Below are positions 1-57,390 of a stretch of 57,390 nt of DNA, piece by piece. A program made the translations under genes and the position numbers. Each line of letters starts with the position of its first letter. The first letter of the stretch is position 1. Location of the stretch: NCBI GenBank assembly GCA_011389745.1, contig JAABTQ010000019.1, positions 1-57,390 on the forward strand, read 5' to 3'. The notes beneath the pieces are model-generated. The model saw only the letters and a list, made by a program, of their open reading frames with translations. It ran no database searches and was not told the origin of the DNA. The DNA is from Desulfobacteraceae bacterium. Its GTDB lineage: Bacteria > Desulfobacterota > Desulfobacteria > Desulfobacterales > SKZT01.

Positions 1-2151
1 CTTATTCTGGTTTCTTTTACCGGGAAAATAAGCAGGGATAAAAAAGGCAATTTTCAGCAGACCCACTGTATATTTCACGACATCACCGACCGCAAGCGAG
101 CGGAGGAAGAGCTCAGACATCGCCTGATTTACGAACAGATGCTTTCACGGATATCAACCATGGCGGTACAGCACGAAGACCTTGAGCGATTTCTAAACGA
201 TTCCCTGACAATCATGGGCGAAACCCTTCATATCAGCCGCACCTACCTGTTCGAATATCATCATGAAACAGACAGCCTGGATAACACCGTTGAGTGGTGT
301 GCTCCTGAAGAATCTCCCCAGAAGGATAACCTCCAGGGCCTGCCGTCGGCGGCCATTCCCTGGTGGATGGCGACGCTTAAGGAGGAGGGAACTATTTGCT
401 TTTCAGACATAGAGGATATTCCCGACGAAGGAGCCAAGAAAATTCTCCGTCCCCAGGGTGTTTGCTCCATTCTGGTGGTTCCTCTCTTCGTTGCCGGTCG
501 CTTTCATGGATTCATTGGCTTTGACGAGTGTCGGTTTCATCGAGAGTGGCCTGAAGAGGATGTAGAACTTCTTCTGGCGATCTCCAGGATCATCGCGGGA
601 GCAATGTATAAAAAACAATCCGAAGAAAAGATTGAACGAGAACGTCAGCAACTTCTTTCCATTTTCAACAGTATCGAAGAGAGCATTTATATTTCTGATC
701 CTGAGACATACGAGATTCTCTATGTGAACCCGAAACTTGCAAACATCCTACAGAGGGATTGTGTCGGGCGGGTATGCTACAAGGAGTTTCAAGGGTTTGA
801 TGAGCCCTGCGAGTTCTGCACAAATGATATTATCCTGAAACACAAACCTCAGCCGAGTTATTGGGAGTACTATAACCCGAAACTTGAACAGCACTTTTCT
901 ATTGTTGACAGGATCATAGAGTGGCCCGATGGCCGGAATGTCCGTTTTGAAATGGCCACGGACATCACTGAACGCAAACAGGCAGAAGCAGAGCGTGAAA
1001 AACTCCAGGCACAACTGACCCAGGCACAGAAGATGGAATCGGTGGGCCGGCTGGCAGGGGGTGTGGCCCATGACTTCAACAATATGCTGGGAGTGATACT
1101 GGGACATTTGGAATTTGCCCTTGAAAAAGCAATAGAAAATAACAGCCTTAACGATGACCTTAAGGAAATCCAAAAGGCTGCACAGCGCTCAGCCGATCTC
1201 ACAAAACAGCTGCTGACCTTTGCCAGAAAACAGACCATTTCCCCCAGGCAGCTGGATTTGAACGATACCTTGGAGAGCATGCTGAATATGCTGCGCAGGC
1301 TCATCGGGGAAGACATTGACCTTGTCTGGAAGCCCGCTGCTCATCTCTGGCCGGTTAAAATGGACCCGTCCCAGATTGACCAGATCCTTGCCAATCTGTG
1401 TGTCAATGCCCGTGATGCCATTTCCGGGGTGGGCAAAATTACCATCGAGACCGGAGAACAGACTTTTGATGAGGAATATTGCAGTGAACACCCGGGCTTT
1501 ATCCCCGGTGATTTTGTGCTGCTGGCGTTCAGTGACAATGGCTGCGGCATGGACAAGAACATCCTCGACAATCTGTTCGAACCGTTTTTCACCACCAAGA
1601 AAGTGGGCGAGGGAACGGGCCTGGGGCTTGCCACCATCTATGGCATCATGAAACAGAACAAAGGATTCATAAATGTTTACAGCGAATCTGGAATAGGAAC
1701 AACCTTCAGGCTCTATTTCCCACGTCACGCTGAAGTCACAAAGCCGATTGAAAAGAATATAGCTGAAGAAATCCCGGTCGGATCGGGTGAAACCGTGCTG
1801 ATTGTTGAAGACGAAGCCCCCATTTTAAAGCTAACCCAAAGAATTCTTGAGCGCTTTGGCTACAACGTATTGGAGGCATCCAGCCCCCAAGAAGCGATGA
1901 CCCGCGCTAAAGAGCACTCTGGAGAGGTCCATCTGTTGATAACCGACGTCGTCATGCCTGAGATGAACGGCCGTGACCTGGCAGAAAAGCTACTGACTGA
2001 TTATCCGAAACTGAAGGTGCTTTATATGTCGGGCTATACTGCCAACGTGATCGCCCATCATGGTGTTTTGGATGCAGGGGTCCATTTCATTCAAAAGCCC
2101 TTTTCCAACCGAGATCTCGCAGTGAAGGTGCGGAAGGTCTTGGAAAAATGA
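1..2151 (+). CDS. Hybrid sensor histidine kinase (PAS-GAF-PAS-HisKA-HATPase-REC), 5' end outside window
   Basis: The reading frame is open from base 1 and its first residues already read as the end of a PAS domain (IFHDITDRKRAEEEL), so the gene starts upstream and the ATG at 139 is internal. Order seen: end of a PAS domain, a GAF domain (bases about 160-600), a second PAS domain (about 660-990) carrying a PCEFC pair, a HisKA dimerisation helix with phosphoacceptor His in GGVAHDFNNM (codon 1069-1071), a HATPase with DNGCGMD and GEGTGLGLA boxes, and a C-terminal receiver with the phosphorylatable Asp in LLITDVVMPEMNG (codon 1945-1947). No membrane segment is visible in this part. It is a phosphorelay sensor; the ligand is unknown. 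It is not obviously part of an operon with the minus-strand genes that follow. Confidence 0.93.
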   Translation, partial: LILVSFTGKISRDKKGNFQQTHCIFHDITDRKRAEEELRHRLIYEQMLSRISTMAVQHEDLERFLNDSLTIMGETLHISRTYLFEYHHETDSLDNTVEWCAPEESPQKDNLQGLPSAAIPWWMATLKEEGTICFSDIEDIPDEGAKKILRPQGVCSILVVPLFVAGRFHGFIGFDECRFHREWPEEDVELLLAISRIIAGAMYKKQSEEKIERERQQLLSIFNSIEESIYISDPETYEILYVNPKLANILQRDCVGRVCYKEFQGFDEPCEFCTNDIILKHKPQPSYWEYYNPKLEQHFSIVDRIIEWPDGRNVRFEMATDITERKQAEAEREKLQAQLTQAQKMESVGRLAGGVAHDFNNMLGVILGHLEFALEKAIENNSLNDDLKEIQKAAQRSADLTKQLLTFARKQTISPRQLDLNDTLESMLNMLRRLIGEDIDLVWKPAAHLWPVKMDPSQIDQILANLCVNARDAISGVGKITIETGEQTFDEEYCSEHPGFIPGDFVLLAFSDNGCGMDKNILDNLFEPFFTTKKVGEGTGLGLATIYGIMKQNKGFINVYSESGIGTTFRLYFPRHAEVTKPIEKNIAEEIPVGSGETVLIVEDEAPILKLTQRILERFGYNVLEASSPQEAMTRAKEHSGEVHLLITDVVMPEMNGRDLAEKLLTDYPKLKVLYMSGYTANVIAHHGVLDAGVHFIQKPFSNRDLAVKVRKVLEK

Positions 2152-2378
2152 CTCTTATGTCGGGTCAAGTTTCTAATGGCCAAGATTGCTGCTCGCTTAA
2201 TGACCAAATATCGGAGACCATTCACAGGTGGTCAATTTTCGGTTGTCATTTCGATCCCCCAACTGTAACCCTGCATGAATATTCCCACCTGATGAGAAAA
2301 AAAATCCTGAAGCGGCTGCACGTTTAGAAGAGGCGATTTTTTAACATGGGCACGATTTGGACAAGAATTTGGACTTTT
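2152..2378. other. Intergenic stretch between the hybrid kinase and tRNA-Val
   Basis: Nothing recognisable is seen here. Short reading frames with coding-like residues occur but are broken by stops, so decayed coding sequence is possible. No terminator for the kinase gene was found on the plus strand. Confidence 0.4.
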
Positions 2379-2416
2379 CAAAAAGAAAGGGTTTCCATGA
2401 ACTTTGGAAAACCCTT
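2379..2416 (-). terminator. Rho-independent terminator of tRNA-Val
   Basis: Read on the minus strand, AAGGGTTTTCC pairs with GGAAACCCTT around a loop of about 9 bases and is followed by TTCTTTTT. It lies 18 bases past the CCA end of the tRNA. The plus strand has no T-run after the same hairpin, so it serves the minus strand only. Confidence 0.75.
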
Positions 2417-2434
2417 GTGTTTGCTGGTTTTACT

Positions 2435-2509
2435 TGGTGGGCGGTACAGGATTTGAACCTGTGACTTCTACCGTGTGAAGGTAGCACTCTCCCGCTGAGT
2501 TAACCGCCC
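2435..2509 (-). tRNA. tRNA-Val (anticodon CAC), CCA encoded
   Basis: The minus strand folds as a full cloverleaf: acceptor GGGCGGT/ACCGCCC, D stem ACTC/GAGT, anticodon stem CTACC/GGTAG with loop TTCACAC (anticodon CAC, reads GUG), T stem ACAGG/CCTGT with loop TTCAAAT, discriminator A, and an encoded CCA. It has its own promoter and terminator, so it is a single-gene transcription unit placed just after the scpB end of the neighbouring operon. Confidence 0.97.
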
Positions 2510-2530
2510 CTGGAGAAGATTTTAACTATC

Positions 2531-2559
2531 CTTATAGATTCGGGTGTTTTCCAAGTCAA
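2531..2559 (-). promoter_or_regulatory. Sigma-70 promoter of tRNA-Val
   Basis: On the minus strand TTGACT (2554-2559) and TATAAG (2531-2536) are separated by exactly 17 bases, and the tRNA 5' end follows 22 bases after the -10 box. This is a close fit to the consensus and in the expected place. Confidence 0.75.
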
Positions 2560-2568
2560 GTATTTTTT

Positions 2569-3150
2569 TCATTCTTCTGTTATGGATTCAGGGGAAGCTT
2601 CGTTTTCCTCAACAATGGTTTCAGAAAGATTTTCCATAGCGTCAATTTCTTTCGGGGTGGGAAGATCTTTTAAATCCTTTAAATCAAAAAATTCGAGGAA
2701 ATATTTGGTGGTGGCATAGATCAGGGGTCTTCCGGGAATTTCTTTCCGACCCAGAATCCGAACAAGTTTTCGTTCCATGAGTGTTCTGATAATTCCCCCG
2801 CAGTCCACGCCCCGAATGTGTTCGATATCGTTTCGAATGATCGGTTGTTTATAGGCAATGATGGCAAGGGTTTCGAGCGCTGCCTTGCTTAGGCGAACCG
2901 GATTTGGCTGAATCATGTTTTTGATCCATTCATGATATTTAGGACGCGTTCTGAATTGATACCCACCGGCAACTTCCTTTAAAAAAAAGCCTCCCTTCCG
3001 GGATTCATGTTCCTGGATAAGGGTCTCGATAGCAGACCGGATATCATGAATATCTGCATGGGGAACACTTTTTTGGATACGGTCGAGGGTAAGAGGGGTT
3101 TCCGAGACGAAGATAAGGCTTTCGATGATGTTTTTCAGGTTGTCGGTCAT
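2569..3150 (-). CDS. scpB: Segregation and condensation protein B
   Basis: 193 aa, the usual length for ScpB. The family consists of two winged-helix domains; residues 5-60 (IIESLIFVSETPLTLDRIQ) and the central block RLSKAALETLAIIAYKQP with GVDCGGIIRTLMERKLV are typical of it. ScpB dimers bind the kleisin ScpA and the SMC head to form the condensin complex that organises and segregates the chromosome. The ATG overlaps the scpA stop by 4 bases, which indicates translational coupling. It is the last gene of the minus-strand operon. The C-terminal 20 residues are acidic and probably disordered. Confidence 0.95.
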   Translation of the reverse strand: MTDNLKNIIESLIFVSETPLTLDRIQKSVPHADIHDIRSAIETLIQEHESRKGGFFLKEVAGGYQFRTRPKYHEWIKNMIQPNPVRLSKAALETLAIIAYKQPIIRNDIEHIRGVDCGGIIRTLMERKLVRILGRKEIPGRPLIYATTKYFLEFFDLKDLKDLPTPKEIDAMENLSETIVEENEASPESITEE

Positions 3151-3860
3151 ATGTGAAAAAGCCTGATGGAGCCGGTTTGGGTGTTTTGAACCACGCGTAC
3201 TATGGCGGATTTGACCATTTCGAGAATTGCCAGAAATGTAATGACAATCATACTTCGATCGTTTTTAGTAAAAAAAAGTTCCCAAAAGGTTATGGAGCCT
3301 CGTTTTTCCAGAATTTCTACAATTTCAGCAATACGATCTTTTACTGAAATTTGATCGTCGGTAAAATTCACCTGATGTGCGGCGGAAGCGTTATCCAAAA
3401 GCCTTTTAAAAGCCTCCACAAGCTCAAAAAGCCCAATCTGGACAAAAGTATCCCGGGATTTTGGGTTAAAATCGGGTTCGCCTGTTTTCCGCGTAAAAAT
3501 ATGCTCTCCGAGAATATAGCGCCCGGCCAATTCCTCCGCGGCGGACTTCATTTTCATATATTCCAGCAGGGGACGGGCAAGTTCCATCCGGGGATCTTCC
3601 TCCTCGTTCTCCTCCCCGTGAAAAGGCAGAAGCATCCTTGATTTGATATGAGCCAAAGTGGATGCCATGAGCAGAAAATCACCGGCCAGATCCAGATTCA
3701 TGGCTTGTATCCACTCCAGGTATTCCAGATATTGGTCCGTGATAAGGGCGACAGGGATATCGTAAATATCCACCTCGTTTTTTTTTATCAGGTGGATCAG
3801 AAGATCCATGGGACCCTCAAAAATATTTTCCACCTTTACTTTATAAACGTCGTCGATCAT
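3147..3860 (-). CDS. scpA: Segregation and condensation protein A (kleisin)
   Basis: 237 aa, normal for ScpA. The N-terminus (VENIFEGPMDLLIHLIKKNEVDI, quoted in part as FEGPMDLLIHLIKKNEVDI) is the family hallmark that binds the SMC neck; the C-terminal winged helix (GSITFWELFFTKNDRSMIVITFLAILEMVK region, residues about 188-220) binds the SMC cap. It bridges the two SMC heads with ScpB. The gene follows trpS after 12 bases and overlaps scpB by 4 bases. No SMC gene lies in the window. The start ATG at 3860 has only a weak ribosome binding site. Confidence 0.95.
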   Translation of the reverse strand: MIDDVYKVKVENIFEGPMDLLIHLIKKNEVDIYDIPVALITDQYLEYLEWIQAMNLDLAGDFLLMASTLAHIKSRMLLPFHGEENEEEDPRMELARPLLEYMKMKSAAEELAGRYILGEHIFTRKTGEPDFNPKSRDTFVQIGLFELVEAFKRLLDNASAAHQVNFTDDQISVKDRIAEIVEILEKRGSITFWELFFTKNDRSMIVITFLAILEMVKSAIVRVVQNTQTGSIRLFHI

Positions 3861-3872
3861 GTGATTTGCGGA

Positions 3873-4859
3873 TCATATTTTGATGGCTGCACGCACTTCC
3901 TCCATGGTCCGGAATGCCACCAGACGGGCTTTGTCGCTACCGGTATTGATGATTTCTTCTACCAGTTCAGGCTGTTGCATGTAATAGGCCCGTTTTTCCC
4001 GGATAGGTGCCAATGCGTTGATCAGGTTTTCGGCCATGATTTTTTTACATTCCACACAACCGATTTGTGCTGATCGGCATTCTTTGTTAATCTTTTTTTG
4101 TGTGTCCATGTCCGAGTATATTTTATGAAATTCAAAAACATTACACACCTCCGGATTTCCCGGATCGGATTTTCTGGCCCGCTGGGGGTCGGTAATCATG
4201 GTTGCGACTATCTTGCGAATATTTTCGGGGCTGTCGCCCAGATATATGGCGTTATTATAGCTTTTGCTCATTTTTCGCCGGTCGGTGCCTAAAATTTTCG
4301 GTGTTTTTGTCAGGATAGAATCGGGTTCAGGGAAAACCTCGCCGTAAAGATAATTGAACCTTCGAGCAATCTCCCGGGTGATTTCCACATGGGGTACCTG
4401 GTCGATGCCTACAGGAACTCCGTTTGCCTTGTACATGATAATGTCGGCAGCCTGAAGCACCGGATAGCCCAAAAAGCCGAATGTGGACAAATCTTTGTTG
4501 GAGAGCTGTACGATCTGGTCTTTATAGGTCGGGTTTCGTTCCAGCCATGGGACCGGAGTGATCATGGAAAGTAGAAGAAACAGTTCAGCGTGTTCTTTTA
4601 TGTGCGATTGAACAAACAATGTGCTTTTTTCGGGTGAGAGACCTGCGCTTAACCAGTCGATCATCATCTCCCTGACATATCCCGTGATTTTACCGGTATT
4701 TTCATAATCGCTGGTCAGGGCGTGCCAGTCGGCGATAAAATAGAAGCAATCATATTGATCCTGCATCTGAATCCAGTTCAATAGGGCTCCGTGAAGGTTT
4801 CCGAGATGCAGGGGCCCGGTGGGCCGCATTCCGCTGAGAATTCTTTTTTTGTCAGCCAT
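3873..4859 (-). CDS. trpS: Tryptophanyl-tRNA synthetase
   Basis: 328 aa, typical of bacterial TrpS. It charges tRNA-Trp in the cytoplasm. The class I signatures are clear: the HIGH-type box PTGPLHLGN near residue 13 and KMSKS within DRRKMSKSYNNAI around residue 195. The KISEEL-type ATP region and the Trp pocket (IADWHALTS) are also present. The ATG overlaps the end of the upstream nucleotidyltransferase gene by 8 bases, and scpA follows 12 bases downstream, so the four genes look like one operon. No T-box or trp leader is visible because there is no space upstream. Confidence 0.97.
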   Translation of the reverse strand: MADKKRILSGMRPTGPLHLGNLHGALLNWIQMQDQYDCFYFIADWHALTSDYENTGKITGYVREMMIDWLSAGLSPEKSTLFVQSHIKEHAELFLLLSMITPVPWLERNPTYKDQIVQLSNKDLSTFGFLGYPVLQAADIIMYKANGVPVGIDQVPHVEITREIARRFNYLYGEVFPEPDSILTKTPKILGTDRRKMSKSYNNAIYLGDSPENIRKIVATMITDPQRARKSDPGNPEVCNVFEFHKIYSDMDTQKKINKECRSAQIGCVECKKIMAENLINALAPIREKRAYYMQQPELVEEIINTGSDKARLVAFRTMEEVRAAIKI

Positions 4860-7569
4860 TCAAAATCTCCTGTTTGTTTATCTTCGAATTCGGTTCCAGG
4901 TATTGGATATATTGTTCCGCAAAATGAATTTCATCATCTCGATCCCTGATAGTCCCATCCAGTTTTGCATCTCTAATTGCCTCAAATATTTCCCGGAATA
5001 TAGGGCCGGGTTTCAGGCCCATCTGTATCAGATCATCGCCTTTAATAGAAGTGTGAATATAGCGTAATTTTGTAAAAAAATGAGATATGGCTTTTTTGAC
5101 CTTTTCCTGCTCGGATGCAGCCATTATGTAAAGAATTAATTCGGTTCTGAATTCCCAAAGGCGTCTGTACAAGATTCTGTTGGCGATCGGAAGGTTACGT
5201 TCGAGCCAGTAAATACATTTATCCGCTTCGAAACGGTCATTGCAAAAAATTTTCCTGTAACGGGGCGGCAGTTCAAGTCGCTTGCAAACCTCGTCGGAAA
5301 TCTGTTTATCCGTGTGCCGGGTCAGAATCAGAAGATAAACGATCCATCTCATATTAGATTCTTCGAGAAAAAGCAAATCAAACCAGTCAATAACCTTTTT
5401 AGCTGAGTCAAGCAGGCTGATCAGGTTCTTATCAAGTATGAGGGAAGGATGAATGACTTTGAGAAGATTGTAATCATTCATGCGAATAATGGCCGGAGCA
5501 GGAGTTTCTTCCTCTAAAATCGACTTGATTTCATTAAAAACCCTACGTCCGCTCAAGCGTTTGAAAAATTCCATCTTGACCGCATTTTTAATCAGGCCCT
5601 GGGTGAGTTTTCCGATTGTAAAATCAAAGCGTTGTTCAAAACGAATAGCTCTGAACACTCTTGTGGGGTCTTCCACAAAACTTAAGTTGTGCAATACGCG
5701 AATTGTTTTTTCCTTGATGTCTTTAAGTCCGATAAAGAAATCTATAAGAGTACCAAAATTTCCAGGATTTAAATCAATGGCCAGGGTATTGATTGTAAAA
5801 TCCCTCCGGAACAAGTCGAGTTTGAGAGAACTCATTTCCACAGTGGGAAGATCTGCCGGAAAGCGGTAATATTCCATTCTTGCTGCAGCAATATCCACTT
5901 TGAAGCCATCCTCGAAAATAACAACGGCTGTTCCGAATTTCCGATAGGTATGTACCCTCGCTTTAACCTTTTCAGCATATTTTTTTGCAAACGAAATGGC
6001 TTCGCCTTCGATAACAACATCTATATCTTCATTTGATCGGTAAAGGAAAAGATCCCGGACAAATCCTCCGATAGCATAAGCATTGACCTGCATTTGGCCG
6101 GCTGTTTCACCGATACTTTTTAAAATATGCAATATCCGTGGTGAGTGACGTTCCCGGAGGAACTTTTTGACATTGCGGGTTCGGGCGCGAATATCATTTT
6201 TAATGGGATCGGGCATATTGTTGGCAGTCAATTGTGATTTTCTTACCAGATGATTGAGTAGATCGGTTCGGGTAATAACACCGCAAATAACTCCTTTATC
6301 CACAACAGGAAGTACTCTTTGCTTGTTTTCGATAATTTTTTCCTGAATTTCGAAGATATCGGATTCGGGAATAACGTATTTCACATCAGTGGTCATATAC
6401 TCTTTGATTTGAACATGATCCAGTTTGTGATAAAGGGCCTTTTCGATCACCTGTCGTGTGATATACCCTTCCAGTTGTTCTTTTCCTCTCACGTTGCGGG
6501 TCACAACCAGAGCGTTGATGTTTTTACGGGTGAGAAGATCATTGGCATTTCGGCAGGTAATATCAGCTGCTGCAATGATGGCCGGAGAGGTCATTAGGTC
6601 GGCAGCCAAATGGCGGGATCTAACTTTTTTATAAAGGATATCCACGAGTTCATGCTGAGCCTGAACAAGGGTTTTGCCACGAATGGTACCGGCGGCAGCA
6701 AATGAGTGTCCTCCCCCGCCTATGGTTTTCAGGATAGCACCAACATCGACTTCGGGAACACGGCTTCGAGCCACAAGGTATATTTTATTTCCCATACCGG
6801 CCAGTGCGAAAATAGCATTGAGATTTTCCATTCGAACCATCTTGTGGACAAGAAAGGCAAAGTCCGGCACATAGTTGTCTGTATTAACGGTGGTAACCAC
6901 AACATCGATACCGTGGATATTAAAATGAATGGCGCCCTGGATCATATCGTTTAAAAGTCCCACTTGTTCAGGGCTGATTTCTCTTGCGATCAGGTCGGAA
7001 ACCGTATTTAAATTGGCTCCTTTAGACAGGAGCAAGGCCGCGGCATTAAAATCCTGTCCGGTGGTTGACGGAAATGTAAAAGAGCCTGTGTCTTCATAGA
7101 TTCCCAGGATCATAATGGTAGCTTCATCCGGCCCGATATCAATTCCCTTTTCCTCAAGAATTTCCGTTAAAAGTGTCACTGTTGCCCCGGTCGAAGAAAG
7201 CACCTCAAAGTGCCCTTTGATGTCGTTGGGCATGGAAGGATGGTGGTCGTAGATGTGGATTTCCACATCCTGTCTGTTTGCCAGGGATGCCAGCTTTCCA
7301 ATTCTGCCGGGCTGACGGGTATCTACGAGAACGAGGCGTCGAATTTTGGAAAAATCAATTGTGTTCATATCGGCCATGTTGAAAAGATAAACCATTGAAT
7401 TGATAAAAAAATTTCTCAAAGTTTGTTCCTGAGATCCCGGAAAAACCACCACTGAATCCGGGTATAGCTTCTGTGCTGCCAATAAAGAGGCCATGGCATC
7501 GAAATCGGCATTGATATGAGTGGTAATGACAGTTACATCTTTTTTTTGATAAATATCGGAAGTTGTCAA
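4852..7569 (-). CDS. DHH phosphoesterase - CBS pair - tRNA nucleotidyltransferase fusion (putative A-adding enzyme)
   Basis: 905 aa with three modules. Residues about 10-310 are a DHH/DHHA1 phosphoesterase (NADFDAMAS at 20-28, DTRQ, DHHPS at 108-112, glycine-rich GGGGHSFAAAG). Residues about 320-440 are two CBS domains. The rest is a class II poly(A) polymerase/CCA-type nucleotidyltransferase with head motif YAIGGFVRD and the catalytic DID pair in NEDIDVVIEG, followed by the RNA-binding neck and body. Proteins of this layout in Aquifex and some deltaproteobacteria work as the A-adding half of a split CCA enzyme; poly(A) polymerase activity is the alternative. That role here is inferred. The start is TTG at 7569, since no ATG precedes the DHH motif. 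It heads the trpS-scpA-scpB operon. Confidence 0.88.
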   Translation of the reverse strand: MTTSDIYQKKDVTVITTHINADFDAMASLLAAQKLYPDSVVVFPGSQEQTLRNFFINSMVYLFNMADMNTIDFSKIRRLVLVDTRQPGRIGKLASLANRQDVEIHIYDHHPSMPNDIKGHFEVLSSTGATVTLLTEILEEKGIDIGPDEATIMILGIYEDTGSFTFPSTTGQDFNAAALLLSKGANLNTVSDLIAREISPEQVGLLNDMIQGAIHFNIHGIDVVVTTVNTDNYVPDFAFLVHKMVRMENLNAIFALAGMGNKIYLVARSRVPEVDVGAILKTIGGGGHSFAAAGTIRGKTLVQAQHELVDILYKKVRSRHLAADLMTSPAIIAAADITCRNANDLLTRKNINALVVTRNVRGKEQLEGYITRQVIEKALYHKLDHVQIKEYMTTDVKYVIPESDIFEIQEKIIENKQRVLPVVDKGVICGVITRTDLLNHLVRKSQLTANNMPDPIKNDIRARTRNVKKFLRERHSPRILHILKSIGETAGQMQVNAYAIGGFVRDLFLYRSNEDIDVVIEGEAISFAKKYAEKVKARVHTYRKFGTAVVIFEDGFKVDIAAARMEYYRFPADLPTVEMSSLKLDLFRRDFTINTLAIDLNPGNFGTLIDFFIGLKDIKEKTIRVLHNLSFVEDPTRVFRAIRFEQRFDFTIGKLTQGLIKNAVKMEFFKRLSGRRVFNEIKSILEEETPAPAIIRMNDYNLLKVIHPSLILDKNLISLLDSAKKVIDWFDLLFLEESNMRWIVYLLILTRHTDKQISDEVCKRLELPPRYRKIFCNDRFEADKCIYWLERNLPIANRILYRRLWEFRTELILYIMAASEQEKVKKAISHFFTKLRYIHTSIKGDDLIQMGLKPGPIFREIFEAIRDAKLDGTIRDRDDEIHFAEQYIQYLEPNSKINKQEILNG

Positions 7570-7650
7570 TTCTTATATTTCCTATTTAGAAAGGGCCTTT
7601 GCCAATATTTCGAAAGATTTCAACCGGCATCCCAAAAAAGCTGTATATTT

Positions 7651-7780
7651 GTGCTTGAACAAAAAGTCCATAATTCCATTTCCCAGCGGGGGAGGATCAG
7701 GGTGGGGGTTAATAATATCAGCAACTTATCTTTCCGTCCCCCAGACCCTCCCAGTGTGAGGGGAGTTTTCGTTCAAGCAC
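7651..7780. repeat. Palindromic dispersed repeat, copy 1 (130 bp)
   Basis: The ends are inverted repeats, GTGCTTGAAC at 7651-7660 and GTTCAAGCAC at 7771-7780. The inner sequence has a second imperfect inverted repeat rich in G and C runs. TATTT flanks both sides directly and may be a target duplication. The left 27 bases are identical to the copy at 46589-46657, and the right end is nearly so. It holds no open frame and lies between divergent genes. Confidence 0.75.
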
Positions 7781-8222
7781 TATTTAGACCAATGGAAATT
7801 TCTCACAGATTAAAGACATTGGCAAGTTATTAGATAACTCATTTGATTTGCCGGTATGGGTTTTGCAAAGACAGGGTGCTAGCTTTAATCCGATAAATCC
7901 GGTAAAAAAAAGATGGTCTCCGCGTAGATGCTTTGTATTTGGACATACAATCAACGTCATTTGGGTCGTATTTATTTTTATACATAACCAGTCTGAATCT
8001 TAAGTTATATTCTTTTTATTCAATGTTTACCCCGATGTTGCAAAACAATAAGCATGTTTCCGAGGGAATAATAAACCAATATTATTTTTATAATTCCCGA
8101 AAAAATAATCGGTATGTTTTTTGCATCTCTTTAAGAGACATCGGGTATCAGGTCAAGCCAATAAACGGATTGGATCATGTGGTATTTAATTTTTTTTAAA
8201 CCACTTGGCGAAAATTATGTTT
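7781..8222. other. AT-rich intergenic stretch upstream of pilC
   Basis: No supported gene is present. An 88-codon frame at 7933-8199 has no ribosome binding site and a composition unlike a protein, so it is left out. The region presumably carries the control signals of the envelope run. Confidence 0.4.
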
Positions 8223-8228
8223 TATAAT
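8223..8228 (+). promoter_or_regulatory. Possible -10 box ahead of pilC
   Basis: A perfect TATAAT stands 55 bases before the pilC start. No convincing -35 box lies 16-18 bases upstream (the nearest, TTGGCG, is only 12 bases away), so this is a weak candidate. Confidence 0.3.
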
Positions 8229-8282
8229 ATTTTCCCCTGAACGGTTTTCTTTTTGGGGGTTAAGGATAACGGAGGAAATGCG

Positions 8283-9494
8283 ATGCCGGTTTATGTTTGG
8301 GAAGGCAAAAACAATATGGGTGGGGTTCAAAAAGGCGAGATGGAAGCAGCAAGCGATGCAATCATCCGGGCTACTTTGAGCAGGCTAAGAATTTCGCCTA
8401 CAAAGATTAAGAAAAAACCCAAAGATCTCTTGGAGAATGTCACTTTTCTCCAGCCAAAAGTCAAAGAGGCTGATATAATCTTGTTCTGCCGTCAATTTTC
8501 AACGATGATTGATGCAGGGCTTCCAATTATACAATGTCTTGACATTCTTTATTCTCAGCAGGAAAATAAGACATTCAAAAAGATGCTGAAAGATATTAAG
8601 GATTCCGTGGAAAGCGGATCTACCCTTGCGGAGGCTTTGAAAAAATATCCGGAGCAATTCAATAATCTTTTTGTCAACATGATCGCCGCGGGTGAGGCCG
8701 GTGGTATTTTGGATACCATCTTAAAGCGTCTTTCTAATTATTTAGAAAAAACTGCAAAACTCAAAGCCCGTGTTAAAGGGGCCATGACCTATCCGATTGT
8801 TACAATGATTATTGCGGTCATTGTTGTGGCTGTGATTCTTGTATTTGTTATACCGGTTTTTCAGGAAATGTTCGCTGACTTTGGAAGTGAACTTCCCATT
8901 TTTACTCAATTTGTTGTCAATATGAGTAACTTTGTAAAATCCAATATTCTTTACATCATTGGCGCGGTTGTCTTGTTTTTTTATGCATTCAAACGCTTTT
9001 ATAAAACCGAAAAAGGTCGTTCTATTATAGACAGACATATTTTAAATCTGCCCGTTTTCGGAATATTACTTCGTAAAGTGGCTGTGGCAAAATTTACCCG
9101 GACCATGGGCACAATGCTGTCAAGCGGCGTGGCAATTTTGGAAGCGTTGAATATTGTTGCCAGAACCGCCGGCAACATGACTATTGAAAAAGCCATTTAC
9201 AAGGTGAGGACAGACATTGCCGAAGGGCGAACCATGTCGGACCCCCTGGCTGAAAGTGGGGTTTTTCCGGCAATGGTATGCCAAATGATTGCGGTAGGCG
9301 AATCTACGGGGGCATTGGATGCCATGTTGGAAAAAATTGCTGATTTTTACGAAGAACAGGTGGATCAGGCTGTTGATAATCTGACATCCCTGATTGAACC
9401 TTTCATGCTGGTTTTTTTGGGCGTGACTATCGGTGGTTTGGTTGTGGCCATGTATTTGCCGATATTTAAGATGGCGGGTGCCATTTCAGGATAG
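8283..9494 (+). CDS. pilC: Type II secretion F-family / type IV pilus inner-membrane protein PilC
   Basis: 403 aa from the ATG at 8283, chosen because GGAGG at 8271-8275 precedes it and MPVYVWEGKN is the usual PilC beginning; the TTG at 8253 is less likely. Two T2SSF domains are visible (about residues 60-185 and 265-390), the first starting FCRQFSTMIDAGLPI and the second KFTRTMGTMLSSGVAILEAL, with three membrane helices (about 170-195, 220-245, 375-398). PilC is the platform protein on which the PilB/PilT ATPases act. It is followed by a PilS-like kinase 8 bases away. Neither pilB, pilT nor a pilin is in the window. Confidence 0.93.
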   Translation: MPVYVWEGKNNMGGVQKGEMEAASDAIIRATLSRLRISPTKIKKKPKDLLENVTFLQPKVKEADIILFCRQFSTMIDAGLPIIQCLDILYSQQENKTFKKMLKDIKDSVESGSTLAEALKKYPEQFNNLFVNMIAAGEAGGILDTILKRLSNYLEKTAKLKARVKGAMTYPIVTMIIAVIVVAVILVFVIPVFQEMFADFGSELPIFTQFVVNMSNFVKSNILYIIGAVVLFFYAFKRFYKTEKGRSIIDRHILNLPVFGILLRKVAVAKFTRTMGTMLSSGVAILEALNIVARTAGNMTIEKAIYKVRTDIAEGRTMSDPLAESGVFPAMVCQMIAVGESTGALDAMLEKIADFYEEQVDQAVDNLTSLIEPFMLVFLGVTIGGLVVAMYLPIFKMAGAISG

Positions 9495-9502
9495 GTGTCT
9501 TA

Positions 9503-10789
9503 TTGAAAAAGGCGGAGCTGGATTCTTTTCGAAGTTTAAAATGGCTCATGTTTATTAGGGTCATTTTCACCACGCTTCTTTTAGGCTCCGCCATAATGCT
9601 TCAACTTCGAGATTCTTCCTTTCAGAATTTTCCAATTCAGGTCCTGTATGGGCTGATTATTTTTGTATTTTTCCTCTCCTTTATTTATTCAGTGCTCATT
9701 AAATGGGTAAAGCGGTATGAGTTGCTTGCATATACCCAGATCAGCGTTGATACTTTTGTGGTGACAATGATTATTTTGGTCACCGGCAGCTTTTCAAGCA
9801 TTTTCTCCTTTCTTTATCTTCTCGTAATTATTTATTCCAGCATACTTCTATATAGAAAGGGCAGTCTGATTATTGCAGCGCTTTGCAGCATCCAATACGG
9901 GGTGCTGGTAACCCTTGAATATTATGGAATTTTAAAGCCCCTGGGCGCTGAATCCGAAATTATCATTCTTCACAACGATTGGAGTTATGTCCTTTACAAA
10001 ATCATAATTACCATGGTGGCGTGTTTTGCCGTGGCCTTTTTAAGCAGCCTCCTTTCGGAAAGGGAGCGAAGGACCAAAAAAGAACTCCGGACCATGGAAG
10101 ACCATTTCAAAAGAGTGGAGAAGTTGGCAGCTATCGGGGAAATGGCTGCAGGGCTTGCTCATGAGATTAAAAACCCATTGGCCTCGTTATCGGGATCCAT
10201 TCAGATTTTGCGCCAAGAAGTTCGATATGATCCGGTCCACGACAAATTAATGCAAATTGTTCTGAGGGAGACGGATCGGCTAAGTTCCCTGGTTGGGGAT
10301 TTCCTCATGTTTGCAAAACCACCGGCGGGAAAATCTTTGCCTTTGGAACTTGAGCGGGTGGTGCAGGAGACGGTATCACTTTTTGAAAAAGGAAAAGCCT
10401 GTCAGGATTGTATTTGCATTACCAAGGATTATTTATCCGGAATTTGGGTCAATATGGATCCTATGCATTTAAGGCAGGTACTATGGAACCTTTTATTAAA
10501 TGCTGCCGAAGCGATCGAAAATCAGGGTGAAATTCATATCCGTATATATTTGCAAAAAGACGATTTTGCGGTCGTGGAGATTTTCGACACCGGATGCGGT
10601 ATGGCAGCCGAGCAGATACAATCGATCTTTGATCCGTTTTATACCACAAAACCCAACGGTACCGGTTTAGGGCTTTCCATCGTGCACAGTATTTTAAAAT
10701 CTTATGAAAGCCGGCTCGATGTGGAGAGCGAAAAAAATGAGGGATCCAAAATGATCCTGAGAATAAAGAAAATTGAACCTCCAACTTAA
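9503..10789 (+). CDS. pilS: PilS-like membrane sensor histidine kinase
   Basis: 428 aa. About six membrane helices fill residues 14-180, followed by a short linker, a HisKA domain with the phosphoacceptor in AAGLAHEIKNPLASL, an N box (LWNLLLNAAEAIE), a G1 box (DTGCGMA) and a G2 box (NGTGLGLSIV). This is the layout of PilS, which phosphorylates PilR to switch on pilin genes with sigma-54. The start is TTG at 9503, 8 bases after the pilC stop, with AGG upstream. No PilR-type regulator follows, so the partner is encoded elsewhere and the name rests on topology and the pilC neighbour. Confidence 0.8.
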   Translation: MKKAELDSFRSLKWLMFIRVIFTTLLLGSAIMLQLRDSSFQNFPIQVLYGLIIFVFFLSFIYSVLIKWVKRYELLAYTQISVDTFVVTMIILVTGSFSSIFSFLYLLVIIYSSILLYRKGSLIIAALCSIQYGVLVTLEYYGILKPLGAESEIIILHNDWSYVLYKIIITMVACFAVAFLSSLLSERERRTKKELRTMEDHFKRVEKLAAIGEMAAGLAHEIKNPLASLSGSIQILRQEVRYDPVHDKLMQIVLRETDRLSSLVGDFLMFAKPPAGKSLPLELERVVQETVSLFEKGKACQDCICITKDYLSGIWVNMDPMHLRQVLWNLLLNAAEAIENQGEIHIRIYLQKDDFAVVEIFDTGCGMAAEQIQSIFDPFYTTKPNGTGLGLSIVHSILKSYESRLDVESEKNEGSKMILRIKKIEPPT

Positions 10790-10947
10790 GCTTGACACCT
10801 TCGATTAAATACGTTAGCAAATCCAGTTTGATCCTAAATTTTATATAAAACAAATAGTTTTTATTCTCACACCTGATTTTTATTTTTGGCCTGTCGGAAG
10901 GAATACGAGGCAGCTTCTTCAGGTTTGATTAGAAAGCAGAGTTGAAA

Positions 10948-12435
10948 ATGGAAAAAGAAGGTACGATTTTGGAAAAACGAAAAGAAAAAATTCAACAGCT
11001 CAAAGAACAGAATATTAATCTGTTTCCGAATGATTTCAAAGTTAGTCATACGATAAAAGAGATTCTGGAGATGGTTGAGTCATCTCCTGAGACCCCTTCG
11101 GCGAAGCCTGTTGAGGATTTTAACGTGGCAGGACGAATGATGGCTGTCAACCGCTTTGGCAAAGCCTCATTTATTCGATTCAGAGACCGTACAGGCCAAC
11201 TCCAGGCCTATATTCGCAAGGATTTGGTGGGCGATGATGCTTATACATTGTTTAAGCAGCTTGATGTTGGAGATTTCATTGGATTAAGCGGTGAAATGTT
11301 TCAGACCAAAACCGGTGAATGGACTGTGCTGGCCAAGAAATTCCGTCTTTTGAGCAAATCCTGCAGGCCTCTTCCGGAAAAATTCCATGGACTTCGGGAT
11401 CCTGAAAAGCGCTACCGCCAGCGATATCTGGATCTTATTATGAATGGTGAAGTGCGTGATAAATTTCTGGTCCGGTCAAAAATTGTCAATGTCATCAGAG
11501 AATTTTTAAAAGCAAGAGATTTTTTGGAAGTTGAAACCCCCATGATGCAACTGATTCCGGGTGGTGCAGATGCGACTCCGTTTAAAACGCATCACAATGC
11601 ATTGGATATGGATCTTTATCTTCGGATTGCGCCTGAGCTTTATTTGAAACGCCTTGTGGTGGGAGGTTTTGAACGTGTTTTTGAAATTAACCGGAATTTC
11701 AGAAATGAAGGGGTCTCCACGCAGCATAATCCGGAATTTACCATGCTTGAGTTTTACCAGGCATATGCCGATTATCAGGATTTGATGGATCTGACGGAAA
11801 AAATGATTCGGTTCATAGCTCTACAGATCAGCGGCACCGAGCAGGTGGTTTATCAGGGAAATGCCATAGATTTTTCCGGGTCGTGGCGTCGGTTAACCCT
11901 GACTCAGGCTTTGGAGGAACTGGGTGGTGTCAAACCTGAGATGCTCAAGGATAAGGATGCGCTTTTGGGACTCGCCGCAGAAAAAGGGATTAAAGTAACC
12001 AAAACGAGACGGTTAGGAAAAATTATCACAAAAATGTTCGACGCTCTTGTAGAGCCAAAATTGATCCAACCTACTTTTATTACAGGTTATCCAGTGGAGG
12101 ATTCTCCCCTTTCAAGAAAAAGTGATCAATTCCCTGATTTGACGGATCGCTTCGAATTATTTATTGCCGGACGTGAACTGGCTAACGGTTTTTCCGAATT
12201 AAACGACCCTCAAGACCAGCGAGAACGGTTTCTTCAGCAGGTAGCAGACCGTGATGCCGGAGATCAGGAAGCCCATTTCATGGATGAAGACTACATAGAG
12301 GCTCTGGAATACGCAATGCCTCCTACAGCGGGTGAGGGTATCGGCATCGACCGTCTGGTGATGCTTTTTACCGATTCGGCGAGCATTCGGGAGGTCATTT
12401 TTTTCCCTCATATGAAATCCATTGATAGGGCGTAA
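10948..12435 (+). CDS. lysS: Lysyl-tRNA synthetase, class II
   Basis: 495 aa from the ATG at 10948 (a TTG two codons upstream is the alternative). An N-terminal OB-fold anticodon-binding domain (about 55-150) precedes a class II catalytic core with motif 2 RNEGVSTQHNPEFT and motif 3 GEGIGIDRLVML near the C-terminus. It charges tRNA-Lys. A 158-base AT-rich gap separates it from pilS and may hold its own promoter; TTGACA at 10792 lacks a clear -10 partner. It overlaps nothing and is followed by the Lol permease gene after 4 bases. Confidence 0.97.
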   Translation: MEKEGTILEKRKEKIQQLKEQNINLFPNDFKVSHTIKEILEMVESSPETPSAKPVEDFNVAGRMMAVNRFGKASFIRFRDRTGQLQAYIRKDLVGDDAYTLFKQLDVGDFIGLSGEMFQTKTGEWTVLAKKFRLLSKSCRPLPEKFHGLRDPEKRYRQRYLDLIMNGEVRDKFLVRSKIVNVIREFLKARDFLEVETPMMQLIPGGADATPFKTHHNALDMDLYLRIAPELYLKRLVVGGFERVFEINRNFRNEGVSTQHNPEFTMLEFYQAYADYQDLMDLTEKMIRFIALQISGTEQVVYQGNAIDFSGSWRRLTLTQALEELGGVKPEMLKDKDALLGLAAEKGIKVTKTRRLGKIITKMFDALVEPKLIQPTFITGYPVEDSPLSRKSDQFPDLTDRFELFIAGRELANGFSELNDPQDQRERFLQQVADRDAGDQEAHFMDEDYIEALEYAMPPTAGEGIGIDRLVMLFTDSASIREVIFFPHMKSIDRA

Positions 12436-12439
12436 TATC

Positions 12440-13672
12440 ATGTCTTTTGAACTTTTCGTCGGAACCCGTTATCTGAGAGCTAAGCAAAAAGAGACCTTTA
12501 TTTCTCTGATCACCATTCTTTCCATAGCTGGTGTAACCGTTGGCGTGATGGCACTCATTGTGGTCATTGCGGTGATGGCCGGTTTTGAATCCGATCTGAA
12601 ATCACGCATTCTGGGGATAGAATCCCATTTGGTGATTATGCGCCATGGCGGTCAGATGACCGATTATCAGCAAACCCTCAGTAAGGCGAGTTCTTATGAG
12701 GGAGTAATAGCCGTCACCCCATTTATTTATACCCAAACGATGTTACGTTCCGCCTCTGGTATTTCCGGTGCTGTTTTACGAGGCATCGAGCCGGATACCG
12801 CCAAGGATGTGATAAATATATTCAACGATGTTGTTCCTCCACAAAAACATGTTAAGACAGATGTGGAACCGGAAAATGAAGTGCCTGAAATAGTTCTGGG
12901 GAAGGAACTTGCCAGGCGTTTGGGGGTAAGGGTGAGTGATACGGTTTATTTGATATCGCCTGCGGGAATTTTATCTCCGATCGGCCATGTCCCGGCCATG
13001 AAACGGTTTCAGGTGTCCGATATTTTCGAATCGGGAATGTATGAATATGACGGTTCTCTGGCTTTTATACATTTAGAGGATGCTCAAAAAATTTTGCGCA
13101 TGGGAGATTCCGTAACAGGTATTGAGGTGCGTGTCAAAGACATTTATAAGGCCGGAGACATTGCAGAGAAAATTGTCAGCGAACTGGGATTTCCATATTG
13201 GGCCAGAGATTGGACACAAATGAACCAGAACCTGTTTGCGGCGTTAAAACTTGAAAAAACGGTGATGTTTATTATTCTGGCGCTGATTATTCTTGTAGCG
13301 GCATTTAATATTGCCAGTACATTGATAATGATGGTTATGGAAAAAACCCGGGATATTGCTATCCTGAAAGCCATGGGTGCTACGGATAAAAGCATCGGGA
13401 AAATTTTTGTGATCAAAGGAGTTGTCATCGGCGTTATTGGGACATTCATTGGGGTTACCCTCGGTTTTGTTTTGTGTAAACTCTTGGAAAAATATAAATT
13501 TATAGAACTTCCGGGTGATGTATACTACATTTCGACACTGCCTGTACGCATGGAACTGTTGGATATTGTTCTGATTGCAACGGCCGCTGTCGTTATTTGT
13601 TTTCTGGCCACCCTTTACCCGGCTCGCCAAGCTTCCAAACTAAACCCGGTCGAGGCAATTCGTTATGGTTGA
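12440..13672 (+). CDS. lolC: Lipoprotein-releasing ABC transporter permease LolC/LolE
   Basis: 410 aa from the ATG at 12440. It has the MacB/LolCE layout: a first membrane helix at about 20-47, a large periplasmic domain (48-260) and three helices near 268-295, 315-345 and 370-395. The start FELFVGTRYLRAKQKETF and the GATDKSIGKIF segment are characteristic. Together with LolD it extracts outer-membrane lipoproteins from the inner membrane and passes them to LolA. A single permease gene is present, so it probably acts as a homodimer (as proposed for LolF-type systems) and could equally be called lolE. The stop overlaps the lolD start by 8 bases. Confidence 0.92.
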   Translation: MSFELFVGTRYLRAKQKETFISLITILSIAGVTVGVMALIVVIAVMAGFESDLKSRILGIESHLVIMRHGGQMTDYQQTLSKASSYEGVIAVTPFIYTQTMLRSASGISGAVLRGIEPDTAKDVINIFNDVVPPQKHVKTDVEPENEVPEIVLGKELARRLGVRVSDTVYLISPAGILSPIGHVPAMKRFQVSDIFESGMYEYDGSLAFIHLEDAQKILRMGDSVTGIEVRVKDIYKAGDIAEKIVSELGFPYWARDWTQMNQNLFAALKLEKTVMFIILALIILVAAFNIASTLIMMVMEKTRDIAILKAMGATDKSIGKIFVIKGVVIGVIGTFIGVTLGFVLCKLLEKYKFIELPGDVYYISTLPVRMELLDIVLIATAAVVICFLATLYPARQASKLNPVEAIRYG

Positions 13673-14405
13673 TCAACATGAAAGAAACTCAAAAGAAACC
13701 GATGAAAAAGATGTCGGGAATTTTTCCCTTTCTTTTATCGAAGCAGTCGATCTGTGGAAAGGTTTTGACGATACCAAAGCCCGCATCGAAATCCTGAAGG
13801 GTGCTGATTTTCAAATTGCCTCGGCAGAAACCTTGGCCATTGTCGGACCCTCTGGTATTGGTAAATCCACTTTTTTAAATCTTTTAGGTACACTGGATCG
13901 CCCGGATAAGGGCAGTGTTTTATTTCAGGGTGAAAATGTTTTTCGGTTCGACAATGAAAAGCTTGCAAGGTTCCGAAATGAATCTATCGGGTTCGTTTTC
14001 CAATTTCATCATCTTCTCCCGGAATTCAGTGCACGGGAAAATGCCATGATGCCCTGTCTTATCCAGGGGATAAGCAAAGAAAAAGCCATGGAGGCCGCTG
14101 ACCATATTCTGGAGCGTGTGGGATTGGAAAACCGTTTGCATCATCGTGTCACGGACCTTTCCGGAGGGGAGCAACAAAGGGTTGCACTTGCACGTGCTTT
14201 AGTATTAAATCCTTCGGTGCTGTTAGCCGACGAGCCTACCGGAAACCTGGATAAAAAAAACAGCGAACAGGTCCACAATCTTCTTCTATCTTTAAATGAA
14301 GAGTTAGGCATGGTCTTGGTTGTTGTCACGCATAATATGGAACTTGCATCCTTGATGTCTAGACGTGTGACGATATTGGATGGACAAATGGCAGAAATGG
14401 ATTGA
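13665..14405 (+). CDS. lolD: Lipoprotein-releasing ABC transporter ATP-binding protein LolD
   Basis: 246 aa. The ABC ATPase begins near residue 23 after a polar N-terminal extension. Walker A is GPSGIGKST (61-69), the Q-loop is GFVFQFHHLLPEFSA, the signature LSGGEQQRVALARAL and Walker B VLLADEPTGNLD. These are the sequences of the LolD/MacB subfamily. It powers lipoprotein release by the LolC/E permease encoded just upstream; the 8-base overlap suggests coupled translation. bamA follows after 9 bases. Confidence 0.94.
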   Translation: MVDQHERNSKETDEKDVGNFSLSFIEAVDLWKGFDDTKARIEILKGADFQIASAETLAIVGPSGIGKSTFLNLLGTLDRPDKGSVLFQGENVFRFDNEKLARFRNESIGFVFQFHHLLPEFSARENAMMPCLIQGISKEKAMEAADHILERVGLENRLHHRVTDLSGGEQQRVALARALVLNPSVLLADEPTGNLDKKNSEQVHNLLLSLNEELGMVLVVVTHNMELASLMSRRVTILDGQMAEMD

Positions 14406-14414
14406 GGTTTTCTT

Positions 14415-17042
14415 ATGAAAAGACGTTATATTACCTTTTTAATGGCTCTGGTGTTCAGTTTTCCATCCTTGGCATATTCTTTGGAAAAAACGCAGGTATT
14501 GATTTTTCCATTTGAAATTTTTTCTGATCTGGATCGATCCCAACTTAAAGATGAAATTCCATCTATTATCGGAAAAAAACTTGCAGAAGCAGGGGCTGAA
14601 ATTGTTCAATTACCCGACGGAGTTTCCTATTCTGAGCCTATTGAAAAAAATGAGTATGCAAGGGAATTGGGCTTGGCAAGTGGAGCCGATCAGGTAATTT
14701 GGGGAAGCTTGACGTGGATTGGAAATAAATTCAGCCTTGATGTAAAAATGCAGGAAACTTTTTCGGAGAAAGCTCCTGAAATTTTTTATCAAGAAGGAGA
14801 GGGACCTGCTGATTTATCTCTCAGGCTGCAAAAACTTTCCGAGGAAATCAGTGTTAAACTTTTCAAACAGGAAATAGTGAGCGATGTCCTTGTGGAAGGG
14901 AACAGCCGCATTGAAGCCGATGCGATCAAACGACAGATCATTACTAAAACTGGAGATGTCTTATCTCCAAAAAGCCTTTCCCAGGATATAAAAAAAGTAT
15001 TTGACATGGGGTTTTTCGAAGATGTTCGCGTGGAGGCTGAAGACAGAGCCGATGGGAAGGCCATCATCTTCAAAGTAAAGGAAAAGTCTACGCTACGCCT
15101 CATTAAGGTCACAGGAAACACGGTTTTCAAAGATGATGAACTTCGTGAAAATTTGGATATACGCACTGGCTCCATTCTCAACCTTTTTCGTATCAACAGC
15201 AATCTTGAGCGTATCGAAACCATCTACAAAGAGAAAAATTACCACAATGTCAACGTGACTTATGAAATTGAAGAGTTGGAAAACAACCAGGCGGATTTGA
15301 CATTTGTGATCGATGAGGGAGATAAAATAAGGATCAGGAGCATCGTTTTCGAAGGAAACTCTACATATAGTGATAAAAAGCTCAAAGGTTTGATGAAAAC
15401 TTCCGAAAAGGGATTTTTTTCATGGCTGACATCTTCAGGAGATCTGAAAAAAGAAGATCTGAACCAGGACGCCGCCAGGCTCCAGGGTTTTTACCAGAAC
15501 AATGGATTCATTCAGGCCAGAGTAGGTGAACCCCAAGTCGATTTTATGGAAGATCAGATCAAGGTTACGATCAAAATTGACGAAGGTCGCCAGTTTAAGG
15601 TTGGGATGGTAGACATGAAAGGGGACCTGGTGATTTCCAAAGAAGAGCTGATGGAAAAAATCCAGCTAACCAAAGAGACATACTATAATCGGGAAGTTGT
15701 GCGAAATGATGTGCTGGCACTCACTGATATTTATTCCGATGAAGGGTATGCTTATGCGGATGTTTCTCCTCTTATCGAAAAAAATGATGAAACTCTTACC
15801 GTGGATATTACCTATACTATCAATAAAGGTCCGTTGGTCCACTTTGAAACAATTATCATTACAGGAAATACCAGGACCAGGGATAAGGTAATTCGACGTG
15901 AATTAAAAGTTCATGAGCACGAGACTTACAGCGGCCAGTTGCTAAAGCAAGGGGTTAGAAAGCTTTTTCAGCTTGATTACTTTGAAGATGTCAAGGTGGA
16001 TACGCAAAAAGGCAGTAGCGAGGATTCAATGATTCTAAGAGTTGATGTCAAGGAAAAACCCACAGGTGCATTCAGTTTTGGTGGTGGTTACAGCAGTGTG
16101 GAAAATATGTTTGTCATAGGCTCTGTCTCTCAAAGAAATCTTTTTGGCCGTGGACAGATTTTAGAACTGAAAGCTGCACTTGGTGGTGAATCCACAAGAT
16201 ACACTCTCAGTTTTACCGAGCCTTGGCTTTTTGACATTCCACTTTCCGCCGGTTTTGATTTGTATGACTGGAAAAGGGATTATGAGGAATATGACAAAGA
16301 TGCCAGGGGTGGAGCAATCCGGTTTTCTTACCCAATATTTGATTATACCCGCATATACACGTCTTATAAATATGAAACTGCAAAAATCGACGATATTAAC
16401 GTTGACGCTTCAAAAACTATAAAGGAACTGGCCGGAACAAATACTGAAAGCGCTATATCGGCAACTATCCGGTATGATACGAGAGACAAGCTTTTTAATC
16501 CCACAGAAGGGCAAAATCATGCTTTAACCGCTCAATATTCGGGGCTTGGCGGCGAAATCGGATTTACAAAATATACTGCTGAGCTTGGAGTTTACTTTCC
16601 TTTGTTCTGGGAGACAGTCGGTTTTATTCATACCGAAGGCGGTTATATTGACGATGTTTCAGGTAAATTGCTTCCGGATTATGAAAAATTTTATTTAGGC
16701 GGCATTAATTCTCTTAGGGGGTTTGATTGGCGCGATATCTACATACCGGATGAAGAAGGTGCCAAAACCGGCGGGTATAAGTATGTTCAATTAAACCTGG
16801 AGTATATATTTCCTCTGGTCGAAAAGGCGGGTCTTGTGGGGGTTGTGTTTTATGACACGGGAAATGTTTTCGGCAGGGATGAAAGTGTCGATTTTGGGAA
16901 TCTGAGGCATAGCACCGGGGCGGGTTTCAGATGGTATTCTCCATTAGGGCCTATTCGCCTGGAATACGGTCATATTCTGGATCGAGAGGATACGGATGAA
17001 GACAGCGGACAATGGGAATTTTCCATGGGTGCGGCTTTTTAA
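14415..17042 (+). CDS. bamA: Outer-membrane protein assembly factor BamA with extra N-terminal domain
   Basis: 875 aa, longer than the roughly 800 aa of enterobacterial BamA. Signal peptide 1-22 (cleavage after SLAYS). Residues about 24-150 form an additional domain that looks like the CsgG/TolB/LpoB fold (VLIFPFEIFS early, ELGLASGADQVIWGSLTWIG in the middle). Five POTRA domains follow (about 154-224, 225-305, 306-394, 395-476, 477-553), then the 16-strand barrel (554-875) with GGINSLRGFDWRD carrying the RGF lid motif and a terminal Phe. BamA folds and inserts outer-membrane barrels. It sits between lolD and a skp-like chaperone gene, the usual company. The role of the extra domain is unknown. 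Confidence 0.96.
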   Translation: MKRRYITFLMALVFSFPSLAYSLEKTQVLIFPFEIFSDLDRSQLKDEIPSIIGKKLAEAGAEIVQLPDGVSYSEPIEKNEYARELGLASGADQVIWGSLTWIGNKFSLDVKMQETFSEKAPEIFYQEGEGPADLSLRLQKLSEEISVKLFKQEIVSDVLVEGNSRIEADAIKRQIITKTGDVLSPKSLSQDIKKVFDMGFFEDVRVEAEDRADGKAIIFKVKEKSTLRLIKVTGNTVFKDDELRENLDIRTGSILNLFRINSNLERIETIYKEKNYHNVNVTYEIEELENNQADLTFVIDEGDKIRIRSIVFEGNSTYSDKKLKGLMKTSEKGFFSWLTSSGDLKKEDLNQDAARLQGFYQNNGFIQARVGEPQVDFMEDQIKVTIKIDEGRQFKVGMVDMKGDLVISKEELMEKIQLTKETYYNREVVRNDVLALTDIYSDEGYAYADVSPLIEKNDETLTVDITYTINKGPLVHFETIIITGNTRTRDKVIRRELKVHEHETYSGQLLKQGVRKLFQLDYFEDVKVDTQKGSSEDSMILRVDVKEKPTGAFSFGGGYSSVENMFVIGSVSQRNLFGRGQILELKAALGGESTRYTLSFTEPWLFDIPLSAGFDLYDWKRDYEEYDKDARGGAIRFSYPIFDYTRIYTSYKYETAKIDDINVDASKTIKELAGTNTESAISATIRYDTRDKLFNPTEGQNHALTAQYSGLGGEIGFTKYTAELGVYFPLFWETVGFIHTEGGYIDDVSGKLLPDYEKFYLGGINSLRGFDWRDIYIPDEEGAKTGGYKYVQLNLEYIFPLVEKAGLVGVVFYDTGNVFGRDESVDFGNLRHSTGAGFRWYSPLGPIRLEYGHILDREDTDEDSGQWEFSMGAAF

Positions 17043-17151
17043 AAAAGATACGACAAAAAATTGTTCAAATTATATTTTAACCGATTAGTTTAATGTCACT
17101 GAATATTTTTCGAAAACTAAAAAATATATAAGATAATTCAGGGGGTATCAC

Positions 17152-17679
17152 ATGAGGGATTATTTAAAAACTGCTCTTATTTCCATGTTTTTTGTTTTAG
17201 GTACTTTCATAAATCTTCAGGCGGCCGATGTTGCTAAGATCGGTCTGGTGGACTTTCAGAAAATACTTGATAATTCTACCTCGGGAAAAGCAGCGCAAGC
17301 GGAAATCAATAAAAAAGGCGAGATCATGGAAGCTGAAATCAAAAAGATGGGAGAGGAGGTTGAGGCGCTTAAAAACAACCTGGAGCGGGAGGCGCTAGTG
17401 ATGAGCCGGGAGGCTAAGGAAGAAAAAGAGCGGGAACTGAGAATCAAAATAAGCGATCTGAGGGCTCTCCAGAACAGGCATATGAAAACCTTCCAGGAGA
17501 CTGAAAGGGATCTGGTCCAAAAGATTCAAAAAGAAGTTATGGATCTGGTAAGAGAGATAGGTGCCAAAGAAGGTTACCAGTTGATTCTTGAAAAGCGTGA
17601 GAGCGGGGCCGTGTATTTTATCAATTCCATGGATATTACGGATCAAATTATAGCAGCCTACAATAAACAGAAATCATAG
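17152..17679 (+). CDS. skp: Periplasmic chaperone of the OmpH/Skp family
   Basis: 175 aa with a signal peptide (hydrophobic 9-22, cleavage near LQAADVAK). The mature part starts KIGLVDFQKILDNS, the OmpH family start, and residues about 45-135 form a long charged coiled coil, the tentacle arms that hold unfolded outer-membrane proteins. The C-terminal strand EGYQLILEKRESGAVYFIN closes the body domain. It works as a trimer between Sec and BamA. GGGGGT lies just ahead of the ATG. lpxD follows 11 bases downstream. Confidence 0.92.
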   Translation: MRDYLKTALISMFFVLGTFINLQAADVAKIGLVDFQKILDNSTSGKAAQAEINKKGEIMEAEIKKMGEEVEALKNNLEREALVMSREAKEEKERELRIKISDLRALQNRHMKTFQETERDLVQKIQKEVMDLVREIGAKEGYQLILEKRESGAVYFINSMDITDQIIAAYNKQKS

Positions 17680-17690
17680 AAGCTTACTAT

Positions 17691-18761
17691 ATGAAGAGCA
17701 AGATAAGAAAATCCACAGGACAGATTGCACAATATCTTGGAAGTGACCTTTTGGGTGATGCCGAAAAAATTATTACAGGTGTGGCGCCTTTTGAACATTC
17801 AAGCCCCCATGATATTACTCTTGCCGGTGAAGCACATTTTTTAAAAAAAATGGACAAAACTCTGGCTGGGGCAGTTATAGTGCCCGAATCGTTTAAGGGT
17901 GTTGAAGATCTTGTTGCCCAGGGCTCCAGCGTTTTTCCCGTGAAAAACCCAAGGGCTGCATGGGCCATGGTAATGCAGCTTTTTTATCCGCCATCCCACC
18001 CACAATGGGGAATGAGTAACTCGGCAAATGTGGGCAAAAATTTTGTTTGCGGAAAAGATCCCGATATCGGGCCTTTTGCAGTGATTTGTGACAACGTGAC
18101 AATAGGGGACAGGGTTGTCATATATCCTCACGTTTATATAGGAGAAGGAGTGGTGTTGGGAGATGATGTCACAATCTATGCAAACGTCACCATTGCAAAC
18201 AGCACAAAAATCGGCAGTCGTGTTATTATCCAACCTGGAGCGGTTATAGGCAGCGATGGATTTGGTTTTGCACCCGATGGCGAGAAATGGAAAAAAATAC
18301 CACAGCTGGGAATTGTTCAGATTGATGATGATGTTGAAATCGGAGCTTCAAACACAATTGACAGGGCCACATTTGGGATAACCCGGATCAGTTCGGGAGT
18401 GAAAACGGACAACCAGGTTCATATTGCTCACAATGTTACCGTGGGTGAAAACAGTATTTTGGTGGCCCAGGTGGGCATATCCGGAAGTGTAACCATTGGA
18501 AAACATGTCATCCTGGCCGGGCAAGCAGGGGTAGCAGAGCATTTGACCATTGGTGATGGGGCCATTATCGGACCGGCATCCGGTGTTGCCAAGGATGTTC
18601 CGGATAAAGCAGTTTATTCCGGGGCTCCTGCACAACCTCACCGTCACTGGCTCAGGGTTCAGAATGTGGTGGGGACTCTTCCGGAATTGAAAAAGAGAAT
18701 TTTAAAGCTCGAAAGCTTAGTTGACGGAATGACCGATTCGGATAAGTCCCAAAAGGATTAG
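17691..18761 (+). CDS. lpxD: UDP-3-O-(3-hydroxyacyl)glucosamine N-acyltransferase
   Basis: 356 aa, normal length. An N-terminal uridine-binding domain (1-100) is followed by a left-handed beta helix built of hexapeptide repeats (about 105-315) and a C-terminal helix. The catalytic His lies in [12 protein letters not shown]. It adds the second hydroxyacyl chain, from acyl-ACP, to make UDP-2,3-diacylglucosamine in the lipid A pathway. It stands in the usual skp-lpxD-fabZ-lpxA order. lpxC, needed for the step before, is not in the window. Confidence 0.97.
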
Positions 18762-18808
18762 GTTATGTTGGCCAAAAGGTATTTTTGATGCGGAAGGATA
18801 AAACAGAC

Positions 18809-19255
18809 ATGGGAAAAAATCTGGATATAACGGAAATCATGAATTATTTACCACACCGGTATCCTTTTCTTTTAGTGGATCGGGTGTTGGAGGTAACTCC
18901 GGGGGATAAAATCGTTGCTTTAAAAAATGTTACAATCAACGAATCTTTTTTTCAAGGTCATTTCCCGAAAGCCCCGGTTATGCCGGGAGTGTTGATTGTA
19001 GAAGGTATGGCACAGGCAGGGGGTATATTGTTTTTCGATGCACTTCCACCCGAAAAAAGGGGAGCGTTGATTTACTTTATGGGAATCGATAAAGTCCGGT
19101 TTAGAAAACCGGTGGTACCTGGAGACCAGATGATTTTCACTGTGGAAATATTAAAACAACGAAGCAGTGCCGTTAAAATGAAAGCGATCGCTTCGGTAAA
19201 TGATGCTACAGTAGCTGAGGCCGAATTTATGGCTACTATTGGAGAAAAAATATGA
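18809..19255 (+). CDS. fabZ: 3-hydroxyacyl-ACP dehydratase FabZ
   Basis: 148 aa from the ATG at 18809, which has GGAAGGA about 10 bases upstream; ATG at 18788 would add seven residues. The hot-dog fold motifs are complete: [13 protein letters not shown] with the catalytic His and [20 protein letters not shown] with the catalytic Glu. It dehydrates 3-hydroxyacyl-ACP in fatty-acid elongation, competing with LpxA and LpxD for the same substrate, which explains its place between them. The stop overlaps the lpxA start by 4 bases. Confidence 0.96.
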
Positions 19256-20025
19256 GTATTCATCCAACAGCGATAGTGGATCCAAAAGCGGAGTTGGACA
19301 GTGATGTCCAGGTTGGACCTTATGCGATTATCCGAGAGGATGTTTCTATTGGATCAGGTTCACAAATCGGTTCTCACACGGTTATTGAACCTTTTGTTTC
19401 TATTGGAAGAGATTGCCGGATTTTTCAATTTGCGTCTATTGGGGCCACACCTCAGTCCCTGAAATTCGAAGGTGAAAAAACCTATGTGAAAATAGGGAAG
19501 GGTAGTATTATCCGCGAATTTGTAACGATCCATCGGGGTACCGGATTTGGAGGAGGGATTACCGAGATCGGAGAGCAGAATTTTTTGATGGCCTATACCC
19601 ATATTGCCCATGACTGTAAGACAGGACGTATGGTAGTTATGGCCAATAACGCTACATTGGCGGGCCATATTACCATCGGGGATTATGCGACGGTTGGAGG
19701 GTTGACGGCTATTCACCAGTTTGTAAAAGTGGGAGATTATGCTTTTATCGGTGGAAAATCCGCTGTGGTTAAAGATATTCCACCTTTTGTGATTGCCGCC
19801 GGAGATCGTGCCCGACTTCATGGCATGAATACAGTGGGTCTTAAACGCCATGGGTTTACACAAAGCACCATTAACGAACTGAAAAAGGTTTACCGGATTA
19901 TATTCAGAATCGGGCTTACGCGAAATGAGGCCCTGGAAAGGGTTAAGGCCGAGGTGGAGCAAATTCCGGAGGTGGTTAAATTTCTGGAATTTATTCAGTC
20001 ATCCCAAAGGGGGATCACTCGCTAA
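19252..20025 (+). CDS. lpxA: UDP-N-acetylglucosamine acyltransferase
   Basis: 257 aa. Left-handed beta helix of hexapeptide repeats in residues 1-185, then a helical C-terminal domain (190-257). The catalytic His is in [13 protein letters not shown], and GLKRHGFTQ in the C-terminal part is the LpxA-specific segment. It starts lipid A synthesis by moving a 3-hydroxyacyl chain from ACP to UDP-GlcNAc (or to a 3-amino analogue, if one is made). ATG overlaps the fabZ stop by 4 bases; lpxI follows after 59 bases. Confidence 0.97.
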
Positions 20026-20084
20026 AAAACTTAACGGCTGGTATGATACTTTTTTAGCCAAAAAAACAAATCCATAACTTAACC

Positions 20085-20903
20085 ATGAGACAGCGGATAG
20101 GACTTATTGCGGGGAGCGGCCAGTTCCCCATTATTTTTTCGGAAAAAGCCCGTTTGAACGGTTATGATGTTTACGCCGCCGCATATGTAAAAGAGGCGGA
20201 CCCCAAAATCAAAGACCATGTGGATGTCGTTGAGTGGATGCATCTTGGACAGGTCAATAAATTGATCAGGTTTTTTAAGACACATGAAATTCACCAGGCC
20301 GTCATGATGGGAGGAATTCAAAAAACCCGGATCTTTAAAGATATTAAACCGGATTTTAAAGCCATATCCATGATGATCGGCATGAAACACAGCCATGATG
20401 ATAGTGTGCTGCGTGCTTTTGCCAATGTACTGGAAAAAGAGGGGATCAAAATTCTGGAATCCACGTTTCTGGTTCCTGAGCTTTTGGCGCCTGAAGGGTG
20501 TTGGACAAAAATTAAGCCGACCCGTTCCCAACGGGAGGATATGGTATTGGGTTGGAAAATAGCCAAGGAGATCGGCCGGTTGGACATAGGGCAGTGTGTT
20601 GTTGTCGGCAGTGGATCTGTTCTGGCCGTGGAGGCCATCGACGGTACTGATGCAACTATTCGAAGAGGAGCCTCATTAGGCAAAGATGCCGTTGTGGTGA
20701 AAGTATGCAAACCAAACCAGGACATTCGATTTGATATACCGGCTACAGGTGCGCAAACCATTGAAGTTATGGCCGAAGCGGGTGCAGGCGCATTGCTTTT
20801 GGAAGCCGGAAAAGCAGTTGTTTTTGATCGCGAAAAGATGATATCCTTCGCAGACGAAAAGAAAATCGCTATTGTGGCTTCTGTGAATTTTCAATCAATT
20901 TAA
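20085..20903 (+). CDS. lpxI: UDP-2,3-diacylglucosamine pyrophosphatase LpxI
   Basis: 272 aa, the length of the DUF1009/LpxI family. The start RIGLIAGSGQFPI and the C-terminal segment RFDIPATGAQTIEVM with the conserved Asp are diagnostic. It hydrolyses UDP-2,3-diacylglucosamine to lipid X and UMP, the step that LpxH performs in E. coli. The gene lies between lpxA and an oxidoreductase gene, and no lpxH is in the window, so LpxI is likely the sole enzyme for this step here. Confidence 0.94.
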   Translation: MRQRIGLIAGSGQFPIIFSEKARLNGYDVYAAAYVKEADPKIKDHVDVVEWMHLGQVNKLIRFFKTHEIHQAVMMGGIQKTRIFKDIKPDFKAISMMIGMKHSHDDSVLRAFANVLEKEGIKILESTFLVPELLAPEGCWTKIKPTRSQREDMVLGWKIAKEIGRLDIGQCVVVGSGSVLAVEAIDGTDATIRRGASLGKDAVVVKVCKPNQDIRFDIPATGAQTIEVMAEAGAGALLLEAGKAVVFDREKMISFADEKKIAIVASVNFQSI

Positions 20904-20930
20904 AGATGATGGACATCAAATAAAACAGAA

Positions 20931-21890
20931 ATGAAAAAGTTGAGGGTAGGTGTCATTGGCACAGGTTATCTGGGAAAATTTCATGCCGAAAAATATGCCC
21001 ATATGGAAGCTGCCGAGTTGGTTGGTGTAGTGGATACCAATCAGAAACAGGCTGTGGAAATAGCAAAAAAGCATGGGGTCAAGGCCTTTTTCAGTCCTGA
21101 AGAGATTTTGGGTAAAGTTGATGCGGTCAGCATTGTCGTACCAACCCCGCTGCATTACCAGGTTAGCAGGATATTTTTGGAGCACGATGTGGATGTGCTC
21201 ATAGAAAAACCTATCACCACTACCTTGAAAGAAGCCGACAGCCTGATTGATCTGGCGGAATCCCGGGGATTGATTATCCAGGTGGGACATCTGGAACGTT
21301 TCAACCCGGCGGTGATTGCTTTGGAAGATGTTATTAAAACCCCCATGTTCATTGAGAGCCACAGGCTGAGCATATTTCAACCCAGGGGCACTGATGTGGA
21401 TGTTGTATTGGACCTGATGATTCATGACATTGATATTATTTTAAACCTGGTTAAATCAGAGATTACCAGTATTCAGGCCGCCGGCATTCCCGTTATAACC
21501 AAACATGGTGACATTGCAAATGCCCGGTTGGAATTTGCAGGCGGATGTGTGGCCAATGTGACGGCCAGCAGGATTTCGCTGAAAAATGAAAGAAAGCTCA
21601 GGCTTTTTCAGCGGGATGCATACATATCCGTTGATTTTGCTAACAGAGAAATCACAATGATACGCCAGGATGGAAAGGCTAAGGATAGTATTATCCCTGG
21701 CATGGATATCAACAGCCGATGTTTTACCAAAAGTGATGCATTGTTGGCGGAACTGGTATCTTTTGTTCAATCGGTAAGAAACAGAATTTCACCTGAGGTG
21801 ACCGGTAAGATGGGGCGGGACGCACTTCAGGTGGCACTGAGCATTGTCGAACAGACGCAGCTAAGCCATCGGAAATATTTAGGATCCTGA
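20931..21890 (+). CDS. Gfo/Idh/MocA-family oxidoreductase inside the lipid A operon
   Basis: 319 aa. N-terminal Rossmann fold with GVIGTGYLGKFHAEKYA (residues 7-23), the EKPITTT segment (about 93-99) that carries the family Lys, and a C-terminal alpha/beta domain with DLMIHDIDIIL containing the active-site His. Substrate is presumably a nucleotide sugar or other lipid A precursor, oxidised with NAD(P). GnnA of Acidithiobacillus, which with GnnB makes UDP-GlcNAc3N for amide-linked lipid A, belongs to this family and is also next to lpx genes. No GnnB-type aminotransferase is present here, so this link is only an inference. It lies 28 bases after lpxI and 4 bases before lpxB. Confidence 0.9.
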   Translation: MKKLRVGVIGTGYLGKFHAEKYAHMEAAELVGVVDTNQKQAVEIAKKHGVKAFFSPEEILGKVDAVSIVVPTPLHYQVSRIFLEHDVDVLIEKPITTTLKEADSLIDLAESRGLIIQVGHLERFNPAVIALEDVIKTPMFIESHRLSIFQPRGTDVDVVLDLMIHDIDIILNLVKSEITSIQAAGIPVITKHGDIANARLEFAGGCVANVTASRISLKNERKLRLFQRDAYISVDFANREITMIRQDGKAKDSIIPGMDINSRCFTKSDALLAELVSFVQSVRNRISPEVTGKMGRDALQVALSIVEQTQLSHRKYLGS

Positions 21891-21894
21891 TGAT

Positions 21895-23049
21895 ATGAAT
21901 CAGTTGTTATCGGACAGATATGTCATGCTTATTGCCGGGGAAGCCTCCGGTGACTTGCATGGCGCCAATGTGGTCAAGGCCTTGAAAAAAAAAACCGGTT
22001 TGAAATTTATCGGAATCGGGAGCAAAGCCCTCAGAAAAGAGGGTGTCCGGATAGTGATGGACTCGCATGAATTGTCCGTGGTTGGAATCACCGAGGTTTT
22101 TTCAAAGCTTCCGCATATCCTGAAGGGGATCAGGGCAGCAAGGCGGGCAATCAGCCAATTTAAGCCCGAATTGCTTATTCTAGTGGATTTTCCGGATTTT
22201 AACCTTTTCATTGCCGGCATCGCCAAGCGGATGGGGATTCCCATACTATACTACATCAGCCCGCAGGTTTGGGCATGGCGCTCAGGGCGTGTAAAAAAAA
22301 TACGCCGTTTGGTGGATCATATGGCGGTCATTTTGCCCTTTGAAACAGACTTTTATCGCAAGCACGGCGTTTCAGCAACCTTTGTGGGCCATCCCCTTCT
22401 GGACACGGTTCGCCCTCTTTCCCAGGAGATTTTTGAGAAGAATATCTCAGGACCACCGGTTTTAGGTCTTTTACCCGGTTCCAGGGATAAAGAAATCTTC
22501 AATCACCTGCCGGTCATGCTTGATGCTGCCAGGCGCTTAAAAGTTCATTTTCCCGACCTGAAAGTTCTTGTTTCTATAGCTTCTTTTTTGGATCGACGTT
22601 TTGTTGAAGAAATTATAGAAAAATATCAAGGTTCTTTAAAAGTGGAACTCGTAGAAGGGGGTGCGGCCAATACTTTTAATCAGTCAACCGTTCTTGTGGC
22701 GGTATCGGGCACGGTGACCCTGGAGGCAGCTCTTGCAGGTATCCCGATGGTAATTGTTTACCGCGTGAGTCCCTTGAGTTATCGATTGGGAAAAGCATTA
22801 ATTCGGGTTAAGTATATCAGTCTCGTAAACCTCATTGCCCGCAGGGAACTCTTACCTGAATTGATTCAGGAAAAAGCAACATCCGAAAACATCTTTTTAG
22901 CGTTAAAAAATATGCTGGACAATCCCGGGCAGCTTGCCTTGCTTAACAAACAGCTTCAGTGGATGCGCAATGCCTTTGGCGGGCCCGGAGCATCCGATCG
23001 TGTGGCTGAAATTGCATTGGATATGATTAAAAGTAAAAAATTATGCTGA
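21895..23049 (+). CDS. lpxB: Lipid-A-disaccharide synthase
   Basis: 384 aa, the family length (GT19). Motifs seen: GEASGDLHGANVV near the N-terminus, PQVWAWRSGRVKKI in the middle, LLPGSRDKEI at the start of the second Rossmann half, and SGTVTLEAAL for UDP binding. It joins lipid X and UDP-2,3-diacylglucosamine to tetraacyl-disaccharide 1-phosphate at the inner face of the inner membrane. The 3' end overlaps the next gene by 7 bases. Confidence 0.97.
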   Translation: MNQLLSDRYVMLIAGEASGDLHGANVVKALKKKTGLKFIGIGSKALRKEGVRIVMDSHELSVVGITEVFSKLPHILKGIRAARRAISQFKPELLILVDFPDFNLFIAGIAKRMGIPILYYISPQVWAWRSGRVKKIRRLVDHMAVILPFETDFYRKHGVSATFVGHPLLDTVRPLSQEIFEKNISGPPVLGLLPGSRDKEIFNHLPVMLDAARRLKVHFPDLKVLVSIASFLDRRFVEEIIEKYQGSLKVELVEGGAANTFNQSTVLVAVSGTVTLEAALAGIPMVIVYRVSPLSYRLGKALIRVKYISLVNLIARRELLPELIQEKATSENIFLALKNMLDNPGQLALLNKQLQWMRNAFGGPGASDRVAEIALDMIKSKKLC

Positions 23050-23726
23050 CTCCGAATCAAAAAAGGAAGTTTACGGAACTTAAATGGAAACTAGTGGGAA
23101 CATTTGGGAAGTTGCTTGTGGACTTTATTTTCAGCACCAGCGTTATTGAAATCAGGGGACAAAAACCTCTGGAAGGCCTCCTGAAAAGTCGCAAATACAT
23201 TATGGCCATATGGCATTCCAGAATTTTGCTTGTAAGCTACGTGTTTAAGGGAACCAATGCCTCTATTTTAGTAAGCCGTTCAGATGATGGTGAAATCATT
23301 GCCCGAATTTTGCAAGCTCAGGGACAGAAAACAGTCCGGGGATCCACAAAAAAGGGCGGTTTGAGGGCAGTGGCAAGGCTTATCAAAAATCTTAGAGATC
23401 ATCGGGATCCAGGCGCCATTATTCCTGACGGTCCACAAGGACCTCGTTTCCAGGTGCAGCCCGGTGTGATCATGTTGGCTAAAAAAACCGGACATCCCAT
23501 TATGCCTGTCAGTTATAGCGCAAAAAAAATTAAAGTCTTTTCCTCCTGGGACAGGTTCATCCTCCCATATCCGTTTACCCGATGCAGGCTGGTTTATGGC
23601 AAACTCATCTCGGTTCCGGCAGATGCCGATCCGATCGGTCTGGAAAATTGCCGCATAGCCCTTGAAAGTGAGCTTAATCGTATAACCAAATCAGCCGACC
23701 GACATTTTGGACATCAAATTGACTGA
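23043..23726 (+). CDS. DUF374 lysophospholipid acyltransferase-like protein
   Basis: 227 aa of the DUF374 family. The key segments are IMAIWHSRILLVSYVF, where the His corresponds to the catalytic His of glycerolipid acyltransferases, SRSDDGEIIARIL, and PDGPQGPRFQVQPGV. Members are found in lipid A operons of organisms lacking standard late acyltransferases and probably acylate lipid A or Kdo-lipid A (an LpxL-like job). That function is an inference from family and place. It overlaps lpxB by 7 bases and precedes msbA by 81 bases. Confidence 0.88.
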   Translation: MLTPNQKRKFTELKWKLVGTFGKLLVDFIFSTSVIEIRGQKPLEGLLKSRKYIMAIWHSRILLVSYVFKGTNASILVSRSDDGEIIARILQAQGQKTVRGSTKKGGLRAVARLIKNLRDHRDPGAIIPDGPQGPRFQVQPGVIMLAKKTGHPIMPVSYSAKKIKVFSSWDRFILPYPFTRCRLVYGKLISVPADADPIGLENCRIALESELNRITKSADRHFGHQID

Positions 23727-23807
23727 TCCTGAATTTCCAGTCTTTAAAACAAATGCGAATACAATTGAAATCATGTGCTTATCGGCAAATGATATACCAA
23801 GGGTTTT

Positions 23808-25553
23808 ATGAAGAAAATTTTTAAATTTAAGCTGATGGATCGCCACAAACGAATTCTGGCTTTAATCAAAGAAAACAAGTTCCGGCTATTATTCGCAATG
23901 GCCTTTATGCTTCTGGTGGGTGCCTCAACAGGGGCCGTGGCCTTTATGATAAAGCCGATCCTGGACGATATATTTTTTAATCAGGACCAGCGAATGCTCA
24001 AACTGATACCCATTGCAGTTATTATAATATATCTTATCAGGGGGGCTGCCGAGTATGGGCATTCCTATCTGATGAACTACGTGGGGCAGAATGTGATAAA
24101 AAAACTCAGGGATGAGCTTTATGCCAATATTTCAGATTTACCACTTTCTTTTTTTTACCGGGAGAAAACCGGCAGGCTTATGTCTAGAGTTACAAACGAT
24201 GTGAGCATTGTCAAGGGAATGGTCTCTACTGCCGTAACCGGTGCACTCCGAGATTGTTTTACCATTGTCAGCCTGACATTTGTCATTTTTTACAGGGACT
24301 GGCAACTGGCAAGTTATGCCCTGGTTATTTTGCCGGTGGCCTTTTATCCGGTATATCTTTTTGGCCAAAGAGTTCGAAAAGTCAGCACCGGTTGTCAGGA
24401 ATGCATAGCCGATCTCAACTCTTTTTTGCATGAAACTTTTTCCGGCAACAAGATTGTAAAAGCTTTCGGCATGGAAAATTATGAAAAGAAACGGTTTTAC
24501 GACAAAACCCAAAGCCTTTTTAAAATCGAGATGTCTCAGGTAGTTGCCAAAAGCCTTTCGTCGCCGGTCATGGAAATTCTGGGTGGCCTGGGTATCGGTT
24601 TTATTGTTTGGTACGGCGGACATCGTGTGATTAGCGGTACCTCCACAGCCGGCACTTTTTTTTCTTTCATGGCCGGCGTACTCATGCTTTATGAACCCGT
24701 TAAAAAACTTGCAAAACTAAATAACAATATCCAGGAGGGGATGGCTGCTGCGGACCGAATTTTTGACATAATCGAATATGAATCGGATATAAAGGAAGAA
24801 AAAAATCCCGTTCACATGACGCGCGGACCTCATACGGTCAGGTTTGAAAATGTATATTTTCGTTATGAAGATGACTGGATTCTCAGGGATATCAATCTCA
24901 GAGTCAATTCAGGAGAAATCATTGCACTGGTCGGAATGAGCGGAGGTGGCAAAACTTCACTGGTCAACCTTATTCCCCGGTTTTACGATGCAACGGAAGG
25001 CACAATTTCCATTGATGGCATCGATATTCGTAAACTTTCAATTGCATCTTTGCGGGATCAGATTGCTATTGTCACCCAGGAGCCGATTCTGTTTAACGAT
25101 ACCATCCGCAATAACATTGCTTATGGAAATCGGAATGCTACCGGAAAAGATATTTTTCAGGCGGCAAAGGCGGCATATGCCTATGATTTTGTCATGAACT
25201 TTCCAAAAGGTTTCGATACCACCCTTGGAGAACTGGGAAGCCGTCTTTCAGGAGGTGAAAAACAGCGTATCTGTATTGCTCGCGCATTGCTCAAAGACGC
25301 TCCTGTTTTGATCCTTGATGAAGCCACATCCGCTCTCGACACCGAATCGGAAATGCTGGTCCAGAAAGCTCTGGAAAATCTGATGAAAGGACGTACAACC
25401 TTTGTAATTGCCCACCGCCTTTCCACAATTGCCTACGCTAACAGAATCATTGTGCTGGTCAACGGGAAAATAGTGGAAGAAGGACAACCCCACGAACTTA
25501 TGCAGACCCAGGGTGAATATTACAAATTAGTCCAAATGCAGTTTAAAAAATAG
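23808..25553 (+). CDS. msbA: Lipid A export ABC transporter MsbA
   Basis: 581 aa, a half transporter with permease and ATPase fused. Six membrane helices lie in residues about 25-325. The ATPase (about 340-581) has Walker A GMSGGGKTS, signature LSGGEKQRICIARAL, Walker B VLILDEATSALD and the switch His in VIAHRLSTI. As a homodimer it flips lipid A-core across the inner membrane. Placement between a lipid A acyltransferase and lptF supports MsbA rather than a drug exporter. Confidence 0.94.
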   Translation: MKKIFKFKLMDRHKRILALIKENKFRLLFAMAFMLLVGASTGAVAFMIKPILDDIFFNQDQRMLKLIPIAVIIIYLIRGAAEYGHSYLMNYVGQNVIKKLRDELYANISDLPLSFFYREKTGRLMSRVTNDVSIVKGMVSTAVTGALRDCFTIVSLTFVIFYRDWQLASYALVILPVAFYPVYLFGQRVRKVSTGCQECIADLNSFLHETFSGNKIVKAFGMENYEKKRFYDKTQSLFKIEMSQVVAKSLSSPVMEILGGLGIGFIVWYGGHRVISGTSTAGTFFSFMAGVLMLYEPVKKLAKLNNNIQEGMAAADRIFDIIEYESDIKEEKNPVHMTRGPHTVRFENVYFRYEDDWILRDINLRVNSGEIIALVGMSGGGKTSLVNLIPRFYDATEGTISIDGIDIRKLSIASLRDQIAIVTQEPILFNDTIRNNIAYGNRNATGKDIFQAAKAAYAYDFVMNFPKGFDTTLGELGSRLSGGEKQRICIARALLKDAPVLILDEATSALDTESEMLVQKALENLMKGRTTFVIAHRLSTIAYANRIIVLVNGKIVEEGQPHELMQTQGEYYKLVQMQFKK

Positions 25554-25598
25554 AATGAATCGGAAACAGTGGAAATCATAGGGGGCTTTTTCAGGGTG

Positions 25599-26762
25599 AT
25601 GCAAATCAATTCAATTCTAAACCGCTATGTGTTAAGGGAGATGATTCCTCCTTTTATCATTAATTTGTGCTTTTTTATGTTTATTTTCCTGATGTCCCAG
25701 ATACTTGACATTACGCACCTGATTGTCAATTACAATGTTGGTCTTGCAGCCATTTTCTTTATGATTGTCTATTCCATTCCGTACTTTCTGGTTTTTGTCA
25801 TTCCTTTATCGGTCATGATGAGCGTGTTACTGACTTTTTTGCGCATGTCCGGCGACAATGAAATCCTGGCCTTAAAAGCCGGTGGTGTGAGCATTTATCG
25901 GCTGATTGTTCCGGTGCTCTGTTTTTGCCTGATCGGGGCATTGTTCACTGCGGCCATGACCGTATTCGGGCTTCCATGGGGCAGAAAATCGTTCAAGCAA
26001 ATGGTGACAGATGTAGCTTCTACCAGTCTGGATATCGGTTTGAAGGAAAGAACGTTCAACGACAGTTTCGATGGTGTGATGCTCTATGTGACCAATATCG
26101 ACATCAAGACAAAAACCCTAATCGATGTCTTTATCGAAGACCAGAGAAGTGAGGATATGCTTAGCACGGTGGTGGCTCCGAGAGGTAAGCTTTTTAGCGA
26201 CCCTGAAAAAAAACTTTTTCAACTCCGGCTTTTTGACGGTGTCATTAATCAGGTCAGCCTGAAAAACCGATCCGCCAATACATTACGTTTCGATACCTAT
26301 GATATCAATCTTGACATCAAAGAAGGTTTGGCCGGCCTTTCTGCCAGGGAAACCGATGAGAAAGCCATGTGGCTTTCAGAGCTTCGGGAATTTATCAATA
26401 GTTCTCCCGAAAATAGCGATAACTATTATAATGCTCTTATAGAACTGCACAGAAAATTTTCCATGCCTGTTGCCTGTTTGGTCTTAGGATTTCTGGCATT
26501 TCCTTTGGGGCTCCAATCCAGGGGCGCCAGGAGATCCTTCGGGCTTGTGCTTGGGCTTTTATTTTTCCTTTTGTTCTATTTACTCCTTTCAGCCGGTAAA
26601 GTATATGGAGAGGCAGGAATGTTGCCGGCTGCAATAGGCATGTGGGCTCCGAATATCTTTATGGCGGCGTTGGCGGTCTATCTTTTAATACGTGCAGGCA
26701 AAGAAAATCCTTTCAAATATTCTTTTTTACCCCGACAGCTCCGTAAGCTGTTGATTCAGTAG
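25599..26762 (+). CDS. lptF: LPS export permease LptF
   Basis: 387 aa from the ATG at 25599 (MQINSILNRYVLREM); a GTG at 25569 is the alternative. YjgP/YjgQ family layout: three N-terminal helices (about 20-120), a periplasmic beta-jellyroll (about 130-270) and three C-terminal helices (about 290-375). RYVLREMIPPF and LALKAGGVSIYRL are family segments. With LptG and the LptB ATPase it pulls LPS out of the inner membrane onto the Lpt bridge. lptB, lptC and lptA are not in the window. Confidence 0.93.
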   Translation: MQINSILNRYVLREMIPPFIINLCFFMFIFLMSQILDITHLIVNYNVGLAAIFFMIVYSIPYFLVFVIPLSVMMSVLLTFLRMSGDNEILALKAGGVSIYRLIVPVLCFCLIGALFTAAMTVFGLPWGRKSFKQMVTDVASTSLDIGLKERTFNDSFDGVMLYVTNIDIKTKTLIDVFIEDQRSEDMLSTVVAPRGKLFSDPEKKLFQLRLFDGVINQVSLKNRSANTLRFDTYDINLDIKEGLAGLSARETDEKAMWLSELREFINSSPENSDNYYNALIELHRKFSMPVACLVLGFLAFPLGLQSRGARRSFGLVLGLLFFLLFYLLLSAGKVYGEAGMLPAAIGMWAPNIFMAALAVYLLIRAGKENPFKYSFLPRQLRKLLIQ

Positions 26763-26778
26763 TCTGATGGTTTTTTAA

Positions 26779-27855
26779 ATGACCATATTAAGCCGATATA
26801 TCACCAGGGAAATACTTAAATACTTATTTGTTGTGATGGTTCTGATCGTTGGTCTTTATGTTGCCATAGATTTCTTCGAAAAAATAGATAATTTTATGGG
26901 CGAGGACCTGCCGGTCTCTCTCGCAATCAGTTTTCTGGTCCTAAAGACCCCGCTGATTATTGTCCAAACCGCTCCCATCAGCTTATTTTTATCCGTAATT
27001 ATCGTGTTTGGCCTGATGAGCAAAAACAATGAGGTTTTAGCCTTAAAAAGCAGCGGCATAAGTGTTTATACTCTTTTGAAACCTGTTTCAGCCATTGGTC
27101 TTATTTTCAGTATTCTGTTGTTTTTTTTCTCTGAAATTATTGTACCTTTGACCATCACCCATTCCAACAGAATATGGATGGAAGATGTCAAAAAAAAACC
27201 AGCAATGGTTTCAAGAGAAAAAAACATATGGATTCAAGGAGAACGCTCTATTGCCCATATCAAGTATTACAACCCGGCTTCCAGGGCTATGCATGGTGTT
27301 ACGCTCTATTTTTTTGATAAAGCGTTTTCACTGATACGAAGAGTGGATGCCGAAAAAGGAAACTTTGTCGACGGCAGGTGGATTCTTGAAAATGTCATGG
27401 AGCAGGCTCTCGATGATAAAAGTGGAAATTATGTGACCGCTTTTTTTGAAATAAAAGAAAGAATATTTGATTTTATTCCGGAGGATCTTGGAAGGGCCGT
27501 CCAAAAATCCGAGGAGATGAGCTTTACGGAGCTTCTGGAATATATCCGAAAAGTCGAAGCCGAAGGCTACGACGCTTCCGGATACAGGGTGGATCTCCAT
27601 GCCAAACTTGCTTTTCCTTTTGTGTGTGTCATCCTTTGCCTTGCCGGTATCGGAATAGCTCTTAGAACCACAACCAAAGAAGGCCCGGGAACAGGCATCG
27701 CTATTGGGATCGGGACTGCTTTTTTTTATTGGATTTTTTACAGTTTCTGTCTGTCTCTTGGCTATGGTGAGATGCTTCCCCCGGTGATCGCGGCCTGGAC
27801 CGCCAATCTGGTGTTTATGTGTTTTGCAGTGATCACACTTCTCAATGCAGATTAA
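26779..27855 (+). CDS. lptG: LPS export permease LptG
   Basis: 358 aa, same YjgP/YjgQ fold as its upstream neighbour. It begins LSRYITREILKYLFVVMV, has LALKSSGISVYTLLKP after the third helix, a periplasmic jellyroll in the middle and three helices near the C-terminus. It pairs with LptF in the LptB2FG complex. The gene follows lptF after 16 bases and has only a weak ribosome binding site, so it may depend on coupling. Confidence 0.93.
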   Translation: MTILSRYITREILKYLFVVMVLIVGLYVAIDFFEKIDNFMGEDLPVSLAISFLVLKTPLIIVQTAPISLFLSVIIVFGLMSKNNEVLALKSSGISVYTLLKPVSAIGLIFSILLFFFSEIIVPLTITHSNRIWMEDVKKKPAMVSREKNIWIQGERSIAHIKYYNPASRAMHGVTLYFFDKAFSLIRRVDAEKGNFVDGRWILENVMEQALDDKSGNYVTAFFEIKERIFDFIPEDLGRAVQKSEEMSFTELLEYIRKVEAEGYDASGYRVDLHAKLAFPFVCVILCLAGIGIALRTTTKEGPGTGIAIGIGTAFFYWIFYSFCLSLGYGEMLPPVIAAWTANLVFMCFAVITLLNAD

Positions 27856-27873
27856 ACAGAAAGTAAGCCAGAG

Positions 27874-29181
27874 ATGATTTTGCTTTGCAATACTATAATG
27901 CTTTTTGTTCTGATACTGGTTTTTCCGGTTGTGCTTCCCCTTATTCTGACTTCAAAAAAGCGCAGAAAAACGGTTCTTCACCGGCTTGGTTTTACTAGAT
28001 TTTCTCAACAGAAAATAAAAAATACCAATTTATCGCCGGAACATCAACCCGTTTGGATTCATGCCCTTTCAGTAGGAGAGACTTTTGCATCTGTTGAGCT
28101 TGTCAAAACATTAAGAAAAAGTATTCCTCACCGGAAAATATTTTTTTCCGTCAGCACTGCAACGGGGTTTGATGAAGCCAGACATCGTCTGGCTGATGAA
28201 ACCGAGTACATATTTTTTTATCCATATGACATTTTATTTGTTGTGAAAAAAGTCCTGCGAAAGGTTTCCCCGTCTCTTTTTATTCTGGTGGAATCGGACA
28301 TTTGGCCAACTTTTCTTCTGGAGCTTAAGAAAATGAATGTTCCGGCGGTCCTTGTCAACGCCAGGCTTTCATCGTCTTCCTTTGCCGGTTACAAGAGACT
28401 TTCGTGGATAATGAAGCCTGTGTTAAACAGTTTTTGCAGAATCTGTGTCCAATCGGATGAACAGGGCAAACGTTTTGTACAAATCGGGGTAAAGGCTGAA
28501 AAAATTTGTATTACGGGCAACATGAAATTTGACCAAAAAGTAAATCAAGTTTCTGTTAAAAATGTCGAATCCATCAGAAAATCTCTGGCAATCCCGGAAA
28601 ATAAAAAAATCTTTTTAGCAGGAAGTACCCATCCGGGAGAGGAAAGTATTCTACTGGAATCTTTTGTGCGACTTCATTCCACTTTCTCAGACCTCGTTCT
28701 GGTTATTGCTCCCCGAAACCCGGACAGGGCTGATGAGGTGTGCCGAATGGCATCTGATTTCAGGTTGGTTGTGAAAAAAATGAGCCAGGAAAAATCCGTT
28801 TTACCGAATGTCGTGGTTATTGACACCATGGGTGTTCTGGGTAATTTGTATGCTGTTGCCCATGCAGCTTTTGTGGGCGGAAGTCTGGTCCCTTTTGGAG
28901 GACACAATCCCCTGGAACCTGCTGCTTTTGCAAAACCGATAATATTCGGCCCTGACATGAGCGACTTCCCGGAAATATCACGTATGCTTCTCCATGCCAA
29001 TGGGGCGATAGAAGTCAGAAATACTGAAAATATAATTCAAACAGTGCAGGAATTTTTAACAGACCCCAAAAAAACCCGGGAGATTGGAAAAAATGCCTTT
29101 GAGGTTTTTGAGGCCAATCAGGGGGCTGTGGAAAAAACCGTTGCTGTGATTAAACAAATTGATAAAGGCCAAATCTGTTGA
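27874..29181 (+). CDS. waaA: 3-deoxy-D-manno-octulosonic acid (Kdo) transferase
   Basis: 435 aa. An N-terminal membrane anchor (residues 3-27) precedes a GT-B glycosyltransferase (GT30). Motifs: WIHALSVGET, LVESDIWPTFLLEL in place of the classic ELELWP, AGSTHPGEE, and GGHNPLEPAAF for donor binding. It adds Kdo from CMP-Kdo to the lipid A precursor at the inner membrane. How many Kdo units it adds cannot be told from sequence. lpxK follows after 18 bases. Confidence 0.95.
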   Translation: MILLCNTIMLFVLILVFPVVLPLILTSKKRRKTVLHRLGFTRFSQQKIKNTNLSPEHQPVWIHALSVGETFASVELVKTLRKSIPHRKIFFSVSTATGFDEARHRLADETEYIFFYPYDILFVVKKVLRKVSPSLFILVESDIWPTFLLELKKMNVPAVLVNARLSSSSFAGYKRLSWIMKPVLNSFCRICVQSDEQGKRFVQIGVKAEKICITGNMKFDQKVNQVSVKNVESIRKSLAIPENKKIFLAGSTHPGEESILLESFVRLHSTFSDLVLVIAPRNPDRADEVCRMASDFRLVVKKMSQEKSVLPNVVVIDTMGVLGNLYAVAHAAFVGGSLVPFGGHNPLEPAAFAKPIIFGPDMSDFPEISRMLLHANGAIEVRNTENIIQTVQEFLTDPKKTREIGKNAFEVFEANQGAVEKTVAVIKQIDKGQIC

Positions 29182-29199
29182 TGAGCTGACTTTATTGGT

Positions 29200-30312
29200 A
29201 TGAAACCCGACTCGTTGAAAAATCGCATAGAAGCTGTAATTTCCGGTAAGGACAATGATTCCAATTTGGCAAAGGTCATGTCCGAAGTTTCTAAAGTTTA
29301 TGGCATGGCCATGGCGATGCGTATAAAATTTTACAAAAGCAACCTGTTTAAAACGTTCCGGCTTCCATGCCGGGTTGCCTCAATTGGAAACATCACGTTG
29401 GGTGGTACCGGTAAAACACCTATGACAATTTATATGGCCGAGCTGATAAAAAGCATGGGACTTAGGCCGGCCATAGTTTGCAGAGGATATAAAGGTGACT
29501 ATGAACATTCAGTACGGATGGTTACTGATGGTGCCGGGATTTTCATGGGACCCGGACAGTCAGGAGATGAGCCATATCTGATGGCCACCAAATTGTCCGG
29601 AGTGCCGGTATTTGTCGGAAAGAACCGTTATGCCTCAGGAATGAAAGCCTGGAAATCTTTCCGGCCGGATATGATTATTCTGGATGATGCTTTTCAGCAT
29701 ATCCGGTTGTTTCGGGATTTGAACCTGCTTTTACTCGATGCCGTCCAACCTCTGGGAAATGGACATATTTTCCCCGGGGGCATTTTAAGGGAATCTTTGG
29801 ATCAGGTCGATCGGGCTGATGCAGTGGTTATCACCAGGGCTGAACCCAATTGTCGTGAGAACAGATTTTTCAAAGAAAACAAAATTATATCCGCCAAACC
29901 CGTATTTCGATGCCGACATGTGCCTGATACCGTATCTGTTTTGAATTCAGAGGGTATGTGGGAAAAATGCAGCCCTGACAACATCAGGGGTGAAAAATGC
30001 CTGGCTTTTGCCGGGATCGCAAGAAATGAAGATTTTTTACGCACATTAGCCGATTTCGGATGTCAACCTTACGATTTCATTAAATTCCCTGATCATCATC
30101 AGTTTTCTCGACAGGATGTCAAAACCATCTTAAAAACAGCTCAAAAAAATCAAGTTAAATTTCTTGTAACCACCGAAAAAGATAGGGTTAAACTGCCGGC
30201 AAGTATGTTTTTGGCAATGAAAATCTATTCCATCGGTGTTAAAATATCTTTTATTGAAAATGATAAGGATCGCTTCCGTGAGTTTATTTACAATACTGTT
30301 ACATCAACATAA
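29200..30312 (+). CDS. lpxK: Tetraacyldisaccharide 4'-kinase
   Basis: 370 aa. A membrane-proximal N-terminal helix is followed by the P-loop GNITLGGTGKTPM (about residues 65-77) and the Mg-site segment MIILDDAFQHIRL. It phosphorylates the 4' position of the lipid A disaccharide to make lipid IVA, using ATP. The catalytic Asp of the family falls in the DDAFQH box. waaF begins 7 bases after the stop. Confidence 0.95.
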   Translation: MKPDSLKNRIEAVISGKDNDSNLAKVMSEVSKVYGMAMAMRIKFYKSNLFKTFRLPCRVASIGNITLGGTGKTPMTIYMAELIKSMGLRPAIVCRGYKGDYEHSVRMVTDGAGIFMGPGQSGDEPYLMATKLSGVPVFVGKNRYASGMKAWKSFRPDMIILDDAFQHIRLFRDLNLLLLDAVQPLGNGHIFPGGILRESLDQVDRADAVVITRAEPNCRENRFFKENKIISAKPVFRCRHVPDTVSVLNSEGMWEKCSPDNIRGEKCLAFAGIARNEDFLRTLADFGCQPYDFIKFPDHHQFSRQDVKTILKTAQKNQVKFLVTTEKDRVKLPASMFLAMKIYSIGVKISFIENDKDRFREFIYNTVTST

Positions 30313-30319
30313 GAAAGAT

Positions 30320-31342
30320 ATGCTTAATCCTGAAAAAATTGAAAATCTGCTGATTCGTTCAACCAACTGGATTGGTGATGCTGTCATGACAACACCGGCT
30401 GTAAGGGCTATCCGGAAAAATTTTTCCAATGCCCGAATAAGCCTCCTGGCAAAACCCTGGGTAGCTCCGGTCTTTGAAAACAGCCCCCATATTGATCAGA
30501 TCATTCCGTATAATTTCGGAGGAGCATTGAGAACGATTAAAACAGCCAGGATGCTCGACAAGTACAGGTTTGATGCAGCTGTTTTGCTTCAAAACGCTTT
30601 TGAAGCCTCATGGGTAGCCTATCTGGCAAAAATACCGATCCGCATCGGTTATGACACGGACTTGCGAAAAGTGCTTTTAACCCACCCGGTCCATCGTTCA
30701 CCAAGAATTCTCAGGCTTCACCAGACCCATTATTATAATGAAATTTTAAAAGGCGCGGGTTTGAAAACTGATGGCACGCACCTGGAGCTTTATCTGGCTT
30801 CAACAGATTATGACTCCGCTATGAAAATTTTGAAAGATTCAAATATTTTTGAAACGGATTTTATTATCGGCATCAACCCCAGCGCAACTTTTGGCTCGGC
30901 AAAACAATGGTTTCCCGAGCGCTTTGCTCAGGTTGCCGACAGACTTAACAAACGATTCGATTCCAAAACCGTTATTTTTGGAGGTCCGAATGACCGGGAA
31001 TTGGGTGCGAATATCATGAAAATGATGAAAACTTTTGCTGTGGATTTATCCGGTAAAACCACTTTAACAGAAGCCATAGCGCTTATTGCCCGGTGTCGTT
31101 TATTTATTACCAACGATTCAGGCCTTATGCACATTGCTGCAGCATTAAATGTCGCTCAGATCGCTATTTTCGGGTCTACAAATTTTGCTGCTACCGGCCC
31201 ATGGAGTCCACGCGCAAGGATCGTCAGGAGCTTTGTGGATTGCAGCCCATGCCTGAAGCAAGAGTGCCCTTTCGGCCACAGGGATTGTATGAAAAAAATC
31301 AGTGTTGACAAAGTGTTTAAAACAGCATGTGATTTATTTTAA
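30320..31342 (+). CDS. waaF: ADP-heptose:LPS heptosyltransferase II
   Basis: 340 aa from the ATG at 30320, which directly follows lpxK and has AAGAAAG upstream; an open frame running back into lpxK is ignored. The start LLIRSTNWIGDAVMTTPAV is the GT9 heptosyltransferase signature. ITNDSGLMHIAAAL is the donor-binding loop, and the Cys-rich end CSPCLKQECPFGHRDCM is typical of WaaF. It transfers the second inner-core L,D-heptose. WaaC is not in the window, so a WaaC-like role cannot be excluded. Confidence 0.9.
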   Translation: MLNPEKIENLLIRSTNWIGDAVMTTPAVRAIRKNFSNARISLLAKPWVAPVFENSPHIDQIIPYNFGGALRTIKTARMLDKYRFDAAVLLQNAFEASWVAYLAKIPIRIGYDTDLRKVLLTHPVHRSPRILRLHQTHYYNEILKGAGLKTDGTHLELYLASTDYDSAMKILKDSNIFETDFIIGINPSATFGSAKQWFPERFAQVADRLNKRFDSKTVIFGGPNDRELGANIMKMMKTFAVDLSGKTTLTEAIALIARCRLFITNDSGLMHIAAALNVAQIAIFGSTNFAATGPWSPRARIVRSFVDCSPCLKQECPFGHRDCMKKISVDKVFKTACDLF

Positions 31343-31360
31343 TTATTTAAGAGGCAGTCA

Positions 31361-32773
31361 ATGAAAAAATCAAAAATAATCGCAACCATTTCAAATAGAT
31401 CCTGCTCAGTGGATCTTTTGAAACAGATGTATCATGCCGGAATGGATGTGGTACGTTTGAATACGGCACATCAATCCCTTGAGGATGCCCTTCCGGTGAT
31501 TGAAAATATCCGGGCGGTTTCTGACCGGATTGCTATCATGATCGATACCAAAGGGCCTGAGATCCGTACGATGGAGATGAAAGAACCCATTGCCGTAAAA
31601 TTCGGTGATGTTATACATATCAAAGGAGCTTCAGAAAACTTACTTCCGGGTGAATGTGTCTGTGTCAGCTATGACCGCTTTGCCGAAGATGTGTCCCTTG
31701 ATGACCGGATTTTAATCGATGATGGTGATATCGAACTCCAGGTTTTGGGAAAAAGTGGTGATACTCTCAGGTGCATCGTGAAAAACGATGGTTTTATTCG
31801 TGGTCGAAAAAGCATCAATGTTCCGTCCGTCAATATACGCCATCTGCCGTCCCTGAGTGAAAAAGACAAGACATTTATCGCTTTTGCAGCCGACCATGGG
31901 GTTGATTTTATCGCTCATTCGTTTGTCCGGAGAAAGGAGGACATTTTCGCCGTTCAGGAAATCCTGGACCAAAAACAAAGCCCAATAAAGATCATCGCCA
32001 AAATTGAAAATCAGGATGGGCTTGACAATATTGATGAAATTCTGGATCACGCATATGGAGCAATGATTGCCAGGGGAGATCTGGCTATAGAAGTTCCTGC
32101 GGAAAAAATTCCGATCATACAGAAAAACCTGGTTAAAAAATGTATCGAGAGAAGAAAACCGGTGATTATCGCTACCCAGATGTTGCAATCCATGGTGGTG
32201 TCTCCAAGACCGACCCGGGCTGAGGTATCTGACGTTGCCAATGCCTGCCTGGATCGAACCGATGCTGTGATGCTTTCAGGGGAGACCGCCAATGGGAAAT
32301 ATCCTCTCGAAGCGGTAAAAATGATGGCCAAAATCGCAGCAGAGGTTGAATCGAGTGGAAGTACATTCATCAACACCGTCTATGAGACCCAGAACACGGT
32401 GACCAGTTATCTGTCCAAGGCTGCGGTAAAAGCTTCCATGCGTCTGAATTCAAAGGCCCTGATAGCCGACACCATAAGTGGAAAGACCATCCTGAGCCTG
32501 GCCGCCTATCGGGGGGAAAGTCCCATTTATGCACAATGTTATGATAAGCGGGTGATGCGGGAACTGGCGCTATCATACGGAGTGCAGGCCAATTACATGG
32601 AACCGGATCTGACATCCCATCTTTTTCTTCGAACAGCCCTAACCTGCCTTCTGAAAGAAAAAGAATTTACTGAAAACTGCCTCATCACCGTCCTGGCCGG
32701 TAACTTTGGTTCGGACTATGGGGCGTCTTATGTCGAGATCAGCACCGCGAAAAACCTGTTGAAACGTAGGTAG
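31361..32773 (+). CDS. pyk: Pyruvate kinase
   Basis: 470 aa, normal for bacterial pyruvate kinase. It carries MIDTKGPEIRT, the catalytic-Lys segment IIAKIENQDG, the phosphoenolpyruvate/Mg segment MIARGDLAIEVP and RPTRAEVSDVANA followed by DAVMLSGETANGKYP. It makes pyruvate and ATP from phosphoenolpyruvate and ADP. AAGAGG precedes the ATG. Its place at the end of an LPS run is unusual for a glycolytic gene, but spacing (18 bases after waaF) points to the same transcript. Confidence 0.96.
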   Translation: MKKSKIIATISNRSCSVDLLKQMYHAGMDVVRLNTAHQSLEDALPVIENIRAVSDRIAIMIDTKGPEIRTMEMKEPIAVKFGDVIHIKGASENLLPGECVCVSYDRFAEDVSLDDRILIDDGDIELQVLGKSGDTLRCIVKNDGFIRGRKSINVPSVNIRHLPSLSEKDKTFIAFAADHGVDFIAHSFVRRKEDIFAVQEILDQKQSPIKIIAKIENQDGLDNIDEILDHAYGAMIARGDLAIEVPAEKIPIIQKNLVKKCIERRKPVIIATQMLQSMVVSPRPTRAEVSDVANACLDRTDAVMLSGETANGKYPLEAVKMMAKIAAEVESSGSTFINTVYETQNTVTSYLSKAAVKASMRLNSKALIADTISGKTILSLAAYRGESPIYAQCYDKRVMRELALSYGVQANYMEPDLTSHLFLRTALTCLLKEKEFTENCLITVLAGNFGSDYGASYVEISTAKNLLKRR

Positions 32774-32806
32774 ATTTATCATCAGGAGAATTTGGAGAAT
32801 TTAATC

Positions 32807-34081
32807 ATGTCCCTGTTGGATATTTTTCTCAGCCCTTCATCGCAAAAACTGGAACAAAAGGGTGATGCTTTTTTTGAGGCCGGACTCTGGGGTCCGGCAA
32901 AACAAGCTTATGAACGCTCCCTGGATAAACTGGAAACAAATGCCGGACAACCCCCAGGTGATCATCGCAGGATCAGGGAAAAAATTATTCGTGCCGGGGA
33001 ATCCCTGGCACGAGAGCATCAACAGAACGCAATAAATTACCTGGAGGGGGGGTATTTTGATGAAGCCCGTGAGTTGCTGGAATTGGCTTATGAAGTCAGT
33101 TCAGATGAACAGGTTAAAAAAGAAATAAAGCAGAAACTTTATGATATTGGGCTTCAAAAACGCCGGAATGCTATTGAAGAATCTGCCGATTATTTCTACG
33201 GGCCTGAAGGTGATGACGATGATATCGAGAACGATGAGCTGGAACTATCTGAAGAAATATCCGAAGATGAAGAATTTGTTGCGTTGTGCAATATTTTGCC
33301 CGATGATGTGGGTGTTGCATATCACAGCTATGGCCGGCAATTTAAAACCGGCTATGTCGCCCTGAACCAGGGTGATTTTCAATCGGCGATTGAAAATCTT
33401 CAACATGCTTTGGCAGATAATCCTCAACCAGACAGCTATATTCCTTTGGAGCTGGCAACCGCTTATTTAAATCTGGAACAAACGGATAAAGCACAAACGC
33501 TTCTGGAAAATTTTATTCCGTATCATCCGGAAGCTTTACCGGCTTACCAGCTCTTGTGCGAAATTTACTGGGATCAAAAGGATTTTTTAAAAGTAGAAGC
33601 CCTTTTGGCCTCAGTGCCGCAAAAGTTAACAGATACCATTGCCGTTGCATTGCTTAAAGGCAAAACAATTTATCAGTCAGGAAATTATGAAGAAGCCAAA
33701 AGTTTCTATAAAGGCTTTTTAGAAGTCTATGGCTGGCACGAAGCGATTGCCCTCGAGCTTGCAAATACCTGTGAAACTTTAGGTGAATCGGATAATGCCC
33801 GCTATATTTACAAAGAAATTATCGGACGCTGCACCGGGTGTAACTCCCGAATTGATCCGGAAATCAGGGATAAGTATGCGGAATTGAGTTTTGCAGCCGG
33901 CATTTATAGTACTGATATACTTGAAATGTATCTGGCTCTCGCCAGGGAAATACCGAAGGAGGCAGCCCGCTATTTTGACAGGATCAGCCGGATTTATGAA
34001 GCACAGGGCGATTCATACGAAGCCGGCCGCTTTCGGGCCTTTTCAAATCAGGTTCAAAAGGAAGGTCTCCATAAGCAATAA
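32807..34081 (+). CDS. TPR-repeat protein of unknown function
   Basis: 424 aa from the ATG at 32807, with GGAGA 8 bases upstream. No signal peptide is seen. Tetratricopeptide-like repeats occur at about 15-50, 75-120 and in a longer array from 190 to 400 (for example YVALNQGDFQSAIENLQHAL and ALLKGKTIYQSGNYEEAKSFY). An acidic stretch near residues 140-165 (EGDDDDIENDELELSEE) separates the two blocks. It is probably a cytoplasmic scaffold. It follows pyruvate kinase after 33 bases and ends the long plus-strand run. Confidence 0.8.
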   Translation: MSLLDIFLSPSSQKLEQKGDAFFEAGLWGPAKQAYERSLDKLETNAGQPPGDHRRIREKIIRAGESLAREHQQNAINYLEGGYFDEARELLELAYEVSSDEQVKKEIKQKLYDIGLQKRRNAIEESADYFYGPEGDDDDIENDELELSEEISEDEEFVALCNILPDDVGVAYHSYGRQFKTGYVALNQGDFQSAIENLQHALADNPQPDSYIPLELATAYLNLEQTDKAQTLLENFIPYHPEALPAYQLLCEIYWDQKDFLKVEALLASVPQKLTDTIAVALLKGKTIYQSGNYEEAKSFYKGFLEVYGWHEAIALELANTCETLGESDNARYIYKEIIGRCTGCNSRIDPEIRDKYAELSFAAGIYSTDILEMYLALAREIPKEAARYFDRISRIYEAQGDSYEAGRFRAFSNQVQKEGLHKQ

Positions 34082-34254
34082 TCTGTTTACGCTGCATACG
34101 CAACCGTTAATTCAGGTGGACACAAACAGAACCAAATCCGATTTTTCTTAAGTCAATGATACTGAACCTGGATTTGAACGCATAAATTCAGCGGCTTTCA
34201 GATAATATTCAGCAGTGTTTTAGGATATCATTCTGTGGAGACCGGCAACACCGT
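34082..34254. other. Intergenic stretch after the TPR gene
   Basis: No gene, terminator or clear promoter is seen before the transposase remnant. The reading frame of the remnant can be followed a few codons upstream of 34255 without clear family similarity. Confidence 0.35.
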
Positions 34255-34523
34255 TTGTCATTTGGTACGGAGAAATTGGCCGGCGAAGACGATCTCTACG
34301 AGGCAATGGATTGGTTGATTGAACGCCAGGGTGACATCGAAAAGAAGTTAGCGCATCGGCATTTGGAAAATAAGGGCATTGCACTCTACGATTTGACATC
34401 GAGCTATTTCGAAGGTCAGAACTGCCCGCTTGCACACCTTGGGCATAACCGCGACGGCAAAAAGGCAAACTTCAGGTAAACTATGGGTTGCTTACCAATC
34501 GTATGGGTATTTCGGTTCAAACT
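34255..34523 (+). pseudogene. Remnant of an IS1634-like transposase, frameshifted
   Basis: An internal transposase piece of about 90 codons. The segment ALYDLTSSYFEGQNCPL followed by HLGHNRDGKK is the pattern of the IS1634 group of DDE transposases. After GKK the frame breaks: a stop follows in the original frame at 34477-34479, while the shifted frame continues as KLQVNYGLLTNRMGISVQ, which is the expected next part. Both ends of the gene are missing and no terminal inverted repeats were seen, so it is a dead fragment. Confidence 0.8.
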
Positions 34524-34552
34524 CATCAAAAAAAATAAGCGAAAGGTCAGAT

Positions 34553-35212
34553 ATGAGAGACAGACCGACAATTATTGGATTTGTGGCATCCGGTATGCTG
34601 ATATTATTACTATTTTTGCTCTCTCTTTTATTGGAGGGGTCTGCCAGAGATTTTCTGATTGAAGAGGGAGGACTCATTGAGTCAGCATCAGCTTTTGGTC
34701 ATTTCTTGTGCGTCGCAATCATTCTTTATAAAGGCGGGCTTTCATATTTGAAGCAATATCATTATGTAGTTCTGCTAATTATCTTTTTTATGCTGAGAGA
34801 GCTGGACTTTCATGCGAAATTTACAACAATGGGAATATTTAAGACAAGGTTTTATATAAGTGATAGTGTGCTATTGGTGGAAAAAATTGTCGGAGTGATG
34901 GTTATTCTATTGTTACTTTATTTTATCTTCAAAATGGTTCATCGTCATTCAAGAGAATTTTTATTAGGCCTGAAAAATTATTCCGTTGTTTCTATCGGCA
35001 TTTTTATGGCCATTGTTCTTATTGTTGTATCAAAGTCCCTTGATGGTCTTTGCAGAAAGTTTAAAGAGTTCGATGTGGAAATATCAAAACAAATAAATAT
35101 GCATTTAACCGCATTGGAAGAAATATTAGAGTTAGGCTTGCCGATAATTCTAATCCTTACCGTGATTGCCTATTTTAACCAAAAAGACGTTCAACCCATA
35201 AAGTTGATTTGA
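34553..35212 (+). CDS. Hypothetical multi-pass membrane protein
   Basis: 219 aa from the ATG at 34553, preceded by AAAGG; an open frame from 34430 is rejected because it runs through the transposase remnant. Six hydrophobic segments are visible: about 7-27, 42-58, 68-83, 108-129, 144-163 and 194-212. A polar loop in the middle reads MLRELDFHAKFTTMGIFKTR, which looks like a conserved motif. I do not recognise a named family. It is AT-rich and flanked by a transposase fragment and dispersed repeats, so acquisition by transfer is possible. Confidence 0.65.
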   Translation: MRDRPTIIGFVASGMLILLLFLLSLLLEGSARDFLIEEGGLIESASAFGHFLCVAIILYKGGLSYLKQYHYVVLLIIFFMLRELDFHAKFTTMGIFKTRFYISDSVLLVEKIVGVMVILLLLYFIFKMVHRHSREFLLGLKNYSVVSIGIFMAIVLIVVSKSLDGLCRKFKEFDVEISKQINMHLTALEEILELGLPIILILTVIAYFNQKDVQPIKLI

Positions 35213-35280
35213 CTGCGTTGCAAAAAGTATCCAATCAACACCTGTTAAAATGAATCATTCGGCCTCCTCGAAAAGCATCC

Positions 35281-35509
35281 GGGAGGCCGGGATATTTTCC
35301 ATAAACCAGAACATTGATAACTGACAACCGATAACTGTTTCTCCCGCCAACCCGCATCCGGAGATTCTTCGGTCGCCGTGGTTTCCGGGTGCATCGTGGA
35401 AACTATGATCTCTCCCGGCTTTGTCACACTTCCGTGTCGTTCCCTCAGAATGACAGGCTTTCCCCGTTGTCATTCTGGGGAGGCCGGGATATTTGTTTTG
35501 ATAAACCAG
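35281..35509. repeat. Cluster of dispersed repeats downstream of ahcY
   Basis: GGGAGGCCGGGATATTT occurs at 35281-35297 and again at 35478-35494, each followed by ATAAACCAG. Between them lie CCCTCAGAATGACA (35442-35455) with its near inverse TGTCATTCTGGGG (35468-35480), and 27 bases at 35358-35384 that recur exactly inverted at 46373-46399. No coding frame is supported in this stretch. The patch is typical of dispersed intergenic repeats. Confidence 0.7.
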
Positions 35510-35545
35510 TGTGCACAAGGCCGCCTTGTTGATCGGATGCGTGTG

Positions 35546-36805
<1,260 letters not shown>

Positions 36806-36824
36806 TTATTTCTCCTTAACGTGT

Positions 36825-37994
36825 TTAAATTCCCGCCTTTTCTGCAATAGTTTCTGCCATTTTTGTACTTTCCCATATAAAATCAGGATCGTTTCGTCCA
36901 AAATGACCATAGGCGGATGTTTTTTTGTAGATGGGACGGAGTAAATCCAGATATTCGATAATGGCCGCGGGCCGAAGATCCCATATTTCTCTGATAATTT
37001 CCTTGACACGATGTTTTGGTATTTTTCCGGTCTTCATCAGGTCCACCATGATGGATACCGGTTCTGCAACCCCGATGGCATATGCGATCTGAACTTCACA
37101 CTTTTTGGCGATACCCGAGGCCACGATATTTTTAGCAATGTGCCTGGCCATGTAAGAGGCGCTTCGGTCTACTTTCGACGGATCTTTTCCGGAAAAACAG
37201 CCTCCCCCATGGCTTCCCTGCCCACCATAGGTATCGACAATAATTTTTCTTCCGGTCAGGCCGCAGTCTCCCATGGGACCGCCGATAACAAATCTCCCTG
37301 TGGGGTTGATAAAATATTTGGTGTCACCATCGACCATTTCTTTGGGAATCACTTTTTTGATCACATGGGTAATAATCTCTTCCCGAAGTTCATCATAGGT
37401 TATATCAGGTTTGTGCTGGGCTGAAACAACAACAGCATCCACTCTTTTCGGTGTTCCATTTTCATATTCAATAGTTACCTGAGATTTGCCGTCCGGCCTT
37501 AAAAAATCCAATGCCCCGCTTTTCCGGGTTTCAGCTAAGCGTTTACACAGCTTATGGGCGTACATGATCGGCATGGGCATCAATTCAGGAGTTTCATCAC
37601 TGGCGAATCCGAACATCAGACCCTGGTCGCCGGCCCCTTGTTCTTTATTAATGTCGTTTCCTTTATTGACTCCCATTGCAATATCCGGAGACTGATGGTC
37701 GATACTGGTGATCACCGAACAAGTCTGCCAGTCAAAACCCATCTGTGATGATGAATATCCGATTCCCTTTATCGTATCCCTGACAATCTGGGGTATGTCC
37801 ACGTAGCACTCGGTGGTGATTTCACCCGCAATAAATGCCAAGCCGGTGGTCACAAGCGTTTCGCAGGCAACCCTGGCTGCCTTGTCTTTGGCGATAATTG
37901 CATCAAGAATAGAGTCGGAAATGGCGTCGGCAACTTTGTCAGGATGTCCCTCCGTTACCGACTCAGATGTAAAAAAGAATTGTTCACCGTTCAT
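36825..37994 (-). CDS. metK: S-adenosylmethionine synthetase
   Basis: 389 aa, normal for MetK. Family signatures: [20 protein letters not shown] at the N-terminus, [12 protein letters not shown], and [19 protein letters not shown]-like loop (here [19 protein letters not shown]). It makes SAM from methionine and ATP. AAGGAG precedes the ATG. Only 44 bases separate it from panC, so there is no room for a SAM riboswitch, and none is seen. Confidence 0.97.
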
Positions 37995-38038
37995 ATAAGG
38001 TTCTCCTTAATCTTTTCGATATTCAAAAGCAAAAAATT

Positions 38039-38887
38039 TTATTTCATGTTAAGGATCATATTGTCGATCAGGCGGGTGGATCCCACTTTCACGGCAAGAG
38101 CCATTAAAGCCGGTCGGTTGATAACCTGAATGTCTTCAAGGGTTTCCGGATCACAGATGGCCACATAATCAATCTGAGTTCCGGGATGAGAACTGATAAA
38201 CGCTTTGGTTTCGCTGATGATCCGGGATGCATCAATGACCCCGGATTCAACAGCAGTTTGTGCTGATTTCATGGCTTTGTTTAAGGAAAGGGCGCTTTCT
38301 CTCTGAGTTTTTGTCAGATAGGTATTCCTGGAGCTCATGGCGAGCCCGTCATGTTCGCGAATTGTTTCCCCTCCGATAATATCGATGTCCATGTGAAGAT
38401 CGGATACCATCCGGCGAATGACCAATAGCTGCTGATAGTCCTTTTTGCCGAAAACAGCAGTATGAGGTTTAACAATATTGAAAAGTTTTGTGACAACCGT
38501 AGCAACACCGCGGAAAAAAATGGGTCTGGAAATGCCGCAAAGATGAATCGGAATTTTTTCCAGGCTCACATATGTTTGAAATTTCGATGGGTATATCTCA
38601 TCGATTTCAGGGGAAAAAACGATATCAACCCCCTCTTTTTCGGTCATCTCAAAGTCTCTCTGAAAATTCCGGGGATAAGCGTCAAAATCTTCATGGGGCG
38701 CAAACTGGGATGGGTTCACAAAGATACTCACGACCAACAAATCGCAAAGTTCCCGTGCTATCCGTATCAAAGACAGGTGGCCTTCATGAAGATAGCCCAT
38801 GGTGGGGACAAAGGCAATTTTTTTGTACTCAAATCGAGCCTGGTCGGCGCAGGCTTGCATTTTTTTAACGTTATTAATAATTTTCAT
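38039..38887 (-). CDS. panC: Pantothenate synthetase
   Basis: 282 aa, the family length. It joins pantoate and beta-alanine with ATP to form pantothenate, the coenzyme A precursor. Seen: PTMGYLHEGHLSLI with the HxGH box, VFGKKDYQQLLVIRRM, and the AMSSRNTYL segment that takes the place of KMSKS. It heads the three-gene minus-strand unit with metK and ahcY. Confidence 0.97.
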   Translation of the reverse strand: MKIINNVKKMQACADQARFEYKKIAFVPTMGYLHEGHLSLIRIARELCDLLVVSIFVNPSQFAPHEDFDAYPRNFQRDFEMTEKEGVDIVFSPEIDEIYPSKFQTYVSLEKIPIHLCGISRPIFFRGVATVVTKLFNIVKPHTAVFGKKDYQQLLVIRRMVSDLHMDIDIIGGETIREHDGLAMSSRNTYLTKTQRESALSLNKAMKSAQTAVESGVIDASRIISETKAFISSHPGTQIDYVAICDPETLEDIQVINRPALMALAVKVGSTRLIDNMILNMK

Positions 38888-39021
38888 GGTATATTTCGAT
38901 AGTCAAAAAGTATCGGAAATAGCTCAGCAGAAGATATTTCTCTAAAAACCAATAGATGCTTGCTCGGATTAACTCAAATGATGTTACCTGTTTTTAACAC
39001 GTTGGTTAATTCAACCTGAAC

Positions 39022-39050
39022 CATCTATCCTAAAGCTCATGTGTTGTCAA
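39022..39050 (-). promoter_or_regulatory. Candidate sigma-70 promoter of panC-metK-ahcY
   Basis: On the minus strand TTGACA (39045-39050) is followed after 17 bases by TAGATG (39022-39027). The panC start is about 135 bases downstream, which leaves a long leader with no recognised riboswitch. Confidence 0.5.
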
Positions 39051-39087
39051 TAAATTCAAAATGTTTTTCTAAAGCCTTCAAAAACAA

Positions 39088-40017
39088 TTATGAAACAAGC
39101 CATAAGGAACAGTTTTCGATTTTATCAATGACGTATTCGGAAACCTTTCCCATGAAAAAGGACCTGCTGATTCCACGCCGGCCAATAACAACGGTTCCAT
39201 AATCTCCTTTTTTAAACTCATTGATAATCGCTTTGCCGACATTCATACGGGGTTTCACCTCCTTAATCAGGATACGATCTTGGCCAATTCCCGCATCTTT
39301 GAATTTTTTAAGTGCATGAGTGTAAAAACTCTGCACGCAGCGTTTATCACCTTCGATGACTATCTTTTCGAATTCACCATTGGTGTCATTAAAGTCTATT
39401 TCACAATAATCTCCAATTTTAGCTGCTACATGAAATATGGTGATATTGATCTCATGATTATTCATGAGCATAAAACAAAGGTGATCTACTGCGCGAAGAG
39501 AGCTTTCCGAACCATCGATAGCCGCCATCACTTTTTTCGATTCCACCTCACCATCTACTACCCAAACCGGGATAAACTGTGAATGCTGAAGCAATTTTTT
39601 CGTGACACTTCCGGAAAAAGTTTCTTGCAATCGGGTCAAACCACGCCTGCCGATGCAGATCGCATCATAGAGCCCTTTTTGGGCATGCTCCAGAACATCT
39701 CTGGCCATTCCAAGCATTTTGGGTTGGGCGATGATGTCGATTTGGTCCTCTTTAATTCCCAATTTGACCATCTGTTCCTTGTAGTTGTTCAGGAACTGGT
39801 GCGCCTTTTCATGATTTCTCTGCATGATTTTTTTTAGCTCGGTTTTAGCCTTAAAATCGGTTTTGGCTTCATCCAGCAGATACTGGGATATGGTCGGGAG
39901 AACATGAAAGAGAGTGTAATGGGGCTGGTTGGTAATGGATGCTATTTTAGCCGCATAGACAATAGCATATTTGGAGTAAATGGAATCATCAACGGCAATC
40001 AATATTTTCTTTTTCAC
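39088..40017 (-). CDS. Tandem universal stress protein
   Basis: 309 aa made of two UspA domains (about 1-150 and 158-309). The first begins KKKILIAVDDSIYSKYAI and holds GRRGLTRLQETFSGSVTKKLL; the second begins KKVMAAIDGSESSLRAV and ends GRRGISRSFFMGKVSEYV. The glycine-rich GxxG-9x-GS/T pattern of ATP-binding Usp proteins is close to complete in both. The start is GTG at 40017 with AGGAG 6 bases upstream. It lies 97 bases downstream of a receiver-kinase gene on the same strand and may be co-transcribed with the signalling genes. Confidence 0.92.
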   Translation of the reverse strand: MKKKILIAVDDSIYSKYAIVYAAKIASITNQPHYTLFHVLPTISQYLLDEAKTDFKAKTELKKIMQRNHEKAHQFLNNYKEQMVKLGIKEDQIDIIAQPKMLGMARDVLEHAQKGLYDAICIGRRGLTRLQETFSGSVTKKLLQHSQFIPVWVVDGEVESKKVMAAIDGSESSLRAVDHLCFMLMNNHEINITIFHVAAKIGDYCEIDFNDTNGEFEKIVIEGDKRCVQSFYTHALKKFKDAGIGQDRILIKEVKPRMNVGKAIINEFKKGDYGTVVIGRRGISRSFFMGKVSEYVIDKIENCSLWLVS

Positions 40018-40114
40018 GGAAAAACTCCTTTTATTATTTTATCTTAAGCAGATAAAGGTTTCATACAGGCAGGTTTGAATCAATATATTTATCATGGAAT
40101 AATGACTGCGTTAA

Positions 40115-41323
40115 TTAAATTTTAAACTTGGTATCATTATGTTGGTTTTTAACATTTTCCCAGGTGCCCTTTTGTTTTGTTTCTCTCAGTTCAGTGTTCA
40201 TTTGTCTGGGAAGCCTGACAAAAAAGGTGGTACCCTGTCCCAGACGGCTTTCCACATCCATTGTGCCTCCGAGCTTTCTCATAATATTATTTGAAACAAA
40301 AAGCCCTAATCCGGTTCCCTGCCCGGGGCTTTTTGTACTGAAGAAAGGATCGAATATTTTTTTCAGGTTTTCCTTGGCGATGCCTTCGCCGGTATCTGTT
40401 ATAGTGATAACGACCGATTTATCGCCTTCAGGCTTTAATCCTACCGTGATGTTGCCGTGGGCTCCGGTGGCATGGATGGCATTGGCAACAAGATTTAAAA
40501 GGACCTGCCGAAGCTGATAGGGATCGGTTTGGATGATAAAAGGCAAATCGCCGGTATCCTGCACCATTTGAATATCTTTATATAATGCCTCGCGCTGAAG
40601 CAGTTCAAAGACTTCACACAATAGCTCATTTACATCAACATCCGAAGAGACTGATTCGTTTTTCTTAACAAAACCAAGAAGTTTATGCGTAATACGCCTT
40701 GCCCTGTCAATACCGGTTTCAACCTTGCTGATCCCCAATTCAAATTGCTTTTTATAGGCAAAACCTTCTGCTTCTTTTTTTTTTAAAAGCTGTCCCATGT
40801 AACCGGCGGCCTCCTTGATGATGGCCAACGGGTTATTGATTTCATGAGCGACTCCTGTTGCCAGAGTCCCAATGGATGCCAGTCTTTCGGTGACAATCAT
40901 TTGTTGTTCGAGTTTGGCGCGATATTCTGCTTCTTTTTTTTTCTCGTGTTTATATAAGATCTTGTCGAATGCCTGTTGAATCTTTCCCAAAAGGTGCTCA
41001 AGTTCGACAGGTTTGGTCAGATAATCAAAAGCGCCTGCCTTAATGCCCTCAACGCCATCCTGGGTGGAAGCATGACCTGTCAGAAGAATAACCTCAGTAT
41101 CCGGATAGTTTTCCTTTATTTGTTTCATAAGAGAAATTCCGTCCATTCCGGGCATTTTGACATCACTTACCACCACATCGATGGGTTGACTCTCCAAAAT
41201 TGTAAGGCATTCCTCACCATTGACGGCCTGTTCAGCGGTTATCCCTCTTTTTTTCATTCTTTTTGCAATGGTATTTAAAAAGCTTTTTTCATCATCAACA
41301 AGCAGAAGGCGAATATTTTGCAT
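40115..41323 (-). CDS. Receiver-histidine kinase (REC-HisKA-HATPase), copy A
   Basis: 402 aa with the receiver in front of the kinase. REC: DDE acid pocket at 10-12, phosphoacceptor Asp54 in VVSDVKMPGMDG, switch Lys104 in YLTKPVE. A coiled linker (115-145) leads to HisKA with His159 in [13 protein letters not shown], then N box NLVANAIHATG, G1 DTGEGIA and G2 GQGTGLGL. No membrane segment is seen, so it is a cytosolic kinase whose activity is likely set by phosphorylation of its own receiver. It is clearly paralogous to the kinase at 44733-45911. It is downstream of a lone receiver and a membrane kinase on the same strand. Confidence 0.93.
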   Translation of the reverse strand: MQNIRLLLVDDEKSFLNTIAKRMKKRGITAEQAVNGEECLTILESQPIDVVVSDVKMPGMDGISLMKQIKENYPDTEVILLTGHASTQDGVEGIKAGAFDYLTKPVELEHLLGKIQQAFDKILYKHEKKKEAEYRAKLEQQMIVTERLASIGTLATGVAHEINNPLAIIKEAAGYMGQLLKKKEAEGFAYKKQFELGISKVETGIDRARRITHKLLGFVKKNESVSSDVDVNELLCEVFELLQREALYKDIQMVQDTGDLPFIIQTDPYQLRQVLLNLVANAIHATGAHGNITVGLKPEGDKSVVITITDTGEGIAKENLKKIFDPFFSTKSPGQGTGLGLFVSNNIMRKLGGTMDVESRLGQGTTFFVRLPRQMNTELRETKQKGTWENVKNQHNDTKFKI

Positions 41324-41423
41324 GCGACATTACCCTATTACAAGGCATCTAATCATTAATATTAAAGAAGGGCTTTTAAGTATGAATAGTTTATAATATC
41401 AAAAATAGTCATCATGAAAAAGT

Positions 41424-41852
41424 CTATGGATTTTGAGTGTCGTCTTTTTTGAGCCGCTTACGTTCCAGATAAGCTTTGCGAACTTTATCAAGCAATTCTT
41501 TAAAATCGCAGGGTTTTGTTAAATAGTCAAAAGCCCCTAATGAAATTCCGTCGCTTGCCGCCTGAGCCGAGCCGTGACCGGTAAGCATAATAACCATCAG
41601 CTCGGGATCCATTTTTTTAAAAATTTTCAAAACTTCCAGCCCATCCATATCTTCCATCTTTAAATCAAGTACAGCCACATCAAAGTCGTTTCTCCGAAGG
41701 ATTTTAATTGCCTCCGAACCGCTGTAAGATTTGGAAACATCAACGCCTCTCAGAGCCATTCTATTGGCAAGAACGTTGACATAACCTTCTTCGTCATCAA
41801 CAAGCAATAATCGGATCGGTTCTTTGACCTGTGTTGTCTTTTTAGATTTCAT
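41424..41852 (-). CDS. Stand-alone response regulator receiver A
   Basis: 142 aa, one receiver domain and no output domain. Acid pocket VDDEE (18-22), phosphoacceptor Asp63 in VLDLKMEDMDG, Thr/Gly switch in MLTGHGSAQ and Lys113 in YLTKPCDF. A basic N-terminal tail (MKSKKTTQVK) precedes it. It lies 71 bases after the membrane kinase gene and 100 bases before the REC-kinase gene on the same strand, so it is probably a phosphotransfer middleman between them. Confidence 0.93.
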   Translation of the reverse strand: MKSKKTTQVKEPIRLLLVDDEEGYVNVLANRMALRGVDVSKSYSGSEAIKILRRNDFDVAVLDLKMEDMDGLEVLKIFKKMDPELMVIMLTGHGSAQAASDGISLGAFDYLTKPCDFKELLDKVRKAYLERKRLKKDDTQNP

Positions 41853-41923
41853 GGTTTCGAAAGATCCTTAGTAAAAAATCTTTGAAAAGCCTGAAGGATT
41901 TTTTATTTCCTGCCTGGTCTTTT

Positions 41924-43645
41924 TCATTTTTTTTCTTTTGGAGTGGAATTGTTACCTCTTTTTTTATCTAAAGGGATCCGGACAGTAAAGGTAGTGCCTT
42001 TGTTAATAACACTTTCAACATCGATCCGGCCACCCATCTTTTTGACAATGCCGTAACAGATCGAAAGTCCTAAACCTGTTCCCTTGCCCACGGGTTTTGT
42101 GGTAAAAAAAGGATCGAATATCCTTGATAAATTCACCTCAGGAATTCCCGGACCGGTGTCTGCAAGGGTGATAAGGATATCATCATTTTGCAGGCGAGTA
42201 CTGATATTAAGTTTACCCCCGGTCTTTTCCATGGCGTCCATGGCGTTGTTCATAAGATTCAAAAGCACCTGCTGAAACTCCGTGCTGGATATCGTTATCA
42301 TTGGCACATCAGGATTAAGGTCGGTATTGACGGTTACATTGGAATATTTTGCCCTTTGAGTGGAGAGGTTTATGACTTCTTCTATGAGTTCGTTGATCTG
42401 CAACTCCTGCAGGCTGGAGTCGGTTTTGCGGGCAAAACTCAACAGCTTGTGCGTGATCTCCTTACAGCGTCGTCCCTGGGAATTGATTTGAGTCAATGCC
42501 CTGGTGAATTCCTCCAGATTTTCACTTTCCTGAAACTCTTCTTCTTCAAGCAAATCCTGAACCCACCCGGCTTCTTCCACCATGATTGCCACAGGGTTAT
42601 TGATTTCATGAGCAATACCTGCCGCCAACTCCCCTATGGAGGCCAGTTTACCGGTTTCTATGACCTGCTGGTTCATCATCTCTTTTTCTCTGTCCGCCTT
42701 GGCGATTCGGTTTACAGTGATGGTGGAAAGTAAGAACGCCATGGTGATGATAACCAGACCTCCGCTCATGGTAATCAGAATGGCGATATTCTGTGCTGTT
42801 TGAAAGTCCGAAAGCGCATCCTTAAAGTTTTGCTGAAAAACCATGACCCATTCACCGTCTTTTAAAAAGCCGGTAACAAGAATGATTTCTTCCTTTACTG
42901 ATGTTCCGAAAGTTTCCCGGATAACAACCTCATCAGGATTTTTATCATTTCTGATAAGGTTGAGGGATAACTGTTTGGCGGTGATCGCATCGGATTTGGG
43001 TTTTGTCTGGAAATTGCCCTCCCGGTTGACAATAAATGCAAAACCGGTTTTGCCGATTTGGAGGTTTTCCACCAGATCGTTAAATGCCGTAAAGTTAATA
43101 GTGGATCTTAACAGCCAGGTTTTTTCACCATCATTTTTTTTTACTGATACAATAAAATGCGGAAGTCTTCTAAGCCCCAGAAAAACATCGCTGATATAAT
43201 TATCCTGGTTGATGGCTTCATTAAACCACTCAGCATCGGCATATTCAGCTTTGACCAATTTATACGGTCCGGCATAGGCAACCTGGACTCCATGTTCGTC
43301 GATTATACCGAGATCTTCAAATACTATTCCGTATGTGTTTTGAAGAATGGCGAGACGGTTTTCAAGAAAACTTTCATCCTTGAACTGTTCAAAGTCGCAA
43401 CTTTCCGTCAGGTGCTGAATGTTATTGAGCCTCTCTTTTAAAAAGTTATCGATAATGGTCTTATGTTTCAGAATCTGTAAGGAAAGATGGGCATAAACTT
43501 TTTCACGGTATGATTGCTTAAATTCTCCCAATATCATGGTGCTGACCAGAATCATGGGTGTCAGAGACACGATGATGACTATGAGTACCATTTTTTGAGT
43601 CAGTGACTGATAATAGGTTTCGCCATTTGTTCGCAAACCGATCAA
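41924..43645 (-). CDS. Membrane sensor histidine kinase with periplasmic Cache-type domain
   Basis: 573 aa. Helix 1 at 18-40, periplasmic part 41-285 that resembles a double Cache ligand-binding domain (for example GIIDEHGVQVAYAGPY), helix 2 at 286-310, then a coiled linker and a kinase: His346 in AAGIAHEINNPVAI, N box NLMNNAMDAME, G1 DTGPGIP, G2 GKGTGLGLSI. No clear HAMP domain is seen. The start is TTG at 43645, backed by GGAGA 6 bases upstream. It is the only membrane-bound kinase in the cluster, so it is the likely signal input; the ligand is unknown but Cache domains often bind small organic acids or amino acids. Confidence 0.92.
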   Translation of the reverse strand: MIGLRTNGETYYQSLTQKMVLIVIIVSLTPMILVSTMILGEFKQSYREKVYAHLSLQILKHKTIIDNFLKERLNNIQHLTESCDFEQFKDESFLENRLAILQNTYGIVFEDLGIIDEHGVQVAYAGPYKLVKAEYADAEWFNEAINQDNYISDVFLGLRRLPHFIVSVKKNDGEKTWLLRSTINFTAFNDLVENLQIGKTGFAFIVNREGNFQTKPKSDAITAKQLSLNLIRNDKNPDEVVIRETFGTSVKEEIILVTGFLKDGEWVMVFQQNFKDALSDFQTAQNIAILITMSGGLVIITMAFLLSTITVNRIAKADREKEMMNQQVIETGKLASIGELAAGIAHEINNPVAIMVEEAGWVQDLLEEEEFQESENLEEFTRALTQINSQGRRCKEITHKLLSFARKTDSSLQELQINELIEEVINLSTQRAKYSNVTVNTDLNPDVPMITISSTEFQQVLLNLMNNAMDAMEKTGGKLNISTRLQNDDILITLADTGPGIPEVNLSRIFDPFFTTKPVGKGTGLGLSICYGIVKKMGGRIDVESVINKGTTFTVRIPLDKKRGNNSTPKEKK

Positions 43646-43755
43646 ATTATTTCTCCGGAATGAATTATCAGTGGATTGAAAATATGCTCCGGAAGTAATT
43701 TCTTATTGTTGCTTCCAGAAGCTCCATAACTATTTGAAAATAAAGCATTCAGGCT

Positions 43756-43795
43756 AAAGCCGGAATGTTATTGAGTTAATAATCCGGCTTTTTTT
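43756..43795 (+). terminator. Strong rho-independent terminator in a divergent gap
   Basis: AAAGCCGGA (43756-43764) pairs with TCCGGCTTT (43783-43791), and TTATT/AATAA extend the stem inside; the plus strand ends in seven Ts. The minus strand has no T-run at the other side. No plus-strand gene lies upstream within the 110 bases back to the minus-strand kinase start, so it may end a small RNA or an antisense transcript. Confidence 0.7.
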
Positions 43796-44185
43796 GAAAT
43801 CATCAATGATTATTATATGTTTAATCGTACAGTTAACAAAAAATCTAATAACACGATGGACCCATATTGTAAATTGTTTTATTCCCATGACCTGCATCCC
43901 GGACATTAAAAAAATCATCAGGTTGGGCCGGTCGGATTTATTGAGGTTCAGACTTTACCATTGGCAGCAATTCAACATTATCCAATATCAAACTGCTGGT
44001 AATCCATATTAATATTTGATAAACAACGTAAAGTATATCCCTTTGTCTTCTGTATTTTTGACTAGATAATTATTGACATATTATCCTGTTTTTGGCATAT
44101 ACGGTGTCTGAAAAAGGCAATTCCTGTATAATTTCAGGGACACGAATTCAACTCTGTCAATAACAAGCAAAAAAACACCCATTTA
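43796..44185. other. Intergenic stretch ahead of the receiver gene at 44198
   Basis: No supported gene. TTGACA at 44073-44078 and a perfect TATAAT at 44127-44132 are both present but not at promoter spacing with each other. Either could belong to the promoter of the plus-strand receiver gene. A 72-codon frame at 43794-44012 has no ribosome binding site and is rejected. Confidence 0.4.
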
Positions 44186-44197
44186 AGGAGATTTTCC

Positions 44198-44635
44198 ATG
44201 TTTAAAACACCTAGCCGCATTTTATTGGTTGATGATGAAAAGGATTTCGTGGAAATGTTGACTTTGCGACTTCAGGAAATCGGTGAAGAAGTCCTGCAAG
44301 CATACAGCGGTCTTGAAAGTTTGGAAAAGTTAAAGGAGACAGAGATTGATGTAGTCATCCTGGATGTTAAAATGCCGGGGATGGATGGCATTGAGACCCT
44401 GCAGGAAATCAAAAAACGCTATCCTTTGGTCGAGGTAATAATGCTGACCGGCCATGGTACCATAGAAACCGCTGTTCAGGGAATGAAGCAGGGGGCTTAT
44501 GATTTTCTCATTAAGCCGGCGGATTTTGATGAGTTGACGACTAAACTGAACAAAGCCAGAGAGCGAAGGCATGATCAGATGGAAAGGATTCGAAAGGCCG
44601 AAGCCAATTCTCTGTTGCGTCGGTCCAATATTTAG
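44198..44635 (+). CDS. Stand-alone response regulator receiver B
   Basis: 145 aa, a receiver with a short basic C-terminal tail and no output domain. Phosphoacceptor Asp56 in VILDVKMPGMDG, MLTGHGTIE switch and Lys106 in FLIKPADF. AAGGAG precedes the ATG by about 8 bases. It lies 97 bases ahead of a REC-kinase gene on the same strand; a short GGGGC/GCCCC hairpin lies in that gap. Together with its neighbours it mirrors the receiver plus REC-kinase pair on the minus strand. Confidence 0.93.
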   Translation: MFKTPSRILLVDDEKDFVEMLTLRLQEIGEEVLQAYSGLESLEKLKETEIDVVILDVKMPGMDGIETLQEIKKRYPLVEVIMLTGHGTIETAVQGMKQGAYDFLIKPADFDELTTKLNKARERRHDQMERIRKAEANSLLRRSNI

Positions 44636-44732
44636 GTTTCATGAAGGAGCTGTACTGAAAGTTTTAAAAGCAGCTGGGGCAGGCCCCTGTCTTGAAATAA
44701 TCGTTTTCACGGAATTTTATTGAGAGATTTTG

Positions 44733-45911
44733 ATGAGTGATAGTCATAATATAAGTGATAGTAGTCATATTGGTGAGATGAATGTGTTGCTGGTCGATGA
44801 TGAAAAGCATTTCCGTGAAATTCTGGTAAAGCGGCTTTCCCAGCGGGGTATTATTGCCCTGCAGGCATCAGATGGCGAAGAGGCGTTGCGGTTATTGGAA
44901 GAAAAGCCCGTGGACGTCATCGTTATGGATGTGAAAATGCCCAGAATGAATGGCATTGAAACTCTTCGCCATGTCAAAGATCAATACCCGGCCACCGAAG
45001 TGATCATGCTGACCGGTCATGCAAGTACCCGGGACGGAGTTGATGGAATTAAGGCCGGTGCTTTTGATTACCTGACCAAACCTATCGAATTCGAGCAATT
45101 ATTGCGAAAAATTCGGCAGGCACAAAATAAAATCAGACGCGCCGAGACTGAAAAAAAGGAAATTGAATTCAGGGAGCGTATCAAGCAACAGATGGCTATC
45201 AATGAACGCCTTGTCGCATTGGGAACCATAGCGACGGGAGTAGCCCATGAAATCAACAATCCTCTGGCCATCATCCAGGATTCGGCCGGTTGGGTGAAAC
45301 AGATACTTGCCAAGCCTGAAATGAGCACAATCCCGCGAAGACCGGATTTTGAAAAAGCTTTGGACCGGATTCAGACCTCGGTTGACCGGGCACGAAGAAT
45401 TACCCAGCAGCTTCTTCATGTTGTTAAAACCCAGAGCGCGGAAATTCCCGATCTTGTGGAAATGACCGAAGTCAATCTCAGAAAACTGGCCGGGGAATGT
45501 ATTGCATTGGTCGAATTGGAGGCATCCTACAAGGAAATTAAAGTTTCCCTGGAAAGCTCCGACCCGAATCCGATAGTATGGACCGATCCTTACCAGTTTG
45601 CGCAGGTGTTGCTCAACCTGTTAACCAATTCCATCCAGGCTACCGATGCCGGTGGAAAGATCAATGTTGTTATCAAGTCATCCGAAGAGCAGGTTTCTTT
45701 AGCGGTTCAGGACAACGGGTACGGTATTCCCGAAGAAAATCTAACCAAAATTTTCGAACCTTTCTTCAGCACCAAAGCTGTTGGTGTGGGGACTGGTATG
45801 GGGCTTTACATATCCTCAGGTATTGTGACCAAATTGGGCGGGGTGATGGCTGTGGATAGTCAGCCTGACAAAGGTACCACTTTTACCATTGAATTGCCCG
45901 TAAAAGCGTAA
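44733..45911 (+). CDS. Receiver-histidine kinase (REC-HisKA-HATPase), copy B
   Basis: 392 aa from the ATG at 44733. Same architecture as the kinase at 40115-41323: REC with Asp66 in [13 protein letters not shown] and Lys116 in YLTKPIEF, coiled linker, His172 in [14 protein letters not shown] box [12 protein letters not shown]1 DNGYGIP, G2 [10 protein letters not shown]. No membrane helix. The segment [19 protein letters not shown] is almost identical in both kinases, which shows duplication. The input is probably phosphoryl transfer from another kinase of the cluster. Confidence 0.93.
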
Positions 45912-45928
45912 CTGATCGAAATTTCCCC

Positions 45929-46231
45929 TTATCCTGCAAAAAAATCCCATATTAAAGGATAAACATAAAATAAAATTATTAAAAAAAGAGCGCTTACCGG
46001 CCAAAACCACCACTGTCTGATAAATTTGGGATTCCAGGCATTTTTGCCCACGGGAAGATTGTGCAGCGGCTTTAAGAATTGATACAATGCGTCTAGTTGT
46101 AGGTTATCCTTGTCAATATCTTGCCCGGTTTTAATGCTTTGTCCGTCTGCTGTTTTTTCTGGGTCCTCATCCTGATTTCTGTCCTGGGCTGAAGTATTAT
46201 TCAGCGTTTTGGATATCTTATCTTGCTTCAT
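45929..46231 (-). CDS. Small hypothetical single-helix membrane protein
   Basis: 100 aa. Residues 1-65 are polar and rich in Asp, Gln and Lys; one C-terminal membrane helix covers about 77-97 (PVSALFLIILFYVYPLIWDF) after a Trp-rich rim (RQWWFWP). The N-terminus is therefore probably cytosolic with a tail anchor. The ribosome binding site is weak. No family is recognised. It converges tail to tail with the REC-kinase gene and stands downstream of the transporter gene on the same strand, separated from it by repeats. Confidence 0.55.
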   Translation of the reverse strand: MKQDKISKTLNNTSAQDRNQDEDPEKTADGQSIKTGQDIDKDNLQLDALYQFLKPLHNLPVGKNAWNPKFIRQWWFWPVSALFLIILFYVYPLIWDFFAG

Positions 46232-46302
46232 GTTTCATTATGACCCTATTTTCCTTCGTTCCCATGCATAGTATGGAAGCATACAGGGAGCCGTTCTTTG
46301 CC

Positions 46303-46539
46303 TGTCATTCTGAGGGAGCGACTCGCAGCGGATCAGCGATTGAATGACAAATATTTTCCGAAATGTTGATTAAAACCACGGCGACCGAAGAATCTCCGGC
46401 CCCAAGTCCGCACAGATTATCAGATATGACCGGGAAAGGCAAAAAAATAAGCTCTGCCGGCAAAAACGAAAGATTCTTCGTCGGCCAATTTTTCCGTGCT
46501 ACCTGATAAACTTTTGTTGTTGGCCCCCTCAGAATGACA
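46303..46539. repeat. Intergenic repeat with TGTCATTCTGAGGG ends
   Basis: TGTCATTCTGAGGG at 46303-46316 and its exact inverse at 46526-46539 bound 237 bp without a gene. Inside, 46373-46399 is an exact inverted copy of 35358-35384, next to the other patch holding the same CAGAATGACA motif. It looks like a dispersed, non-coding repeat family of this genome. Confidence 0.65.
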
Positions 46540-46588
46540 ATAACCGTGCCGGAGAAAAAGCAAAATCAACCGGATCGGGTATTTTTTA

Positions 46589-46657
46589 GTGCTTGAACAA
46601 AAAGTCCATAATTCCCTCCCCCAGGCGTTCCCACTGGGGGAGTTCTCGTTCAAACAC
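46589..46657. repeat. Palindromic dispersed repeat, copy 2 (69 bp)
   Basis: Ends GTGCTTGAAC and GTTCAAACAC are near inverse, and a perfect 9-bp inner stem CTCCCCCAG/CTGGGGGAG is present. The left 27 bases match 7651-7677 exactly. It lies 43 bases past the stop of the transporter gene and could serve as its transcript end by forming a hairpin. Confidence 0.75.
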
Positions 46658-46700
46658 TATCTCTCCAACCCGGTTGACATGCAACGTATCAGAAAGTTGA

Positions 46701-48110
46701 TTATTTCACAAAGCCTATCAGCGGCCAATAGACCATCATGCTCAGGGTACAAACCACCAGGAGAATGAGGCACCAGGGTACGGCAATCTTGATAAAGTCA
46801 ACCTGGCTGAAGTAACCTGCGCTGTAAGCAATGATGGTTGGAGGACAGCCGATGACCAGCATGATAAATGAGGTGGTCATGGGAGCCAGCATGGCCACGG
46901 ATTCGGGTGACATCTGCATCATTTCCGCCATGGGCAATGTGATGGGCAGCATCAGAGCGACAGCCGCAGAATTGCTCATAAGGCTGGATAAAAAAGCCCC
47001 GAAAAAGGAAAAACCGTAATAAACCACAAAGGTTGATTTACCGTCCAGAAGGGGAAGAATCACTTCAGCCAGATACCGTCCCGCACCACTATCCAGCATG
47101 GCAACACCCAGTGAAACGCCGGCGCCGAATACAATCCAGGATTCCCAGGGAAATTTGTCGCAAATGGTTCTGAAAGTGATATATCCGGGCGCGCAGAAAC
47201 CCAGAATGGCAAAAGCTGCCGGAACACTATAATGCCATCCGGTCAGGTCGCCTGAAAACCAGAGAATGAATGTGATAATAAAGACCACCAGCACACCTTT
47301 CTCCGCGTTGCTCATGGGGCCCGGGTCCTCCAGGTCGACACCCTTGAGTTCCTTTTCCTTGGGCCTGAAAAGGATCCACATGATGGCCCATGTGGCCACG
47401 GCGGTTAAAAACATGATGGGAAACATGATGACAATGTATTGCAGAAAACCTATTCTTATCTGCCCAGCACTGAATTTATTAAGGATTTCCAGGGCCAGGG
47501 GGTTACGTCCACCACCCAGCAGGGTTCCGAACCCACCCGCTGAAGCGGCTAAAGGGATAAGCATCATGAAAAACATGGGCAACCGGTGCCCCATGCCCGG
47601 CTTGAGTCCCATGCTCATAAATACCGGCACAAAGGCAAAGACCATGATGACGGTAATGGTTGCATCATGAAAAACGGAAGAAGCAATGGTGCATCCCACG
47701 GCAAGGATAAAACTCAGCCGTTTGACCCTGGTTCCGGCAAATTTCAGAAGGTAATACATGATCCGGCTGGCGAGGCCGACTTCGTTTAACACCACGCCGA
47801 ACATAATGATCATGAGCACGAACATGACCGCCGGGCTGGCAAATGGTGCCCAGGCGCTTTGGGAGCTTTGGATGTTCAAAAGGATCAAACTTGCGCCTGC
47901 CAGAAGAGCGGTTACGCCGATAGGAACCGCCTCGGTGACCCATAGAATGACTATGGTCGTCAAAAGCGCCAGCAGCCGGTGCCCTTCCGGAGTCAGATTT
48001 TCCGGTGTGGGCAGCAGCATTACCAGGATACCCAGTCCCAGAGCGATTGATGATTTGATAATAATAGATTTTGTGGTTGCCTCTTGTTTAATGGATTCTA
48101 CCTCGGCCAT
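46701..48110 (-). CDS. DASS/SLC13-family anion transporter
   Basis: 469 aa with about 11-12 membrane helices over residues 17-465. The family segments are present: SNSAAVALMLPI near residue 375, one of the two SNT-type substrate/sodium motifs, and GGGRNPLALEILNK in the first half. Members carry dicarboxylates, citrate or sulfate with sodium. Which anion it moves cannot be told. The start is ATG at 48110 with GAGGGG upstream. A lone receiver gene lies 90 bases upstream on the same strand, so the pair may be co-transcribed. Confidence 0.9.
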   Translation of the reverse strand: MAEVESIKQEATTKSIIIKSSIALGLGILVMLLPTPENLTPEGHRLLALLTTIVILWVTEAVPIGVTALLAGASLILLNIQSSQSAWAPFASPAVMFVLMIIMFGVVLNEVGLASRIMYYLLKFAGTRVKRLSFILAVGCTIASSVFHDATITVIMVFAFVPVFMSMGLKPGMGHRLPMFFMMLIPLAASAGGFGTLLGGGRNPLALEILNKFSAGQIRIGFLQYIVIMFPIMFLTAVATWAIMWILFRPKEKELKGVDLEDPGPMSNAEKGVLVVFIITFILWFSGDLTGWHYSVPAAFAILGFCAPGYITFRTICDKFPWESWIVFGAGVSLGVAMLDSGAGRYLAEVILPLLDGKSTFVVYYGFSFFGAFLSSLMSNSAAVALMLPITLPMAEMMQMSPESVAMLAPMTTSFIMLVIGCPPTIIAYSAGYFSQVDFIKIAVPWCLILLVVCTLSMMVYWPLIGFVK

Positions 48111-48200
48111 AAATCATACCCCTCATTTAAGATTAGTGGTCTGTAGTTGTTTATTTATTCCTGTATTCATAGACCTGTCCCGGTCGGCCCGAGTTTGGTG

Positions 48201-48632
48201 CTATATATGGGATTTTTTCATTGCCTCCGCCATTTGAATTTTTTCTTCCAGAATAACGCGCTTGTTGTACGCTTCCTCTGCCTTGGCGATAAGATCTTCG
48301 ATATTTGCCGGTTTGGTCAGATAATCCGTCGCACCTAGCTTCAAGCCTTCCACGGCGGATTCTGCGGTGGCATGTCCGGTCAGCATGATGACTTCCACCA
48401 TGGGAAATTTCTGCTTGATATGTTTAAGGGTTTCCACGCCGTCCATACCCGGCATTTTGACATCCAGAATTACGACATGGACCAGTTCTGCTTCAAGCTT
48501 TTTTAAGCCTTCCTCCCCACTGGTTGCAGTTATTGCATCGTAGCCTTTTTTGGCGATCATTTTCTGTGTGGTCTGTAAAAAACGTTCTTCATCATCCACA
48601 AGCATTATTTTCATTTTTACCATTTTGACCAT
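48201..48632 (-). CDS. Stand-alone response regulator receiver C
   Basis: 143 aa from the ATG at 48632, 7 bases after AAGGAG (a TTG one codon earlier is possible). Phosphoacceptor Asp57 in VVILDVKMPGMDG, MLTGHATAE switch, Lys107 in YLTKPANI. A C-terminal helix replaces an output domain. It is closely alike to receiver B at 44198-44635. It sits directly upstream of the anion transporter gene. Confidence 0.93.
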   Translation of the reverse strand: MVKMVKMKIMLVDDEERFLQTTQKMIAKKGYDAITATSGEEGLKKLEAELVHVVILDVKMPGMDGVETLKHIKQKFPMVEVIMLTGHATAESAVEGLKLGATDYLTKPANIEDLIAKAEEAYNKRVILEEKIQMAEAMKKSHI

Positions 48633-48736
48633 CAAGGTTCTCCTTTCATGAAGTTATCGCAGAAAAGTAAATATGAATCGGATGATCAAGACCAGTGACC
48701 TCCCCATCCGGCGTTGTTGCTCTCTTTAATTAGTCG

Positions 48737-49285
48737 TTAAATCTCACAGGATTTAATATTTTTTGAAACAAAGGCAAATACATCCGCCAGGCGTAAAATG
48801 CCGACAATATCCTGCTCCCGGGTAACCAACAGTGAAAGCGCTTTTTGGGTTATCAACTGATGAATGGCCTGGTCAAGGTTTGCATCCTCTTTGATGTATT
48901 CACCTTGGCTGGGGGTGTGCATGAAGTCTTTAGCTATTAATGTGGCGGCCTTTTTACAGATATTTTTCAGGGGTTTGTCCCAGAAACTTGTTTTGGCGAC
49001 TGACTTAAGATAATCAAGACTGTAACCAAAATGAGACAATTTATCAAAATTCACGATTTGGTAATTGGGTTCAAGCGCAATAAGCAAATCCAATTGGCTG
49101 ATTTTGCCGACAATTTTTTGTTTGTCATCGTAAACAAGGATAGCCCGATGATGATATTGGCTCTGATCAAATTCTTCCTGGGCCTTTTCCAGAGCAAGCA
49201 CCGCTTCATAAAGCGTGGAATTTTCAGATACCGTTGCATAATCCTCAAGTGCGACCATCACATCTTTTACTTGAACTGTTTTCAT
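48737..49285 (-). CDS. CBS-domain pair protein
   Basis: 182 aa, essentially a Bateman module alone: CBS 1 about residues 3-70 (VKDVMVALEDYATVSENST) and CBS 2 about 118-180 (KDFMHTPSQGEYIKEDANL), joined by a longer linker that is likely helical. Such proteins sense adenine nucleotides or SAM and control partners. GGAGG precedes the ATG. It has a strong promoter of its own and stands next to the receiver gene, suggesting a part in the same control district. Confidence 0.88.
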   Translation of the reverse strand: MKTVQVKDVMVALEDYATVSENSTLYEAVLALEKAQEEFDQSQYHHRAILVYDDKQKIVGKISQLDLLIALEPNYQIVNFDKLSHFGYSLDYLKSVAKTSFWDKPLKNICKKAATLIAKDFMHTPSQGEYIKEDANLDQAIHQLITQKALSLLVTREQDIVGILRLADVFAFVSKNIKSCEI

Positions 49286-49317
49286 AAGTTCCTCCGTTCT
49301 TAGTAAGAAAAATGAAC

Positions 49318-49346
49318 TTTATAAAGAGGTTGATTTTTATTGTCAA
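49318..49346 (-). promoter_or_regulatory. Sigma-70 promoter of the CBS-pair gene
   Basis: On the minus strand TTGACA (49341-49346) and TATAAA (49318-49323) are separated by exactly 17 bases. The CBS gene starts 33 bases after the -10 box. This is one of the best promoter matches in the window. Confidence 0.75.
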
Positions 49347-49389
49347 GTAAAACAGGAAACGATTGTTCGAAATGAAATCGGTCAGGGTG

Positions 49390-50049
49390 TTATGAGTTTG
49401 AGCGAAGGATTTTTAGAGCCTGTTGGGCTTGTCTTTTCTTTTTGATCTTCGGGGGATAAATTGGATACATTCTTTCACTTTTTAGATCAAAACTGTTGAT
49501 AAAAAGTCTTCTTAAAGGATTGCCGTAGATACTGGAAGTTAAAATGAGCTGATCCGTTGGATTTCCGATACTGTGGATACCTTTGTCCAACGGCAATGTA
49601 AAGTCCGTATCTGTGGGATCTAGTAAAAGTCTTCCGGTTTCGGAAAGTTTTGCATAGTGATCCACAGATCCGTCATCGAGCCGTTGGTATTTGATGACCT
49701 CCAAAGGTCCGAACACGGTTCCGAACACTCCCCATGAGGAATGATCATGAACAATGGTGTATTCACCGGGTTCGTAGATGGCAAAACGGAAAGAAAAAAG
49801 CCGTGAAGCATTCAAAAACAGGATCACTTCATTTTCAAAAAGGCTGCTGCGACGGATATCCGGAAATGGGTTTCCTTTGGTAATCTTTTCCAGTATATCG
49901 ATAAAAAAGGCGGTGTCTTTCAAAATTACAGGGAGTTCTTTCCGGAAATACTCAATTTTTTGCCTGTCTTCGGAAAATTTGCCGATGTCCAGGGACCATT
50001 TTTCAAACAGACGTTCGATATTTTCTTGTAAATTTGACTGAGTGTTCAT
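49390..50049 (-). CDS. Cysteine-dioxygenase-like cupin protein
   Basis: 219 aa from the ATG at 50049 (MNTQSNLQEN); the frame is open further upstream inside the next gene but lacks a better start. A helical N-terminal part precedes a cupin whose metal ligands fit the thiol dioxygenase pattern: His101 and His103 in VHDHSSWGV and His159 in KGIHSIGNP. The Cys that forms the Cys-Tyr crosslink in animal enzymes is not present at the usual place. It may oxidise a thiol such as cysteine or 3-mercaptopropionate; the substrate is unknown. It follows the molybdopterin oxidoreductase by 11 bases. Confidence 0.75.
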   Translation of the reverse strand: MNTQSNLQENIERLFEKWSLDIGKFSEDRQKIEYFRKELPVILKDTAFFIDILEKITKGNPFPDIRRSSLFENEVILFLNASRLFSFRFAIYEPGEYTIVHDHSSWGVFGTVFGPLEVIKYQRLDDGSVDHYAKLSETGRLLLDPTDTDFTLPLDKGIHSIGNPTDQLILTSSIYGNPLRRLFINSFDLKSERMYPIYPPKIKKKRQAQQALKILRSNS

Positions 50050-50060
50050 ATCCCAATATC

Positions 50061-51971
50061 CTACCTGTTTTCCAGCCGGACATACTGGCGATAAATGGCC
50101 GCTCCTGATCCCATGTCGGTGATGGCAGCCTCGATGATCCGGTTTACCCCGCCACCGCAACTCAGCCAGTCACCGCGTCGATATAAAACAGTATTGGGAT
50201 AAAGGCCTTCCTTTTCCTTTAAACAGACTTCCATGGTTCCTTTGGGAGAAACCAGGTAAACCGCTTTTTCAGGATTGATACCGATGTGTTTTGTGGTTTC
50301 AGGCGATATCCATGCGATGGGCGGGCTTTTTTGATTTTCAGGAAGAATCTGCGAGTGGATGGCATTTTGTCTGATCAGGGAAAGAAGTCTGAGGGGATAT
50401 TCTTCCGGAGCTTCGGGTTCGGGGTGGAGACTTACCGGCAATCGGAATTTTTGATCAGCGTGGTCAGACTTAAGGCCGGCATAAGGTATGGGGTTTCGGA
50501 CAGCCCGGACAAATTTTTGTTTTTGAAGCGCATCAAGAGAGATATCTAATAATACCGTATTCAGTCCATTTTGAAGGCAAGAACGAAGGTCGGGCAAATC
50601 AACCGGTGGGATGAGCCTTTTACCGACTTGCGTGAAAATCCAAAAATCATCTTTAGCTGCATCCGGTGGTTCAATTACAGGAGGAACATAATGCACATAA
50701 TCATGAAGGTAACTGCCGACAATGTCCTCCTGTTCGAACATCAGCGTGCTGGGAAGAAAAAGATCGGCCAGTTTTGCCGTATCAGTCATGAACGCATCCG
50801 CAACCACCTTGAACTCAACATTTTCAAAAGCCTTGATGGTTCCATAAATATCGGGTGACTGGTTAACAACGTTGGAACCGTTAACCCAGATCATGCGCAC
50901 GGGAGGATCTGCTGATGCGATTTCCTTGCCGATCATGGGAGCCCTGAACGATCTTCGGGGAAATTGTTTTGAGACGTCGGTCCATTGGGTGTTGAGATTT
51001 TTTAGAGAATGAAGATGAAAATAGCTTCCACCGCCTGATATGCCGATGTTTCCCGAAGTCAGGGCCAGTGCATTGATAAAACGAACATTTTCTCCTCCAT
51101 AATCATATCTCTGAAGTCCCGCGCCGATGATTGTGGCGCAGGTCTCCCGGCCGAAATAATAGCTGAAAAGCAGATTCAGGTTATCTTGATCAATATCGCA
51201 GGCTTTAAGAAGTTCATTGATGGATTGCTTTGAAATCAGTTTTTCGAATGTGTCCCAGTTGATCGTGGAAGAAATGATGTGTTGGTCGGGTTGTCCTTTT
51301 TCCAAAAACCGGTGAATCGCTGCTGCGGCAAAAAACCGGTCGGTCCCCGGCCGTATTCTGATCCGGTCGTTGGAAAAGGCGGCATTTTGTGTGCCCTCGG
51401 GAGAGATACTCAGGACTCTGGCGCCATTTTTTCGGGCTTGTTGAACCAGATCGGCCATGTGGATTGAACTTCTTGATAAATCCTTGCCCCAGATCACAAT
51501 TTTGCGACTGTTTAAAATATCGTGGGGATCATGGTTTTCCCTGGATCCGAAATCCTTCAGATAAGCCACGATTCCTGCCGCATCACACAGGGATCCTCTC
51601 AGGCGGCTTACACCCATCAACCCGAAAAAAAGTTTTCCCGTTTGTTTCAGTATACCCTTGGCGCCTTCGCCGTGGATGTGAAGAATACTTTCAGGATGTT
51701 TTCGATAGTGATTTAATTTTTCGGCGCAAATATCGAGGGCATTATCCCAGGAAATTTTAATCCACCGGCTGTTTTTCCGGATCATGGGATGGGTGATGCG
51801 ATCAGGGCTTGCAAGCCTTAAAAAATGTTTTTTGATCTTGCCGCAGATGATTCCCCGGGTAAAGGGGTGGTCGGGATTTCCTTGTATTCCAAAAGTGCCG
51901 TCGGGCTTTTGGGAAAAGATTAGCGAGCAGGCATCCGGGCAATCCATAGTGCAGGCAGTGATGATATCCAT
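50061..51971 (-). CDS. Molybdopterin oxidoreductase with one [4Fe-4S] cluster
   Basis: 636 aa, shorter than most DMSO-reductase-family catalytic subunits. N-terminal cluster ligands are Cys7, Cys11, Cys15 and Cys43 (CTMDCPDAC, then GIICGK). RLRGSLCDAAG puts Cys129 where the molybdenum ligand is expected. Segments WVNGSNVVNQSPD, LFLPSTLMFEQEDIVGSY and the C-terminal cofactor-binding domain follow. There is no Tat signal, so it is cytoplasmic, and no electron-transfer or membrane-anchor subunit is encoded nearby. The substrate is unknown. The ATG abuts the stop of the phosphoesterase gene, and the cupin gene follows closely: a tight three-gene operon. Confidence 0.9.
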   Translation of the reverse strand: MDIITACTMDCPDACSLIFSQKPDGTFGIQGNPDHPFTRGIICGKIKKHFLRLASPDRITHPMIRKNSRWIKISWDNALDICAEKLNHYRKHPESILHIHGEGAKGILKQTGKLFFGLMGVSRLRGSLCDAAGIVAYLKDFGSRENHDPHDILNSRKIVIWGKDLSRSSIHMADLVQQARKNGARVLSISPEGTQNAAFSNDRIRIRPGTDRFFAAAAIHRFLEKGQPDQHIISSTINWDTFEKLISKQSINELLKACDIDQDNLNLLFSYYFGRETCATIIGAGLQRYDYGGENVRFINALALTSGNIGISGGGSYFHLHSLKNLNTQWTDVSKQFPRRSFRAPMIGKEIASADPPVRMIWVNGSNVVNQSPDIYGTIKAFENVEFKVVADAFMTDTAKLADLFLPSTLMFEQEDIVGSYLHDYVHYVPPVIEPPDAAKDDFWIFTQVGKRLIPPVDLPDLRSCLQNGLNTVLLDISLDALQKQKFVRAVRNPIPYAGLKSDHADQKFRLPVSLHPEPEAPEEYPLRLLSLIRQNAIHSQILPENQKSPPIAWISPETTKHIGINPEKAVYLVSPKGTMEVCLKEKEGLYPNTVLYRRGDWLSCGGGVNRIIEAAITDMGSGAAIYRQYVRLENR

Positions 51972-52445
51972 TTATTCTTCCAGATCGATAAAATCCGTTT
52001 TAATTTCAGGTTCCTGATCAGATCCGTCTATTGTCATAATCGCCAAAGTGACGGGCAGTTGAAAGCGTTTTGGGCCGGCGCTTCCGGGATTAAGGTATAT
52101 GACTCCATTTTTTTGTTCGTGGGCAGGTTTATGCGTATGGCCGTAAATGACTCCGGAAAATCCTGCCGCCACCGGATCAAGATCCAAACGCCCAAGATCA
52201 TGAAGAACATAAAAAAGAGTTCCCTTGATATCCACAACTTCGGTGGGAGAAAGGATAACGCCCAATTCCCCGCCATCCATGTTTCCACGGACTGCGTAAA
52301 CCGGCGCGATTTTCCGCAATACTTTAAGTACTTCCGGTGACCCCACATCCCCGGCATGAATAATCAGGTCCATACCCTGCAATGCTTTATGAACCGTAGT
52401 CCGAAGCATACCATGTGTGTCTGAAATGATTCCGATGGTTTTCAT
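51972..52445 (-). CDS. YfcE/MJ0936-type metallophosphoesterase
   Basis: 157 aa from the ATG at 52445. All calcineurin-like metal motifs are present: SDTHG, HAGDVGS, GNMDG, the lone His in LHDLG, and GHTHKP. The family hydrolyses phosphodiesters and is cytosolic. Its biological substrate is unclear. Its stop codon is directly followed by the start of the molybdopterin oxidoreductase gene, so they are translated from one message. Confidence 0.93.
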   Translation of the reverse strand: MKTIGIISDTHGMLRTTVHKALQGMDLIIHAGDVGSPEVLKVLRKIAPVYAVRGNMDGGELGVILSPTEVVDIKGTLFYVLHDLGRLDLDPVAAGFSGVIYGHTHKPAHEQKNGVIYLNPGSAGPKRFQLPVTLAIMTIDGSDQEPEIKTDFIDLEE

Positions 52446-52502
52446 GAACAATCCGTTATTAAAATGCTAAAGATCCGTGAACCGATGAAAAACCTCAACC
52501 CA

Positions 52503-52530
52503 CTTTTACATAAAGAGGTTAGGCTGTCAA
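52503..52530 (-). promoter_or_regulatory. Candidate promoter of the phosphoesterase-oxidoreductase operon
   Basis: On the minus strand TTGACA (52525-52530) is followed after 16 bases by TAAAAG (52503-52508), 57 bases before the start of the first gene. The -35 box is perfect and the -10 box is weak. Confidence 0.45.
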
Positions 52531-52575
52531 TTTTCAAAGTCTTATTTTATATATATAACCCTTCATATCCCGGGA

Positions 52576-53097
52576 TTATACCGACTCAACCATGGTATTT
52601 TTGACGGTGTAAGTGATTGCCACCAGGTCCCTGCCTCTTCTTTGGACATCCTTTAACTCCATTTCCATGGCGATTTCCTCGGAAAAAAGAGAGGTTCCAT
52701 ATCCGAAAATAAGGGGAGACACGGTAACGATGACTTCGTCAATAAGTCTTTCACGCGCAAAAAGAGTATTAATGGTGGGACCTCCGGCCAGCACGGCTTC
52801 GGAAAAACCTTCTTTTTCCAAACATTCTAGAAGATCAAACGGTGTTTTGTCCGTGAATATTAGATTGTCCCATTGGGATTTTCTTTGGGGATTTCGGGTC
52901 AGAATGATATTTTTTCTTCCGGGAAGTGGTTTGCCGATAGTGTCGAAGGTTTTTGAGCCCATAATAATAACCCCGGCTTTTTTAGTGATTCCCACAAAAA
53001 ACTTTTTGTCCTCCTGTTCGGTCCAATCAACAAAATGTTCTGAATCCTTACCGGTTTTTCCGTCCAGGGTGATGGCCATCAGCAAAATCAGTTTCAT
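52576..53097 (-). CDS. Dihydrofolate-reductase/RibD C-terminal-like reductase
   Basis: 173 aa from the ATG at 53097, with GGAGAG 5 bases upstream; a longer frame to 53214 has no such signal. It has the DHFR-like fold of the RibD C-terminal family: MAITLDGKTG at the start, VIIMGSKTFDTIGKPLPGRK, and the NADPH loop VLAGGPTINTLF. It is not a canonical FolA by its motifs. It may be a pyrimidine or pterin reductase. It is transcribed away from gcvT. Confidence 0.88.
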   Translation of the reverse strand: MKLILLMAITLDGKTGKDSEHFVDWTEQEDKKFFVGITKKAGVIIMGSKTFDTIGKPLPGRKNIILTRNPQRKSQWDNLIFTDKTPFDLLECLEKEGFSEAVLAGGPTINTLFARERLIDEVIVTVSPLIFGYGTSLFSEEIAMEMELKDVQRRGRDLVAITYTVKNTMVESV

Positions 53098-53128
53098 CTT
53101 GGCTCTCCGTTTTAGGTTAAATCTTAAA

Positions 53129-53157
53129 ACCCTATGGCTGCATAATACCTCTGTCAA
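53129..53157 (-). promoter_or_regulatory. Weak candidate promoter of the DHFR-like gene
   Basis: On the minus strand TTGACA (53152-53157) is followed after 17 bases by TAGGGT (53129-53134), about 30 bases ahead of the start codon. The -35 box is perfect, the -10 box poor. Confidence 0.35.
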
Positions 53158-53243
53158 ATTATGGAAAAAAATGATATAAATAACAAGTTCAAAATAGTTG
53201 TTCAATTGCCGCATATTTTTCGACTCAAAAAAAGGGTATCATC

Positions 53244-54518
53244 ATGCCACAAGAAAGCAAAAAAACGCTGTTAAACCAATGGCACAAGTCCCATGGAGCC
53301 AACATGGGAATTTTCAGCGGCTATGATATGCCGTTGTGGTACGCCACAGGTGTTAAAGAAGAACATCTGACCGTTCTTACCCGAGCCGGGTTGTTCGACA
53401 CGAGCCATATGGCGGGTGTGATTGTATCCGGTCCTGATGCACGGGCTTTTCTTAACTGGATGTTCACCAAGGACCTGAGCCAATGTCTGGGGCTGAAAAC
53501 AAAACCGTTGGTTCCCGGAAGATGCGCCTATGGAGCATTTCTGGACGAAAACGGCCATGTCGTGGATGATTCCATCATATTCCAGTTAACAGGTGACAAA
53601 TATATGGTTTATGTCAATGCCGGTATGGGCGAAACCATCACCAGGCACCTCATGGCGCATCAAAAAAACCACGATGTTCAAATTAACGATTGGACGGATA
53701 AAATCGGCAAGATTGACCTTCAGGGGCCTCTGGCGGCAAAAGTACTTAAAAAAGTAATCAAAAATCCTGATAATATATTGCAGGATATGATTTATTTTAA
53801 GTTCAAAGGGCGTTTTGATATGGACATTGACGCCGCTGAACCGGTTTATTTTAATGATGGTACCCCCGTGCTTATTTCACGCACCGGATATACCGGAGAA
53901 TTCGGATTTGAAATTTTTATGGCACCTGAAAGGATGGTAGTCATCTGGGAGACAATCCTCGATGCCGGTAAAAATGTTGGTGTGATTCCCTGCGGTTTGG
54001 CCGCCAGGGATTCACTCCGGGCCGGAGCGGCGCTTCCGTTATCTCACCAGGACATCGGCGCATGGCCTTATATTAACCATCCCTGGAAATTCAGCCTTCC
54101 TTTTGGTGACGAGCACAAACATTTCACTAAAAAGTTTTTGGGGGACAGTGCCCTGCTCAATTTAGAAAAACCGGAATATACTTATCCATTTGCCGGATTT
54201 GATCTGAGAAAAGTTAACAGCGGCGCAAAAACCCTGGTGTTTGAAGAAGGAAAAGAAAAGTCTATTGGTACCGTTTTGACATGTGTGACAGATATGGGAA
54301 TCGGAAGGCATGAAAACCGGATTTACAGCATTGCCGGCCGGGATCTTCCTGATGATTTCGAACCCGGAGGTTTAAGCTGCGGCTTTATCAAGGTAAACAA
54401 AAAGTTAAACACCGGTCAGCTTTTGGAACTGCGAGATCGTCGCCGGATTAAAGTCGAGGTGGTGGAGGACATTCGTCCCGATCGCACCGCCCATAAGCCA
54501 ATGAAGCAGATGTTATAA
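53244..54518 (+). CDS. gcvT: Glycine cleavage system aminomethyltransferase (T protein)
   Basis: 424 aa, about 60 residues longer than E. coli GcvT. It moves the methylene group from the lipoyl arm of H protein to tetrahydrofolate and frees ammonia. Family segments: GLFDTSHMAGVIVSGPDA, VDDSIIFQ, IDLQGPLAAKVL, ISRTGYTGEFGFEIF with the folate-binding region, and CGLAARDSLRAGAALPL. The C-terminal barrel carries LSCGFIK. Repeats lie between it and gcvH, but the gene order gcvT-gcvH-gcvPA-gcvPB is that of a complete cleavage system. Confidence 0.93.
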   Translation: MPQESKKTLLNQWHKSHGANMGIFSGYDMPLWYATGVKEEHLTVLTRAGLFDTSHMAGVIVSGPDARAFLNWMFTKDLSQCLGLKTKPLVPGRCAYGAFLDENGHVVDDSIIFQLTGDKYMVYVNAGMGETITRHLMAHQKNHDVQINDWTDKIGKIDLQGPLAAKVLKKVIKNPDNILQDMIYFKFKGRFDMDIDAAEPVYFNDGTPVLISRTGYTGEFGFEIFMAPERMVVIWETILDAGKNVGVIPCGLAARDSLRAGAALPLSHQDIGAWPYINHPWKFSLPFGDEHKHFTKKFLGDSALLNLEKPEYTYPFAGFDLRKVNSGAKTLVFEEGKEKSIGTVLTCVTDMGIGRHENRIYSIAGRDLPDDFEPGGLSCGFIKVNKKLNTGQLLELRDRRRIKVEVVEDIRPDRTAHKPMKQML

Positions 54519-54589
54519 TGGTTTTAAGTTTTAAGTTGAAGGTTAACTTTTCCCTTTGGCCACATAACCTTTTACAAATTTTATAATTT

Positions 54590-54810
54590 GAGTGTAACCT
54601 ATTTGTGTAAAAAGACTTGTGCACAAATGTAGGTGCGAATTCATTCGCACAATGCGAACCCCCTGGTCCATTGTAGAGTCTATGACTGTCTCCACAGGGA
54701 AATAGTTGATGGAGGACTCTATGGAACATCTTTAAATCCGTGCCGGATTTTAAGTGCGAATGAATTCGCACCTACAGAAAAATCGAATTCCACATAAACA
54801 GGTTACACTC
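54590..54810. mobile_element. MITE-like palindromic element with 9-bp target duplication
   Basis: 221 bp. The outer ends are inverted: GAGTGTAACCTATTTGTGT at 54590 against ACATAAACAGGTTACACTC ending at 54810. A perfect 23-bp inner inverted pair lies at 54628-54650 and 54754-54776, and a third nested pair TAGAGTC/GACTCTA sits near the centre. TTATAATTT stands directly at both outer borders (54581-54589 and 54811-54819), an exact 9-bp target duplication. It has no transposase. Target size and ends suggest a non-autonomous relative of IS256-type elements, which is an inference. Confidence 0.8.
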
Positions 54811-54901
54811 TTATAATTTTAATTCGACCTTAATCCTGACTCTGAGTTTAGAAAAATGCAGATAACTTAACACCTAAAACTTAAAACTGCGTTATTTCCC
54901 T

Positions 54902-55082
54902 GTTTGGGCCCGACGCAGCCGGGTGGTACGCTTCTAAGTAACTCCTCCACAAGTCCCCCTTTGAAAAAGGGGGATTTAGGGGGATTTTTAAAATGGCATC
55001 ATTTTGTCAAATCCCCCCCGGCCCCCCTTTTTCAAAGGGGGGAGCAGGTACTTGTCGGTTTGGGCCCGACGCAGCCGGGTGG
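54902..55082. repeat. 25-bp direct repeat pair flanking a palindromic element
   Basis: GTTTGGGCCCGACGCAGCC followed by GGGTGG occurs at 54902-54926 and identically at 55058-55082, each followed by CGCTT within a few bases. The palindrome at 54954-55043 lies between them. Confidence 0.75.
54954..55043. repeat. Palindromic CCCCCTTTGAAAAAGGGGG element
   Basis: Ninety bases with inverted ends of about 35 bp: TCCCCCTTTGAAAAAGGGGG at the left and its near inverse at the right, each followed inward by a G/C run and ATTT. Repeats of this sequence type are scattered in many bacterial genomes. It holds no gene; a frame of 64 codons across it is made only of repeat. Confidence 0.7.
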
Positions 55083-55130
55083 AGCGCTTAAAACTTAAAA
55101 CTTAAAACCTTAAAACTGAGGAGTCGTTTG

Positions 55131-55529
55131 ATGAAAGAACTTGATGAACTGATTATACCGGAAGATCTTCTTTTTGCTGAAGACCATGAGTGGGCCCGTT
55201 CGGAGAACGGCAAGGTAAGGGTGGGTATCAGCGATTATGCACAGGATCAGTTGGGCGATATTGTTTATGTGGAATTTCCGGAACCAGGGCAGGTTATCGA
55301 AAGAAATGAGCCGTTCGGCTCCATTGAGTCGGTAAAGGCCGTGTCTGAACTCTACATGCCGGTCGGGGGTGAAATCCTGGAAATTAATAAAGCTCTGAAT
55401 GAATATCCGGACCTTGTCAACAAAAGCCCTAATGATGAGGGATGGATTATTCTGATCAAACCCACTGATAAATCGGAGCTAAAATCCCTGATGAATAAGG
55501 ATGCCTATGTGGAAATGCTGAAAGAATAG
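55131..55529 (+). CDS. gcvH: Glycine cleavage system H protein
   Basis: 132 aa from the ATG at 55131, with GAGGAG upstream. It is the mobile lipoyl carrier of the system. The lipoylation site is Lys69 in GSIESVKAVSELYMP; EDHEWARSENGKVRVGIS and LGDIVYVEFPE are family segments. The leader directly ahead is made of tandem ACTTAAAA units, and no glycine riboswitch is seen. gcvPA follows after 9 bases. Confidence 0.97.
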   Translation: MKELDELIIPEDLLFAEDHEWARSENGKVRVGISDYAQDQLGDIVYVEFPEPGQVIERNEPFGSIESVKAVSELYMPVGGEILEINKALNEYPDLVNKSPNDEGWIILIKPTDKSELKSLMNKDAYVEMLKE

Positions 55530-55538
55530 GAGGTTTGA

Positions 55539-56882
55539 ATGCGTTACTTACCTCATACCCCGGAAGATATCTCGGCTATGCTGGACAAAATCGGGGTGAA
55601 AAATCTCGATGCTCTTTTTTCAACAGTTCCTGATGAGTGTCGAAGAAAATCGCCCATGAACCTTCCTGAGCCTTTGACCGAATGGGAACTGGACCGGAAA
55701 ATGGCCCAACTCTCGGCCACCATGGCTGTTTCACCGGAGTACAAAGTTTATGCAGGGGCGGGAAGTTATGAGCATTACATACCCGCTTCGGTTTCATACC
55801 TTCTGGGTCGCGGGGAGTTTGTCACAAGCTATACGCCATACCAGCCCGAAATGAGCCAGGGGACTCTTCAGGCCATTTATGAATACCAGACCCTGACGGC
55901 TCGTCTGCTGGGGATGGAAGTTGCCAATGCATCCATGTACGACGGGGCTTCGGCTCTGGCCGAAGCCCTTTTAATGGCCCTTCGGATATCCAAAAAAAGA
56001 AAGGTTGCTGTTGCAAAAGCGATCCACCCCAACTACCGGCGGGTGGTCAAAACCTATTTTTTACCTACGGAATTTGACATTATCGAACTTCCGTATCTGG
56101 CCATATCGGGTCGCACGGATTTTTCCGCTTTAAATGATATTGCCAAAGATGGCGACCTGGCCGCCGTGGCCGTTCAGACCCCCAATTTTTTCGGGGTGAT
56201 CGAAGATCTTTCCGCAGTTTCAGAAAAAATTCACGAAGCTCAGGCGCTTTTGGTGGCATGCGCAAGTGAGCCTTTGGCCTATGGCTTATATAAAAATCCG
56301 GGAATCCAGGGAGCCGACATTGCCTGTGCCGAAGGGCAAAGTTTAGGGGTGCCTCGATCATTCGGCGGTCCTGCTCTGGGTATGTTTGCTTCCAAAATGG
56401 CCCATGTCAGAAACATGCCCGGCCGGCTGGTGGGAAAGACGGTGGATATGGACGGCCGGAGAGGTTTTGTGCTGACCCTGGCAACCCGTGAGCAACATAT
56501 CCGAAGAGAAAAAGCCACATCCAATATTTGCACCAACCACAGCCTCTGTGCTCTGGCTTCGGCCATGTACATGGCCTCTCTGGGGGGCACCGGCACAAGA
56601 GCACTTGCCCGGTTAAATTTTGACAAGACCGAGTATCTCAAAGGACAACTCAAAAAGTCCGGTGTCAAAATCGCTTTTGAAAGTCCGACATTCAACGAGT
56701 TTACGGCTCAGTTTCCATCCGGGTTTCAACCAGTTTATGAAAATCTCCTGAAAAAGAAAATCGTGGCAGGAATCCCGCTGTCCTCATATTATCCGGAATT
56801 GCCGGACCATTATTTGCTGTGTGTAACCGAAACAAAGACCCGTGAGGATCTGGATGAACTGGTCAGGGAGGTGACAAGATGA
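55539..56882 (+). CDS. gcvPA: Glycine dehydrogenase (decarboxylating) subunit 1
   Basis: 447 aa, the length of the split P-protein alpha subunit. Segments RYLPHTPEDISAMLDKIGV, YKVYAGAGSYEHYIPASV, TSYTPYQPEMSQGTLQAIYE and RREKATSNICTNHSLCALAS are typical. With the beta subunit it decarboxylates glycine and loads the aminomethyl group on H protein. Pyridoxal phosphate is bound by the beta subunit. GGAGG precedes the ATG, and its stop overlaps the gcvPB start by 4 bases. Confidence 0.96.
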   Translation: MRYLPHTPEDISAMLDKIGVKNLDALFSTVPDECRRKSPMNLPEPLTEWELDRKMAQLSATMAVSPEYKVYAGAGSYEHYIPASVSYLLGRGEFVTSYTPYQPEMSQGTLQAIYEYQTLTARLLGMEVANASMYDGASALAEALLMALRISKKRKVAVAKAIHPNYRRVVKTYFLPTEFDIIELPYLAISGRTDFSALNDIAKDGDLAAVAVQTPNFFGVIEDLSAVSEKIHEAQALLVACASEPLAYGLYKNPGIQGADIACAEGQSLGVPRSFGGPALGMFASKMAHVRNMPGRLVGKTVDMDGRRGFVLTLATREQHIRREKATSNICTNHSLCALASAMYMASLGGTGTRALARLNFDKTEYLKGQLKKSGVKIAFESPTFNEFTAQFPSGFQPVYENLLKKKIVAGIPLSSYYPELPDHYLLCVTETKTREDLDELVREVTR

Positions 56883-57390
56883 ACCAGAAAAACAGGCCGG
56901 AAAAAATGTTACAAGGTACCCCCGGACTTGTGCTCAATGAACCTCTTTTGTGGGAAAAAAATAAAAAAGGCCGGACAGGCATTTCCATTCCCAAACATGA
57001 TGTGGAACAAGCCGAAACGGATCGGAATCTGGTAGGGGAAGGCCCTGATTTTCCCGATCTCAGCGAGGTGGATATCATCCGCCATTACACAAGGTTATCC
57101 CAGTGGAATTACGGCGTTGATGCCGGGATGTATCCCCTGGGATCCTGCACCATGAAATACAATCCCAAAACCAATGAAAAGCAGACGGCTCTGCCGGGAC
57201 TTGCAGGGGCTCATCCGTTATTGCCGGAAAAATTGTGCCAGGGAGCGTTACAGCTCATGTTCGAGCTGGAACAATACCTTTGTGAAATCACCGGCATGGA
57301 TGCCGCTTCGGTTCAGCCATCTGCCGGGGCCCAGGGTGAGTTGACCGGCATGCTGCTGATCCATGCCTATCACAAAAGCCGGGGAGAAAA
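56879..57390 (+). CDS. gcvPB: Glycine dehydrogenase (decarboxylating) subunit 2, 3' end outside window
   Basis: The first 170 codons are present and the frame is open at the window edge. Seen: EVDIIRHYTRLSQWNYGVD, GMYPLGSCTMKYNPKTNEK and the start of the pyridoxal-phosphate domain ASVQPSAGAQGELTGML. These identify the beta subunit of the split P-protein; the Lys that binds pyridoxal phosphate lies beyond the edge. The ATG overlaps the gcvPA stop (ATGA), so translation is coupled. Confidence 0.95.
   Translation, partial: MNQKNRPEKMLQGTPGLVLNEPLLWEKNKKGRTGISIPKHDVEQAETDRNLVGEGPDFPDLSEVDIIRHYTRLSQWNYGVDAGMYPLGSCTMKYNPKTNEKQTALPGLAGAHPLLPEKLCQGALQLMFELEQYLCEITGMDAASVQPSAGAQGELTGMLLIHAYHKSRGE

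Follow-up and report, generated by a model that had tools for sequence, protein, structure and literature searches.

RedCDEF, a two-component system of Myxococcus xanthus, operates without a DNA-binding output, and in transporters of the MgtE type the CBS domains reside within the transporter polypeptide. Kinase-kinase communication through a receiver has been described for RedCDEF (PMC3018481), and TeaD, an ATP-binding universal stress protein (Usp), modulates the activity of the TRAP transporter TeaABC (PMC9006882). Among the closest counterparts of the locus analyzed here is a sulfate-uptake cluster of DASS transporter, two-component and CBS genes from Desulfobacteraceae that was described in 2025 for 26 sulfate reducers (PMC11887813, Sci Adv); sensing of sulfate is proposed for this cluster. 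The first-pass annotation of our locus knew of no described system with such a composition, a statement superseded by this publication, albeit one in which DNA-binding regulators are the output. Its interpretation is upheld in part: a multi-kinase, multi-receiver locus that lacks a DNA-binding output and has the transporter as a candidate target stands, and its proposed route from the membrane kinase through lone receivers to the REC-kinases is hypothetical.

The window, that is, the whole analyzed stretch of 57,390 nucleotides (contig JAABTQ010000019.1, assembly GCA_011389745.1), comes from a Desulfobacteraceae bacterium that is a dissimilatory sulfate reducer, with dsrA found in its genome. 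Positions 39088-49285 encode 3 intact kinases, 3 intact lone receivers, a tandem Usp, a DASS transporter, a CBS-pair protein and a one-helix membrane protein (Table 1). Nine of these genes had been recognized in the first pass, with positions that agree with ours and domains that Pfam confirms; the tenth, the small membrane protein gene, had been overlooked. The motif HEINNP is present in all 3 kinases, along with intact N, G1 and G2 boxes, and rec1, rec2 and rec3 each retain the acidic pocket (D-D), the phosphoacceptor D, the T of the Thr/Ser position and the K, in accord with the earlier claim of intact His, Asp and Lys sites. Apart from the kinase domains, Pfam detects nothing enzymatic in the genes of this region, nor any domain for DNA binding or chemotaxis, so the kinases and receivers indeed lack a DNA-binding output.

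Table 1. Genes of the DASS locus at positions 39088-49285 of the window
Feature	Position	Strand	Domains or families
Tandem universal stress protein, 309 aa	39088..40017	-	Usp x2 (Pfam)
REC-HK soluble kinase 1, 402 aa	40115..41323	-	REC, HisKA (weak), HATPase_c (Pfam)
rec1, lone receiver, 142 aa, after Cache kinase	41424..41852	-	REC only (Pfam)
Cache-sensor membrane histidine kinase, 573 aa	41924..43645	-	dCache_1, HisKA, HATPase_c (Pfam)
rec2, lone receiver, 145 aa	44198..44635	+	REC only (Pfam)
REC-HK soluble kinase 2, 393 aa	44730..45911	+	REC, HisKA, HATPase_c (Pfam)
Small single-helix membrane protein, 100 aa, possible DASS accessory subunit	45929..46231	-	
DASS/SLC13 transporter, 469 aa, probable Na+-coupled sulfate uptake	46701..48110	-	PF00939 (Na_sulph_symp), TIGR00785
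rec3, lone receiver, 144 aa, 90-nt gap directly upstream of DASS	48201..48635	-	REC only (Pfam)
CBS-pair protein, 182 aa, first gene of DASS unit	48737..49285	-	CBS x2 (Pfam)

The association of these genes with DASS is conserved. Of 11 lone receivers detected in the source genome, 7 are encoded within ~6.5 kb of a DASS gene, a territory that amounts to ~2.6% of the genome (binomial p ~2e-9, with the receivers of one locus not fully independent). The whole gene set is syntenic in a genome of the same genus (locus L090/L012), where the tandem Usp gene also keeps its position, and a core block, Cache-HK, REC, REC, DASS, REC-HK, REC, is retained across the order. Among 48 DASS loci of the order, a REC gene lies directly upstream in 35, a REC-HK gene directly downstream in 33, and a Cache-HK gene at most 3 genes upstream in 36. 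When well-flanked loci are considered, a lone receiver is encoded within 5 genes of DASS in 37 of 38 (one DASS subfamily; the background rate is 3 lone receivers per 285 genes), a Cache-HK near DASS in 31 of 38 loci of the 526-aa DASS subfamily, and a CBS-pair protein in 26 of 43 loci of the window's own subfamily. The spacing is tight, with 8 of the 52 upstream receiver genes overlapping the DASS gene and 16 at <=20 nt, the distance at which 15 of 33 REC-HK genes are also found. The enrichment in the source genome and the order-wide synteny together rule out chance clustering of kinases and receivers with DASS, and the lack of conservation among relatives that would have undermined the first-pass interpretation is not what we find. 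In Desulfatitalea, one locus with a close DASS (L022) has no lone receiver nearby, and in Nitrospirae and Rhodocyclaceae the place of the lone receiver at such loci is taken by CBS or Usp; the Rhodocyclaceae Usp gene immediately precedes DASS.

A scan of 95 lone receivers shows nothing but the receiver domain in any of them. In the phylogenetic tree, receivers form position-specific clades, with 11 label changes compared to 70 in shuffles: rec3 belongs to a group of 11 rows (support 1.0) with other receivers whose genes lie upstream of a close DASS, rec2 clusters with those that come after REC-HK in the conserved block (a set of 11, 99%), and beyond its own genus rec1 is nearest to the receivers encoded immediately before DASS in this block. 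Kinases 1 and 2 both belong to the REC-HK clade (100% for kinase 2). The combination of position-specific clades with intact active sites indicates that the receivers are kept as phosphorylatable switches. Degeneration into pseudo-receivers as the reason for the missing outputs is ruled out in the window, where all active sites are intact. Loci L009 and L012 do contain true pseudo-receivers, and others precede some Cache kinases.

As judged by profile and fold, the transporter is a member of the DASS/SLC13 family: it scores 145 bits against PF00939 (cut-off 27) and 193.6 bits against TIGR00785, just under the cut-off of 198.6, and yields profile matches to the VcINDY and human NaS1 structures. 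The second Na+/substrate motif is SNS, and at the first, SNT aligns to HDATIT, so that the protein lacks the two SNT motifs, and its substrate and ion use are uncertain. A link to sulfate is suggested by the genomic context, with dsrA present in 12 of 12 examined genomes that have a close DASS. D. autotrophicum HRM2 encodes the same DASS family as a three-DASS cluster with REC-CBS-CBS and Cache-HK, matched by gene order to HRM2_38230/38270/38300; of these three, two show high expression when sulfate is below 100 uM (PMC5840216). The source genome itself has two DASS paralogs (83-86% identity) on another contig (C3), adjoined by an NtrC/sigma-54 regulator.

In Kapabacteria/Ignavibacteria and some Desulfobacterota, the receiver and the transporter are combined within a single protein, REC-DASS, as confirmed by Pfam, and in Kapabacteria/Ignavibacteria it belongs to a compact operon, CBS, REC-DASS, REC, Cache-HK. 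The receiver-then-DASS order of the fusion is the order of rec3 and DASS in the window, where the two are separate adjacent genes, the fusion being found in relatives only. In the predicted model of REC-DASS (pLDDT 90.5, pTM 0.84), receiver helix 5 (107-129) ends six residues before TM1 (136-155), and a fused relative structurally matches the DASS fold. The DASS part of the Kapabacteria fusion is ~50% identical to the window protein, and the two fused types share ~30% identity. The fused receivers comprise one clade; the fused DASS parts occupy two places in the DASS tree, where the fused state requires at least 2 changes, so two independent fusions are likely although not proven. One REC-DASS was found among 296 genomes drawn evenly from the phylum of Kapaibacterium, an uninformative frequency given that the phylum as drawn is very large. 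A further fusion, REC-CBS-CBS, is encoded directly upstream of DASS at 16 loci, with a gap of <=50 nt in 13. Taken together, the two kinds of fusions suggest that the targets are the transporter itself and the CBS protein. Literature searches yielded no description of receiver-transporter fusions.

The 100-aa protein contains one transmembrane helix and a conserved motif, PLHNLPRGKN..W.P...WWFWP, and has no match in Pfam or NCBIfam. It is subject to purifying selection (pN < pS in 15 of 15 pairs) and occurs in 9 of 389 genomes of the order, all within the ~21 that have a close DASS (hypergeometric p ~6e-13). Its gene is mostly located downstream of DASS, and it is possibly an accessory subunit of the transporter.

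We consider it probable that the locus encodes a two-component module by which sulfate uptake is gated post-translationally; CBS and Usp would probably serve as its adenylate inputs. In such a module, the DASS protein would import sulfate with Na+, and the Cache kinase would sense an extracytoplasmic ligand, plausibly sulfate, and phosphorylate the lone receivers, of which rec3 would contact DASS directly, as well as the CBS-pair protein, and alter transport activity. The two REC-HKs, rec1 and rec2 could provide extra relay branches into the same module, and the CBS-pair and Usp proteins might convey a cytoplasmic energy or adenylate signal. Transcription would be set elsewhere and seems to run through the separate NtrC/sigma-54 regulator on the other contig, next to the two DASS paralogs. 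We infer sulfate as both substrate and signal, the routes of phosphotransfer, and the gating with its sign. Several points weigh against this reading: the fusions occur in relatives and not in the source genome, some close DASS loci have no lone receiver nearby, the first SNT motif of DASS is altered, and PMC11887813 interprets clusters of this kind as transcriptional. The REC-DASS proteins of the relatives suggest that sulfate uptake is switched directly and not only through genes. The chances are roughly even that there is a class of response regulators with a secondary transporter as output. In this class, phosphorylation of the receiver, whether it is part of the DASS polypeptide or docks on it, would directly open or close sulfate uptake, with CBS, Usp and the one-helix subunit as further regulators.

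It appears fairly unlikely that control is transcriptional only, with a branched phosphorelay or phosphate sink that ends at the NtrC/sigma-54 regulator, which would set the expression of the DASS operons and leave the transporter untouched. An unlinked regulator was among the targets considered in the first pass, and this one is a likely candidate. Such a route is compatible with the prevalence of sigma-54 NtrC types among the longer receiver proteins near DASS (18 of 23, mostly ~60% identical to each other and forming one clade), with the enrichment of sigma-54 sites upstream of DASS operons (30 of 123, compared to 7 of 111 controls; Fisher p = 1e-4), and with the block order, which resembles that of RedCDEF (T1-R1R2-T2-R3), where the second kinase takes phosphate from a receiver (PMC3018481). 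It leaves unexplained, however, the REC-DASS and REC-CBS fusions and the receiver-DASS gene overlap, and the window contains neither a DNA-binding regulator nor a convincing sigma-54 site: a promoter search that allowed up to 2 mismatches gave 22 matches where 28 were expected, and no convincing one precedes the DASS unit. As a group, lone receivers act on a wide range of targets, and those of the window could act on unlinked partners, such as metabolic enzymes, motility or a global regulator, with DASS merely an operon-mate; the position-specific orthology, spacing and fusions that tie the receivers to DASS and CBS make this quite improbable.

The module could also function as described but with sulfite, thiosulfate or a dicarboxylate as the ion. 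HDATIT in place of SNT would fit this possibility, as would the Rhodocyclaceae members, which may be sulfur oxidizers and could export, but the presence of dsrA in all 12 examined genomes with a close DASS and the low-sulfate expression of the relatives in HRM2 render it unlikely. The least probable option, and a very improbable one, is output of the WalR/OmpR type, whereby the Cache kinase and a winged-helix regulator control the DASS promoter. This is the model published for Desulfosarcina variabilis and 26 species (PMC11887813), considered here through the published description of the D. variabilis cluster; Trans_reg_C is found in 0 of 95 lone receivers and 1 of 23 longer ones, and for the window this type of output is disfavored.

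If post-translational gating is correct, the first step of dissimilatory sulfate reduction would be under fast control common to Desulfobacterota and Kapabacteria/Ignavibacteria, transport would be added to the output types of response regulators, with no description found in literature searches, and the published promoter-based model for such clusters would need revision. The REC-DASS fusions could reduce the question of uptake control to one aspartate in one protein.

Like the published cluster (PMC11887813), the locus brings together DASS, a Cache kinase, other two-component genes and CBS in a sulfate reducer. In that cluster, regulators named 'WalR-type' (winged-helix) control promoters, and CBS forms a second level. 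The receivers of the window, by contrast, have no output domain, and the fusions of REC with CBS and with DASS suggest an effect exerted on the transporter itself. The text consulted from that article contains nothing on lone receivers, on fusions, on the small membrane protein or on the operon of Kapabacteria/Ignavibacteria. RedCDEF (T1-R1R2-T2-R3; PMC3018481) comprises two kinases and three receiver domains, and our locus likewise encodes at least two transmitters together with three or more receivers and no DNA-binding output. RedCDEF has no transporter, CBS or Usp and its role is developmental, not transport. In the window, moreover, the second kinase carries an N-terminal REC domain. TeaD (PMC9006882) is likewise a Usp encoded beside a Na+-coupled transporter, but TeaABC belongs to another transporter family, and that system lacks both receivers and kinases. 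With its CBS pair as a putative cytoplasmic regulator of transport, our locus resembles MgtE and further CBS-gated transporters (cited in PMC11887813). In the window and its relatives the pair is, unlike in MgtE, separate or fused to a receiver. Finally, CbrA/CrbS (PMC8871633), in which an SLC5 transporter is fused to a histidine kinase, resembles REC-DASS in combining a transporter and a two-component domain within one protein, but there the transporter is on the input side and the kinase is the output, whereas REC-DASS has the two-component domain, a receiver, as its input and apparently the transporter as its output.

Every gene that the first-pass annotation placed between 39088 and 49285 is present there, as established by sequence check and by Pfam and NCBIfam searches. 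Strand and spacing suggest three transcription units, a, b and c, listed in the table. All kinases and receivers of the locus have intact active sites, and Pfam and NCBIfam detect no output domains other than kinase domains in these genes. The annotation overlooked a 100-aa one-helix membrane protein; between its gene and that of the SLC13-type anion transporter (DASS) lies a non-coding interspersed repeat (46240-46660), with partial copies on contigs C8, C3, C68 and C41 of the same genome.

Genes of the locus, grouped by strand and spacing
Unit	Feature	Position	Strand	Domain call
a	CBS pair	48737-49285	-	Pfam
a	rec3 (lone receiver)	48201-48635	-	Pfam
a	DASS	46701-48110	-	Pfam
a	100-aa membrane protein, 469 nt after DASS	45929-46231	-	
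b	rec2 (lone receiver)	44198-44635	+	Pfam
b	REC-HK2	44730-45911	+	Pfam
c	Cache-HK	41924-43645	-	Pfam
c	rec1 (lone receiver)	41424-41852	-	Pfam
c	REC-HK1	40115-41323	-	Pfam
c	Tandem Usp	39088-40017	-	Pfam

The same-genus contig SKZT01000047.1 (L012/L090) carries, in order, REC-CBS-CBS, REC, DASS, CBS-CBS, DASS, the small membrane protein, REC-HK, REC, REC-HK, Cache-HK, REC, one further ORF and Usp-Usp. Beyond the genus, we compared the neighbourhoods of 138 non-redundant DASS genes; around a DASS subfamily of roughly 526 aa, the block Cache-HK, REC, REC, DASS, REC-HK, REC is found in many families of the order. From gene order, we read the window as a probable rearranged copy of this old block, one that would have gained another REC-HK and taken up a CBS-REC-DASS unit by insertion. 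At L014 (2988-3545) and similar loci, a Yip1-domain membrane protein has a 617-aa DASS and a REC-CBS-CBS protein on either side.

A tree of 100 receiver domains, which are short and yield many weakly supported branches, clusters receivers according to block position (11 label changes vs 70 in shuffles). Both window REC-HKs fall within the REC-HK clade, rec2 clusters with receivers located after REC-HK, rec3 with those upstream of close DASS genes, and the nearest relatives of rec1 outside the genus are receivers directly upstream of DASS. Counted strictly over five residues, active sites are intact in 57 of the 61 receivers that lie upstream of DASS, in all 39 that follow Cache-HK and in all 50 within REC-HK. 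Pseudo-receivers with the acidic pair DR, lacking Thr/Lys, occur at DASS loci, either next to the CBS-pair protein or in one polypeptide with it (L009:6174-6557, L009:8865-9287, L012:2305-3225); receivers directly before Cache-HK are similarly degenerate in 13 of 25 cases. Pfam identifies Response_reg in each of 95 lone receivers; none has an output domain, the other matches being weak, chance-like and to unrelated families. Among the non-redundant receivers near DASS, 196 are of at most 200 aa and 23 are longer, including 18 NtrC-type, one OmpR-type and one with GGDEF.

Gene fusions tie receivers to both the CBS protein and the transporter. A REC-CBS-CBS protein is encoded directly upstream of DASS at 16 non-redundant loci. 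Within the window's genus, the two parts are split at L009 (a 140-aa pseudo-receiver and a 186-aa CBS protein) and fused at L012 (306 aa), which supports the view that neighbouring receiver and CBS genes would form one functional unit. A REC-DASS protein of about 590 aa is found at nine loci of the Kapabacteria/Ignavibacteria/Chlorobi group (one partly masked), including one locus in the complete chromosome CP058732.1, typically in an operon CBS-CBS, REC-DASS, REC, Cache-HK whose genes are a few bases apart; Desulfobacterota have a second form, with complete copies of 683-709 aa. Pfam calls both domains in the REC-DASS proteins of L050, L038 and L109. The AlphaFold model of the L050 protein is confident (pLDDT 90.5, pTM 0.84; 61-row alignment), with receiver helix 5 at 107-129 and TM1 beginning at 136, and its two parts match DASS and receiver structures in Foldseek. 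Domain placement in the REC-CBS-CBS model is less certain (pTM 0.73).

Transcription of the transporter genes appears to have a regulator of its own. Sigma-54 sites are enriched ahead of DASS operons (30/123 vs 7/111 control operons of the same loci, p = 1e-4), and an orthologous NtrC-type regulator recurs with its kinase near DASS loci. The host genome encodes this pair on contig C3 (L009:2002-5045), followed by a one-mismatch sigma-54 site (L009:5068-5083), 40 nt ahead of the CBS protein gene starting at 5124. We infer that DASS expression runs through the NtrC-type regulator on C3 and that the lone receivers have another purpose.

The 3.6-Mb host genome, in which the window is contig C11, carries dsrA (613 bits) and therefore probably belongs to a dissimilatory sulfate reducer. 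Among named DASS relatives, the closest come from Desulfobacterales MAGs and isolates. Two close DASS paralogs (83 and 86%) reside on C3, each with a closely similar lone receiver ahead of it, and a fourth DASS, preceded by a REC-CBS-CBS fusion, on C12. Each of the more distant DASS genes on C2 and C68 has both a Cache-HK and a lone receiver no more than three genes away. Of the 11 lone receivers detected genome-wide, 7 lie near DASS. On C2, a hexapeptide-repeat (left-handed beta-helix) protein (L011:5081-6502) lies between DASS and Cache-HK.

The locus is very likely a sulfate module. Among solved structures, VcINDY is the best match to the window DASS profile, and human NaS1 is also matched. 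The window DASS has HDATIT in place of the first Na+/substrate motif, SNT, a replacement kept across the subfamily. In all 12 tested genomes with close DASS relatives (Kapabacteria/Ignavibacteria-type, Nitrospirae-type and Rhodocyclaceae records), dsrA scores above the curated cut-off. A genome assigned to D. autotrophicum HRM2 has a cluster in which three DASS genes stand together with Cache-HKs, lone RECs and a pair of REC-CBS-CBS genes; assigned by order, with fitting spacing, the three are HRM2_38230, 38270 and 38300, and high expression of HRM2_38230 and HRM2_38300 below 100 uM sulfate is reported (Tarpgaard 2017, as reported in PMC5840216). At Nitrospirae-type loci, the gene after DASS encodes MnhE (Pfam, L044), and the two small genes behind it resemble those of the Na+/H+ antiporter subunits MnhF/MnhG, consistent with Na+ coupling; L037, L044, L048 and L057, with CBS pair, DASS and antiporter subunit genes, apparently represent a Na+ circuit around sulfate uptake. 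In dsrA-bearing Rhodocyclaceae (L043, L045, L046), the gene immediately ahead of DASS encodes a tandem Usp; if these hosts are sulfur oxidisers, their DASS may export sulfate.

The small membrane protein belongs to an uncatalogued family with an invariant PLHxLPxGK...W.P...WFWP-type motif (KPLHNLPRGKNTWNP..I..WWFWP in relatives of the window protein), followed by a single helix. The family is present in 9 of 389 genomes of the order, each with a close DASS; its gene is the next one downstream of DASS (18-48 nt) at Desulfobotulus- and Desulfatitalea-type loci and lies farther off in others. The simplest guess is that it is a small accessory subunit of DASS.

The suspicion, raised in the first-pass annotation, that the transporter may be the target of the phosphorelay is now the best-supported reading, and we lean towards receivers that act directly on DASS and the CBS protein. 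Relative to the DASS/two-component/CBS sulfate-uptake cluster published in 2025 (PMC11887813), the system described here is a variant, in which the transporter, not a promoter, seems to serve as output.
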